Source: Microcaldota archaeon (GTDB lineage: Archaea > Micrarchaeota > Micrarchaeia > Anstonellales > Anstonellaceae). From it: a DNA stretch of 53,334 bases. Under the pieces are notes generated by a model that saw nothing but the letters and a program-made list of their open reading frames with translations, did no database searches and was not told where the DNA came from. The DNA lies in the NCBI GenBank assembly GCA_026413965.1, contig JAOAJY010000001.1, positions 1 through 53,334 of the forward strand, read 5' to 3'. A program made the position numbers and the translations under genes. Below, one piece after another: positions 1-53,334 of the stretch (the stretch's first letter is position 1; the number at the start of each line of letters is the position of its first letter).

Positions 1-4
1 ATGC

Positions 5-559
5 ATGGAAGCAGAATGGAAGAAAAACAAAAAAATTGTCACCACGGTCGCAACGAGCAGAGTAGTTGAGGAGGCATGCGCAGGATTTGGGGCAGAGACA
101 ATCTACACTAAAGTTGGTGCGCCGTACTTGGCAGAAAAGATTGCAGCGCTTGGAGAAAGCGCGGTTATTGGCGGCGAGGAAGTGGGAGGGATTATCTGGC
201 CAAAATTCTCGCTTGCAAAAGACGGAATATTTGCCGCAGCAAAAATGTGCGAAATTATATGCGAAAAAAGCCTCTCTGAACATCTTTCAGAGCTTCCAGT
301 TTACCACAATTCAAAGGAGAAAATAGAGGTTGCGCCTGAAAAAAAGAGGCTGTGCTTAGAGTCTGCCAAAAAACATGCCGAAGGCTCTGGCGGAAAGCTT
401 TGCCTGATAGACGGAGTGCGCGTTGATTTTGACGATTCGTGGGTAATTGTCAGAGCAAGCGGCACAGAGAATGCCATGCGGATTTTCGCTGAGGCAAAAA
501 GCAGGAAGAAAGCCGAGGAATTGGTAAGGGAGTATAAAGATGCCCTAAATGTTGCTTAA
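5..559 (+). CDS. Phosphoglucosamine/phosphomannomutase family, C-terminal part (5' end truncated by window)
   Basis: Phosphohexomutase motifs GGEEVGGIIWP and RASGTEN; open at the left edge. Confidence 0.85.
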   Translation: MEAEWKKNKKIVTTVATSRVVEEACAGFGAETIYTKVGAPYLAEKIAALGESAVIGGEEVGGIIWPKFSLAKDGIFAAAKMCEIICEKSLSEHLSELPVYHNSKEKIEVAPEKKRLCLESAKKHAEGSGGKLCLIDGVRVDFDDSWVIVRASGTENAMRIFAEAKSRKKAEELVREYKDALNVA

Positions 560-1458
560 ATAAGCAGACCTAGCATAAAATCAAATCCTGCAAGAACCAA
601 GACAAAAAATAATGTGCTTATAATGATGGAATCTGCAACCAGCTTTGAATCTAGCTTGAATTTTTGGGCTATCACAAAATTTGTCACTGCAACCGGCATG
701 AGAGCCTCAAGGAATGATATTTCAAAAAGTTCTCCGCTAAGCCCGAAAATTGAAGAAACAGCTATGAAAATGACCGGAAAAACAAGCATCTTGAAAAAGC
801 AAACAAGAAAAAGTTTCGATGGAGGTGAGCTCAGAGACTTTCCGTAAAGGAAAGCCCCAATGGAAAAAAGGGCAAGCGGGGCAGTAGTGGAACCTATTGC
901 AGATATTGCCTTAATCAGAGCATCTGGCAGGCTAATGCCTGAAAAAGAGAATAATGCCCCAAGAATGCAACTTAGTATCAAAGTATTTGAGCTGATTTTG
1001 CCTTCACCTGCAGGCTTTCTGCGAGAAAAAAATGAAACAAGGGCAATTCCGATGCCAAACAAAAAAACATTGTACACAAAAGAGATAATGCTTGCCGTGG
1101 CAAGTGCCTCAGATCCGAAACGAAGCTCTATTAGGGGAAAGCCCAGATAAATGATATTTCCGAAAAATGAGGTTATGACCAAAAGAGCAGCTAGCTCTTG
1201 ATGCAAAATCTTCAGTTTCCATAAAGAAACGACTATCGAAATGCTAATAAGAATAGGGATGGCATTTGCAAGCACTAGCATCAGGTGCTCGATGCCTAGC
1301 CGCACTGAGTAAATTTTAGAGAAAATTAGAAAAGGCATGGAAATGTAGTATATGTAGTCATTTATTACTGGGTTCGCATTTTCTCCCAAGACATTGAAAA
1401 ATCTGGCCAAAAATCCTACGAGCATCACACCAAAGACAGGCAAAATTATGTCGAGCAT
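556..1458 (-). CDS. AEC (auxin efflux carrier) family transporter
   Basis: ORF 556..1497, likely start at internal Met (MLDIILPVFGVMLVGFLARF); about 10 TM helices, AEC-like N-terminus. Confidence 0.75.
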   Translation of the reverse strand: MLDIILPVFGVMLVGFLARFFNVLGENANPVINDYIYYISMPFLIFSKIYSVRLGIEHLMLVLANAIPILISISIVVSLWKLKILHQELAALLVITSFFGNIIYLGFPLIELRFGSEALATASIISFVYNVFLFGIGIALVSFFSRRKPAGEGKISSNTLILSCILGALFSFSGISLPDALIKAISAIGSTTAPLALFSIGAFLYGKSLSSPPSKLFLVCFFKMLVFPVIFIAVSSIFGLSGELFEISFLEALMPVAVTNFVIAQKFKLDSKLVADSIIISTLFFVLVLAGFDFMLGLLI

Positions 1459-1539
1459 GCCAGAAAAACGAGAAAACCGTTTATATTGGTTTTGCAAACG
1501 TTTTTTAACAGCATATGAGGTAAAGATGGGGTTGATTTT

Positions 1540-2244
1540 GTGAAAGCAGTAGTTTTGTGCGGAGGCAAGGGCACAAGGCTGAGGCCATACACATATACGA
1601 TACCAAAGCCAATGCTTCCTTTAGGCAAAAAGCCGATACTGTCTTACGTTCTTGCCTCGCTGAAGTCCGCAGGCATCAAGGAAGCATATCTTACTGTAGG
1701 CTATCTTCATGAGCAAATCAAGGATTATTTTGGGGATGGCAAAAAGATAGGCATGAAGCTGTCCTACTCGGTTGAAACAGAAGAGCTTGGAACGGCAGGT
1801 TCTCTTTTGCCTCTCCAAGACAAGCTCAAAGAAAGCTTCATTGTCATGATGGGTGACCACTTTTCAAACCTGAACATAAAGGAGATGATCGCATTCCACA
1901 AAAAAAAGCAGGCGTTTGCGACAATCGCGCTGAACAGGAAGGGAGTGCCGCTGGAATACGGTGTTGCGGACTTGGAGGAAGAGAGAATAATAAGGTTCAG
2001 GGAAAAGCCAATCGTCCAAAATTTCGTCAATGCTGGAGTTTACATTTTTGAGCCTCAAATTTTCAATTACATACGGCCCAAGGAGGATTTTGCGACCCAT
2101 GTGTTTCCGCGCTTGCTTGAAAGCAAGCTGCCCGTCTATGGGTTTGTGTTTTCTGACTATTGGCTTGACATCGGAAGAACCACCGACTATGAGCAAATCA
2201 ACACATACATCAGCATAATCGAGCTGGTGAACAAGGCAAAATGA
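1540..2244 (+). CDS. Sugar-phosphate nucleotidyltransferase (RmlA/GlmU-N/mannose-1-P guanylyltransferase type)
   Basis: N-terminal KAVVLCGGKGTRLRPYTYTIPKPMLPLGKKPIL signature; GTG start. Confidence 0.9.
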   Translation: MKAVVLCGGKGTRLRPYTYTIPKPMLPLGKKPILSYVLASLKSAGIKEAYLTVGYLHEQIKDYFGDGKKIGMKLSYSVETEELGTAGSLLPLQDKLKESFIVMMGDHFSNLNIKEMIAFHKKKQAFATIALNRKGVPLEYGVADLEEERIIRFREKPIVQNFVNAGVYIFEPQIFNYIRPKEDFATHVFPRLLESKLPVYGFVFSDYWLDIGRTTDYEQINTYISIIELVNKAK

Positions 2245-4378
2245 GAGATGAGGAAAAAAGCCAAAACAGAAGAGAAGCCAGCGAGACTGCCGCACCAGCT
2301 GCTTGTGCTAAGCTTGCCACATATTTCATCTCTACTTCCCCTTTGGCAAAAACCAGCATAAAGCCAGGAGAAGCCATGTAGATTGGAATCTCCATGCCTC
2401 CAATATAGGCTTTCCAGTTTGGATGAAAAGACTCTTTAATTAGAACAGGCGAAACGCTTTCAGATGAAACAGTGAACCTTATGGCGCCATTTTTGTACTC
2501 AAGAAGATTTACCTGCCCCACATCAAAAATAGGAATATCATGGCAGCTGAAAAAGTAAACGTGCTGGTTAGGCATATAAAACCATGTCCTTATGGCATCT
2601 TCCTTGCTTTGGTTGCAAATTGGAATAGCTTTTACAGCCTCAACCAAAGAAAAGTTCCCTACCCTATAGTGAAAAAAAGTCTTGTTTCCTGATTCAAAGA
2701 TGCCGTTCAGTCTGAACTCTTGGCGGAAATAATCTTTGTCCATATCTTTTTCTACAACCAAATCAGTAAGCCAAAGAAAATTTGAGCGGTCTTTCAACAA
2801 CTTCTGATTATTTAGAATTGGCGTTGCCTCCATAATTTGAATTCCGCCCCAATTGATCTTTTGTATGTTATCATTGAAAGAATAAATATGGCTGAAAGAA
2901 ATATGGGAAAGAGAAGCCTGCTCAACAAACAAACCTCCTAAAATAGGCTTTCTGCTCTGGAAAAAGTACTGAAAATCTGGGGAACGGGCATATGCCTTTT
3001 CTTGGGGGCAGAGCACTGCTGTCCGTCCGATGGTTTCTATCGGAAATGAAAGAATCCTGCTGTCTTCTTCAGGATGGCTGTATATGCGGAAATCCGGATG
3101 CAATATGATTGCAAGCGATATCAGAATGAAGAAAAAGGGGGCAGCTGCCTGGTTGATTGTCCTTTCTTTTGCAAGAATGGCAAGTTGGTCTAAAAGCTTT
3201 GGCAACGCTAGGCCAGCTGCGCCTGCTGAAAAGAAAAACAAAACCGTGTCAAATCTTACTATATGAATAAAAAGATTCTCAATATTGTGGGAACTGAGAG
3301 ACAAAAATATAACCGCCAATAGCGATGCAAAATATGCTGCAAGCATGCAAAAAAACAAAAGAGGGAATTTTCTTTCGCCTGACAAAAGAAGGATGGATAT
3401 GGATAAGCCTGCCAGCATAAAAGCAAAATCCTGCAAAGAAAGGCCAGTTGGATAAAAAAACCGCTGCTGGAAGAACATCGCCATCACAAAAATCCCAAAT
3501 ACGGCTGCCGCTCCTATCGTGTCAAATTTCTTCATCTTTGAGAAGAGAATGAGAAAAATCATGCATGAAAGAAGACCTAAAATGCAATAAGAGACGCTAT
3601 AAAGGAATTTTTGCCCAAGGCCATAGAAAACTGGGGATATTGCAGAAGAGCCGTGCCACAGCAGATTTTGAAGGAATGAAAAAAGCCAAAATGCGGACAA
3701 GCCAAGCCCAAGAATTAAAGTTTCGGATAATCTTCGCACTTCATTCCAAGAAAATCCATTTTGAAGCAATGCGAAAATAAAAAAGCCAAAGAAAGAAACT
3801 GCAAGATTGAAAGCTGAAATTATATTAGCCAGGATTACGATGGAAAAAAATAAAGCAGAAAGTTTTGGGGACTTTGGATAAAACGATAATGCTGCAAAAA
3901 AGAAAGGCAAAGAAAGGAAGTTTGAAAAAGACCCGATAAAAAAAGCGCTGTAGAGAGTTGCGCTGTTGCTGTAATTGAAAGTTGCCATCAACAGGCAAAC
4001 GAAAAATGAAGCCCACCCGGAGCGTTCATTTGAATATCCAAAACTTCGCAAGAATTCATAGAAAATCACAGGTATTGCCAACACAGAAATAATGGTCAGC
4101 AGCTTGATAGAGGTTGAGAAATCAAGGAAAAAAGAGAAAAAAGAGGCTAGGATTTTTGATAATGGAGGATATGAATCAATAGGAAAGCCTAAAAGAAAAA
4201 ACGAGTTCCAACCATAAATTCCAGGGAAGACGTTTTCCTTAAATGCGATAGCCTCTGCAAGATGCCCTGGAGAGTCCCAAGAAAGAAGGCGCGAATGAGA
4301 CCAATAAGAAAAAGAACAAAAAAGAATAAGCAAAAGCCCGAAAGCCAAACTCATAGGGATTTTGCCCACGGCAATCAT
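2210..4378 (-). CDS. Large polytopic membrane protein with C-terminal extracellular domain (glycosyltransferase/YfhO-like?)
   Basis: 722 aa, many TM helices, in a surface-glycan gene context. Confidence 0.5.
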   Translation of the reverse strand: MIAVGKIPMSLAFGLLLILFCSFSYWSHSRLLSWDSPGHLAEAIAFKENVFPGIYGWNSFFLLGFPIDSYPPLSKILASFFSFFLDFSTSIKLLTIISVLAIPVIFYEFLRSFGYSNERSGWASFFVCLLMATFNYSNSATLYSAFFIGSFSNFLSLPFFFAALSFYPKSPKLSALFFSIVILANIISAFNLAVSFFGFFIFALLQNGFSWNEVRRLSETLILGLGLSAFWLFSFLQNLLWHGSSAISPVFYGLGQKFLYSVSYCILGLLSCMIFLILFSKMKKFDTIGAAAVFGIFVMAMFFQQRFFYPTGLSLQDFAFMLAGLSISILLLSGERKFPLLFFCMLAAYFASLLAVIFLSLSSHNIENLFIHIVRFDTVLFFFSAGAAGLALPKLLDQLAILAKERTINQAAAPFFFILISLAIILHPDFRIYSHPEEDSRILSFPIETIGRTAVLCPQEKAYARSPDFQYFFQSRKPILGGLFVEQASLSHISFSHIYSFNDNIQKINWGGIQIMEATPILNNQKLLKDRSNFLWLTDLVVEKDMDKDYFRQEFRLNGIFESGNKTFFHYRVGNFSLVEAVKAIPICNQSKEDAIRTWFYMPNQHVYFFSCHDIPIFDVGQVNLLEYKNGAIRFTVSSESVSPVLIKESFHPNWKAYIGGMEIPIYMASPGFMLVFAKGEVEMKYVASLAQAAGAAVSLASLLFWLFSSSLILPCSPARLC

Positions 4379-5265
4379 TCTGAAAGCAGCTCCTTTAAGC
4401 CTTGCTCAAGCGGGATTTTTGGAGAATAGCCAAGCGACTTTCTTGCCAGCGATATGTCTGCGCAGCTGTGCTGAATATCGCCTTTGCGGGCAGGCAGGAA
4501 TTTTGGGAGAAGCTCTTTTCCGGATATGGCGCGCATTTTCTCAAACAAACCGATGATTGAGGTTTGCTTTCCTGAGCCTATGTTTATGGGAGAGCCATTG
4601 GGCTGAAGCTCCAATGCCCTAAGGAACGCTTCAGCCACATCATCCACATGCACAAAATCCCTAGTCTGCTTACCATCGCCGTAGATCAGCGGCTGCGAAT
4701 TTGACTTGAAAGCCTCTGCGAACTTGGCTATCACTCCTGAATACGGGCTTTGGGCGGACTGGCCTCTGCCAAAGACATTGAAAAGCCGCAAGGCAAAATT
4801 CTCCATCCCGTAAATTTGGTTGTAGGATATGACATACCGCTCTGCTGAAAGCTTGGACAGGCCATATGGGGATAGCGGCTCTGTTGGATGGCTTTCGGCA
4901 ATTGGCAGGGTTTTTGGGTTACCGTAAACTGCTGCTGAGGAGGCAAAAACCACTTTTTTTATCCCTCTTCTTCGCGCGGCTTCAAGCACGTTGATTGTGC
5001 CTTGGGCGTTCACTTGGAAGTCTGCATAAGGGTCAGATACAGAGGCTTGCACATCCACCAAAGCCGCAAGATGGATTACTGCCTCTGCCTTCTCAAAAAG
5101 CCTCTGCAAGCGAAGTATGTCCAGAACTGAAGCGCGCACGAATTCCGCCTCAGCCTCGGCTTTGGGCGGCGCTATGTCCAATATTTGGACTTTGTAGCCG
5201 CTTTCGGACAAAAGCGAGCAAAGGTGCGAGCCTATGAAGCCTGATCCTCCGGTTACGACTATCAT
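4375..5265 (-). CDS. NAD-dependent epimerase/dehydratase (UDP-glucose 4-epimerase-like SDR)
   Basis: MIVVTGGSGFIGSHLC Rossmann motif, YGLSKLSAERY catalytic YxxxK. Confidence 0.92.
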   Translation of the reverse strand: MIVVTGGSGFIGSHLCSLLSESGYKVQILDIAPPKAEAEAEFVRASVLDILRLQRLFEKAEAVIHLAALVDVQASVSDPYADFQVNAQGTINVLEAARRRGIKKVVFASSAAVYGNPKTLPIAESHPTEPLSPYGLSKLSAERYVISYNQIYGMENFALRLFNVFGRGQSAQSPYSGVIAKFAEAFKSNSQPLIYGDGKQTRDFVHVDDVAEAFLRALELQPNGSPINIGSGKQTSIIGLFEKMRAISGKELLPKFLPARKGDIQHSCADISLARKSLGYSPKIPLEQGLKELLSE

Positions 5266-5281
5266 CCAATCGCCATATTCA

Positions 5282-6262
5282 TTAAAGCAGCCTTGCGTAT
5301 AATACTATCGCCAAAAGGCCGAAGAAGGCCTCCGCAGCGATGAAAAACGCCACCAGCTTCTGCTCAGATATCCCGCCTGAAATTTTCATTACAGCCTGCG
5401 CAAGCCCTCGGACTTTTCCCTCAACAGGGTAAAGCTTCCCTTCCCTCAGCTCGCCCCACCACTTTGTGGATGGAAAGCGGTTGTAGGCTTTTATGGCAAA
5501 GTCCAAAAGGTAAGGCAGGACAAGGATTGCGCCCACAGATTCCATATTGCCTATTATCACAGCAGAGGCAAGGGTGGCGCCTATAGCAAGAGTCCCTATG
5601 TCCCCCATGAAAACCTTTGCAGGATACCAGCTGTATCGCAAGAAAGCCAGCAGCGCGCCAAGCATGGATGCGCAAAGAAGAGCCATCTCGACAGAGCCCG
5701 CTGAAATTGCAACCAGCAGGGCAGAGGCGAACATCACCGAGCCCATTCCAGCCTCCATGCCGTTGAACCCGGCAAGCATATTGGTGAGGTTTGAGGCGAC
5801 TGTCACCCCAAGCGGAATGAGGAGGAATATGTAAAGAAACCCGAAATCCACCAGGCCTATTATAGGCAGGGATATTGCGGTGCTTCCTGCCGCGCTCACC
5901 GCCACAAGAGGGAGAGAGGCAACCATGGGCAGCACAGTCTTCACGTCCTTGCGCATGTCAAAAAGGTCGTCAAAAGTGCCTATAAGCGCAATTATGGTTA
6001 TTGTGAGCATGGCGGCAAGCATCTCGACAAGCGCGAATTGGTAGCCAAAAAAAGTCCTAAGCCCGATGGCAAAAAGCAGTGAGCCTATCACGCCCATGAT
6101 GACCGCAAGACCTCCCATCTCAGGAACCTCGGGCTTTCCTTCCTTGTTGACATCTTTGCCCACTATGCCTGAGGCTGCAAGCTTTCGTATCAGGAAAGGC
6201 AGGGAAAAGAAAGTTATGGAAAGAGAGGATGCGAAAACCAAAAACAGCATGAGGAGGTCCAT
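5282..6262 (-). CDS. Glycosyltransferase family 4 (MraY/WecA/AglH-like UDP-sugar polyprenyl-phosphate sugar-1-P transferase)
   Basis: Polytopic; motifs GTFDDLFDMRK, NLTNMLAGFNGMEAG and FMGDIGTLAIG. Confidence 0.88.
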   Translation of the reverse strand: MDLLMLFLVFASSLSITFFSLPFLIRKLAASGIVGKDVNKEGKPEVPEMGGLAVIMGVIGSLLFAIGLRTFFGYQFALVEMLAAMLTITIIALIGTFDDLFDMRKDVKTVLPMVASLPLVAVSAAGSTAISLPIIGLVDFGFLYIFLLIPLGVTVASNLTNMLAGFNGMEAGMGSVMFASALLVAISAGSVEMALLCASMLGALLAFLRYSWYPAKVFMGDIGTLAIGATLASAVIIGNMESVGAILVLPYLLDFAIKAYNRFPSTKWWGELREGKLYPVEGKVRGLAQAVMKISGGISEQKLVAFFIAAEAFFGLLAIVLYARLL

Positions 6263-7966
6263 TCAATCCACCTTGAAAACCGAAGCTTGCCCAAAGTCCT
6301 TCAAATGGGAAAGCCTGGTTTTGTTGGAATAAACCCTGGCTATGCTGGGCATGGGCGCGCCTTCATCGACCCAAAGAAGAAGGCTTTGCATTTGCGGTGC
6401 TTTCTTTAGAGGAACGAGGCGGGAGAGCGGGGCTGTGCCGTATTGGTTTCCGGAGGAGTCAAGAAGGATGCCGTCCGATAGCGCGAAATTCCCGTCCGCA
6501 TCAAGCTCCCTTGCAACAAGCACCCCGTCGCCGGATGAGTAGATTGAGAACACTTTCCCTCCGGCTTCAACGTCCCTCAAATGCCTCAAAGGCACAAAAT
6601 CAGGCTTCCTTGGTGCAAATTGCCCGGAGTATATCTGCCTCAATGAAAGCACGGCAAAGCTTCCGCTTTCAAGCTCTCCTGACCCTAAGTAAATATAGCT
6701 TGAGAAAGCAGACTGGTTGCCAAGCTTGGCATGCGGAAGGTAAAAGCGGACAGCGTCGCTTGAGCCAAGCGCATACACTTGGCTCGCGCCCTGCGACTCC
6801 ATGAAAGACAGAGCTTTGGCCATGTCGCTGTCAAAATACCTTTCAGCCGCCTGCTCAGAGGAAGCCATAAGTATTGCGCTGAAAGCCGTGGATGCGAAAA
6901 GGAAAGCGAAAAAGGCGGCTGAAATGACCCTGTTGGAATAATCATAAAAGTGCATAAGAAGAGGCGCAAGGGAGCCGCCCAGAAGCCCGATTGCAGCAGC
7001 CCTGGAAAAGCCAGCCAATCCCAAAGCCAAGCCGAAGACGGAAACAAAGCCCAAGGCAAATGAGCCAAAAAGCTTGGCTGGCTTGGGAATATCCTGCCTG
7101 GCAAGAGCGGATGCTCCTTCCGCAGCAGAAAAAGCCAAGGTCGCGCCTGCTGCGACAGGGCTGAAGCCTGAAAGCACAAAGCCAAGCAGAGAAGAAAGGA
7201 AAGAGCGCGGGCTTGACATTCCGAAGAAATAAAGCACAGCAGAGCAGGCGGCAAGCGAAAAGAGAGCAAAGAACTGCTGCAGCGATGAGGAAATGCTTGA
7301 GGCGCTGAAGCTCATCTTTGAGAAGGTGGGGGAAAGAAAAGAAGCTGCAAGGCAGGCTAAGGCAAGAAGGATGATTGGCATGGCTTTCTGCCGCTCAGAT
7401 AGGGCAGATGAAGCTGAGACTGCGGCAGCCGCAAGCCCAAGCTCAAATGACAGATATCCTGAAATTGCGGCAAAAATTGCTGATGGCAAAAGCAAAGCCT
7501 GCTGATTCTTGGAGAAGGCAAGCAGGGCAAGGAAAGCAGAAAACGGAAGAATGGCAAGCTGCAGGCTTCCATAATAGCCGGGGAGGAAATCCTGCGCAGA
7601 AAGAGGCAGGCACAAAAGAAGCGGAATGAGGGCGGAAATGGCCCTTGCAAAGCCAGCTCCCCTCAAAGCAAGAAAAAGAAGGATAGAAGAAAAAGCCAAA
7701 ACCGCTGGAGAAAGCAGAAGCAACGCATTATTTATTGCTTGAGAAGAATTGGCTGGAAGGCCGGCTAGAGAGGCATAAAGCATGACAAAATATGAGGCGA
7801 ATTGTATATGCATAGGCGAAGGGCTGCCCTCCAAAGCATTCCTAATTGATATGGCTTGGAGGAATTCCGGAAGAGTGGATTGGTTCTGCATCTGCCCAAG
7901 CCCTATGCATGCTGCGAAAATCAAAGCCGCTGCAAGAGCGTCTTTTGCGCCAAGCTTTTTCTCCAT
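6263..7966 (-). CDS. Polytopic membrane protein, 567 aa (possible GT-C-type oligosaccharide enzyme)
   Basis: Many TM helices, C-terminal soluble domain; abuts the GT4 and HMGR genes. Confidence 0.45.
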   Translation of the reverse strand: MEKKLGAKDALAAALIFAACIGLGQMQNQSTLPEFLQAISIRNALEGSPSPMHIQFASYFVMLYASLAGLPANSSQAINNALLLLSPAVLAFSSILLFLALRGAGFARAISALIPLLLCLPLSAQDFLPGYYGSLQLAILPFSAFLALLAFSKNQQALLLPSAIFAAISGYLSFELGLAAAAVSASSALSERQKAMPIILLALACLAASFLSPTFSKMSFSASSISSSLQQFFALFSLAACSAVLYFFGMSSPRSFLSSLLGFVLSGFSPVAAGATLAFSAAEGASALARQDIPKPAKLFGSFALGFVSVFGLALGLAGFSRAAAIGLLGGSLAPLLMHFYDYSNRVISAAFFAFLFASTAFSAILMASSEQAAERYFDSDMAKALSFMESQGASQVYALGSSDAVRFYLPHAKLGNQSAFSSYIYLGSGELESGSFAVLSLRQIYSGQFAPRKPDFVPLRHLRDVEAGGKVFSIYSSGDGVLVARELDADGNFALSDGILLDSSGNQYGTAPLSRLVPLKKAPQMQSLLLWVDEGAPMPSIARVYSNKTRLSHLKDFGQASVFKVD

Positions 7967-9238
7967 TCAACCTTCCCCTCTAAGATTTTTGAGCAGTTCA
8001 GATGCTTTTGAGGATGAAATATTCTTTTCGCTTATCATCTGCTGGGCAACCAAGTCTATCTCATTGCCCACGGCGCCTGCTGAAATCGCCAGGTTCCTCG
8101 CATGAAGCTCCATATGCCCCCTTTGTATCCCCTCCCCTGCAAGCGCGCGCAAGGCTGCGAAATTTTGCGCCAGCCCAACCGATGCCATCACGCAGGAAAG
8201 CTCTGCTGCGCTTTTGACTCCAAGAATGGAAAGGGCGATTTTTGCCGAGGGCAGCGAGCGTATCGCCCCGCCCACTATCCCGACTGCCAAAGGAAGCTCA
8301 ATCTCCCCCCGCAAGTCTCCATTCGGAAGCTTGGAGTATATGGTAAGAGAGGAATATCTTCCCCCAAAAGCCGCAAACGCATGCGCTCCTGCCTCAACCG
8401 CCCGCCAGTCATTGCCTGTAGCGACTGCGATTGCATCAATGCCGTTCATTATCCCCTTGTTGTGGGTTGCTGCCCTGAAAATATCCGCCTCTGCGAAAGC
8501 CCAGGCGTCCAGTATCCCTTCCACTGCTTCCTCTCCGCCTATGCTCTCCTTTTTCCATACCGCAGAGGCGCGCGCCATCCTCATGACCGCCAGGTTTGAA
8601 AGTATCCTCAGCCTCGCCTTGGCTCCTGCTATCTCAGAAACCTTTGGCGCAACTCCTTCAAGAATGGTGTTTATGGTGTTGGCTCCCATGGAGTCCCGAA
8701 CATCTATGTGAAACTCAGCAATTGCCATGTCGCCCCTCTTTGTGGAAATCTTCCTTGCAGAAAACCCGCGCAGCCCTCCGCCGTATTTTTCTATGCCTTG
8801 GGCAAAGCTGCGCGCATGGGCAATTATTTCCTCTTTTGAGCTTTCAAGCCGCCTGGCTGCATCATCAGCATCAGCCCCAACCAGCTGAATCTGCCCTATC
8901 ATGATTGGGGGGTCTGCGCTTGCGCTGAATCCCCCGGTGTCCCTGCACAGCTTTGCCGCGAAGCTTGCCGCAGCAACAACTGATGGCTCCTCAATTGCCA
9001 TGGGGACAAGATAGTCTTTGCCGTTGATGGTGAAATTGGTGGCTATGCAGAATGGGAGGGAGTGCAGGCTTATGGCATTCTCTGCCATCCTGTCAGCAAT
9101 CTCAAAGTCAAGCGGCATGCCTTCCTCAAGCGAGGCTTTGGCTTCATCTGAAAGCCCGGAAAATTCAGCCACTTTTGCTATCCTTTCTTTTCGGCTCAGC
9201 TTGTAAAAGCCTGAAATCGCAGAGGTTTTCTTGTCCAT
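7967..9238 (-). CDS. Hydroxymethylglutaryl-CoA reductase, class II-like
   Basis: SLPFCIATNFTINGKDYLVPMAIEEPSVVAAASFAAKLCRDTGGF and ADPPIMIGQIQLV resemble class II (Pseudomonas/Archaeoglobus type) HMGR; start at internal Met MDKKTSAISGFYKLSRKERI. Confidence 0.9.
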   Translation of the reverse strand: MDKKTSAISGFYKLSRKERIAKVAEFSGLSDEAKASLEEGMPLDFEIADRMAENAISLHSLPFCIATNFTINGKDYLVPMAIEEPSVVAAASFAAKLCRDTGGFSASADPPIMIGQIQLVGADADDAARRLESSKEEIIAHARSFAQGIEKYGGGLRGFSARKISTKRGDMAIAEFHIDVRDSMGANTINTILEGVAPKVSEIAGAKARLRILSNLAVMRMARASAVWKKESIGGEEAVEGILDAWAFAEADIFRAATHNKGIMNGIDAIAVATGNDWRAVEAGAHAFAAFGGRYSSLTIYSKLPNGDLRGEIELPLAVGIVGGAIRSLPSAKIALSILGVKSAAELSCVMASVGLAQNFAALRALAGEGIQRGHMELHARNLAISAGAVGNEIDLVAQQMISEKNISSSKASELLKNLRGEG

Positions 9239-9248
9239 GCCAATCAGC

Positions 9249-10112
9249 TTATTTTTTGCCTTCCTGCACATATCCTATGAGCTTGTAGACCAGCCGGGCG
9301 CAAAGAAAATCGGAAACCGAATTGCCTGGGATGGGGGAAAGCTCCACCAAGTCAAAACCGACCACCTTCCTTTTCCTGCAAACCTCCCTGAGAAGGCTGG
9401 TGACCTGCTTCCATGAAAGCCCTCCGGGCTCAGGAGTGCCCACTGCTGGCGCCTCTGAGGGGTCAAAGCCGTCCAGGTCAATTGTCACATAGACTTCTTC
9501 CTTCAGCTTGCCTATGACTTCATCGGCGCTGAAGTCCGAGCCGTAGATGTCAAGCTTCCTTTTTTTGATTGCCTCAGCCTCCTCGGAAGAATAGCTCCTA
9601 ATCCCAACCGAAACCGCATGAAAATTCTCCCTGCAGCGCGCCATGGCGCAGGCGTGGTCGTATTTGCTGCCTTCATACTCGTCCCGCATGTCTGCATGCG
9701 CATCTATCTGCAGGACCGACAGGTTTTTCTTGCCGAATTTGGCAAGGGCGTTGAACGCCCCTACTGAAACAGAGTGCTCTCCGCCAAGCAGTATGGGGAA
9801 CTTGCCAGCCTCAAGAACGGCATGGACTGCCTCCTCCACAAACTTGCAGTTCCTCTGCGGACTGCCCCTGTCAACCTCCAGCTCGTCAGCGGTGAATATG
9901 CCGCACTCTGAGGAAATGTCTTTGCCAAGCTCAATATCATATAGCTCCACCTGGCGCGAAGCGTCAATTATGGCTTTGGGCCCGTTCCTGGCGCCAACCC
10001 CGTATGAGACTGTGGAGTCATAAGGCGAAGACAGTATCACGTACTTTGCGCCCTGCCAATCGCTTTGCACCCCAAGAAAAGTCCTTGGAAGACCGATGTG
10101 GAATATCTTCAT
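9249..10112 (-). CDS. speB: Agmatinase/ureohydrolase
   Basis: GGEHSVSVGAF, DAHADMRDEY and DLDGFDPSEAPAVGTPEPGG metal-binding motifs. Confidence 0.92.
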   Translation of the reverse strand: MKIFHIGLPRTFLGVQSDWQGAKYVILSSPYDSTVSYGVGARNGPKAIIDASRQVELYDIELGKDISSECGIFTADELEVDRGSPQRNCKFVEEAVHAVLEAGKFPILLGGEHSVSVGAFNALAKFGKKNLSVLQIDAHADMRDEYEGSKYDHACAMARCRENFHAVSVGIRSYSSEEAEAIKKRKLDIYGSDFSADEVIGKLKEEVYVTIDLDGFDPSEAPAVGTPEPGGLSWKQVTSLLREVCRKRKVVGFDLVELSPIPGNSVSDFLCARLVYKLIGYVQEGKK

Positions 10113-10175
10113 ATTCGCCTCCCAAAAGAAGAAAGCCGAAAAGGGCTTTTAAACCCACGCTCTTTTAGGAATAGC

Positions 10176-11018
10176 ATGCTGTCTGCATACGCGCGGCTTT
10201 TCCGAATAGAGCATGCATTCATGCTCTCATTTGCGGTGCTGCTTGCGTTTTTTGCCAGGGGGGCTTTCCCGCAATGGCAAATCCTGCTTGCAGCCCTTGC
10301 AGCCCCTTTCTTCATAGAGATGGGCAGCTTTGCGCTCAATGACTATTTCGATGTTGAGACAGACTTGGCAAACCGGCGCAAAGACCGCCCCATAGCCTCA
10401 GGAGAGATAAGAAAGGAGAACGCGCTTTTTGCCTCGGCAATTTGCTATGCGGCAGGAATTTTTTGCCTGCTTCTCCTTCCTATCCAAGCATCAGCAATCG
10501 GGATGGCTTTCACAGCCCTTTCAGTTGCCTACAACGCCAAGCTGAAGGATTTGCCCGTGGCTGGAAACGCCTATATCGCGGCTTCGATGGCAGTCCCATT
10601 CGTATTCGGGGATTTGGTGGTGTCAAGCCAGCCTTCCGAAAGCATGCTTGCGATAGCTTCAGTCGCCTTTTTCGCTGGCTTTGGAAGGGAAATTGCCAAA
10701 TCCATAGAGGATGCTGAGGGCGACGCGGCATTCAGAAAGTCAAAAACGCTTCCTGTGGTTTTAGGCAAAGCCGCTTCCGCAAAACTTGCGGCAGGCTCAT
10801 ATGCTGCGGCGGTCTTGCTTTCTCCCCTGCCATTTGCCCTTGGGCTGAAGGCAAACACTCTTTCGCTTGGAATGGTGGCTATCGCAGCAATCTCGTTTGC
10901 CTATCTTGCAAAAAGCCTTTTGGAAAAGCTGGACAAGGAAAGCCTGGAAAGCTCAAGGAAAGCCTCCCTTCTTTCGCTTGCCATAGGGCTGGCAGGTTAC
11001 GCAGCAAGCGTCATTTAG
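10176..11018 (+). CDS. UbiA prenyltransferase (digeranylgeranylglyceryl phosphate synthase-like)
   Basis: NDYFDVETDLANRRKDRPIASGEI motif; about 8 TM helices; start at internal Met of ORF 10065..11018. Confidence 0.85.
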   Translation: MLSAYARLFRIEHAFMLSFAVLLAFFARGAFPQWQILLAALAAPFFIEMGSFALNDYFDVETDLANRRKDRPIASGEIRKENALFASAICYAAGIFCLLLLPIQASAIGMAFTALSVAYNAKLKDLPVAGNAYIAASMAVPFVFGDLVVSSQPSESMLAIASVAFFAGFGREIAKSIEDAEGDAAFRKSKTLPVVLGKAASAKLAAGSYAAAVLLSPLPFALGLKANTLSLGMVAIAAISFAYLAKSLLEKLDKESLESSRKASLLSLAIGLAGYAASVI

Positions 11019-12069
11019 AGCCCAGCATCTTGGCGAAATTCCTTCTCTGCCTGCTTTTCCATTTTCCTGAGTGGTAAGCATAGCTTGCCAAAAGGGGCAA
11101 AACCGAGGTGGCTTCTGCAAAGACCATCTGCTCAAAAGAGGTATCCACCTTGCCCCAGGAGCTTGCCTCTTTCAGGGTGGAGGAGGAGCATGCCCCGTCG
11201 CGCACATCTGCGACTGTTATCTGTATGGCGTATTTGTGCATCGGGACTTCCTTGCCCAAAATCTCAGCGCAAACCACGGTGTCTTGTGCAAAATTCTTGG
11301 GCACGCCTCCGCCAATCATAAGAAGCCCTGAGGAGGGGGATGCCATCTTTATCTTGGTGAGCTCGTAGAAATCCTTCACTGAGTCTATTGAGACGTGGCT
11401 TTCAGGGTGGTTGTGCTGGTGGAGAACCAGCCCGAAGCCTGCGGAGGAGTCGGAGAACGCTGGGCAGAAAATCGGAACGTTGTTCTCATATGCGATTTGC
11501 ACAAGAGACTCCTTCTTTTTTGCCCCTCCATTTTTCAAGTACTTCCCCATTTCCCAGATGAACTCCCTTGAGGAGTAAGGCTTTGGAGGAAGAGAATCTG
11601 CGATTTTGGCTATTGTCCTGTCGCAGACCTGAAGCTGCTCCTCATCAATGAAGGTGTCATATATCCTGTCTATGTAAAGCTTCCTTAGCAGGCGGTCGTC
11701 TACGTTTGGGGTGCCTATGTAGTGCTTGAAGCCAAGCGCCTCAAAAAAATCCATATCCACTATGGATGCGCCAGTTGCCACCACAGCATCAACCATGTTG
11801 TACTTGACCAAATCAGAGTATATCTTCATGCATCCTCCTGCAGATGTGCTGCCAGCAAGCGTCAGGATTATTGCGCAGCCCTTGTCCGAAAGCATCAAGT
11901 CAAATATTTTCGCTGCTCTTGCCAAATCCCTGCTGGTGAAAGACATCTTCTCCATGGCTTTTATTATCGGGGTGGCGTCAAACGAGGCGATGTCTATGTG
12001 CTCAATCTCCTCTTTGAGAAAATCTTTTTTCGCAGGCAAGAAACCTACCTCCGTGAATGCAATCCACAA
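11011..12069 (-). CDS. dys: Deoxyhypusine synthase
   Basis: GASIVDMDFFEALG, FCPAFSDSSAGFGL and SSWGKVDTSFEQMVFAEATSVLPLL. Confidence 0.9.
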   Translation of the reverse strand: MWIAFTEVGFLPAKKDFLKEEIEHIDIASFDATPIIKAMEKMSFTSRDLARAAKIFDLMLSDKGCAIILTLAGSTSAGGCMKIYSDLVKYNMVDAVVATGASIVDMDFFEALGFKHYIGTPNVDDRLLRKLYIDRIYDTFIDEEQLQVCDRTIAKIADSLPPKPYSSREFIWEMGKYLKNGGAKKKESLVQIAYENNVPIFCPAFSDSSAGFGLVLHQHNHPESHVSIDSVKDFYELTKIKMASPSSGLLMIGGGVPKNFAQDTVVCAEILGKEVPMHKYAIQITVADVRDGACSSSTLKEASSWGKVDTSFEQMVFAEATSVLPLLASYAYHSGKWKSRQRRNFAKMLGSK

Positions 12070-12123
12070 TTAGATAGCATGGATTTTAAACATTAGCAGA
12101 AATTTTAAGCTGGGGGGGAGAGG

Positions 12124-12999
12124 ATGGAGGTCATAACAAAAACCGAGCTTAAGGAGCTTAAGCTTTTTTCGCGAGGAAAAGTGCGCGACACCTATGAGCT
12201 TCCGGACGGAAACTTGCTCATGGTCGCAACCGACAGGCTCTCTGCATTTGACGTGGTTTTCCCAAACGGCATACCTTACAAGGGAGCGGTGCTCACGGAG
12301 CTTTCCCTGTTTTGGTTTGAGAAGCTCAAAGGGATTGTGGACAACCACTTGATATCAACCCAGCTTCCTTCTGGGCTTCCGAATTATCTGAAAAGGAGAA
12401 GCATGATTGTCAAACGGGCAAAGCCCATAAAGCTGGAATGTGTTGTCCGAGGATATCTTGCAGGCTCGGGCCTCAAGGAGTACAACGAGCATGGGACAGT
12501 CTGCGGCATACCGCTTCCAAAAGGGCTGAAAAATTCAAGCAAGCTTCCGCGCCCCATCTTCACGCCCTCAACAAAGGAGGATGTAGGGCATGACATAAAC
12601 ATCAACGACGAGCAAGGCGCCAAGCTTGTGGGCAAGGAGAGGTATGAGAAGCTGAAGGAAATCTCCCTGAAGCTTTACCAGACTGCGGCAGACTACGCAG
12701 CCACGCGCGGGATAATACTTGCGGACACAAAGTTTGAATTTGGGGAATACAATGGCAAGATAATCCTGATTGATGAGGTCTTGACCCCTGACTCATCCAG
12801 ATACTGGCCTGCCGACAAATACAAAGAGGGGCAAAGCCAGCCATCATACGACAAGCAGTATGTCCGGGATTACGTTGAGTCGATAGGCTGGGACAAGAAG
12901 CCCCCAGCGCCTTCCCTTCCGGAAGAGGTTGTCAAAAAGACCACTGAAAAGTACATTGAGGCTTATGAGAAGATAACCGGCAAAAAATTTGCCAGGTGA
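12124..12999 (+). CDS. purC: Phosphoribosylaminoimidazole-succinocarboxamide synthase
   Basis: [45 protein letters not shown]. Confidence 0.97.
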
Positions 13000-13008
13000 G
13001 GTGATTTT

Positions 13009-13425
13009 GTGGTGGATGTGCTGATACTTTTGGGAAGCGAGTCTGACATGGAGATAGCCAACAAGGTAAAAGCCACGCTGGATGAATTCGGGGTATCAAA
13101 TGAGGTAAGGGTGGCGTCTGCCCACCGCAACCCTGACTTGGTGGACAAGCTGGTGAAGGAGTCGGACGCCAAAGTTTTCGTTGGCATAGCCGGGCTTTCA
13201 GCAGCGCTTCCAGGAGTGATTGCAAGCAAGACGAAAAAGCCCGTAATTGGCGTGCCTGTCTCAGTCAAGCTTGGAGGGCTGGATGCTCTTCTTTCCACTG
13301 TCCAAATCCCACCCGGCGTCCCTGTGGCAGCTGTGGGGATTGACAACGGCAAAAACGCAGCCCTTCTTGCTGTGCGCATACTGGCTCTTTCCGACCAAAA
13401 GCTGGCTGAGAAGCTTGTGAAGTGA
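13009..13425 (+). CDS. purE: 5-(carboxyamino)imidazole ribonucleotide mutase
   Basis: [48 protein letters not shown] start. Confidence 0.96.
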
Positions 13426-14003
13426 TTGGGGTGTTTTTTCCTGAAATCCTGCGGAACTGCAAGCGCGGTCCGCAGGTGATTCTTCCTAAAGACATAGGCA
13501 TAATACTTGCCTATTCTGGAGTCGGGAAGAACTCGCTGGTTGTGGATGCTGGGACCGGAAGCGGCTGGCTTGCGATAGCCCTTGCCAATGTGGCAAAAAA
13601 GGTAGTAAGCTATGAGTGGAGGGAGGAATTTGCTGAGCTTGCCGAGAAAAACGCCAAAAAAGCAGGAGTCTTGGATTGGCTGGAGATAAAAAGGAAAAAT
13701 GTGCTTGAGGGCATTGATGAGAGGGGCGCGGATTTGGTGACTCTTGACCTGGCAGATTCCGACAAAGCGGTGCCTCACGCATTTTCTGCCCTGCGCAAAG
13801 GAGGCATGGTTTTCGGCTATCTTCCGCACATTGAGCAGTCAAGGAGGTTTTTTGAGGCTTGCCAGCAGGCAGGATTTGAGGAGGCGCAAATGGTCGAAAG
13901 CATAATGAGAAGCTATTTGGTCAGGCCTGCGGGGGTTCGCCCAGAAAACACCGGCTTGACTCACACCGGATATATTGTGTTTGCCAAAAAGGGAAAGCCT
14001 TAA
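13422..14003 (+). CDS. tRNA (adenine-N1)-methyltransferase-like SAM enzyme (TrmI family)
   Basis: [41 protein letters not shown]; overlaps purE stop (GTGA). Confidence 0.85.
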
Positions 14004-14045
14004 AATGCCTCTGCGGCATATCGGGCAAGCATAAAGAGGGATGCG

Positions 14046-14537
14046 ATGAGCAAAATCACCATACCTGCTATAGTGGAAGGAGGAAGGGCGACTGCTGGTC
14101 CTCCTCTTGGGCCTGCTTTGGGCCCGCTGGGCGTGAATATAGGCGGAATAATTGAGGAGATAAACAAGAAGACTGCTCCGTTTGCGGGATTGAAAGTGCC
14201 TGTGAAAGTGGTAGTGGACAAGGCAACCAAAAAATTTGAGGTAGAGGTTGGCAGCCCTTCCACCGGAGAGCTTCTGAAAAAAGAGCTTGGGGTGGAAAAG
14301 GGAAGAAAAGGGGGCGCTGAAGACCCGAAAGTGATAGGCAACCTCACGCTTGCTCAAGTAATCAAGGTCGCAAAGATGAAAGCAGGCGGCTCGCTTGTCA
14401 AAGATGTGAAAAAAGGGGCAAATGAGGTCCTTGGGACGTGCGTTTCGCTTGGCATAACTGTGGATGGCAAGGACCCGCGGAAAGTGATTGAAGAGATAAA
14501 GAAAGGCGAGCACGACAGCCAGTTCGCTTCTCAGTAG
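14046..14537 (+). CDS. rpl11: 50S ribosomal protein uL11
   Basis: VEGGRATAGPPLGPALGPLGVNIGGIIEEINKKT. Confidence 0.98.
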   Translation: MSKITIPAIVEGGRATAGPPLGPALGPLGVNIGGIIEEINKKTAPFAGLKVPVKVVVDKATKKFEVEVGSPSTGELLKKELGVEKGRKGGAEDPKVIGNLTLAQVIKVAKMKAGGSLVKDVKKGANEVLGTCVSLGITVDGKDPRKVIEEIKKGEHDSQFASQ

Positions 14538-14568
14538 ATTTAAATAGTCTTTTTGAGAAGACTGGCGC

Positions 14569-16191
14569 ATGTTCCGCTTTGCCCCTGCCTTTTTCCTTAT
14601 TGCAATCCTGCCTATCTCATTTTGCACAGTGATTTGGAGCCAGTCTGCCTCAGATGCCATAACCGGAAAGCCTGCTTTGTTCTCTGACAAGCTCGTCTTT
14701 ACCTCAGCAGACGGCAAGATTTATGCCCTTTCTGCCCAGTCAGGGGCAATCGCTTGGAGCTATGATTTGGGGGAAAGGGCGGCTTTCCCTGCGCATAAAT
14801 TGGATGAGTCAAAAATTGCTGCAGTTGGAGTAAAAGGCAAGCTTGCGGTGATAGGCGTAGCAGATGGCGTGCCTATCGCTACGGCCAGCTTGCTCTCAGC
14901 GCCAAAGGCATTCGCAGCAGGCGACGGGAAGGCGTTTGTGGCAACAAATGACAGCCTGATTGCCTACACCCCACAGGGCAAAAGAGCATGGAACCTGACC
15001 AAAGAGGGCATAGTTGGCCAGATGGGAATAGGCGAAGGCAGCCTCTATTTTGTTTCATCTGGCAGGCTTTATTCAGCCTCAACAGGAAGCGGAGCAATCA
15101 AATGGTCGGCTCCTGCCCATCAAACCTTCCTTTCTAGGCCAGCGGAATATGCAGGCGCAGTTTATGTTGGCGGAACTGATGGGCATCTTTATTCTTTTGA
15201 TGCTTCCACAGGAAGCCTGAGGTGGAGATTCAAGACTGGTGGATGGGTGGCATCTTCCCCTCTTCCAACCGCTGATGGAGTATATTTTGTATCAAATGAT
15301 GGAAACGCTTATGCAGTAAGCCAAAGCGGGCAGCTTCTGTTCAAAACCCCCATTAAGCCTTCGTGGGCGCAGCCAGCAGTGTACACAGGCAAAGGCAGGA
15401 GGACGGTGGTTTTCGCAGACAGCGAGGGAAAGCTTTATGGGGCGGATGCCTCAACCGGAGAGCTGATTTGGTCTTTCTTCTCCTATGGAACTCCTGAGGA
15501 CCTTGCCATGCACTCAGGAAACATTGCTTTTGGAACCAGCAAGGGCAAAATGTATCTTCTTTCTCCTTCTGCGATGTGCAGCTTCAGCTATCCTGAGAAT
15601 TTGGGGATTGTTGGCGGATGGGTTGTGGAGGTGGAAGGAGCCGCAAGCGCGGATGCTGGAATTGAGCAGGTGGAAGTCCGTGCTTCTTCCCCAGGAAAGC
15701 AAGGCTCTTGGGAAGCTGCATTTGGCAAGGAGAGCTGGCACATGCCTATTGACTTCGCCCGATTTGAAAGCGGACCGGTCAAGCTGGAATGCAGGGTGCG
15801 GGACTCTGGCGGCAGGACAGACACCCGAGATTTCTCATCCATCACATTGATAAAAGACGACAACGCGCCGCTTTTGAAAATGTTTGCGGAATATCCAAGC
15901 GAAGTGGAAGCAAATGAGGAGTTTTTTTTCTCTGCAAAAGATGAGAGAGGAAAGCACTTGAGGAATGTGAAGCTTGTGGTTGGCGGCATAGAAAGCGTTG
16001 GGGAAAGCCCGTTCACTATAAAGCTTGCATCCCCAGGAAAGGTTGCCATAACTGCTGAAAAAGCTGGTTTTGAGCCAATCGCAGCCGATGTGAAAGTCAG
16101 AGGAGGAACTGATTACGCCACGATTATCCTAGGGGCTGCGCTAGTTGTAGCCATTGGCTACTTCCTTGCCAAAAAAATGAAAAAGAAATAA
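14569..16191 (+). CDS. Secreted, membrane-anchored PQQ-type beta-propeller protein
   Basis: Signal peptide; repeated LYSASTGSGAIKW / LYSFDASTGSLRW / LYGADASTGELIW blades; C-terminal TM with KKMKKK. Confidence 0.85.
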   Translation: MFRFAPAFFLIAILPISFCTVIWSQSASDAITGKPALFSDKLVFTSADGKIYALSAQSGAIAWSYDLGERAAFPAHKLDESKIAAVGVKGKLAVIGVADGVPIATASLLSAPKAFAAGDGKAFVATNDSLIAYTPQGKRAWNLTKEGIVGQMGIGEGSLYFVSSGRLYSASTGSGAIKWSAPAHQTFLSRPAEYAGAVYVGGTDGHLYSFDASTGSLRWRFKTGGWVASSPLPTADGVYFVSNDGNAYAVSQSGQLLFKTPIKPSWAQPAVYTGKGRRTVVFADSEGKLYGADASTGELIWSFFSYGTPEDLAMHSGNIAFGTSKGKMYLLSPSAMCSFSYPENLGIVGGWVVEVEGAASADAGIEQVEVRASSPGKQGSWEAAFGKESWHMPIDFARFESGPVKLECRVRDSGGRTDTRDFSSITLIKDDNAPLLKMFAEYPSEVEANEEFFFSAKDERGKHLRNVKLVVGGIESVGESPFTIKLASPGKVAITAEKAGFEPIAADVKVRGGTDYATIILGAALVVAIGYFLAKKMKKK

Positions 16192-16247
16192 CGCAAATCC
16201 TCTAATTACCACAAATATTAAATACTGTTCTGGGCATATCAGAATGC

Positions 16248-16913
16248 ATGGCAATGAAGCAAAAGAAGCAGGATGCCTTTCAGCCCAGCCTTTTTGACCA
16301 GCAGACGCCTTTCCCAAAAAAAGAGCCCATAAGCGAGAGCATAAGAAAGGCAGGAAAAAAAGCTATTGAAGTTGGAAAAAAAGGCTGGTTCAACAAATGG
16401 AAAAAGGTTGTGGAAGAAGGCCTTTGCAGGTACCCTGACAAAATGCAGGCTTTGGAAAGCACGCCTGAAAGGAAGGCTTTTGACTACCAGCTTTCAGGAG
16501 TGATGATGCACTATTTGGATGAGCTTGGGGTATGCTTGGCTATCCTTGATGGCTATGACAATGCAAAGGAGATTGTGCGTATTGCGAAAAACGGGTTGGG
16601 GGAAATCCAGCTGGAAAGGATGCAAAAAGTGGCAAACAGCCTTCTGGTTGAAGCCCGCTACAGCAGATCATCAGATGATTTGGCAAATGCCTCGGCTGTT
16701 GTGATGCTGGTTGCGCTTCTTGCCCACACAAACAGAATCAAGGCCATGCTTTCGCGGGGGGAGGTAATTTCGCCTGTCAAGGAATATTTTGTGGCTTTGG
16801 AAAGAAAAAAAAGGAGAGGAATAAAATTTGCCAAGTTCATGCTTTCTGACATGCAGCTTTACAGCGCAGCCGAGCGATATGCGCAAAAGGCTTACGAAAT
16901 GGCTAAGCAATAG
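16248..16913 (+). CDS. Hypothetical helical protein
   Basis: 221-aa ORF preceded by an atattaaatac TATA-like element. Confidence 0.7.
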   Translation: MAMKQKKQDAFQPSLFDQQTPFPKKEPISESIRKAGKKAIEVGKKGWFNKWKKVVEEGLCRYPDKMQALESTPERKAFDYQLSGVMMHYLDELGVCLAILDGYDNAKEIVRIAKNGLGEIQLERMQKVANSLLVEARYSRSSDDLANASAVVMLVALLAHTNRIKAMLSRGEVISPVKEYFVALERKKRRGIKFAKFMLSDMQLYSAAERYAQKAYEMAKQ

Positions 16914-16915
16914 AG

Positions 16916-17371
16916 CTACTGGCTTTTTTCTGAGGCTTTTTGGTAGACTTTCAGGGTGTTTGCCTTTATTGTCACAGGTATGGGGACTGCGACCTCTGAA
17001 AGCTCCACAGTCACCTCGTCTTTGTTTGTGTCTATCTTTATCACGCGCGCCTTTTCTCCTTTGAAAGGCCCAGAAATAAGCTCGACCAAATCCCCTTTTG
17101 AGATGGAAAGCACGGCAGGCTTGGCAGCAGCTATCATCCCCTCTATCTCGCCTATCTGCATAGGCTTGCTCAGCACTCCTTTTATGTGGGGGATTTTGAG
17201 CCCTGCCTGCCTGACTGAAATCTCGTCAGCCCCTTCCACAACCAAATAGCCTTTGAGATCCTCAAAATGCGCAATTGAATATATTTTGAGCTTTTCTTTT
17301 TTCACCTTTTTCATCAGCATGTCCAGCACTATCTTTTCTTGCCCAGCAGTCACACGGTAAACGTATATCAT
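16916..17371 (-). CDS. spt5: Transcription elongation factor Spt5 (NusG N-terminal plus KOW)
   Basis: MIYVYRVTAGQEKIVLDML; KOW domain ISKGDLVELISGPFKGEKARVIKID. Confidence 0.93.
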   Translation of the reverse strand: MIYVYRVTAGQEKIVLDMLMKKVKKEKLKIYSIAHFEDLKGYLVVEGADEISVRQAGLKIPHIKGVLSKPMQIGEIEGMIAAAKPAVLSISKGDLVELISGPFKGEKARVIKIDTNKDEVTVELSEVAVPIPVTIKANTLKVYQKASEKSQ

Positions 17372-17381
17372 CTTTCCACCC

Positions 17382-17558
17382 TCAGATTCTGATTTCTGTA
17401 AGGCTGAGAATGAACGAAATCAGAACGCCAATCAGCCCTATCAAAATTATGCCAAGCAACGTTATCTTCACTATTTTCTCAAACTCCCTTTTTCGTGGGC
17501 GGGAGGCGACATTGAGCACGCGGATGCATTCCCGTGCATAATGAAGAACATCCAGCAT
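17382..17558 (-). CDS. secE: Protein translocase SecE (Sec61 gamma); not in the supplied ORF track (58 aa)
   Basis: Reverse-strand translation MLDVLHYARECIRVLNVASRPRKREFEKIVKITLLGIILIGLIGVLISFILSLTEIRI*; RPRKREFEKI plus single C-terminal TM is the SecE pattern; directly upstream of spt5. Confidence 0.9.
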   Translation of the reverse strand: MLDVLHYARECIRVLNVASRPRKREFEKIVKITLLGIILIGLIGVLISFILSLTEIRI

Positions 17559-17568
17559 CGCATCACCT

Positions 17569-18675
17569 TCAGCCTAGCAGGTCCAAGTCCAAATCAGCCT
17601 CTGCCAGGCTTGATGGGGAAGAGGCTGCTTGAAGCTCGTAATTTGGGAACTTGGCGCCTGCAAGAACCACAAGCACGCGGATTGAGGATTTCTTTGCGCT
17701 TTTCTCTATTCTGGCTCCCCAGATTATGTGGGAGGAAGGGTCAATCCTTTTTGATACCTCGCTTACTATAAGCTCGGCTTCCTTCAAAGTCATGTCTTCC
17801 CCGCCAATCACATTGATGAGCGCCCTGTTTGCTGTTGAGACATCCACATCCAAAAGAGGCGAGTTCATGGCAGTGTCCACAGCGATAAGCGCCCTCTGCT
17901 CAGGCTTTGCGTCAACCGAGGCTTCCCCCACCCCAACCACTGCGCAGCCTGCTCCTGAAAGGATGGTGCGCAAGTCGGCAAAGTCAAGATTCACCAACCC
18001 TGCCTTGGTGACAAGCTCGGTTATGCCTTTCACTGCCCCTGCAAGCACCTCATCGCTGACCTTGAAGGCAGTATTCAAGGGCAAATCCGGAACAATTGAG
18101 AGCAGCTTGTCGTTGGGGATGACTATGACCGTGTCTGCGTGCTTCCGCAGCTTCTCCAAGCCCTCAAGCGCATTGTGCATCCTTATTTTGCCTTCTGAGG
18201 AGAAAGGCAGAGTGACCACTGCGATAGTGAGGGCTCCTACTGCTTTCGCCTGCTCAGCAATTATTGCTGCGCTTCCGGTGCCTGTGCCTCCGCCAAGCCC
18301 GCAAGTCACAAAAACCATCATCCCGTCTGAGATAGCTGCTTTTATCTCCTCAACTGATTCTTTTGCTGCAGCCTCGCCCACAGCAGGGTTTGAGCCTGCC
18401 CCCATGCCTTTTGTGGTCTTTTTGCCAAGCAGAATCTTCTTGTCCGCCCGCATTTTGACAAGGTGCTGCACATCGGTATTCATGGCGATAAGCTTTGCGC
18501 CCTCAATCCTCATGTCAAACATCCTTGCCATGGTGTTGCAGCCTGAGCCGCCTGCCCCAACCACATAAATCTTCGGCTTGGACTGCTCAATGAATTTCAA
18601 AAGCTCGGCATCTTCCGGGCTCACTGTCACCCCTTCAGGAATCTGCGACTCTATATTGTCAAGGCCCATGAGCAT
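17569..18675 (-). CDS. ftsZ: Cell division protein FtsZ (first paralog)
   Basis: Tubulin signature CGLGGGTGTGSAAIIAE; VVGAGGSGCNTMARM. Confidence 0.97.
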   Translation of the reverse strand: MLMGLDNIESQIPEGVTVSPEDAELLKFIEQSKPKIYVVGAGGSGCNTMARMFDMRIEGAKLIAMNTDVQHLVKMRADKKILLGKKTTKGMGAGSNPAVGEAAAKESVEEIKAAISDGMMVFVTCGLGGGTGTGSAAIIAEQAKAVGALTIAVVTLPFSSEGKIRMHNALEGLEKLRKHADTVIVIPNDKLLSIVPDLPLNTAFKVSDEVLAGAVKGITELVTKAGLVNLDFADLRTILSGAGCAVVGVGEASVDAKPEQRALIAVDTAMNSPLLDVDVSTANRALINVIGGEDMTLKEAELIVSEVSKRIDPSSHIIWGARIEKSAKKSSIRVLVVLAGAKFPNYELQAASSPSSLAEADLDLDLLG

Positions 18676-18772
18676 CTTCCTCGCGCATGCTAACCCATTT
18701 ATCTTTCACGTCGGATATGCCGAGGAAAATTTATAATACCCTCTTTAAGCGCACATCCCTTAGTCCCCAGCT

Positions 18773-20329
18773 TCAGCCAACTGTCCCAAGAACCACTTTC
18801 CTAAGCTCCACAGGCTCCCAGCCCTCAAGGGCCTTTATGGCAAAGTCCAGCTTGGTTTCTGAGTTGGAGTGTATCTCAAAAAGCACATCCCCTTTTTTCA
18901 CGCTGTCCCCTCTTTCGCAGCAAAGCAGGACGCCGGCTGCCTTGTCATTGGGTGCGCCTGCCGCCCGGGCAACCTTGGAAAGCATCTTGTTGTCTATGTG
19001 GAATATCCTTCCTTGGCTTTGGGCAACCACCTTGTGCTTGTAGGCTGCAGCTGGGACATCGCCAATCTTGACGTTCTTCTTCCCTCCTTGAAGCTCCACA
19101 ATTTCTCGGAATTTGGCAAGGGCTTTGCCTGAAGATAAAATGCTTTGGGCAGCCGAAAAGCCCCTGCCTTTGGGCACCTTTCCAGCCATCTCAAGAAGCT
19201 CGCCTGCAAGCCTGCAGGATTTTTCGCGCAAGTCCCAAGGCCCTGTGTTGTTGAGCACAGAAAGCACGTCTATGCATTCAAGGGCAGGCCCCACCCCTTT
19301 GCCTATCGGCTCAGAGCCGTCAGTCACCAAAACCTCTATTTTCATCCCAAGCCTTTTCCCTATGCTTATGAAATTGGAGGCTAGCTTTTTTGCCTCTGCC
19401 TTGTCAGGTATCTTTGCGCCTCGCCCTATCGGTAAGTCAATCACCACATATTCTGCGCCTACGCTTTTTTTCTTGGCAAGAATGGAGGCAAGCATGACGC
19501 CTGTTGGGTCAAGCGAGAGCGGGTTCCTTATCTTGATCAGCTTGTCGTCTGCTGAGGCAAGCTTGAGCGCCCCTCCCCAAACCACGCAGCCCCTTGCTTT
19601 CCGGACTATTGAGCGCATTTCCTCAATATCAAGAGATACGCTGCAAAGAGTTTCCATGGTGTCCGCAGTCCCCGCAGCCGAAGTTATGGAGCGGCTTGAG
19701 GTCTTTGGGATGTAAAGGCCTGCGGCTGCCACTATAGGAACCACCACCATGGTGGTGCGGTTGCCTGCCACCCCTCCTATGCAATGCTTGTCGCATATGG
19801 GCCTTTTGCCAAGCTGCAGAGTCTGCCCGGTCTTGACCACTGCCTCGGTGAGCCCAACCACCTCATCATCGCTCATCCCCCTTATGTAAAGCGAGGTTAT
19901 GTAAGAGGCAAGCTCAGCCTCAGACAGCCGGTTCTCCATAAGCTCGCGCATTATGGTTTCAGTCTCCTGTGCAGAAAGCGGAAAGCCGTCCATTTTTTTC
20001 TTGATGAATTCTATTGAGGCTGGCCTTTGCATGTGCTTTATCTCTATCCTTTCGTCTTCGCTTGCCTCCAGCTCTTCTGCAACCTCAGAAAAAAGCATTA
20101 TCTCCCCGCGCCGCACAAGCTCTGGGGACAGGTCAATCAAAGCAACCGCCTCCTTGCCGCTTTCTGTGCGCAGTATCACGCGGTGGGAGGCATAAAGGTC
20201 GTTCTCATGGGCATCATCTTCATTGAGGACCACGATTTTGCCGCCTGCAGTCAGGTCCATGAGCCTGGCTTTGCAGAAGAATTTTTTGTATTCCCAGACT
20301 TTGTCCTTTGGGCTGACGGCAGGCTTCAT
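18773..20329 (-). CDS. AMP phosphorylase / thymidine phosphorylase family
   Basis: CDKHCIGGVAGNRTTMVVVPIVAAAGL, KTSSRSITSAAGTADTME; archaeal N-terminal extension (518 aa). Confidence 0.92.
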   Translation of the reverse strand: MKPAVSPKDKVWEYKKFFCKARLMDLTAGGKIVVLNEDDAHENDLYASHRVILRTESGKEAVALIDLSPELVRRGEIMLFSEVAEELEASEDERIEIKHMQRPASIEFIKKKMDGFPLSAQETETIMRELMENRLSEAELASYITSLYIRGMSDDEVVGLTEAVVKTGQTLQLGKRPICDKHCIGGVAGNRTTMVVVPIVAAAGLYIPKTSSRSITSAAGTADTMETLCSVSLDIEEMRSIVRKARGCVVWGGALKLASADDKLIKIRNPLSLDPTGVMLASILAKKKSVGAEYVVIDLPIGRGAKIPDKAEAKKLASNFISIGKRLGMKIEVLVTDGSEPIGKGVGPALECIDVLSVLNNTGPWDLREKSCRLAGELLEMAGKVPKGRGFSAAQSILSSGKALAKFREIVELQGGKKNVKIGDVPAAAYKHKVVAQSQGRIFHIDNKMLSKVARAAGAPNDKAAGVLLCCERGDSVKKGDVLFEIHSNSETKLDFAIKALEGWEPVELRKVVLGTVG

Positions 20330-20378
20330 GCCCCAGCATACTCTGAAGAGATTTAAAAAGAATTAGGAATTTGCTTGT

Positions 20379-20492
20379 GTCAGCAGCAACGCGCCTTCCC
20401 GCGCCAAGCGCAGTACAAGCCACGTCGTGCAGGAGCTTAACTTCCGAGTTCGGAATGGGTTCGGGTGTTTCCCCCTGCCTATGGCCGCTGAC
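20379..20492 (-). rRNA. rrf: 5S ribosomal RNA
   Basis: Minus strand reads gtcagcggcc...cgaacccattccgaactcggaagttaagctcc...gttgctgctgac; terminal helix GUCAGCGGC/GCUGCUGAC; TATA-like gttaaaaac about 26 nt upstream. Confidence 0.95.
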
Positions 20493-20599
20493 AAGCCTTG
20501 GATATGCTGGCAAATGTTTTTAACCATTTCCGACAAGAAAGCAGCCTGATATTTTTTTACACGAATTGACACAATATCAATTTGAGGAGGAGGTGCCCC

Positions 20600-21304
20600 A
20601 TGCAAAAAAAGAAAGAAACGCCTTATTATCTTGAGGTTCCTGCTTTGCCGAACCCCATAAGCAAAAGCAGGGCAGTATTCCTCCGCCTCTTCGGAAAGCT
20701 GGAGAAGGCAGAAGCAAGATACAAGGAAGCTTTGATTGAGCATGAGGCTTTCAAGAAAGCTTCTTTTTGGGCTTCAAAGAGGAATTATATTGAGGCAGGC
20801 AACTGCCTTCTTTACGCAGCAGAAAAAATTGGCGATGGGAAAGAGCCTTCAGAAAATCTTTCAGAAAGCCAATTTTCCCTTCTGCAAAAAGCAATAGAAT
20901 GCTACAAGAAGTGGCAAGAGTCTGAGGGAAAAAGCGCCTATGTCCTCATCAAGCTTGGGGAATGCTGCCACTACCTTAGGCAGCCCTCTGAGCATGCCAA
21001 ACATTTCGCTGAGGCAATCAGAATTTCTGGGCTAGCAAAAGCGGACAACAAGGCCCAGGCTGCCCAAAAGCTTCATGAAATCAAGCACAGCCTCCTTTTG
21101 GAGCTTTATTCGGAAGAATTCTCTTTGGAAAAGGCTTTATTTTTGATAAGAGAATTCAGGCAGACTGCCAAAAAAACAGGAAAAGACGCATCAAAAGAGG
21201 CAGAAAAGTGGCTGAACGAAACCCTGCAGGAATACGCAAATTCTGGAGGCAATGATGAGGCATGCCATGCGCTTGCTGGAAAAGGCAGGGGGAAAAGAAG
21301 GTGA
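20600..21304 (+). CDS. Hypothetical TPR-like helical protein
   Basis: SD gaggaggtg before ATG at 20600; helical repeats. Confidence 0.65.
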   Translation: MQKKKETPYYLEVPALPNPISKSRAVFLRLFGKLEKAEARYKEALIEHEAFKKASFWASKRNYIEAGNCLLYAAEKIGDGKEPSENLSESQFSLLQKAIECYKKWQESEGKSAYVLIKLGECCHYLRQPSEHAKHFAEAIRISGLAKADNKAQAAQKLHEIKHSLLLELYSEEFSLEKALFLIREFRQTAKKTGKDASKEAEKWLNETLQEYANSGGNDEACHALAGKGRGKRR

Positions 21305-21346
21305 GCCCGCAACTGCTTTAAAAAACTCTAACGCGATTTTTCCATC

Positions 21347-22465
21347 ATGAATATTGCCATGTTCACAGACAGCTACCTGCCGAACACTGATGGGGTAGTG
21401 ACATCCATAATAAACTACCGGAAAGGGCTGGAAAAAGAAGGGCACCGCATGATAATTTTTGCCCCAGACTCCCCAATGGCAAAAAAAGAGGCAGGAGTTT
21501 ACCGATATGCCGCAGTGCCCTTTCCCCCTTATCCAGAATACCGCGCCGCCATTTTCCCATATGTTCCAGCAGACATTGCTAAAAAAAACAGCATTTCGCT
21601 TGTCCACTGCAAAGCCATGGTGAGCATGGGGGTCTCTGCCTTCTCCTTCGCCAACCGCGCCAAGCTGCCCTCAATAGCTTCGCTTGAGACCATGATACCA
21701 GAGGGGGCGCACTACATTGTCCCAAGCAGGACTGCCGAGAGGATAGGCAGGAAGATAGGATGGGCCTATTTGCGCTGGCTTTACCGGCATTTTGAGCTGA
21801 TAACCGCCCCTTCCAAGCATGCGCAGCGCATTTTAGCCGAAAATAAGATAGACTCTGAGATTTTGCCCTCGCCGATAGACACTGATAGGTTTTTCCCAAG
21901 CAAAAATTGCGCAGAGCTTAAAAAAAGGCTGGGCTTGGAGGGCAAGAAAGTGGCAATAGCAGTAGGCAGGGTGGTCAAGGAAAAAAACTATTCTTTCCTG
22001 GTTTCTGTGGCAAAGGAGATGAAAGACAGCGCGGCATGCTTTTTGATAGTTGGAAAAGGCCCTTATATGGATGAGCTGAAGCAGCAGGCCTGGAAAGAAG
22101 GGGTCTTTGGCATGTTCAAGTTCGCTGGATTTGTGGAAGACAGCCTGCTTCCAGACTACTACAACGCGGCAGATGCCATGATTTTCCCTTCCTCTTTTGA
22201 GACACAAGGGCTGGCGCATCTTGAGGCAATGGCTTGCGGAAAGCCTGCCTGCGTGCTTGAGGGCACCCCCATGCAGGAGGTCATAGTGGAAGGGAAAAAC
22301 GGCCGCAGCTTTCAATATGACCCAAAGGAATGCGCTGAAAAGCTTGCGGATTGCATTGAAAAATCCGGGCGCATGGCAAAGGCAGCAAGAAAGACCGCGC
22401 TTGGGTTTTCCATACCAGCCTGCACTGCCAGGCTTTTGAGGCTTTACCAAAGGCTTCTTGAATAA
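21347..22465 (+). CDS. Glycosyltransferase family 4 (GT-B)
   Basis: MFTDSYLPNTDGVVTSI; FPSSFETQGLAHLEAMACGKP. Confidence 0.92.
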   Translation: MNIAMFTDSYLPNTDGVVTSIINYRKGLEKEGHRMIIFAPDSPMAKKEAGVYRYAAVPFPPYPEYRAAIFPYVPADIAKKNSISLVHCKAMVSMGVSAFSFANRAKLPSIASLETMIPEGAHYIVPSRTAERIGRKIGWAYLRWLYRHFELITAPSKHAQRILAENKIDSEILPSPIDTDRFFPSKNCAELKKRLGLEGKKVAIAVGRVVKEKNYSFLVSVAKEMKDSAACFLIVGKGPYMDELKQQAWKEGVFGMFKFAGFVEDSLLPDYYNAADAMIFPSSFETQGLAHLEAMACGKPACVLEGTPMQEVIVEGKNGRSFQYDPKECAEKLADCIEKSGRMAKAARKTALGFSIPACTARLLRLYQRLLE

Positions 22466-22520
22466 GACGAAAGACAAAACCTTATTAAGCACTCTATGAG
22501 AATGTAGGGCAAGTGAAACC

Positions 22521-23330
22521 ATGGTTAATATCAAATACTATTCTTATGGTTGCGCTGGGCTTGGGATATTGGGGGTGATGGGCACATACATCAGCGCAGG
22601 CAACCCCATACTCCTTTTTGTTTCCAGCTTCATGTGCCTGGTTGGGGCGGCAGGCGCAGTGGCATTCTACAAATACGGCTACTTGCTTGTCCCTCTGCTG
22701 ACTCACCGGGCCAACATAGTGCAGATTATTGAGGGGGGATGGGAGATACCGCCCAGCAACGATGTGGTGGTCAAGAATGTCGGCGGGGTTTATTACGCCT
22801 CAAAATACCTCGGTGTGAGGATTTTTGAGTCAGCCTCAGAGAAGTCTGCGGAAGAAAACATGGTTTATTCCGAGTATTTTGAGAGGGCGATTTCCTCAGT
22901 AAAATATGTGACAAAGTTTGCGATAATGGTCTATATGAAAGACATAACAGAATACAGGAACAGGATAGAGACCAAGCATGCAGAGGCTCAGCTTAGGCTT
23001 GCCCGGGAGCGCGACAAGCCCGAGCCTGATGTTTTGAAGCTTGACCGGTATGAGAAAGAGGTGGCGTCTTGGGAAAACCAGATAAACAAGCTGACTAGGG
23101 GCATAAAGCCCATGGGCTTGGTATCATATGTGATGACTACGGCTGTGGGCGTGAGCAAAGAGGCGGCAATTGCGGCAGCCACTGCGCAGGCAAACGAGCT
23201 GAAAGCCACCATATCAAATGCCTTGAATGTCCAGGTGGAAATCCTGGCTGGGGATGAGATGCTGAGGTGCTTCCAGTGGGAAGTGATGATTCCGCCCACC
23301 CCTGCTGAGCTTGAGCAGGAGCTTTTGTGA
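22521..23330 (+). CDS. Membrane protein: two N-terminal TMs (VirB3-like) plus VirB4 N-domain-like soluble region
   Basis: Two TMs in the first ~65 aa, then alpha/beta region with long helix, immediately 5' to and overlapping a VirB4-like ATPase. Confidence 0.55.
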   Translation: MVNIKYYSYGCAGLGILGVMGTYISAGNPILLFVSSFMCLVGAAGAVAFYKYGYLLVPLLTHRANIVQIIEGGWEIPPSNDVVVKNVGGVYYASKYLGVRIFESASEKSAEENMVYSEYFERAISSVKYVTKFAIMVYMKDITEYRNRIETKHAEAQLRLARERDKPEPDVLKLDRYEKEVASWENQINKLTRGIKPMGLVSYVMTTAVGVSKEAAIAAATAQANELKATISNALNVQVEILAGDEMLRCFQWEVMIPPTPAELEQELL

Positions 23331-24930
23331 AGAGGTTTTTATGGGAAGACTGGTGCTTTCAGACATTGACAATGTGGATGTGGGCAAGCGGAATTTCTTC
23401 GTGCGCCCGCCAGAGCCTCCTGAAGAGGTCTTGATGAGCGACCCCACCAACTCCATCTATATTGGCAAGACCAAAATTTTCCATGTCCCTTTTTACTGGA
23501 CATTCCAGAAAACCACCAACCCGCACATCTGCGTGGTCGGAATAACCGGATCAGGAAAGTCCTATTTTGTCAAGACTTTCCTGACCAGAGCAAGCTTTGT
23601 ATGGGGGACGAATGCCTTCATAATAGACTGGGCAGGGGAATACAAAGACTGGGTAAAGCAGACAGGCGGGAAGGTCATCTCTCTTGGGAAAGGCGCGGCA
23701 ATCAACCTTCTTGACACAGCAGGCATGAAGCCAAATGACAGGATAAAGCAGGTCATGAGGACTCTGGATCTGCTCACAGACGTAAGCCGCTATCCTGAGC
23801 AGCGCAGGCTCACCGAGCTTGCAATAGAGAAAGCCTATGTGAATGCGAAATTCAAGCTGGACTCCAAAATGCAGGTTGATGGGCTAGGCAGGCCCTTGCG
23901 CCCTCCTACGCTGCGCGATGTTCAGAAGATATTGGAGGACATGAGCGAGGCAGGAACTTACGAATTTCCAGCTGAGCTTGAGAATGCGATTTACAGGATA
24001 AGGCAATTCACAAGGGAAGGCGAGGACTTTTTCGCCCAGCAATCCACCATAGACTTGGAAAAGCTCACCAAGATAGGGCTGGTTGACTTGGACCTTTCTG
24101 GCTTGCCGGATGAGACATTCAGGGGGCTTGCCGCCCTGTCAATGCTCCAATTCATAAAGGAGAAGATGCGCGAGGAAGGATGGTCGCCAACCAAGGGCTT
24201 GAAGCTGATGGTGGTCTTGGACGAGGCCTGGAAGATTGCGAAAGAGGAGAACTCCGATGCTGTGATGATTGTGCGCGAAGGAAGGAAATACCAATTCGGG
24301 CTGATTGTAGCCTCACAAAACCCCACAGACATATCCGAAGCCATATTCTCAAATGTGGGAACAACATTCATATTGCGGGTCAAATTTGAAAGGTATCTGG
24401 ACTATCTCCAATCCACCCTGAATTTCTCAGATTATCTGCGGGGAGAGATAGCCAAGATGGGAGTGGGGCAGGCAGCAGTCAATATGGCATTCCAGACGCA
24501 GGTGAATTACCCTGAGACGTTCCTGCTTGAGAAGATAGACGGCGAAGAGCCCATGCAGGAGTTCTTCTTAGACCTTGACCGCGTCCTGACGCGCGAAGAG
24601 ATGGCGATGGAGGGGGCTCAAAAGACAGTCTCCTTTGAGAAAGACGAGCTGAAAAAGAAGCTCCGGACTTACGGGATGGGCGAAGAGCAGGCCGACGAGA
24701 TTGCCCTGCTTTTCAGCAAGAAAGGCAGGCGCATTGAGATTGCATCGTTTGTGGTTCTTTTGTCCCGCTACGGAATTGCGCGCAACAACATCTCAAGCTT
24801 CCTCAAAGAGATTGGGCTGGAAGACAGCGTGGTGGTCAGCGTGCTTGCAAATGCTGATGAGCTTGAGATAAAGCTGGGGAATGATGACATAACAGAGCAC
24901 ATACTGAAAGACACTGAGAAGGCTGAGTGA
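23311..24930 (+). CDS. VirB4/TraC-like (HerA-FtsK superfamily) ATPase
   Basis: Walker A GITGSGKSYFVKT, Walker B LMVVLDEAWKI (DEAW of VirB4/TraC), ASQNPTDI; likely start MGRLVLSDIDNVDVG at 23341. Confidence 0.85.
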   Translation: MSRSFCEEVFMGRLVLSDIDNVDVGKRNFFVRPPEPPEEVLMSDPTNSIYIGKTKIFHVPFYWTFQKTTNPHICVVGITGSGKSYFVKTFLTRASFVWGTNAFIIDWAGEYKDWVKQTGGKVISLGKGAAINLLDTAGMKPNDRIKQVMRTLDLLTDVSRYPEQRRLTELAIEKAYVNAKFKLDSKMQVDGLGRPLRPPTLRDVQKILEDMSEAGTYEFPAELENAIYRIRQFTREGEDFFAQQSTIDLEKLTKIGLVDLDLSGLPDETFRGLAALSMLQFIKEKMREEGWSPTKGLKLMVVLDEAWKIAKEENSDAVMIVREGRKYQFGLIVASQNPTDISEAIFSNVGTTFILRVKFERYLDYLQSTLNFSDYLRGEIAKMGVGQAAVNMAFQTQVNYPETFLLEKIDGEEPMQEFFLDLDRVLTREEMAMEGAQKTVSFEKDELKKKLRTYGMGEEQADEIALLFSKKGRRIEIASFVVLLSRYGIARNNISSFLKEIGLEDSVVVSVLANADELEIKLGNDDITEHILKDTEKAE

Positions 24931-24931
24931 T

Positions 24932-25228
24932 ATGGCAAAGACGATATTTTTCACGAAAGAGGAGCTGCGCAGGAAGCTTAGGCTCTACGGGCTGGATGAG
25001 GTGCGCATAGCAGAGATAACCAGCGTTTTTGACAAAAACAACAGGCACATAGATGTTGTGTCATTTGTCATAATGCTTGAAAGGTACGGGATACTGCGGA
25101 CGGACATATCGTCATTTTTGCACGATATTGGGATAGACGAAAGCACCATGATAAACATATTCTCCAAGGCAGATTTCACCAGGCTGGGGATGGGAAACCG
25201 CGAGATCACCCAAGTGGTTCTCGCTTAG
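24932..25228 (+). CDS. Small protein paralogous to the C-terminal domain of the preceding ATPase
   Basis: ELRRKLRLYGLDEVRIAEITSVFDKNNRHIDVVSFVIMLERYGILRTDISSFLHDIGIDES aligns to ELKKKLRTYGMGEEQADEIALLFSKKGRRIEIASFVVLLSRYGIARNNISSFLKEIGLEDS. Confidence 0.9.
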   Translation: MAKTIFFTKEELRRKLRLYGLDEVRIAEITSVFDKNNRHIDVVSFVIMLERYGILRTDISSFLHDIGIDESTMINIFSKADFTRLGMGNREITQVVLA

Positions 25229-25239
25229 GGGGGTAGAAT

Positions 25240-25692
25240 ATGGCAAAGGTGTGCATAATATGCGAAAAGGAGGCCGCGCAAGGGCTTGTGGTTGAGGACG
25301 ACGCAGTCATAATCGCCATACGCAAAGTAAAAAACATGCTTGGGGTAGCGAAAAACAACCAGCTTATGGTCTGCGACCTTTGCGCTGAAAGCTACAAGCG
25401 CAAAAGGGAAAGCTATGAAAGGAACATTGTCATACACACAATAATCGCCGCTCTTGTGCTGCTGGCTTTCATACTTCTGCCGCTGTTCACCTCTGGCTTT
25501 TCCATCTGGTCGCTGGTGATGGGCGTGGTGCTTGCAGGAGTGATTATGGGCTTTTCCTTATTCTCGCATGTCCCAAAAGCATCACAAAAAAAGAATGAAG
25601 AGCCGCCCGCAAAAGAATCTGCTGGCAAGCCTGCGGAAAAGCCTTCAAAAGAAAGGAAGCCGAAGAAAAAAAGAAAATCTAAAGGTGGATGA
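25240..25692 (+). CDS. Zinc-ribbon membrane protein with basic C-terminal tail
   Basis: CIIC...CDLC pair, two TM helices, Lys/Pro/Glu-rich C-terminus. Confidence 0.75.
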   Translation: MAKVCIICEKEAAQGLVVEDDAVIIAIRKVKNMLGVAKNNQLMVCDLCAESYKRKRESYERNIVIHTIIAALVLLAFILLPLFTSGFSIWSLVMGVVLAGVIMGFSLFSHVPKASQKKNEEPPAKESAGKPAEKPSKERKPKKKRKSKGG

Positions 25693-26474
25693 GATTGCTT
25701 GATTTGGCAAAGCCTGAGCAAAAACAGAATCCTTCTGGCTCTCCGGCAGCCCAGCCTGCAGCCCAGGCTTCGCCCACTGTCAGCGGATTCAGGGTGCAGG
25801 CAAAGAGAACAAAAAGCGCCAAAGAGCTGTCAAACCGGTTCGCGGAGATATCTTTCCTTGAGATGATGATTGAAGGGGAAACACTTTCTGTTCTGAATGT
25901 GGAGTCGCGCGATTTGCGCAAAGAGCCTGCCTTGTTCTCAATCATCCGCTTCAAGCCCGATGTGATTGAATGCGCATACACCTGCCTTGCCAACATGAGC
26001 CCGAAAAAAAGGCAGCTGGAAGTGCTGAGGCACTTTCTCAACATGCTTACACTGGCTGAAGACTGCTATGATGTCCAAATGAAGCAGATATACCAGCTTG
26101 TTGAAAGCTCGTTTGCGGAAATGACCGAGTACGTGTCAACAGACTATGACAAGCTTTATTCGCTTTATGACAACCTCAAAACAGAGCTGAATTCCGCCCA
26201 GAAGAAATTGAAGGAGCTGGGCGAGGCGAACTCTGTCCTCTCCAAGGAGAATTATGAGCTTAAAAGCAGGAACGATGAGCTGACTTTGCGCTTGCGCTCC
26301 CTTGAGACGCTTTCCGACAGCGTCTTGCAGCTGAAAATACAGGAGTGGCTCTCAGAGCACAACGGAGAGATAAACATATCTGATTTCTCCAAAGTCTACA
26401 ATGTCCCTGAGATGCGGGTGGAGCAGATGCTCAACAAAATGGTCACCGAGGGCTACTTGGAGACCAAGGGCTGA
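25689..26474 (+). CDS. Coiled-coil protein with C-terminal winged-helix-like domain
   Basis: ATGA overlap with upstream gene; heptad-rich middle; C-term INISDFSKVYNVPEMRVEQMLNKMVTEGYLETKG. Confidence 0.7.
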   Translation: MRLLDLAKPEQKQNPSGSPAAQPAAQASPTVSGFRVQAKRTKSAKELSNRFAEISFLEMMIEGETLSVLNVESRDLRKEPALFSIIRFKPDVIECAYTCLANMSPKKRQLEVLRHFLNMLTLAEDCYDVQMKQIYQLVESSFAEMTEYVSTDYDKLYSLYDNLKTELNSAQKKLKELGEANSVLSKENYELKSRNDELTLRLRSLETLSDSVLQLKIQEWLSEHNGEINISDFSKVYNVPEMRVEQMLNKMVTEGYLETKG

Positions 26475-29134
26475 TGGTTCCGATGGAAGAGGAGAAAAAG
26501 GGAAGCCCTGAGCTTTCCAAGCTTCGGATAACCAAGAAAGCCTATGTCTTTGATGTCCGAAAAAAATATTCCATCAGCCGCAACTTTGTGATAAAAAAGG
26601 AGGCGCAAACCCCTGCTGAAAGCATAAAGGAGAAGCTGAAGAGCCTTTTCAAAAAAAAGGAAGGCGAAAAGGAGGAGAAGCCTAAAGCCCAGCCTGCCCC
26701 TCAAAAAGCATTTGGGATAAATCCGGTGATTGCCGGAATACTTGTGGTGCTTGCGATTGTTGTTGGCAGCTTTCTTTTTGTGGTCTGGAGGATGCAGCAG
26801 GAGCCAGAGGAGCCTTCTGCGCCTGCCCAAAAAGGCTACTTTGTTGGCAAGGCAGACTACGAAATAAAGCAAGCAGAGATTTTGACCTCCCCGTCAGGCG
26901 AGGATCTTGGGAGAGTCGCATATTATAGGATAGGCTACACCGCAGAAAACTTAAGCCAGCTGAAATTCAGCCTAAAGCTTTATTCCCAAAAGCCCACCAC
27001 GCAAGTTTTCCTTTTGGAATACGCAAAGGATGGGGCAGACACTTATCCGATATTCAGAAAGCACCTGCTTGAAAATCTCAAAAGCCGCGGGATTCCCATA
27101 AGCGAGATAACCATAGAGAAGCTGGCAGAGCTTCCTGGAGGGGCGACCGTGATAGTGCCCACTGGCTACTTCCCAAAGGAGCTTTTCGGCAAAGACAGCC
27201 ATTTCAGCTTTGAGGACTTGCTTGAGCGTGGCAACAACATAGTATATATAGGATTCCAGGTTGACAGGGTGCTCAACCGGGACGGCCTGACTGAGCCTGT
27301 CGCCTCCACGAACCTCCAATTCAGCAAAGCCAAACTCTCCTCCACGGACGGATTTAGGCTTTTTGACGCGCAATATTCTGCCTCAGGAACCGGAAACCTA
27401 TACTCTGCTGGCCAGATTTACGGCTCTGTTAGCGTGGTTAAGTCCTCAAAAGGAGGAGGTGCGCTGGTCATACTTCCCCAAAGCCTTGACGGAGGCTGGC
27501 GCGGGGACCAGCGAATGACCAGCGGAGAAGTTGCAGCAGGAGATATTGCCAGGCTGATTGAGGAGCAGCGATGGCTCTTGCCAATAGCCTCGGCAGAGGC
27601 TTCTGCTGAGCTTGGCGGCGAAGAAAAGCAGGCAGGCAGCCTTGAGCTTTATAGCTCAGCATTCACAGCAAACCGAGCCTACGCACAAATTTCAGCTGAA
27701 GCTGAGGATACTGGGGGGGCAAAAACAAGGAAAGTGGAGGTCGTGGAGCTGGAAAAAGCTCCGAAAGGGGAGATGCAGCCAAGGGAGCCTGTGGCAGTGC
27801 CCTACTACCTTTCTGGGCAGCTGACTCGCCTGAACATCCAGCTGAGGGAAGACAGCTCCAAGCCTGTGAAGCTTTTTGTAAAGCTTTACAGGAACGGCTC
27901 TTTGGCTCAGGAAGAAGAGCTGGAGCTTGGGATGACCAATCCAACAGCAGAAAAGCCCAAAGACATACCCGTGAATGTTGAGCCAGGCACCTATCTTGTC
28001 CGGGTGGAAAGCCGGGAAGGTAAAGTGTACGCCCAAACTTTTGTCCGAGTGACAGGGCTGGAAGCTGGCATCAGGTCAGCCAACTGGCAGAACCGGACTT
28101 TTGTCTTTTACTTTTCGGCAGGCAATCAGTCAGTCAACCCAAGGACTGTTGAAATATCCATGGATGGCAAGAACTGGAAAAAATTCACTTCCTCACAATA
28201 CCAATTTTCTGGAGGGGAGACCCAAATTGCCTATAGCTATCCAGAAAGCATAACCCCAGGCAACCACACTTTCCAGATAATCATAGGAAGCTGGAGCAAG
28301 CAGATAGTCCAAGAATACCGCCCTACGAGGTATCCTTGGGACAACCCATTATTTGTGATTCTTGGGGTTCTTTCAATCCTTATATTTGCGGTCGGGATGT
28401 TTTTGCGCAGGCCCGAGACTTTGAAATATGGGCTGGATGTGCCTGACTTTCCTCCGATTTCTGCGATAAAGATACCTGTCAAAAGGGAAGCAGTCATGCA
28501 AATATTCAACGATGTGAACGCAAGCTATTCGTGGCAATACATGCCTCTCCGCCCAGAGGAGATAAAAAACGGCTTCCGGCGGCTAACCTACAACGGCAAG
28601 CCCATACTTATAGGGGACTTCAATTTGGAGAGGGTGCTTTTCAAGCTGAAAGAGGAGGGGAAAGTGAAGGAGGAGCTGGGATACTATGGGCTGAGCCAAT
28701 GGGAATCCCAAAGCAAGCACACCATAAGATATCTTGCGATATACCGGATAATGAGGAACGTCTTTGTCAACAGTGCAGTGCGCTTCTCCAAGCTTGACGC
28801 CATTCCTGAATGCGATGTGAAAGCAATTGTGGGCAAGGAGGAGATATACTTCCACATAATGGAGGAGCCTTTCTCTGCTGAGGACAAAACATATCCAAAT
28901 GGAGCAGTCTGCAGGGGGGCGGAAACCATAGTCCATCGGGCGCTTGCCACTGCCAAAAAAGGAACCACAATAATTGTATTCAGGACTGAGGAGGAGAGGG
29001 ATTCATTCTTTGACAGCCTCGCCGCGCCTTCCAAGCTGGCGGTGGCTTTGAAGATGGAGATAAGCAACCGGAACATTTTCCTGCTTCCTGTCAAGAACGC
29101 AATTTCGGCATTCTTGAAAGGCGTGGTCAAATAA
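26474..29134 (+). CDS. Large bitopic/bipartite membrane protein (886 aa), unknown family
   Basis: TM near N-terminus, large beta-rich extracellular region, second TM (PLFVILGVLSILIFAVGMFL), C-terminal cytoplasmic domain; overlaps upstream stop codon. Confidence 0.7.
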   Translation: MVPMEEEKKGSPELSKLRITKKAYVFDVRKKYSISRNFVIKKEAQTPAESIKEKLKSLFKKKEGEKEEKPKAQPAPQKAFGINPVIAGILVVLAIVVGSFLFVVWRMQQEPEEPSAPAQKGYFVGKADYEIKQAEILTSPSGEDLGRVAYYRIGYTAENLSQLKFSLKLYSQKPTTQVFLLEYAKDGADTYPIFRKHLLENLKSRGIPISEITIEKLAELPGGATVIVPTGYFPKELFGKDSHFSFEDLLERGNNIVYIGFQVDRVLNRDGLTEPVASTNLQFSKAKLSSTDGFRLFDAQYSASGTGNLYSAGQIYGSVSVVKSSKGGGALVILPQSLDGGWRGDQRMTSGEVAAGDIARLIEEQRWLLPIASAEASAELGGEEKQAGSLELYSSAFTANRAYAQISAEAEDTGGAKTRKVEVVELEKAPKGEMQPREPVAVPYYLSGQLTRLNIQLREDSSKPVKLFVKLYRNGSLAQEEELELGMTNPTAEKPKDIPVNVEPGTYLVRVESREGKVYAQTFVRVTGLEAGIRSANWQNRTFVFYFSAGNQSVNPRTVEISMDGKNWKKFTSSQYQFSGGETQIAYSYPESITPGNHTFQIIIGSWSKQIVQEYRPTRYPWDNPLFVILGVLSILIFAVGMFLRRPETLKYGLDVPDFPPISAIKIPVKREAVMQIFNDVNASYSWQYMPLRPEEIKNGFRRLTYNGKPILIGDFNLERVLFKLKEEGKVKEELGYYGLSQWESQSKHTIRYLAIYRIMRNVFVNSAVRFSKLDAIPECDVKAIVGKEEIYFHIMEEPFSAEDKTYPNGAVCRGAETIVHRALATAKKGTTIIVFRTEEERDSFFDSLAAPSKLAVALKMEISNRNIFLLPVKNAISAFLKGVVK

Positions 29135-29175
29135 ACCCTTATAAATTGCAGATGGATTGGATTTTCGGTAGGTTT

Positions 29176-30369
29176 ATGAAGGTAGCCATGCTTGGCTGGG
29201 AATTCCCGCCTTTCATGTCTGGCGGGCTGGGAGTCCACTGCTTTGAGCTGACAAGAGCATTGTGCAGGCTGGGGGTTCGCATAGATTTTTACATGCCAGT
29301 CAGCGGGCAAAAGGTTGAAAGCTCCTGCCCTTCAATAAGGATCATTGAAGTCGCAAAAACCGAGCTTAGGCCTTATCTTTTTTTCTCAAAAGCCTCCCAA
29401 AAGGCAAGCTATGGAGAGAACCTGATTTCCGCGGTCAGAGAATATTGGAAAAAATGCGAGGAGGCTGTGGTGGAATGCGCCAGGGAGGAAAAATACGACC
29501 TTGTGCACACCCATGACTGGCTCACATACAAGGCAGGGGCAGAGGCAAGCAGAAGATTGCGCATGCCGCTTGTCCAGACGTTCCACTCCACTGAGTTTGA
29601 CCGAACCTCTTGGCCTTGGGATTACATACTTGGAGTGGAAAGGGAAGCAGCAGAGAAAGCAGACTTGATAATAGCAGTGAGCAATCGCATGAAAGAGCAA
29701 GTCATGCGCCTTGGGGCTCCAAAGGAGAAGATAAGGGTGGTTTACAACGGGGTGGATTACGCAAGGTTTTCTTGCCCTCAGACTCTTGGCAAAGCAGAGC
29801 AAAATTTCAAGGGGGGCAAAAAGCTTGTCCTTTTTTTGGGGAGGCTGACCGAGCAGAAGGGACCTGTCCAGTTTTTGCACGCGGCAAAGAAGGTGCTTTC
29901 AGCCAATCCAGACGTCATCTTTGTGATTGTGGGCAAAGGGGAGCTGCTTCCGCTTCTGATAAACATGAGCATTTCCCTTGGAATATCGCAAAATGTCAGG
30001 TTCTTGGGGTTTGTGCCTGAGGAAGAGCAGAAGAAGATATACAAAATGGCGGATGTGTTTGTCATGCCCTCAACCTCCGAGCCATTCGGGATAACCGCCT
30101 TGGAGGCCATGAGCAGCGGAGTTCCGGTGATAATCTCCAAAACCTCAGGAGTGGCTGAGATAGCAAAAGCCGCAATAAAGGTGGATTTCTGGGACATCGA
30201 CAAGATGGCCGACAGGATACTTGCGGTCCTCAAATACCAGCCGCTTGCCGCCACCATGTCAAAGCTTGCGGAACGGGAGGCAAGCTCTTTTGGATGGGAA
30301 AAAACCGCAGAGAAAACTTTGGAGGTTTACAAGGAAGCGCTGTCCAAGCATGCGGAAAGAAAGCTGTGA
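29176..30369 (+). CDS. Glycosyltransferase family 4 / glycogen synthase-like
   Basis: MKVAMLGWEFPPFMSGGLGVHCFELTRAL; FVMPSTSEPFGITALEAMSSGVPVI; TATA ttataaat upstream of the ATG at 29176. Confidence 0.92.
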   Translation: MKVAMLGWEFPPFMSGGLGVHCFELTRALCRLGVRIDFYMPVSGQKVESSCPSIRIIEVAKTELRPYLFFSKASQKASYGENLISAVREYWKKCEEAVVECAREEKYDLVHTHDWLTYKAGAEASRRLRMPLVQTFHSTEFDRTSWPWDYILGVEREAAEKADLIIAVSNRMKEQVMRLGAPKEKIRVVYNGVDYARFSCPQTLGKAEQNFKGGKKLVLFLGRLTEQKGPVQFLHAAKKVLSANPDVIFVIVGKGELLPLLINMSISLGISQNVRFLGFVPEEEQKKIYKMADVFVMPSTSEPFGITALEAMSSGVPVIISKTSGVAEIAKAAIKVDFWDIDKMADRILAVLKYQPLAATMSKLAEREASSFGWEKTAEKTLEVYKEALSKHAERKL

Positions 30370-30373
30370 TGGT

Positions 30374-31555
30374 ATGCACATTTGCATTTACTTCCAGGTC
30401 CACCAGCCTCTTAGGCTCGCCAACTTCTCCATAACCAAGGATTATGATGAGGACATGGAAAGCTACTTTGACAGCCAGCTCAACCGCAGGATAATGGAGA
30501 AAGTCGCCCAGAAATGCTATCTTCCGGCAAACCGGCTGATGCTTGAGCTTTTGGAAAAAAACCCTGGCTTCAAGGTAAGCTATTCGCTCACAGGGGTTTT
30601 TATTGAGCAGTGCAAGATGTTTGCTCCCGAGGTTATGCAGACTTTCGCTGAGCTTGCCAAAACAGGAAGGGCCGAATTCCTTTCAGAGACCTATTACCAC
30701 TCGCTTTCCTGCCTTTTTGAAGACAAGGAAGAATTCATATCCCAAATTGAGCTTCATTCCAAAGCAATATCGGAATTTGCCTCTCCATCAAAGGTTTTCC
30801 GCAACACCGAAGCGATGTTCTCAAACGAAATAGCCTATTTGGCAGAAAGGCTTGGCTACAAAGGCATACTTGCGGAGGGGTTGGACCACATATTAGGCTG
30901 GCGCTCGCCAAATTACCTTTACACTGTGAGCGGATGCGAAAGCATAAAGGCTCTCCTGAGGCACTACCGGCTTTCGGACGATGTCGGCTACAGGTTCTCT
31001 GCGAAATGGTGGAGCGAGTATCCGCTCACAGCGGAAAAATACGCAAGATGGCTTTCGGAGCTGCAGGGGGACTGCGTCAATATCTTCATGGATTATGAGA
31101 CTTTTGGGGAGCACCACTGGGAAGACACCGGCATATTTGAATTTTTGCGCCACCTTCCGCAAGAGGTGCAGAAGCACAGGCACCTTGCATTCTCCACCCC
31201 ATCTGAGATTGTAGATAAAGCCCCAGCAAGAGGGGAGATAGATGTCCCGCACACCACCTCATGGGCAGACATGGAGCGCGACACATCGGCTTGGCTTGGA
31301 AACGACATGCAAAAAAGCAGCTTTGCCTTTCTTGAGTCGCTTGGGAAAAAAGTCAAGCAGACTGGAGACAAAGACATCATCAGGGTTTGGAGAATGCTCC
31401 AAAACTCGGACCACTTCTATTATATGTGCACAAAGTCCTTGTCTGACCAAGACGTGCACAACTACTTTTCGCCTTATGACTCCCCCTTTGACGCTTACAT
31501 AAACTACATGAACATACTGCAAGACTTTGCCAAAAAAGTGGAGCAGCGCCTTTAG
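30374..31555 (+). CDS. GH57 family alpha-amylase/glucanotransferase
   Basis: HICIYFQVHQPLRL; FRNTEAMFSNEIAYLAERLGYKGILAEG; MDYETFGEHHW. Confidence 0.92.
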   Translation: MHICIYFQVHQPLRLANFSITKDYDEDMESYFDSQLNRRIMEKVAQKCYLPANRLMLELLEKNPGFKVSYSLTGVFIEQCKMFAPEVMQTFAELAKTGRAEFLSETYYHSLSCLFEDKEEFISQIELHSKAISEFASPSKVFRNTEAMFSNEIAYLAERLGYKGILAEGLDHILGWRSPNYLYTVSGCESIKALLRHYRLSDDVGYRFSAKWWSEYPLTAEKYARWLSELQGDCVNIFMDYETFGEHHWEDTGIFEFLRHLPQEVQKHRHLAFSTPSEIVDKAPARGEIDVPHTTSWADMERDTSAWLGNDMQKSSFAFLESLGKKVKQTGDKDIIRVWRMLQNSDHFYYMCTKSLSDQDVHNYFSPYDSPFDAYINYMNILQDFAKKVEQRL

Positions 31556-32598
31556 CGCTTGTAAATGAAGGCCTTGTGCTCTCTGCTGTAGACAAACCTT
31601 TCGCTCCTCTCATGCGAGCCATAATAGATGGTTATTGAAAGAGCTCCGTCAGGAAGCACCGCAGACCCAACCACGCTTGAGAAATGCTGCGCTCTTTGGG
31701 AAGATATCTCAATGGATGCCTCAAACACAAAATGCCTGAAATTGTTGTTTCTGGCGGGGTCTGGGTCTTTGAGCGAGGGGGTCCTGCACTCAAAAGAATA
31801 TGCGGAAGGGGTGTGGAGAGCATCCTCCACTTTTTTTGGAGCCAAGCCTATGTTTTCTGCTGCGGCAGTCAGGCTATCAAGGAAGAAGATGAAGCTTACC
31901 CCCATTTCTTCAACCATGTCATTGAGCGTTTTGAGGAGCGGAAGCTGGAATTTGGATCCGTTAGCTGAAATCTTCATGACCATAGACTGCACTTTGAAAG
32001 ATTTGGATGCAAAATCATAATCCACCTCAACCACTGGGTAAACCAGCTTGGTTGAGGGGCTGAAAAGATGGCCTTCTGGGATATTTGTGGACAGTATGGA
32101 AAGCGAACCAACGCAAGCATTTGGCTTCCCATGCAGATATATCCCTGAATTATTTTCTTCTTTGAGGAGAACCAGCCTTGAATTGAACGCGGCCTTCCCG
32201 AAAGATTCTGCTATTTGCTCAGCTTTTTTTGGCAGCTTGTACAAGGACAGAAGAGACCCCAAGCTTGCAAAATCTGACTTCTCAACAAGGCTTGGAGGAG
32301 AGAGGCTTTCAACCTCCTTGATTGTGCTTTCCATAGTCTTGATAAGAGTGGGGAGAGAGTCTTCAGGGGCTTCCTTTGCCCTCTCCACAAGAAGGCCCAT
32401 AAAGACGTTGCACTCCTCAAGATAAGTGAGCCCTCGGGCAATCTGCCTTTTGGTCAAAGGGACTTCAAAACTTGCAACTCCGGCTTTGACCTCATTTTTG
32501 TGCTCCAAAAGCCTTTTTCTCATCATAGGCATGGTTATTTGCTTGAAATCCCTGTCAAGATGGGCAGCTTTTGAAACAAAGTGCATTCTGTCTGCCAT
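31552..32598 (-). CDS. Hypothetical protein
   Basis: 348-aa ORF with strong coding character; no family recognised. Confidence 0.7.
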   Translation of the reverse strand: MADRMHFVSKAAHLDRDFKQITMPMMRKRLLEHKNEVKAGVASFEVPLTKRQIARGLTYLEECNVFMGLLVERAKEAPEDSLPTLIKTMESTIKEVESLSPPSLVEKSDFASLGSLLSLYKLPKKAEQIAESFGKAAFNSRLVLLKEENNSGIYLHGKPNACVGSLSILSTNIPEGHLFSPSTKLVYPVVEVDYDFASKSFKVQSMVMKISANGSKFQLPLLKTLNDMVEEMGVSFIFFLDSLTAAAENIGLAPKKVEDALHTPSAYSFECRTPSLKDPDPARNNNFRHFVFEASIEISSQRAQHFSSVVGSAVLPDGALSITIYYGSHERSERFVYSREHKAFIYKR

Positions 32599-32712
32599 GC
32601 TAAATTAATCAAAACGAGATTTTTTAAATATATCTTTTACCATTTATTGCAACAAATTCAGCAATTATAATCCAAGTATAATAATTAAATTATCTAACAC
32701 CGATTTGCACTC

Positions 32713-35514
32713 ATGTCCGATTTTTCAGCTGGCGGGCTTGGGATGGGCAGGCAAAAGATACTTGCCAATATCCAGATGATAAGAAGCGATGAGAATATTG
32801 GCGGGGCGATTTTGGTTGCCTTAGGCACCCTTTTCATGCTCCTCTCCTTTCCTTTCTATCCAATATATATTGTGTTTCTGCTTGCAATTGCTACTGGAGT
32901 CATAGCGTACAAGCAGCCTCCTTTTGGGACAATAGCCAGCATGGCATTGGCGCTTCCTGCGGTGGCATACCAAGCGCCAGTCTTGGCATGGGTCTTCAGC
33001 ATGGCGCTTGCAATAACCTTGTTTGAGGCATTTGAGCATTGGAAAACCATATCTTTCTTGCAGGTGGCAATCCTGATGCCATTTGCCCCTGAGCCCATTT
33101 CCCTCCTTTCAGGGTTCATCTTCCTTGCGCTGGGCATAGCTGCCATGCACTTTGGAAGCCAGCATAGCTTTGCCATCTCCCTTCCTGCCATATTCATTGT
33201 GCTTTTGCTTTCCACCGTGTGGCTTCAGCCCACCTCCTCCTTCATAACCATATCCAACAGCTACCAAAGCCTTTATGGGCCTGCCATGGACCAGCTGCAG
33301 AACAATGGCAAGCCTGCTGTTGAGCTGGGGCTCTTAATCTCAGAGATGGGCATGGCTTTTGCCTCCATGTTCTCAATTGACAATTTGAGGTATGTCTCAC
33401 CTGCCATTGAAAAGATAGGCAGCAACACCATCACTTTGCTTGCAAAAGACTCCGCATTGCCCCAGCTTGCTGCTTGGGCAGCCGCGCTTTTCCTTTGCGC
33501 ATTTTTGCCTGCCAGGTTTGAGCACCGCTACAAGCAGGCGCTTTCCTCCCTTTCGCTTTTCATAGTCCCTGCCGCAAATGCGGTTACTGCGCCGGCATTC
33601 GGCAACAGCTTCTCTGAGCTGGCTTTCCTTTACTGCGGGCTGTCGGTGGGGGCAATTGCGGTCTTGGAGCACTATGGGTTCGCCTTATCGCAGGAAAAGA
33701 AGGTGATTAGGGCAAAAAAGCAGAAGGCTTTCGGCAAATTCGGGTTGCAGGACCTGGGAGATTCTGAGGGTGTGGATTCGCTTGATGATGTGGGGGGCTA
33801 TGAGGATGTCAAGCTTGAGCTTCGCGAGGCGATAGTTGCCCCCCTGAAGCAAAAGGAGCTGACTTACACTTATGGGATAAAGCCGCCAAACGGCATCCTG
33901 CTTTTCGGCCCTCCTGGAACAGGCAAAACCCTGCTGATGAAAGCCCTTGCCAAAGAGCTTTCGCTTGGGTTCTACTACGTCAAATGCTCGGATTTGCTTT
34001 CCGAATGGTATGGAGAGTCGGAGAAGAATGTGGCAGAGGTGTTCGCGATAGCCCGCAAAAACGCCCCTTGCGTGCTTTTCTTTGACGAAATTGACTCCAT
34101 AGGCAAAAGAAGGGACGCCTACACCTCAGATGATGTTGCCCCGCGCATAATGAGCGTGCTTTTGGAGGAGCTGGACGGATTCAAGGGCAAAAAGACAGTA
34201 ATAACAATTGGAGCAACCAACGTCCCAGACCAGCTGGACCCGGCGCTTATGAGGCCCGGAAGGTTTGACAAAGTCATCTACATGCACCTGCCGGATGCCA
34301 AAGCCCGAGAGGCGATATTCAAAGTGCACCTCTCCAAGCTTCCGCGCGAGGAGAACATAGACTACGGCAAGCTTGCGGCAATGACTGAGCGCTATTCTGG
34401 CGCAGACATAAAGAACATATGCACTGAGGCTTCCAGGCTTGCCGCGCGGGAGGCCCTCAAATCCGACGCAGTGGTTCCAATAACCATGAGCCACCTGGTC
34501 TCCACCATAAAGAAAATCAAGCCCTCAGTCTCCCTTGAGCAGCTTGAAACTTACGAGAAGTTCCGCATGGACTATGAGCGCAGGACCGAGGCTGTGGAGA
34601 AGGAGCCTGAGCCTGACAAGGTCCGCTGGGAAGACGTGGCTGGCTTGGACGAGGTGAGAAGAATCCTTTTGGAAGCCATAGAGATTCCCCTTCTTCATGA
34701 GGAATTGCTTAAGGAGATGGATGTCAAGCCTCCCAAAGGCTTGCTTTTGTTCGGGCCTCCAGGATGCGGAAAGACCATGATTGTCAAAGCCGCAGTCAAT
34801 GAGCTTAAAGCCAATTTCCTATCCATTTCAGGAGCAGAGCTTATGAAAGGCAAAGACAAGCACCCTGCGGCTTATGTCAAGGAGGTTTTCAACCGGGCGC
34901 GCGAGTCCGCCCCTGCCTTGGTCTTCATTGATGAGATTGAGGCTCTTGCCCCAAGCAGAAACGAGTACAGGGGAGGCATACTGACCGAGCTTTTGCAGGA
35001 AATAGACGGAGTGAAGGAGCTCAAGAATGTCATGATAATTGGCGCCACCAACAAGCCTTCTGCCTTGGACTCTGCAATCCTTCGCCCTGGCAGGTTTGAC
35101 AAGATAATATATATACCTCCGCCAGACCTTCCTGCAAGGGAGAGGCTGTTTGCCATAAGCCTTGCCAAGGCAATAAAAGGATATGCAAGAAAGCTTGCCG
35201 CCAAGCTCAAAGGCTACAGCCAGATGGATGAAAAGCAGAAGCGCAAGGCCGAGGACATGGTGGCAGATGAGGTGCTGAAAACTTTGGACTTCAGGAAGAT
35301 GGCTGAGCTTACCGAAGGATTTTCAGGCGCAGACATAGCTTCGGTATGCCAGGAGGTCAAAATGCAGCTTGTGCGGAACGAGCTTGCAGGGAAGATAACG
35401 CCATTCAACACTGAATTTGTGGTCAAAGCCATAAGCGGAAGAAGGCCCTCAATCACCCAGGCAGACTTGAACGAGTATGCGCAATTCAAGCGCGCCTATG
35501 GAGAAAGAAAATGA
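32713..35514 (+). CDS. Membrane-integral double AAA+ ATPase (Cdc48/VCP-like D1 and D2, polytopic N-terminal domain)
   Basis: N-terminal ~330 aa with multiple TMs; GPPGTGKT/VLFFDEIDS and GPPGCGKT/LVFIDEIEA; MRPGRFDK and LRPGRFDK. Confidence 0.92.
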   Translation: MSDFSAGGLGMGRQKILANIQMIRSDENIGGAILVALGTLFMLLSFPFYPIYIVFLLAIATGVIAYKQPPFGTIASMALALPAVAYQAPVLAWVFSMALAITLFEAFEHWKTISFLQVAILMPFAPEPISLLSGFIFLALGIAAMHFGSQHSFAISLPAIFIVLLLSTVWLQPTSSFITISNSYQSLYGPAMDQLQNNGKPAVELGLLISEMGMAFASMFSIDNLRYVSPAIEKIGSNTITLLAKDSALPQLAAWAAALFLCAFLPARFEHRYKQALSSLSLFIVPAANAVTAPAFGNSFSELAFLYCGLSVGAIAVLEHYGFALSQEKKVIRAKKQKAFGKFGLQDLGDSEGVDSLDDVGGYEDVKLELREAIVAPLKQKELTYTYGIKPPNGILLFGPPGTGKTLLMKALAKELSLGFYYVKCSDLLSEWYGESEKNVAEVFAIARKNAPCVLFFDEIDSIGKRRDAYTSDDVAPRIMSVLLEELDGFKGKKTVITIGATNVPDQLDPALMRPGRFDKVIYMHLPDAKAREAIFKVHLSKLPREENIDYGKLAAMTERYSGADIKNICTEASRLAAREALKSDAVVPITMSHLVSTIKKIKPSVSLEQLETYEKFRMDYERRTEAVEKEPEPDKVRWEDVAGLDEVRRILLEAIEIPLLHEELLKEMDVKPPKGLLLFGPPGCGKTMIVKAAVNELKANFLSISGAELMKGKDKHPAAYVKEVFNRARESAPALVFIDEIEALAPSRNEYRGGILTELLQEIDGVKELKNVMIIGATNKPSALDSAILRPGRFDKIIYIPPPDLPARERLFAISLAKAIKGYARKLAAKLKGYSQMDEKQKRKAEDMVADEVLKTLDFRKMAELTEGFSGADIASVCQEVKMQLVRNELAGKITPFNTEFVVKAISGRRPSITQADLNEYAQFKRAYGERK

Positions 35515-35627
35515 CAGCTTTAATCTCTTATAACCACAGGAATTCGTCATTTCTGTGTTGAATAATACGGATAATGACGATATTATATATTTTTTTTATA
35601 AAATATTTTTTAAAAAATTGGACAAAC

Positions 35628-35636
35628 TTTATAAAT
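35628..35636 (+). promoter_or_regulatory. TATA box of the S-layer gene
   Basis: tttataaat about 25-30 nt upstream of a CAGTCTC...GAGACTG hairpin (probable mRNA 5' end). Confidence 0.6.
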
Positions 35637-35656
35637 GTAGCTAAAGACATCAAAGC

Positions 35657-35799
35657 CAGTCTCCTATGAGAGAGACTGACCAAGCTCTCGAGGGGAAAGG
35701 TACGAAAAAAGGAATGAAAGGAAAGAATACAGGGCAAAAGATAAATGTCGTCGATAAGATTTGTACCTTGCCCTGAAAGACGACATTTGAGGTGAAAAA
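35657..35799 (+). promoter_or_regulatory. Structured 5' leader of S-layer mRNA
   Basis: Hairpin 35657-35663/35672-35678; aaggtac 35697-35703 with gtacctt 35763-35769; cagggcaa 35730-35737 with ttgccctg 35768-35775; aaatgtcgtc 35743-35752 with gacgacattt 35779-35788; SD gaggtg 35789-35794. Confidence 0.65.
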
Positions 35800-38553
35800 A
35801 TGAAAGGAATAAACGTGAGGAAAATCGCAGCCTTTGCCGGCGCAGCGGTCCTCGGTTTGTCCGCAGTTGCAGTTGCCGACGTGGTTTATGGCAACACGCA
35901 GCTGGTTGACCAGAACGGACAGCCGACCGTGAAGATTTATGTCGGCAGCAAGGCGGCAATCTCCGACGGTGTGGCAGCAGCCAACATCGCGGCAAAGATT
36001 GCGAACGAAGCCTACAAGAGCTCCACCCTCACCGCCACCATGAGCGGGACTCCAACCTGCACAGTGGGAAGCGGAGTGAGCGGAGCAGGAACCTGCTCTA
36101 TTGTGGAGAGCAGCAAGAAGGTGACCCTTTCTGTGACCGTCCCAGGAGTGGTTGCAGGAGCGCACACCTTCAAGACCCTGATAACCGACACGATTGACAG
36201 GGCTCTGGCTAACCGTATCAGCACCAAGGAGGAAGACAAATACAACTCAACTTTGAGCTCCCCTGACACATCAAGCGTCACTACGCCTCTTAGAGGAGTG
36301 GCAAATGACCCGATCTCCACCAACCTCTACAGGATTGGCGCCTCCCAATTCACTGGGTTTGCGGACACTCAGGTAAAAGACTACCAGGCAACAGGCTCTG
36401 GCTCAACTTACACAGTCCAGCAAAGCTTCTGGGTTGGCTCGTCAAATGATGCTGTGAAGTACGACTCCGACTCCTCAATTAGGGATGTTGCAGTCAATAC
36501 CTACACTGCGATGGCTTACAGCGTCAAGTTCGCAGGAAACGACTTTGGAGTTCCTGTGTGCACTGGAGACCTAAACAGCTCAATCTCTGATGACTGGACC
36601 TCCTGTGGAACTGAATCCAACGCAAGGACTGAAAAGCACCGCGTTGAGATACCTTTCATGGGAAGCAAGTGGATAATAAGCGAGCTCAAAGACCCGAACA
36701 TAGACCCGCACCCTGATGAGACATCTGTCAAGAAAGGAGGCCAGATCAAGCTTGCCAAGGAGGCAAAATACGGCATCATAAATGTCGGGCAGACTCTTGA
36801 TGCAGGAGACTTCAAGATAAAGCTGTCAGACATTTCAGTTGCCGTTGGACAAGAAAACAAGCACCCTGCAATCATTGATGTGCTTGACGCCAACGACGCT
36901 GTGGTTGGGCAGATCCAGGTTGACCCAGGAACCACCTACACTTTCACCCAAAGCGGAACCGGCAAAAGCGTGAAAATACACGTCTACAAGACTGCGCCTG
37001 GTTTCACCCTTAATGCAAAGTGGGCTGAGATGGCAATCTACTCAGATGAGATAACCCTCAAAGACGGCTCAAGATACAACCTTGTGCCATCCAATGATGT
37101 GGACAAGAACTTCAAGGTTTCTCTTCTGTGGAAGAACAGGGACAGGGCTTCTGGCTCATCCAACAAATCAGACTCGCTGAGAGAGATAGTTGTCTACGAC
37201 ATCGACACCTTCTCAGGAAACAAATACAAAGCAGGAGACACCTACAGCTTCCTGAAAAGCAAGCCAACCTTCAAGCTCACCTATGATGGGCTTGATTTGA
37301 CTGATGACGACTATGAGGTTTTGACCCTCAACGCAGTCTCGCAGAGCACCTACAGAGTTGCAACTGCTGAAGGAGACAACGCAGTCTGCCAGCCAAACTC
37401 TGCAGATGACCTCTCCTACATTGCCAAGCTTATCAGGATAAAGACTCCTGGTGGCAACTACCTTGGAGGAACCGGATTGCTTGGAAGCAACATGGTGGAC
37501 ACCGTGCTTTTTGATCCGGTTGGAGTAGCTGGACCCGCAAACTCCTCACCAAACGGAACACAAAACCTATCTCACTACAATACTCCCAATGCAAAGCCAA
37601 AGGTCTTCTTCCAGCTTCCTGGTAAAGACTGCTGGAACTGGAAGAATTTGACATTGGAGTCCGCACCTGCATCAGGCATCAGCTCTTTGGCAAATGCGGT
37701 CAAGTTTGAGAAGGCAGGAGAAAACAGCGCTGCATACGGAGCCATCTTCTTTACAAACAACACCGCAAATATGGGCTTTGGAAACGGCGCAGTTGTCTTG
37801 CAAGAGGATGCCGGAAAGAATGACACCAACTCCAACACCAAAGTCCTAACTGCATTCCCCTTCAACACCACTTCAAGCGGAACCGACCCGTTCAAGTTCA
37901 AGAGCTCAGACTCTGCAACCTCAAAAGTTGCTTACCTGGGCGTAAGAGACAGCGCCTTTGCTGAGAAAGAACTGAAATTTGTCACTGAGCGCGGCTCGCA
38001 GGTAACAAATGTGGGAAGCACTGACGCCAGCATGAAGGTTGCAAAGAGAGTGGGAATGGCTTCCTTCACCTTTGCAACTGCCGACACTGCATCCAACCCA
38101 AGCGGAGCTGTGGACTACACTCTCGGAGTGGGCGAAAGCAAGGTGTTCGGAGGAGTGACTGTGCTTGTCAAGGCAATTGACGCCACTGCAGGCTCTTGCT
38201 CTGTGCTTGGGCCTGGAGGAGCGCCAGCATGCACAGTGGATGCTGCAAGCCTCAAGCCAGTCATCAGCCCAGACAACACCGCAAGTGTTGTGGTGTCCCA
38301 GCCGTACGCGCTCACCTCCAAGCTGGTGTACACGGACGCTGAGGCAAAGGGCGCTGGCGCAGCAATCCTGGTCGGTGGGCCAATGGTCAACACCCTGACT
38401 GCCGATGCTCTCAAGGGCAGCGAGATCGACTTGAAGAAAGACGGTCCTGTTGTCAAGGAGATCTCAACCGGCAAGATTGTGGTGGCAGGATACACTGCTG
38501 AGGAGACCTTGGCTGCTGCAGACCAGTTCATTGCTGGGATAAAGAGGAAGTAA
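35800..38553 (+). CDS. S-layer protein
   Basis: 917 aa; signal peptide (VRKIAAFAGAAVLGLSAVAVADVVYGN); C-terminal AAILVGGPMVNTLTADAL... resembling archaeal S-layer proteins; long leader. Confidence 0.85.
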   Translation: MKGINVRKIAAFAGAAVLGLSAVAVADVVYGNTQLVDQNGQPTVKIYVGSKAAISDGVAAANIAAKIANEAYKSSTLTATMSGTPTCTVGSGVSGAGTCSIVESSKKVTLSVTVPGVVAGAHTFKTLITDTIDRALANRISTKEEDKYNSTLSSPDTSSVTTPLRGVANDPISTNLYRIGASQFTGFADTQVKDYQATGSGSTYTVQQSFWVGSSNDAVKYDSDSSIRDVAVNTYTAMAYSVKFAGNDFGVPVCTGDLNSSISDDWTSCGTESNARTEKHRVEIPFMGSKWIISELKDPNIDPHPDETSVKKGGQIKLAKEAKYGIINVGQTLDAGDFKIKLSDISVAVGQENKHPAIIDVLDANDAVVGQIQVDPGTTYTFTQSGTGKSVKIHVYKTAPGFTLNAKWAEMAIYSDEITLKDGSRYNLVPSNDVDKNFKVSLLWKNRDRASGSSNKSDSLREIVVYDIDTFSGNKYKAGDTYSFLKSKPTFKLTYDGLDLTDDDYEVLTLNAVSQSTYRVATAEGDNAVCQPNSADDLSYIAKLIRIKTPGGNYLGGTGLLGSNMVDTVLFDPVGVAGPANSSPNGTQNLSHYNTPNAKPKVFFQLPGKDCWNWKNLTLESAPASGISSLANAVKFEKAGENSAAYGAIFFTNNTANMGFGNGAVVLQEDAGKNDTNSNTKVLTAFPFNTTSSGTDPFKFKSSDSATSKVAYLGVRDSAFAEKELKFVTERGSQVTNVGSTDASMKVAKRVGMASFTFATADTASNPSGAVDYTLGVGESKVFGGVTVLVKAIDATAGSCSVLGPGGAPACTVDAASLKPVISPDNTASVVVSQPYALTSKLVYTDAEAKGAGAAILVGGPMVNTLTADALKGSEIDLKKDGPVVKEISTGKIVVAGYTAEETLAAADQFIAGIKRK

Positions 38554-38561
38554 GCGCCTTC

Positions 38562-38610
38562 GGGGGGCAAACGCCCCCTTTCCCTTCTTTTTTATTTTTC
38601 TTTCTTTTCC
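38562..38610 (+). terminator. Intrinsic-like terminator after the S-layer gene
   Basis: GGGGGC-AAAC-GCCCCC hairpin (38563-38578) followed by a T-rich tract. Confidence 0.6.
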
Positions 38611-38685
38611 AAAAACCCCTTAGGCTAAGGTATAAATAATTGAAGGAAGCAAAAAGAAGAAGGCGGCGGCCGGGGGTTTGTTCAG

Positions 38686-40782
38686 ATGAGGACTGTTGCG
38701 CTTATTTGCGTGATGCTTTCATTGTCTTTTGCTGCAGAATTTTCGCTTGAGCCTTACCTTTTCGCATCAGAAAAGAACGCAAGCATAAACTACACAGACT
38801 TTTCATACAACAACAGCACAGCGAAAATAGTCCGGATAAATGGAGAGGAAGCCTTGCTTTTGATTGACGGCAAGCTTGCCACAAGCACGCAGGATATTGC
38901 CGCAGCCATATCTTACTATTACCAGCAGAACTTTTACCCCTCAAAGCAAGACATGGAGGCGCTTTTGGGGTTTGCCGAGGCTTTCAACAAAAGCAGGAAT
39001 GCAAAAACCAAATTCGGCCCTGCTGAAAAGGTTTGCTATGAGCAGGGAACCCTTCTTTCCCACAAGCCGTGCAGCGACATGAAAAGCTGCACGATGACTG
39101 CCACGCTCATCTGCACCCTTTCCGGAGCAGACGGCTGCATAGTTGATGTTCTTGCAGGCCACATACTATCATACTCAAAATCCATAGAAAAGCTCAACAC
39201 TGCCTATGCCAAGTTCCAGTCTGCCCACTCAGGATTTTCTGCAGGGACGGTGGCAGATTCGCTTAATTCCATGGAATCTGCATTGGATGAGATGAAAAGC
39301 GCTGCTGATGAGGTCAAAAAAAGCAAGCTGATATTCCCTGAGACATACTCTTGCGCAGACTGCATAGGAATCTGCCCTGAGCCCAAATTCGACTACTCTG
39401 CCATAAGCTCAGGCAAGGCAAAGATAGCTGAGCTTAGGTCCAAGACCGCGCCTTTTTCCAGCCTCAACAAGGTATCTGCAAAAATAGCGCTTTCTACCCA
39501 GGAAAGGATAGCCTACAGGGAAGGCGAGGAGAAGGCGAAGATATATGAGCCGAAATACAGCGCAGCAAAGGGCAAATACGCCTCCCTCAAGGAGAAAGTG
39601 CTTGCCGCAAGGGCATTGGTGGCAGACTCCGGATTTGTTTCAGCAGCAGACTCCTTCCTTTCAAAAGAGGAGGAGCTTGAAAAGCGGGTGGCAAAAAGGC
39701 AGTTTGACGGCTTTGAGCCGCTTTTGTCTGCATACACTGATGAAGCAGCCAAGCTTTCAGGCATGATAAACAACTCCACTTCTGCATACCACTCTGCCCT
39801 TGAGGCGCAGGACAGCGCAGGGGACTTGCTGCTTCAGGCTTTGTGGAAAACCAATCCTCTTGATGGCAAGATGGCAGAAAAATACAACGGCCTTGCGGAG
39901 AAGAAAAACAAGATTGATGAAAAGCTCAAGCCCCCAATGACTTCTGAGAAATACGCTGAAATTGAGGCAGAATACGGCGCTTTTTCAAGCGAGGTGAGGG
40001 CTTACCTTGCAAGCTCCTCAAGCAGCCCGCTTTTGCCAATATTTGAGCTTGGGAACAGCTTTGGCAGAAGCTCGATTGACAGCACAGTCTCTCTTGCCTC
40101 AAGCATGGCTCCCATATCCTTCAAGACGCGCCAAAGCATGGCAGCCTACGTCCTTCCGGTTGCGCTGGGCGTGATTGACCTTTCAATCCTTGCGCTTGCG
40201 CTTTTGGCATTCGCAGGCATATTCCACCACTTCCACGGGATGTTCAAAAGCAAGCTGGCGATATCAGGCTGGGTGCTGGCTTTTGTGGCATTCGCATTTA
40301 TTCTCCTTGCCGGCTCAATAGGGTTTTACGGAATTGTCCTTTCAAGCGAAAAATATGCGTCTTTTTCCGATTTTTTCAATTCGCTCAAGCACTCCGACAA
40401 AGCAGCTGTGGTGGTCCATCAGACAGGAGTGGGCTCAGAAACTGCGAAAGCCATGGACAAATGCGCCTCTCAGATAGAATCCCAGCTTGCGATTTTGGGC
40501 AAGAAAACCATAAAGTACTACATAGACGGAAGCAGGTGCAGGTACCTTCTGCCCATGAACTCCACCAACTCCACAAACCTGACCTACAAGGAAGTCGCCG
40601 ATCAGACTGCTGAAAAGTGCCTGGACAGCTTGCCAGATGTCCCTGTATTTGACTTGAAGTACTCCGAGGCAAACCAGCCTCCCATATTCACCACTGTGGT
40701 GGCAAAGCAGGCAATAATAAAAGGCAACCAGAACTATTACAGCAAAAAGCCCATGTGCGACATAGCCAACATACTAAATTAA
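38686..40782 (+). CDS. Membrane protein with signal peptide, coiled-coil ectodomain and C-terminal TMs
   Basis: 698 aa; N-terminal signal; TMs at YVLPVALGVIDLSILALALLAFAGIF and ISGWVLAFVAFAFILLAGSIGFYGIV. Confidence 0.75.
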   Translation: MRTVALICVMLSLSFAAEFSLEPYLFASEKNASINYTDFSYNNSTAKIVRINGEEALLLIDGKLATSTQDIAAAISYYYQQNFYPSKQDMEALLGFAEAFNKSRNAKTKFGPAEKVCYEQGTLLSHKPCSDMKSCTMTATLICTLSGADGCIVDVLAGHILSYSKSIEKLNTAYAKFQSAHSGFSAGTVADSLNSMESALDEMKSAADEVKKSKLIFPETYSCADCIGICPEPKFDYSAISSGKAKIAELRSKTAPFSSLNKVSAKIALSTQERIAYREGEEKAKIYEPKYSAAKGKYASLKEKVLAARALVADSGFVSAADSFLSKEEELEKRVAKRQFDGFEPLLSAYTDEAAKLSGMINNSTSAYHSALEAQDSAGDLLLQALWKTNPLDGKMAEKYNGLAEKKNKIDEKLKPPMTSEKYAEIEAEYGAFSSEVRAYLASSSSSPLLPIFELGNSFGRSSIDSTVSLASSMAPISFKTRQSMAAYVLPVALGVIDLSILALALLAFAGIFHHFHGMFKSKLAISGWVLAFVAFAFILLAGSIGFYGIVLSSEKYASFSDFFNSLKHSDKAAVVVHQTGVGSETAKAMDKCASQIESQLAILGKKTIKYYIDGSRCRYLLPMNSTNSTNLTYKEVADQTAEKCLDSLPDVPVFDLKYSEANQPPIFTTVVAKQAIIKGNQNYYSKKPMCDIANILN

Positions 40783-40791
40783 GGTGCCAGC

Positions 40792-41298
40792 ATGCAGAAA
40801 AAACCAGAAGCGCCGCTTTCAGAAGATAGGAAGAAAATGCTGTTCGCCCTGCTTGCCTTGGCAGCATTGGCCGCATCTGCCTACGTTTTTCTCTTTTCTC
40901 CAAAGCAGGACCTGCCTTCTGATGGGCGGGAGTTTTACTTTTTGCTCCAAAATTCAGGCAAAGCCGCCTTTCTTTATGATGTGAGAGGAGCTGAAGGAGA
41001 CCAGGCATCAGCAATTTACCAGTGCGGAGTGGACATAATAAGCAAAGGCAGGTTGGCAGGAAAGGAGCTCACAAACATAGGATGCGATGAGAATGGCTGC
41101 TTGGCGAGCCGGCCAGAAAGCAACCGCACAGCGAAGATGAGCTATGAGCAGGCGCTTGCGGAAATCTCCAGCCAGCCATATATCCTGATTAAAGCTGGCT
41201 CTCCAGGATACCAATTTTTCCAAAGGCACATGGAGATAAGAATCGGCAAAGAGGCTTCAGAAGGAGTCTCCTGCGACATCTCGGCTGTGGAGAGCTGA
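40792..41298 (+). CDS. Small membrane-anchored protein; resembles the C-terminal ectodomain of the preceding protein
   Basis: Single N-terminal TM; Cys-containing extracellular domain. Confidence 0.7.
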   Translation: MQKKPEAPLSEDRKKMLFALLALAALAASAYVFLFSPKQDLPSDGREFYFLLQNSGKAAFLYDVRGAEGDQASAIYQCGVDIISKGRLAGKELTNIGCDENGCLASRPESNRTAKMSYEQALAEISSQPYILIKAGSPGYQFFQRHMEIRIGKEASEGVSCDISAVES

Positions 41299-41302
41299 CG
41301 GC

Positions 41303-42379
41303 ATGGACATTTACACCAGAATTGGGCTTGTGAAAAAAGGCCCGATTTGCGAAATTGTGACTGAAGAGGAGCTCATGAGCCTTTTTGAGTCCTCTTCCTC
41401 CCCGACGCATTACATAGGCTTTGAGATTTCAGGAAAAGTCCATATTGGCTCAGGGCTTCTGACCGCTATGCTTTTGAAGGACTTCATGAAAGCAGGGATT
41501 CGCCCGACAATTTTCCTTGCCGATTACCACGCTTGGATAAACGGCAAGCTTGGAGGAGACCTGGAGAAAATACAGCAGGTGGCAAAAGGATATTTCAAGT
41601 CTGCTTTCCTTTCCCTTGGGCTGGAGGAGGGCAAAGTAAGATATGTCTTGGCTTCAGAGATTTATGACGCAGACTACTGGAAAGAAGTCCTTAGGATATC
41701 CAAAGACACCAGCATAAGCAGGATGCTGCGCTGCACCACCATAATGGGCAGGTCGCAAAAGGAAGCGCTTGATTGCGCCTCAGTCCTTTATCCTGCCATG
41801 CAGGCAGCGGACATGAGGCTTCTTGACGTGGATATTGCCCATGCAGGGATGGACCAGAGGAAGGTGCACATGCTTGCGAGGGAAATCTCAAGCAAGCACG
41901 GATGGAAAAAGAAGCCTGTGGCTATCCACCATGCCCTTCTTATGGGGCTGAATGGCCCGCAGAGGATGGGGATTGGGCAGGATGAGAAGGAGGATTTGGA
42001 GATATCCTCAAAAATGTCCAAAAGCAAGCCAGGCTCCTGCATATTCATACACGATTCTGAGGAGGAGATAAGAAAGAAGCTCAAAGGGGCGTATTGCCCT
42101 GAAAAGTCAGAGGAAAACAACCCTGTGCTTGAAATCTGCAAGCATTTTGTCTTTCCGCAAGCAAGCCTTCGCGTGGAGAGGCCGGCGAAATTTGGCGGGG
42201 ATGCTGAATTTTTCTCATATTCCCAGCTTTTGGAGGACTACAAAGCAGGAAAGCTGCACCCTGCTGACTTGAAGAATGCCGTGGCAGGCTTTCTTGCAAA
42301 AGCGCTTGAGCCTTGCAGAAAGCACTTTGAGAAGCGCCCAGAGCTTTTGGAGCAGGTGGAGGAGGCTGCGAAACGATAG
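41303..42379 (+). CDS. tyrS: Tyrosyl-tRNA synthetase (archaeal type)
   Basis: GKVHIGSGLLTAMLLKDF; KMSKSKPGSCIFIHD. Confidence 0.95.
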   Translation: MDIYTRIGLVKKGPICEIVTEEELMSLFESSSSPTHYIGFEISGKVHIGSGLLTAMLLKDFMKAGIRPTIFLADYHAWINGKLGGDLEKIQQVAKGYFKSAFLSLGLEEGKVRYVLASEIYDADYWKEVLRISKDTSISRMLRCTTIMGRSQKEALDCASVLYPAMQAADMRLLDVDIAHAGMDQRKVHMLAREISSKHGWKKKPVAIHHALLMGLNGPQRMGIGQDEKEDLEISSKMSKSKPGSCIFIHDSEEEIRKKLKGAYCPEKSEENNPVLEICKHFVFPQASLRVERPAKFGGDAEFFSYSQLLEDYKAGKLHPADLKNAVAGFLAKALEPCRKHFEKRPELLEQVEEAAKR

Positions 42380-42412
42380 CGGTTTAAATCCCTTGCACTC
42401 CAAGCAAAAGCC

Positions 42413-44170
42413 ATGGGAAGGCTGCTTTATTTGGCTGCCGCATTGGCTTTGCTTGCAATTTTTCCCAGCCAATTTGCCTACTGCCCGAATGCCACAAGGA
42501 GCATATATCTTGCAGCAGTAACCGGGGAGGACAGGGGGGGAGTCTTCTTGCTTGAGGTGGATGTCCGGCCAGGAAACGGGACGATATACACCTCAATACA
42601 CCCAAGGACCGGGCTTTTGACGCAGGAGTCGCAGGAGGCGGCTGTGGAGCATGCCTTTGCCGGAAGCGGCATAATGAGAAAGGAGTGCGATGTGCTGTTC
42701 AGGATAAAGGGCAACTTCGGGGAGAATGTTGTGGATGGCCCTTCTGCAGGAGCAGCCATGGCTATTGCCGCAAAAGCTGCGCTGATGAACAAAAGCATAA
42801 GGAAAGACATTGTGATGACCGGCTCTATTCTGCCAGGAGGAAGGATAGGGGAAGTGGGGGGCATAATTGAAAAGGGAATGGGAGTTTTTGAGTCAAAAGC
42901 GAAATATTTCCTTGTGCCAAAGCCTATGAAAATTCATGAGGCGGTCCTATTCTCCACGCTTTCAAGCAGCCGCGAATTCAAGGTGATTGAGGTTTCAAAT
43001 CTGCAGGAAGCCGAAAGGATTGCCTTCTCAGGCTATTCTGAGCAGTTTGACTCCCAGTTCAAGCCGGAAAGCAGAAAGCTGCCTTCCTCGCTTAAAATCA
43101 GGGAAGCGGACAAAGACATGGCAAGGTTTTCGCTTGTGGCAAGAAAGGTGGTGGATGAGCTTGAGGAGAAAGTCAGGCAGGCTTTCAGGGAGAGCGGAGA
43201 AAGCGCTGAGGAGAAAGCCATGCGAGAGTATTTCCTTTCCGAAATCTCAAAATACCGCTATCTTATAGCAGCCGGATACCCTTTCACTGCAGCAAACTCG
43301 GCTTTTCTGCTCTCAATTGATGCCGAATACGCCCGCCTGGGCGATGCCAAGGTGGATTTCGACAAGACTATTCAGAACGCAAAGAAGTGCGCAGCCAGCC
43401 TGCAGCCTCCTGCAAAGACCGCCGAAAACATCCACTGGGCGATAGGCGCAGACCTCCGCCGAATTTGGTCTGAAAGCAAGCTGAACGATACGGTTGAAAG
43501 GCGGGAGGAGCAGGGAGGATACACCACCTTGCGCGATGTCCTTTACTCATACAGCTGGTGCGACATCTCGCAACAGCTTGGAAAGCACGCTGCTGAGATA
43601 GGCGGCAGGCCTATTGACGAAAGCCTGCTTTCCAGCCTGTCTTCCCAGAAGCTTGCGGAAGCAAAGGAAGCCATAGATTCGGCAAAGCGCCCAGATTATG
43701 ACGCAATTTGGCACCTCAAAAACGGGCTGAAAGCCAATGAAACCGGAAAATACGGGGCGGCAATTTATGAGGCAACATATGCCGCAACCATGCAGCAGAT
43801 AGCCTCCGGGGGCGAGGCAAATCTTTCCTCCGCAGCAGAAAAGCTTGCTGAAGGCGAAAGGAAAACCCTTTGGGGAAAGATTTATCAGAGCCAAGGCGCT
43901 TATTTATACCAGGAGGCGAAAGAAGCCAACGCCTCTTTTGCGGACGCATACAGGATACTGAAATATTCATATGAGCTGGACAAGGCTGCGCTTGAGATTG
44001 AGGAGGAGATAGCAAAGACAAGCAAGAAGGATGAGGAGGAGAAGCTGGCGGAGAAGGCGGGAGAAGAAAAAACCCCCAAGCAGGCAGACTACGCCATTGC
44101 TTTTCTGATGGCAGCAGGGCTGTTCTCATTCGGGGGGATTGCGGCATCCAGGCTTTTGAGGAAAAGGTGA
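42413..44170 (+). CDS. Exported S16 (Lon-type) protease domain protein without AAA domain, C-terminal TM
   Basis: Signal peptide; VDGPSAGAAMAIA (catalytic Ser), GGIIEKGMG (catalytic Lys); C-terminal TM AIAFLMAAGLFSFGGIAA. Confidence 0.88.
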   Translation: MGRLLYLAAALALLAIFPSQFAYCPNATRSIYLAAVTGEDRGGVFLLEVDVRPGNGTIYTSIHPRTGLLTQESQEAAVEHAFAGSGIMRKECDVLFRIKGNFGENVVDGPSAGAAMAIAAKAALMNKSIRKDIVMTGSILPGGRIGEVGGIIEKGMGVFESKAKYFLVPKPMKIHEAVLFSTLSSSREFKVIEVSNLQEAERIAFSGYSEQFDSQFKPESRKLPSSLKIREADKDMARFSLVARKVVDELEEKVRQAFRESGESAEEKAMREYFLSEISKYRYLIAAGYPFTAANSAFLLSIDAEYARLGDAKVDFDKTIQNAKKCAASLQPPAKTAENIHWAIGADLRRIWSESKLNDTVERREEQGGYTTLRDVLYSYSWCDISQQLGKHAAEIGGRPIDESLLSSLSSQKLAEAKEAIDSAKRPDYDAIWHLKNGLKANETGKYGAAIYEATYAATMQQIASGGEANLSSAAEKLAEGERKTLWGKIYQSQGAYLYQEAKEANASFADAYRILKYSYELDKAALEIEEEIAKTSKKDEEEKLAEKAGEEKTPKQADYAIAFLMAAGLFSFGGIAASRLLRKR

Positions 44171-44174
44171 GGAT

Positions 44175-45416
44175 ATGCAGGAGTTTGAGTCTTTGGCAAA
44201 GCAGATTTCAAAGGACTACCCGAACGTGAAAAAAGTTGCCCTTTCATATTCAGGAGGCTTGGACTCGGCAGTGGTTGGAAAGCTTGTTGAGCTTGCAGGA
44301 ATGACTGTCCTCCCAGTTGTGGTGGATGTGGGGCAGCGGTCGGATTTCCGGAGGATTGAGGAGAATGCCAAAAAAATGTTCAAGCAATGCTTAGTGGTGG
44401 ATGCCAAGCAGGAGGTGGCAGAGGCAGTGATGCGGGCAGTGAAGTCCAATTTTGGCCATGACCGGAAAGCCAATGGCGGCGGGATTGTAAGGCCGGCGCT
44501 TGCGCACGCCCTGGTCCAAGCGGCAAGAAAGCATGGCTGCCAGGCAATAGCCCACGGCTCATCGGGCATGGGCAATGACTCCTTGTGCATGGAGAATTCA
44601 CTCAGAGTGCTTGCCCCTGAGCTTCGCATAATGGCTCTTGTGCGCGACTTGGATTTGCGGCGCGACCAGTCGCTTGAATTTGCTGCCAAAAGCAAGCTTC
44701 TGACCAATTTGGAGCGGGCAGAAAAATTCTCAGCTGATGAAAGCCTTTGGGGAAGGACAGTGAGGCAAGGAAAGCTTGTGGAGGAGAAAGAAGCCCCAAA
44801 AGACGCTTACAAATGGACCGCCTCGCCTGAGGAGGCTCCTGATTCTTCGGAAGAAATCGAGCTTGCATTCCATTCAGGAGAGGCGTCTTTTGCCAAAATT
44901 GGGGGAGAAAAGCTGAAAGAAAAGGTCGCAATCATCCAAAAGCTCAACGAAGTTGGGGGAAAGCATGGCATAGGCAGGATGGATGTGATGGATGACAAGG
45001 TTGTGGGGCTGAAAGTCAGGGAAGTGTATGAATGCCCGGCGGCATCAATACTGCTTTTTGCGCACCAAAAGCTGGAGGAGCTTACGCTGACTCGCCAAGA
45101 GCTTTTGGCAAAGCAGAGCATGGATGCCTTGTGGAGCAGGCTGGTGCATGCAGGGCTTTGGCATTCCAGATTGAGAAGGGCGATTGACGCGTTTGTGGAT
45201 GAGACCCAGAAAGCTGTCCAAGGCAGATTGGTTATAAGGCTTTACAAGGGGAACATAATCCTTAAGGAGAGGGAGAGCATCAATGCCCTTTACGACCGCA
45301 GGCTTTCTGGGCGCGACTCCAAAGGAGTATTCTCCCAAAAGGAAGCCAGGCAGTTCTCCAAGCTTTATGCCTTGCAGGAGATAGTCGCCTATCTTGTGGA
45401 AAGCGAGGCGGAATAG
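44175..45416 (+). CDS. Argininosuccinate synthase family protein (divergent)
   Basis: ALSYSGGLDSAVVGKL PP-loop; GGGIVRPALAHALVQAA; IAHGSSGMGND. Confidence 0.85.
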   Translation: MQEFESLAKQISKDYPNVKKVALSYSGGLDSAVVGKLVELAGMTVLPVVVDVGQRSDFRRIEENAKKMFKQCLVVDAKQEVAEAVMRAVKSNFGHDRKANGGGIVRPALAHALVQAARKHGCQAIAHGSSGMGNDSLCMENSLRVLAPELRIMALVRDLDLRRDQSLEFAAKSKLLTNLERAEKFSADESLWGRTVRQGKLVEEKEAPKDAYKWTASPEEAPDSSEEIELAFHSGEASFAKIGGEKLKEKVAIIQKLNEVGGKHGIGRMDVMDDKVVGLKVREVYECPAASILLFAHQKLEELTLTRQELLAKQSMDALWSRLVHAGLWHSRLRRAIDAFVDETQKAVQGRLVIRLYKGNIILKERESINALYDRRLSGRDSKGVFSQKEARQFSKLYALQEIVAYLVESEAE

Positions 45417-45437
45417 CCGAATTCTTCTCAAAAGCGA

Positions 45438-46115
45438 ATGGTTAGAGGTGCTTATATGAAAATGGAGCTGAATAGAAGGCAAGAAAATCTTGAAAAGGCA
45501 AAAGGAGGCGATTTTGTGAAAAAGCACATGGGACCCGATGTGAATTTGAGGTCGCAGGAGGCTTTTGAGAGGCTAAAGAGCGGAAACAGGAGATTTGTGG
45601 AAGGCAAACATGAGAATTGGGATGTGATTAAGATAAGAAAAGAGCTTGTGAAAGGGCAGCATCCCTTTGCGATGATTGTGGACTGCGCTGATTCGCGCAC
45701 CACTCCTGAATTCGTATTCGACACACGGCTGGGAGACCTGTTCATAACCAGAAAAGCAGGCAACTATCTGGAGCCTGGAGACATAGGCTCTTTGGAATAT
45801 GGAGCGGAGCATCTGAAAGTGCCTCTTCTTGTGGTCATGGGGCACCAGTCTTGCGGGGCTGTGAAAGCCGCATGCTCAAAAGCAAGCGCAGATGGGAATC
45901 TTGGAGAAGTAATCAAGTCGCTCCAGCCTGCTGTGGAGGCAGCGAAAAAAGACCCGGAAGCTGCTGTCATTGAGAATGTGAAGATACAAATACGAAAGAT
46001 AAGGGAAAACAGCAAGCTTCTCCGAAGGCTTGAGAATGAGGGCAAGCTGATGATAGTTGGAGCCTATTATTCGCTTGAAAGCGGAGAAGTGGAATTTTTC
46101 AAGGAAGGTTTTTGA
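45438..46115 (+). CDS. Beta-class carbonic anhydrase
   Basis: CADSRTTPEFVF and GHQSCGAVKAA zinc-ligand motifs; start could be internal (45456). Confidence 0.9.
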   Translation: MVRGAYMKMELNRRQENLEKAKGGDFVKKHMGPDVNLRSQEAFERLKSGNRRFVEGKHENWDVIKIRKELVKGQHPFAMIVDCADSRTTPEFVFDTRLGDLFITRKAGNYLEPGDIGSLEYGAEHLKVPLLVVMGHQSCGAVKAACSKASADGNLGEVIKSLQPAVEAAKKDPEAAVIENVKIQIRKIRENSKLLRRLENEGKLMIVGAYYSLESGEVEFFKEGF

Positions 46116-47330
46116 GTGGCTGAACAGGCGGACAAGACAAAAGCAAAATACGAGCTTAAAAAGCAGCTTGAGCGCCTGCGTGAGATGAAAGGCAGTGGCA
46201 CCGAGCTTATCTCAGTCTACATACCAGCAAACCAGCCAGTCCATGAAATGAGCAACAAGCTTAGGGAGGAAGCAGGGCAGGCGCAAAACATAAAATCAAA
46301 ATCCACCCGCAAAAACGTCGGCGACGCCCTTGAGCGCATTCTCCACCACCTCAAAACGTATGGCAACACCGTTCCAGAGTCAGGGGTTGCGATTTTCTGC
46401 GGCAATGTGTCAGACAACCCGGCGAAGGTGGATATTGAGCTTTTCACGGTTTATCCGCCTGAGCCGATAAATGTGCAGATTTACCGCTGCGACTCCCGGT
46501 TTTTCCTTGAGCCTCTTGAGAGGATGCTTGCCGCAAGCGAATCCTATGGAATCGTGGTTTTGGACGGAAGAGAGTGCACGTTGGCAGAGCTTAAGGGCAC
46601 CACTGTCCGCATCCTCCACCGCCTCAACTCCACTGCGCATGCGAAAATAAGGAAAGGCGGGCAGTCAGCAAGAAGATATGAGAGGCTGATTGAGGAGTCC
46701 ATAGAGCTTTACTACAAAAGGATTGGGGAGTCCATGGACCGGTATTTCCTCAACAGCGTCAAAGGAGTGATAATCGGCGGGCCAGGGCCTGCGAAGGACA
46801 ACTTTGTCAAGATGTCGCCGTTCAACTACCAGATAAAAATACTTGGGGTGGTGGATACAGGCTACACTGACGAGTACGGGGTTCGCGAAGTGATGGCAAA
46901 AAGCGAGGGCATCATAGCAGAGCAGGAAGCCATAAAAGAGAGGATATTGGTTGAGCGCTTCATAAAGGAGGTTGTAAGCGGAGGGCTTGCCGCATATGGC
47001 GAAAGCGAAGTCAGGAAAGCCCTTGAAAGCAGGCAAGCCTCGCTTCTTTTGGTTTCAGAAGGGCTAGGCTACAAGAGAGCCAAGCTTGTTGACAGCGCAA
47101 CAGGGAAGGAACACTTTGTGACCTCAAAAAGCCCATCTGAGCTTGAGGAGAAAATAAAAAGCATTGGCGGAAATCTTCGGCTTGAGTCAGAAAAGCCGCT
47201 GCTTGATGATTTGATAGAATTGGCAGAAAAGATGGGGGTGGAGGTGGTGGTGGTGTCTGCAGACACAGCAGAAGGGGCGCAGTTTTTGGGCTCATTTTAC
47301 GGGATTGGCGCTTTTTTGAGGTACCGATAA
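46116..47330 (+). CDS. prf1: Peptide chain release factor aRF1
   Basis: NIKSKSTRKNV (NIKS) and KGGQSARRYERL (GGQ); GTG start. Confidence 0.97.
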   Translation: MAEQADKTKAKYELKKQLERLREMKGSGTELISVYIPANQPVHEMSNKLREEAGQAQNIKSKSTRKNVGDALERILHHLKTYGNTVPESGVAIFCGNVSDNPAKVDIELFTVYPPEPINVQIYRCDSRFFLEPLERMLAASESYGIVVLDGRECTLAELKGTTVRILHRLNSTAHAKIRKGGQSARRYERLIEESIELYYKRIGESMDRYFLNSVKGVIIGGPGPAKDNFVKMSPFNYQIKILGVVDTGYTDEYGVREVMAKSEGIIAEQEAIKERILVERFIKEVVSGGLAAYGESEVRKALESRQASLLLVSEGLGYKRAKLVDSATGKEHFVTSKSPSELEEKIKSIGGNLRLESEKPLLDDLIELAEKMGVEVVVVSADTAEGAQFLGSFYGIGAFLRYR

Positions 47331-47372
47331 AGAGGTGTCTGGAGATTGCCAAAAAGAAAAACAGACGGGCTG

Positions 47373-48008
47373 TCACCAGTAGCAAGATGAGCCCCCTGTG
47401 CAGACTCCGCATGGAATGACAAGCGGGGTTTGTCCAACAAATCTTCTAGACAGCACGGAATTTCCTTTTATTATATCATAATCAAAGCCGAAGTCCTGAA
47501 CAGACACGACACCTTCGCCATCAGTGCTACAGACAGTATCTGTGGCAAACATCTGATTGGGAGGCAACTCGGCAGAGCCGGAAGAACCCGGAACAAAAGC
47601 TATAGAGTATTGGCAGTTGCTTCCGTAGCTTCCAAAGCATATTTCTCTTCCTGCTGGTATGTAAATAGAAGAGATGGATTGCGTGATTCCGTTTGCAGAC
47701 CTGTAGGTGTTAAGAACGTTGTTGCCTGCAACTATGGCGCGCAGCCTTATCGGGTCTGCCCCAGTATTTTTTACCCTAAGGTAAGGATAGTGCGAAGTGC
47801 TTGATGGATTGCGGTAAATGGATGATGCGACAATTGCAAGAGGAGAGGCGCTTGACCAGTAAGACTGGCTTTGCGAAAGCTTCACGTCACTAGTCCTACC
47901 AAAAACATCTCCAAGGAGAGCAATTCCAACCAAAGCAACTACAAGAATGACTGCAAGCAAAACAAGATATTCGGTTGCTCCCTGACCGAGAAGCTTTCTG
48001 CTGCTCAA
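47373..48008 (-). CDS. Class III signal peptide-containing pilin-like protein
   Basis: SRKLLGQGATEYLVLLAVILVVALVGIALLG. Confidence 0.85.
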   Translation of the reverse strand: MSSRKLLGQGATEYLVLLAVILVVALVGIALLGDVFGRTSDVKLSQSQSYWSSASPLAIVASSIYRNPSSTSHYPYLRVKNTGADPIRLRAIVAGNNVLNTYRSANGITQSISSIYIPAGREICFGSYGSNCQYSIAFVPGSSGSAELPPNQMFATDTVCSTDGEGVVSVQDFGFDYDIIKGNSVLSRRFVGQTPLVIPCGVCTGGSSCYW

Positions 48009-48070
48009 AGCATCACCTTTTACACAATTTTATATTAATATTTATAATGACGATACTTTGCATTCAGAAT

Positions 48071-49057
48071 TTAGATTTTCCTTTGCTTTAGAGTGTATGA
48101 AGATGAAAGCCCTGTGAAGATGGCGATTGCCTCTATCTTTTTGTGGTAAGATGGCTCGGTCCTGGCGCCATAAATCACATTAGCATCAGGAGAGACTTGC
48201 TGCGTGAGCAGCTCGCCTAGCCTTGTGGCTTCCCCCAAAGTCAAATCCTCTCCGCCTGTGATGTGAAGCAGCGCGCTTTTGGCGCCTTCAATGTTCGCAT
48301 CCAAAAGGCGGTTTTTGAGTATGGCCTCAGCAGCATCCTCCACTTTGGAATACCCTGAAGCCTCTCCAACCGCAATCAAGGATATGCCGCCTTCCTCCAT
48401 CACCGCGCGCAAATCCATGAAATCCAGGTTGAGAAGAGATGGCTCCAGGATGGTCTTGGATATGCCTCTTATGGCTTTTGCCACAATCTCATCAAGGAGC
48501 ATGAAGGACTGCTCTATTGGAAGATTGGGGGCATAATCCACCAGCCTGTTGTTGTCAATAAGCACCACTGTATCTGCTGACTGCCTCATCCTCTCTATCC
48601 CATGGAGGGCTTTTGCCTGCCTGCCTTTTTCTATCGCAAAGGGATAGGTGCAGAAGGCAACCACCAAAGCTCCTTTCTTCTTCGCAATCTCCGCAATCAC
48701 AGGCGCAGCGCCCGTTCCTGTCCCTCCGCCCATGCCGCAGGCTATGAAAACTATATCTTTGCCAGAAAGGTGCGCTGCTATCGCCTTTCTTGAGAAAAGC
48801 GCAGCCCTCTCTGCAATTTCAGGGTGCCCTCCTGCCCCAAGACCCTTGGTTATGGAAGGCCCAAGCAGGCAATGTGTCGCTTTTTTTCCAACGAGGGAGA
48901 GGTGCTTTTTGTCTGTGTTGAAGGCAAAAAGGCTTGCTTCCTCCAGCCCCATCTTTATCAGCCTATTTATTGTGTTGCAGCCTGCTCCTCCGACGCCGCA
49001 GACGGCGATAGACGGAACGCTTTCCTCATCCATGCCAACACCCAAAAACAAATCCAT
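48071..49057 (-). CDS. ftsZ: Cell division protein FtsZ (second paralog)
   Basis: ACGMGGGTGTGAAPVIAEIAKKKGA; VCGVGGAGCNTINRL; true start may be 49033. Confidence 0.96.
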   Translation of the reverse strand: MDLFLGVGMDEESVPSIAVCGVGGAGCNTINRLIKMGLEEASLFAFNTDKKHLSLVGKKATHCLLGPSITKGLGAGGHPEIAERAALFSRKAIAAHLSGKDIVFIACGMGGGTGTGAAPVIAEIAKKKGALVVAFCTYPFAIEKGRQAKALHGIERMRQSADTVVLIDNNRLVDYAPNLPIEQSFMLLDEIVAKAIRGISKTILEPSLLNLDFMDLRAVMEEGGISLIAVGEASGYSKVEDAAEAILKNRLLDANIEGAKSALLHITGGEDLTLGEATRLGELLTQQVSPDANVIYGARTEPSYHKKIEAIAIFTGLSSSYTLKQRKI

Positions 49058-49064
49058 GCTTGGC

Positions 49065-49289
49065 TTAAGAATGGTTCAGTTGCCCTTTTTCGCTTTCCGC
49101 TTTCTTTTTCAATCCAGAGCTTCTGATGGAGTCTGCCTCATACATCATGGTGATGTAATAAAGCTGCCAGCAGAGAACTGAAAAAATGAAAGCCGCTGCG
49201 CGAATCTGGTAATCATCGCTTGTTATTATGAAATATCCGCATCCTGCGACCAAAAACATGAGAACCCAGCGGATTGGAGTGGCAAGCAT
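49065..49289 (-). CDS. Small membrane protein, 74 aa
   Basis: Two TM helices; abuts ftsZ2. Confidence 0.6.
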   Translation of the reverse strand: MLATPIRWVLMFLVAGCGYFIITSDDYQIRAAAFIFSVLCWQLYYITMMYEADSIRSSGLKKKAESEKGQLNHS

Positions 49290-49340
49290 GAGGAAAATTC
49301 CTGCTTAAAATTTAAAGCCATATGCCGCAGGCGCATAGGT

Positions 49341-49348
49341 ATTTAAAT
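49341..49348 (+). promoter_or_regulatory. TATA box of the SRP RNA gene
   Basis: atttaaat about 26 nt upstream of the inferred 5' end. Confidence 0.6.
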
Positions 49349-49369
49349 TGGCTCAGCAGCAACATATTA

Positions 49370-49635
49370 GGCAGGATAGGCAGGGGAAGTAGAGGCTCCC
49401 TTTTACCGCAAATCCTCTTTGGCGGTGCCGAATGTCCGGCGAAGTTTCTGCATTGGCTGCAAGGCCTTTGCTTCAAGCGTAGATGCTTTGCCTTGCCGGA
49501 CGGTCCATTGTGCCAACCGGGTCAGGCCGGAAGGAGCAGCCCTACGCATTCTGTACCGTGCTGGCAAGCACCAAAGCGGAGCGGCGGCGAAGACCACCTT
49601 GCATTCTTTGCAGAGGCGCGCCGGAAATCTTGCCT
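49370..49635 (+). ncRNA. SRP RNA (archaeal 7S RNA)
   Basis: Helix 8 core gccaaccgggtcaggccggaaggagcagcccta; archaeal 5'/3' helix ggcaggat (49370-49377) pairs atcttgcc (49627-49634). Confidence 0.93.
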
Positions 49636-49677
49636 TTGATTGACAAAAAAAAGAAAGGAAAAAGAAGGAAGCCGCAT

Positions 49678-50061
49678 TCATGGCTTTTCAAAAATCGGGA
49701 TTTCCACTGGCAAATCTTCTGCCACTGCTTGCGGATAATCCGATTGGGCAAACTCCTCTAGCGCAGCCATGTCCTTTGGGCTGATTTCAGCCTTTGCGGC
49801 TGGCTCTTGCTTTGCCGGCTTTCCTTCATCCTTTGGACCAGCTTCTGGCTTTTGCTCCTCTTTCGCAGGAGCAGGCTCTTCTTTTTTCTCCTCAACCTTT
49901 GGCTGCTCTTTCTCCTGCTGCTTGCCAGTCTGTTGCTCTTTTTTTGGCTCTTGCAGCTGCTGTTGCTGAGGCGCCTGCCTTTGCTGCTCTTGCGCGCAGC
50001 CGTATATGAAAGGCAAGGCCAGAAGGCAGATTGCAAGGGCGACTGACATAAGGGCTTTCAT
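49678..50061 (-). CDS. Putative lipoprotein with low-complexity Q/E/K/P-rich linker
   Basis: MKALMSVALAICLLALPFIYGC lipobox-like; repetitive linker. Confidence 0.75.
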   Translation of the reverse strand: MKALMSVALAICLLALPFIYGCAQEQQRQAPQQQQLQEPKKEQQTGKQQEKEQPKVEEKKEEPAPAKEEQKPEAGPKDEGKPAKQEPAAKAEISPKDMAALEEFAQSDYPQAVAEDLPVEIPIFEKP

Positions 50062-50065
50062 ATTT

Positions 50066-51070
50066 TCACCTCGATGAAGATAGCGCTTCTTTCACAAGCG
50101 AGGCTGCTTCTGCCAGCAGAGACCTCAGCTTTTGCGCAACCTCTTCGTCATACACGCTCGACTTTGAAACAAGAGCGTTTGCCTCGTCCAGCTTTGCCTG
50201 AGCTTTTGCAAGGGCATCTGGCGAGCCTTTTGCTTTGGCCTTGTCCAGGATTGACTGCAATCTTGCGATTTGCCCTTTGGCATTCTCAAGGTATTTTTCT
50301 TTCGGCACACAAGAGGAGCCGATGCATCTCTTTTCCAAAGTCTCTTTCACCTTTTCTGCTTGGCGCGAAGCGATTGCTGCCCTGAGGGCTTCATTCTTCT
50401 CTTCCTGCTGCGCCCTCTGGCTGCCCAAAGCCATCAAAGCCTCGCTTCTGCAGGATGCCATCTGCTGCTTAAGCTCTAAATAAGCGCCTTTCATGGCTGC
50501 AAGCTGCTCCTCTGGCAGGGTTTTTGCCAGATTGGCGATTGCCTTGCTTGCCTCAGCCACGCTTTTCTGCGCCTCTTTCATGGCTTTTGCATAAGCTCCC
50601 TCATCTCCGCTTGCCGCAGCCATAGCCAAAGCCTCTTTTGTTTGCTGGAGCTTTTGCAGGTGCGCCTCAAAATCCGGGGCAGGAGAAGCGGCTGACATCT
50701 GAGAAGCCAGCCCTATTGCAAAATCAAGCTGGCAGAAAGCGTAATTCTGCCTTGCGCGCAAAGTTTCAGCAGCCTTCTCCTTCTTCATCTTCATGCTCAA
50801 GTCCCCCATTTTTTCCTTCTCTGGAGCAGGAAGGACAGCCCTGCCAGACTGAACAGCTGAAGCAGAATCAGGATTCGCCTTGCCTGGCGCTGCTGCCGGG
50901 TTCAAATCCGGGTTTTGCGGCGCTCCTGTTGGCCCTGCCGAAGTTGGTGAGCCTGCTGCTGGGCTTGGATAGCCTGCCGGACCTGTTGGGTCAGGATAAG
51001 GCTCGGCAAAAGCCACAGAGAATGCTAAAAGCAGCATCGCTCCTAAAAACATGCTTGTGCTCCTCATCAT
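50066..51070 (-). CDS. Secreted alanine-rich coiled-coil protein
   Basis: Signal peptide, P/G/A-rich linker, long helical region. Confidence 0.75.
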   Translation of the reverse strand: MMRSTSMFLGAMLLLAFSVAFAEPYPDPTGPAGYPSPAAGSPTSAGPTGAPQNPDLNPAAAPGKANPDSASAVQSGRAVLPAPEKEKMGDLSMKMKKEKAAETLRARQNYAFCQLDFAIGLASQMSAASPAPDFEAHLQKLQQTKEALAMAAASGDEGAYAKAMKEAQKSVAEASKAIANLAKTLPEEQLAAMKGAYLELKQQMASCRSEALMALGSQRAQQEEKNEALRAAIASRQAEKVKETLEKRCIGSSCVPKEKYLENAKGQIARLQSILDKAKAKGSPDALAKAQAKLDEANALVSKSSVYDEEVAQKLRSLLAEAASLVKEALSSSR

Positions 51071-51181
51071 ACACCTCCTTGCAATAACTAAAGCAGCGCC
51101 ATAAAATATTATTAAACTTATTTAAACTTGGATGGGAAACGAAACTGACGAATGGAAAAAAGTGAAAAAATTAAAAAAATA

Positions 51182-51865
51182 TTATGGACGGGCGGAAATG
51201 ACGCTGCCTAAAGACATCAAGAGAACCGATAGGAAGAAGAAAAAAAGCAAAATCACCAGTATCGCAAAGATTATTAACGGCGCCACCACGACAAATGCTG
51301 CTTTGAGGGAAGAAAGCTGGTGAGCTTCCTTAATCAGCTTGTATTGGCTGTACATGGAATAGACGCTTATCAACAAAATTGGTATGTTGAAGATTATGCC
51401 AATTAGAGGCAGAAGAGCTAGGACTTGGAAAGGCAGCTGCAGCAAAGCCGAGCCGCCAATAAGCAAAGAAAGAACATATGTTTGCTGGGAAAATTTTCCT
51501 TTGCCACCCACAATCTTTGCAAAAGCAAATAGTATTGCCGATAGGATAAACCCCACGACAAAGACGGATACGGGGAATAAGACAACTGAGGTCAACGCGG
51601 ATAGGGCGCCACTCATATCGCCACTAAGAGCAGAGATGGTAAAGCCTGCTACGCCTATGGCAGCACCGGTAAGCAATCCATAAGCAACAAAATTTTTGGC
51701 TGCGCCCAAGGCAGTAGCATTTTCTGCCTCTATTTTGAATACTGCCTCAGGCCTGAAAAATGCGGTTATCCATTTTGTGGTTGTGGATGAAAAAGGAAAA
51801 CCGTTGGCCACATTCAAGAACCTGCCTTCAATATTCCCTGGCGCACCATATCTGTTTTCTGTCAT
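51182..51865 (-). CDS. Yip1-domain-like membrane protein
   Basis: Start at MTENRYGAPG; about 5 TMs with Yip1-type pattern (PFQVLALLPLIGIIFNIPILLISVYSMYSQY). Confidence 0.65.
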   Translation of the reverse strand: MTENRYGAPGNIEGRFLNVANGFPFSSTTTKWITAFFRPEAVFKIEAENATALGAAKNFVAYGLLTGAAIGVAGFTISALSGDMSGALSALTSVVLFPVSVFVVGFILSAILFAFAKIVGGKGKFSQQTYVLSLLIGGSALLQLPFQVLALLPLIGIIFNIPILLISVYSMYSQYKLIKEAHQLSSLKAAFVVVAPLIIFAILVILLFFFFLSVLLMSLGSVISARP

Positions 51866-51870
51866 CCAAT

Positions 51871-52005
51871 CTACCTCCCATTCAGTTTCGCATAGCATTT
51901 TCCGCAGTAGCTATGCACAAATCCAGAGGAATCTATGCTCTGCCTCTGGCTGAAGCGGGTAAGCTCAGCTCGGCAAATTTCGCACAACAAATAGTCATTA
52001 TACAT
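51871..52005 (-). CDS. 44-aa zinc-ribbon protein (below the ORF-track cutoff)
   Basis: Translation MYNDYLLCEICRAELTRFSQRQSIDSSGFVHSYCGKCYAKLNGR*; two CxxC pairs; stop overlaps the SD (gggaggt) of the Yip1-like gene. Confidence 0.75.
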   Translation of the reverse strand: MYNDYLLCEICRAELTRFSQRQSIDSSGFVHSYCGKCYAKLNGR

Positions 52006-52076
52006 CCGAGCACCTAAACCTAATGGTGATTCTCTGCAAAGAAATAAAAGAATATATCTGCCCTAAAAGCAGAGGC

Positions 52077-52180
52077 GCTGGGGTCGCATAATCCGGTATT
52101 GCGGCAGGTTGCTAACCTGTTGAAGGGAAACCTTCGTGTGAGTTCAATTTCCAGATGGAGAGCAAATCTCACCCCCGGCG
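52077..52180 (+). tRNA. tRNA-Ser(GCU) with apparent 18-nt intron in the T-loop
   Basis: Acceptor GCTGGGG/CCCCGGC, D-stem GCA/TGC, anticodon arm GCAGG-TTGCTAA-CCTGT, variable arm GAAGG-GAAA-CCTTC, T-stem GTGAG/CTCAC, discriminator G; T-loop region is 25 nt instead of 7; no encoded CCA. Confidence 0.88.
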
Positions 52181-52271
52181 CTTTTTTTTGGGAAAGCCAG
52201 CATAAATATTTTAAATACAACACGACAATACGAATGGCAGAGCCTTAGAGGCTCGGAATTGGAGGGATGAA

Positions 52272-52601
52272 ATGAAAAGGATTCTATTGGCTTTGCTTGC
52301 TATAAGCGCTCTTTTGGCAGCTGCTTCCTCGCCTCTTACAAGAGTGAGTGCGGCTGTTTCTAACCTTTGCAGCGAGCTTAAGGGATTGCTTCCCGTTGTC
52401 TCAATGCTTATGGTGGTGGTTGCGGGAGTGATTTATGCGGCAGGGCAGATAATGGGCGCTGAGACTCGCGCAAGGGCGAATGTTTGGGCAACTGCCGCAT
52501 TGGTTGGGGCATTGATTGGAGTGCTGATATATGCTGTTGCGCCTCCTGTCCTGCAAACAATATACAGCGGAAGTTCGCAGGGAAGCGACTTTAACTGCTG
52601 A
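52272..52601 (+). CDS. VirB2/TrbC-like mini-pilin, copy 1
   Basis: Signal peptide then two hydrophobic helices separated by charged loop GAETRARANVW; conserved LC..LK.LLPV. Confidence 0.7.
   Translation: MKRILLALLAISALLAAASSPLTRVSAAVSNLCSELKGLLPVVSMLMVVVAGVIYAAGQIMGAETRARANVWATAALVGALIGVLIYAVAPPVLQTIYSGSSQGSDFNC
52425..52553 (+). repeat. 129-nt exact direct repeat, unit 1
   Basis: ggagtgatttatgcggcagggcag...gttgcgcctcctgtcctg, identical to units 2 and 3. Confidence 0.95.
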
Positions 52602-52613
52602 TGGGGGAGAAAT

Positions 52614-52967
52614 ATGAAAAAATTGGCATTGACTTTGGCTCTTGTTGCTGCTGCCGCATTTGCCACATCCCCTCCTCTTGGGACAGGTGGCAGCGTACGG
52701 ATGGCAATTCAAGACCTCTGCTGCGAGCTTAAAGGATTGCTTCCAGTGGCATCCATGCTCATGATAGTGGTTGCGGGAGTGATTTATGCGGCAGGGCAGA
52801 TAATGGGCGCTGAGACTCGCGCAAGGGCGAATGTTTGGGCAACTGCCGCATTGGTTGGGGCATTGATTGGAGTGCTGATATATGCTGTTGCGCCTCCTGT
52901 CCTGGACACCATCTACTCCCAAAGCGGCACCGCAACAGGCCAAGTATCTTGCGTCTCAGCTTGCTGA
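52614..52967 (+). CDS. VirB2/TrbC-like mini-pilin, copy 2
   Basis: Same architecture; core nucleotide-identical to copy 1. Confidence 0.7.
   Translation: MKKLALTLALVAAAAFATSPPLGTGGSVRMAIQDLCCELKGLLPVASMLMIVVAGVIYAAGQIMGAETRARANVWATAALVGALIGVLIYAVAPPVLDTIYSQSGTATGQVSCVSAC
52776..52904 (+). repeat. 129-nt exact direct repeat, unit 2
   Basis: Identical to units 1 and 3. Confidence 0.95.
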
Positions 52968-53055
52968 TTTTTTTATTTTTCTTTTTTTTTATTTTAATCC
53001 ACTTTTTACCACATATTTTTTAAATTCTTCGCGCTCTAAAAATACAGGTGGAAAA

Positions 53056-53334
53056 ATGAGGAAGGCAGCAGCATTCATCCTTCTGCTTTCTTTTCTTGCG
53101 CATGCCTCTTCACCTTTAAGCACGGTGAAGCTTGCGGCAAGCATGCTGTGCCATGACGCAAAAAGCCTGCTTCCAGTGGTCTGCATGCTTATGACTGTTT
53201 TTGCCGGAGTGATTTATGCGGCAGGGCAGATAATGGGCGCTGAGACTCGCGCAAGGGCGAATGTTTGGGCAACTGCCGCATTGGTTGGGGCATTGATTGG
53301 AGTGCTGATATATGCTGTTGCGCCTCCTGTCCTG
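53056..53334 (+). CDS. VirB2/TrbC-like mini-pilin, copy 3 (truncated by window end)
   Basis: MRKAAAFILLLSFLAHASSPLSTVKLAASMLCHDAKSLLPVVCMLMTVFAGVIYAAGQIMGAETRARANVWATAALVGALIGVLIYAVAPPVL...; own TATA-like ttttttaaattc upstream. Confidence 0.7.
   Translation, partial: MRKAAAFILLLSFLAHASSPLSTVKLAASMLCHDAKSLLPVVCMLMTVFAGVIYAAGQIMGAETRARANVWATAALVGALIGVLIYAVAPPVL
53206..53334 (+). repeat. 129-nt exact direct repeat, unit 3
   Basis: Identical to units 1 and 2; ends exactly at the window edge. Confidence 0.95.

Follow-up and report, generated by a model that had tools for sequence, protein, structure and literature searches.

The three consecutive genes that close the window (the whole stretch of DNA analysed, 53,334 nucleotides, corresponding to bases 1-53334 of the 219-kb contig C11 in a Candidatus Micrarchaeota assembly of 771 kb, 28 contigs and 87% completeness) likely encode alternative major subunits of a VirB2-type pilus, as part of a T4SS-like machine that is chromosomal and class-wide in Micrarchaeia; the assembly of such a pilus is inferred. 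Three steps of this model are shown, namely the profile-level homology of the proteins to VirB2, the co-occurrence of their genes with VirB6-like and VirB4 genes together with linkage to them in distant relatives, and the identity of a central core within arrays and not between species. The array and its immediate surroundings contain the following features:

51182..51898 (-): Yip1-domain membrane protein flanking the array, a synteny marker for which no role is claimed
52202..52217 (+): TATA-like element 5' of copy 1, identified by eye, an inference
52272..52601 (+): VirB2-type pilin copy 1, 109 aa, with signal peptide, helix 1, GAETRARANVW loop, helix 2 and a tail ending in Cys
52425..52553 (+): identical 129-nt core of copy 1
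52614..52967 (+): VirB2-type pilin copy 2, 117 aa, starting 12 nt past copy 1
52776..52904 (+): identical 129-nt core of copy 2
52968..52999 (+): T-rich stretch 3' of copy 2, a possible archaeal terminator, read by eye, an inference
53056..53334 (+): VirB2-type pilin copy 3, incomplete (93 residues visible) because a 100-N scaffold gap follows at the window end
53206..53334 (+): identical 129-nt core of copy 3, running up to the gap

The longest block identical across the three copies measured exactly 129 nt, and copies 1 and 2 alone shared 138 nt. Over the N-terminal residues 1-40, the identity between copies was 39-54% for DNA and 26-44% for protein. In the 43-codon core, all 41 of the 41 degenerate codons were identical in each of the three pairs, and permutation of the codon order reproduced the identical run in 0 of 2000 trials, which indicates that it is not due to chance. 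A preliminary description of this region had reported three open reading frames sharing a 129-nt core and differing at their ends, and this held when ORF calls and a block search were carried out. It has to be corrected in two respects. The scaffold gap lies inside the array (C11:53335-53434) and cuts copy 3, whose 129 nt stop at the contig break, so that its C-terminus is not contained in the window; beyond the gap, C11 restarts within the same core and continues into another tail, TTIFNTQEGEFVDIASACG, with genes for PAC2, superoxide dismutase and further housekeeping functions 3' of it. The array contains at least three copies: three if the tail found after the gap belongs to copy 3, otherwise more. 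The pairing of heads and tails across the gap is uncertain. Moreover, two dispersed paralogues, 74-77% identical to the array at the DNA level, are found elsewhere in the genome at C21:87640, which carries a 62-residue Cys-rich tail, and at C11:190301.

Since a terminator may follow copy 2, copy 3 may carry its own promoter, although this is an inference. A PAC2 gene was found beside pilin genes at 13 loci of different genomes (the L005 array and 12 others), and the position of the array is therefore conserved while its copy number varies; Yip1-domain homologues also lie near the arrays of some relatives. In a distant genome, two tandem pilin genes (L207:14580-14888 and 15157-15465) are 99.7% identical in DNA and represent a very recent duplication. 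Upstream of the array, a tRNA-Ser(GCT) gene (52077-52181, +) was missed by ARAGORN in the native sequence and was recognised once an 18-nt T-loop insert had been removed, which suggests a non-canonical archaeal tRNA intron. Elsewhere in the window, an S-layer-like protein (PF05124; 35800-38553) is followed by a secreted 698-aa protein without any Pfam match (38686-40782).

When the two complete copies in the window were compared with the Pfam TrbC/VirB2 family, E values of 2.8e-5 and 8.1e-5 were obtained, with 24.7 and 23.2 bits, respectively, against a gathering cut-off of 27.9. Among 84 family members, the two Pfam families most commonly matched were T4SS_pilin (PF18895; 42/84) and TrbC (PF04956; 25/84); an E value of 8e-6 or better was reached by two members for the former and by one for the latter (best values 1.5e-6 and 2.5e-6). 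In NCBIfam, the VirB2 pilin TrwL model (NF033899) was matched by 24 of the 84 members (best E 1.7e-5), with the next model at 4/84. Most of these profile matches fall under the curated cut-offs, few members being near or above them, and weak matches to many membrane families were also seen, as is usual for short hydrophobic proteins. An hhalign comparison with TrwL of R388 (three TrwL sequences) gave an E value of 1.8e-4 and a probability of 49% over 68 columns, in the right register, since the pairing ran from the signal peptide through helix 1 and the loop into the first part of helix 2. The topology consists of a signal peptide, two hydrophobic helices and the short charged loop GAETRARANVW, the cleavage site having been read by eye without a predictor; in agreement, the AlphaFold monomer (pLDDT 90) shows helices at residues 2-17, 21-60 and 63-98, that is, a signal helix followed by a two-helix hairpin.

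Other searches were negative. Foldseek with the pilin monomer gave no significant match in PDB or BFVD and no pilin among the 35 PDB matches returned, a bare two-helix hairpin offering low power in such a search. When the profile of the pilin alignment was searched against PDB sequences, the best E value was 0.16, for an unrelated K+ ATPase, with TrwL at 0.24. No pilin match was obtained in PHROGs, and no pilin relative was found in the viral contigs searched, so that there is no sign of virus-borne pilins. A relation between the pilin CedA1 and the channel CedA is reported for the Ced system; no similarity between our pilins and the VirB6-like proteins was found by profile-profile comparison.

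Taken on the sequence evidence alone, remote homology makes VirB2-type pilins the likely and not yet firm identity of these proteins; the claim becomes firm because the genomic context described below is added to the profile evidence. The VirB2-like identity proposed in the preliminary description is hence supported by two profile libraries, by the weak profile-profile match with TrwL and, most strongly, by the gene order of six distant genomes. The same description would have taken profile matches with an unrelated two-TM family as a refutation, and this outcome did not arise. Its suggested link to the Ced/Ted pilins was not confirmed at the level of specific orthology, and no direct sequence comparison with CedA1 or TedC was made. 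An archaeal type IV pilin was considered and rejected, as the class III signal peptide is absent and the proteins have an AxA-type signal (by eye) and two helices. This genome probably encodes type IV pili as well, given that the ORF at 47373-48008 (-) carries the class III signal motif QGATEYL.

Each of the 84 full-length members has a Cys close to where helix 1 begins. The tail contains at least one more, exactly one in 72 members, often as the last residue. In copy 1 the cysteines are Cys33 and Cys109, in copy 2 Cys36, 37, 113 and 117; both positions were also recognised by eye in four members of the distant families. A disulfide linking the tail to helix 1 would be the natural reading of this universal pair. 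The idea of a Cys pair is therefore stronger than the preliminary description had stated, the disulfide itself being inferred. Several members carry long Cys-rich tails, from 47 to more than 400 residues (L006:7623-8102; L079, 5806-6108 (-); L090:5321-5827 (-); L092, ORF at 11545), the one of L090 lying 2 kb from a VirB4 operon. These members may be tip subunits or adhesins.

The pilin family is present in 59 of 59 sampled order-level genomes and in 259 of 296 genomes of the phylum sample. Among the GTDB-genome relatives of the pilin-like proteins, the named ones are nearly all Candidatus Micrarchaeota MAGs, the remainder being a few archaeal MAGs and one of Ca. Iainarchaeum type. In the source genome the array lies 27 kb from an operon encoding a VirB4-like ATPase, beside PAC2 and not beside T4SS genes. 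The features of this operon are:

22521..23330 (+): VirB4N, 269 aa, with two N-terminal TM helices, the rest resembling the VirB4 N-domain
23311..24930 (+): VirB4/CedB-like ATPase
24932..25225 (+): paralogue of the ATPase C-terminal region, 98 aa, about 43% identity
25240..25692 (+): conserved protein with 2 TM helices
25689..26474 (+): conserved coiled-coil protein
26474..29134 (+): conserved large TM protein

The best NCBIfam models for the ATPase were CedB (1.4e-21) and CedD (5.5e-21), with the repair protein HerA at 1e-12; VirB4 models also scored better than the HerA repair helicase. The matches with the CedB and VirB4 models were under the equivalog cut-offs, the one with CedB reaching 77 bits with respect to a cut-off of 700. 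Of 59 relatives, 58 carry this ATPase, mostly in the form of two paralogues; the source genome has two such paralogues and no other CedB-like gene. In a set of 41 genomes picked by pilin status, it was found in 21 of 21 pilin-positive genomes as compared to 4 of 20 pilin-negative ones (Fisher 4.7e-8, uncorrected for phylogeny). The small paralogue of its C-terminal region, directly 3' of the ATPase gene, is kept in relatives. Confidence in the VirB4N model was modest (pLDDT 68); R388 T4SS entries made up 11 of the 15 PDB entries that matched it best, led by TrwK/VirB4, the best E value of 0.04 not being significant by itself.

In near-complete distant genomes the pilin gene lies about 10-14 kb from the VirB4 ATPase gene on the same strand in 7 of 9 cases. 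In each of the six distant genomes that were fetched (L203-L208), six VirB6-like genes and then two VirB4N genes stand between pilin and ATPase, and the ATPase is followed by the genes that also lie downstream of it in the window, wherever the stretch extends far enough. The VirB6-like proteins are polytopic paralogues with about 6 or more TM segments and match a profile built from the source genome and relatives with E values from 6e-8 to 3e-24. They gave no meaningful match in Pfam or NCBIfam, and the label VirB6 is inferred from topology and cluster position. Six different paralogues could form a hetero-oligomeric rather than a homo-oligomeric channel. The two adjacent VirB4-N-domain genes 5' of a single ATPase gene in L203-L208 amount to a split VirB4; CedB and CedD reportedly span different parts of the VirB4 N-domain (PMC11868833).

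In the source genome the cluster is dispersed. The ATPase part is located at 22521-29134 and the six VirB6-like genes at C26:1-7039 (L194), while the orthologue of a 243-aa membrane protein of the cluster was found on C22 (E 3e-56), adjoining an 84-aa T4SS_pilin-like ORF (L193:8660-8914). The latter does not contain the GAETRARA loop and is perhaps a second pilin type. No match to the relaxase family PF03432, the only relaxase family searched, or to the VirD4 coupling protein PF02534 was found in the 87%-complete source genome. We do not call the system a conjugation system or a member of Ced/Ted.

As regards the identical core, the same codon is used for the same core residue in 73% of cases within arrays, 51% between dispersed copies of one genome and 39% between genomes; between this array and other PAC2-linked arrays the rate is 33%, and for the N-terminal parts within arrays it is about 55%. 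Long identical runs were also observed in relatives: 141 nt (G002), 114 and 119 nt (G006), 104 nt (G035), 101 nt (G029), up to 99 nt (G008) and 87 nt (G042). A silent-codon run test gave values of 0.01 or lower for pairs in G000, G006, G008, G014, G029 and G042, and indicated little or no conversion in the arrays of G034, G037 and G028. The tracts end sharply, at positions that vary from pair to pair. In G008 different pairs share different tracts, and in G042 two copies share core and tail and not the head, as in a half-gene exchange. The nearest relative of the core is found in the same genome for 51 of 66 array copies, with respect to 30 of 60 for the N-terminal parts. It should be considered that the arrays of relatives were sampled from the best-scoring places and that the assemblies are mostly metagenome-assembled. 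Because cores match within arrays, codons differ between species, tract ends are sharp and several relatives behave alike, the identical core very likely results from homogenisation (concerted evolution) and not from nucleotide constraint. The preliminary description had proposed gene conversion confined to the core, to be checked by comparing copies across related genomes; this comparison, at codon level, supports it in this and in other genomes, several relatives showing the same pattern. Its alternative of a very recent duplication, taken alone, is contradicted by the silent differences in the ends.

In the model that we propose, the machine would consist of the pilins, six VirB6-like membrane proteins and a VirB4 split into N-domain and ATPase genes, without any relaxase or VirD4 found. 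Each preprotein would lose its signal peptide at the AxA site, and the two hydrophobic helices would form a hairpin. In solved archaeal VirB2-type pili, a two-helix subunit is packed with lipid round a lumen (PMC9905601). In VirB2-type pili the loop lines the lumen and the termini are outside. By analogy, the conserved charged loop GAETRARANVW would line the lumen, and the N-terminus and the tail would be exposed outside, stapled by a disulfide between the universal cysteines. The homogenised part (end of helix 1, loop and helix 2) would then serve for packing and as the lumen surface, and the exterior would be made up of the N-terminus and the tail, which vary. Diversification at subunit surfaces or termini had been anticipated in the preliminary description: the ends do vary, whereas their outward facing and the formation of a pilus are not shown. 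As to the origin of the array, tandem duplication would have generated the copies, and ordinary homologous recombination, as gene conversion and possibly unequal crossover, would keep the alignable core identical. Amino-acid constraint would keep the core alignable, so that conversion continues, while the ends, having lost homology, would diverge. A common packing and channel would be kept and several surfaces offered, probably for contact with different partner cells; this last step is inferred, there being no evidence on expression, filaments or partners.

Several other explanations of the identical core were weighed. That it is an artefact, produced by a collapsed, bubble-popped or mis-joined repeat in a short-read metagenome, might be suspected from the 100-N gap inside the array, from the contig break exactly at the end of the shared block and from the excess of pilin copies near contig ends (12 observed vs. 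3.6 expected, P about 4e-4). However, such an excess is expected, because identical cores break assemblies: contigs end at repeats since identical k-mers truly exist there. Furthermore, copies 1 and 2, which lie 12 nt apart and have different ends, are within one unbroken stretch, and the pattern recurs with other tract lengths and boundaries in several assemblies and, more weakly, in the 920-kb contig of G014. We therefore regard an artefact as very improbable. Recent duplication without conversion, followed by fast diversification of the ends under positive selection, finds some support in the existence of near-identical recent tandem duplicates (the 99.7% identical pair of L207). Against it, silent and replacement sites alike differ in the ends while 41 of 41 core codons are identical; positive selection would not add silent differences to the ends and none to the core, nor does this view fit the G008 pairs that share different tracts. 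It is hard to sustain. A function of the core DNA or RNA itself, as a recombination site, an overlapping antisense gene or a regulatory structure, would agree with the identity of all silent sites in this genome, but the same-codon rate between genomes is just 39% (33% vs. PAC2-linked arrays); this disagreement argues that no nucleotide element is shared, and the explanation can practically be ruled out.

Other objections concern the nature of the proteins and the role of the variants. The weak matches to many membrane families could point to another small membrane family, such as an ATP-synthase c-like proteolipid, a holin or a type IV pilin. This is again very unlikely, considering that no c-subunit and no holin match was obtained, that the cleavage motif is of the AxA type and not of the class III QGATEYL type, and that the pilin genes cluster with VirB6-like and VirB4 genes. 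As for silent donor cassettes, of the pilE/pilS type of antigenic variation, no headless copies were detected in the source genome except the gap fragment, and full-length copies carry a start and a signal peptide. A more serious rival accepts VirB2-type pilins and holds that the variants serve as subunits of one filament, under different regulation or in mixture, and not as surfaces for partner contact, conversion within a constrained family being enough to explain core identity. In its favour, every full-length copy appears intact, single copies occur in some genomes, no silent cassettes were seen and some of the long Cys-rich tails would suit a tip subunit; on the other hand, the ends, tails included, are the most variable parts in most arrays, and on balance we lean slightly away from this view. 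A bolder reading would see in the core a permanent site of crossover, by which heads and tails are reassorted and new pilus exteriors continually created round an unchanged channel. It would amount to surface variation of an archaeal partner-contact pilus on a relaxase-less T4SS-like machine with six VirB6-like channel proteins. We consider this reading improbable. Alternative major subunits of one VirB2-type pilus, with a homogenised core and free ends, remain the reading that we prefer.

Such a machine can be compared with known systems. Tandem VirB2-like arrays in very small genomes, together with VirB4 and, here by inference, VirB6 parts and without a recognised relaxase or coupling protein, are shared with the T4SS of Patescibacteria, for which 441 VirB2 arrays of 2-11 genes were described, with a mean amino-acid identity of 25% and at most 54% (PMC12102498). 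In Ca. Southlakia epibionticum the pilin series is essential, and the T4SS has no recognisable coupling and relaxase proteins (PMC10633639). In contrast to this bacterial system, for which no homogenised core is reported (PMC12102498), the micrarchaeal one is archaeal and has six VirB6-like genes, a split VirB4 and the universal Cys pair. Duplication of VirB2, VirB4 and VirB6 is also known from the Rickettsiales: Ehrlichia has 4-5 VirB2 genes, mostly in tandem, whose helices are conserved and whose ends diverge, besides two VirB4 and four tandem VirB6 paralogues (PMC7789307). However, its VirB2 paralogues are about 26% identical and its machine is that of a diderm bacterium, with VirB7-VirB10 (PMC7789307); the similarity in gene content is likely convergent.

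The Ced and Ted systems of Thermoproteota, which are reduced archaeal relatives, contain an archaeal VirB2-type pilin (CedA1/TedC), a VirB6-like channel and a VirB4-like ATPase (PMC9905601, PMC11868833); TedC has a cleaved signal peptide, and Ced has two ATPase paralogues, CedB and CedD (PMC9905601, PMC11868833). They differ in that no tandem pilin arrays are described in the relevant sections and in that the micrarchaeal ATPase is only a distant homologue, as the score of 77 bits indicates. TrwL/VirB2 of R388 has the same signal peptide, two hydrophobic helices and short charged loop, but no Cys pair, and is encoded by a single gene in a plasmid conjugation system with relaxase and coupling protein. 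While tandem VirB2 arrays were already known in Patescibacteria and Rickettsiales, no description of this system in Micrarchaeota was found in the literature searched, which left out most subscription journals and bioRxiv. Within that scope, the class-wide micrarchaeal cluster, its six VirB6-like genes, the homogenised core and the universal Cys pair are new.

Short-read assemblies tend to break or undercount arrays of this kind. The contact of DPANN archaea with partner cells, and the way in which these are exploited, are poorly understood, and the T4SS-like cluster of Micrarchaeia provides a named and testable set of genes. A parallel exists in a Patescibacterium, where a T4SS with pilin arrays is essential for epibiotic life. 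A core evolving in concert, with ends free to change, would account for several surfaces on a single channel.
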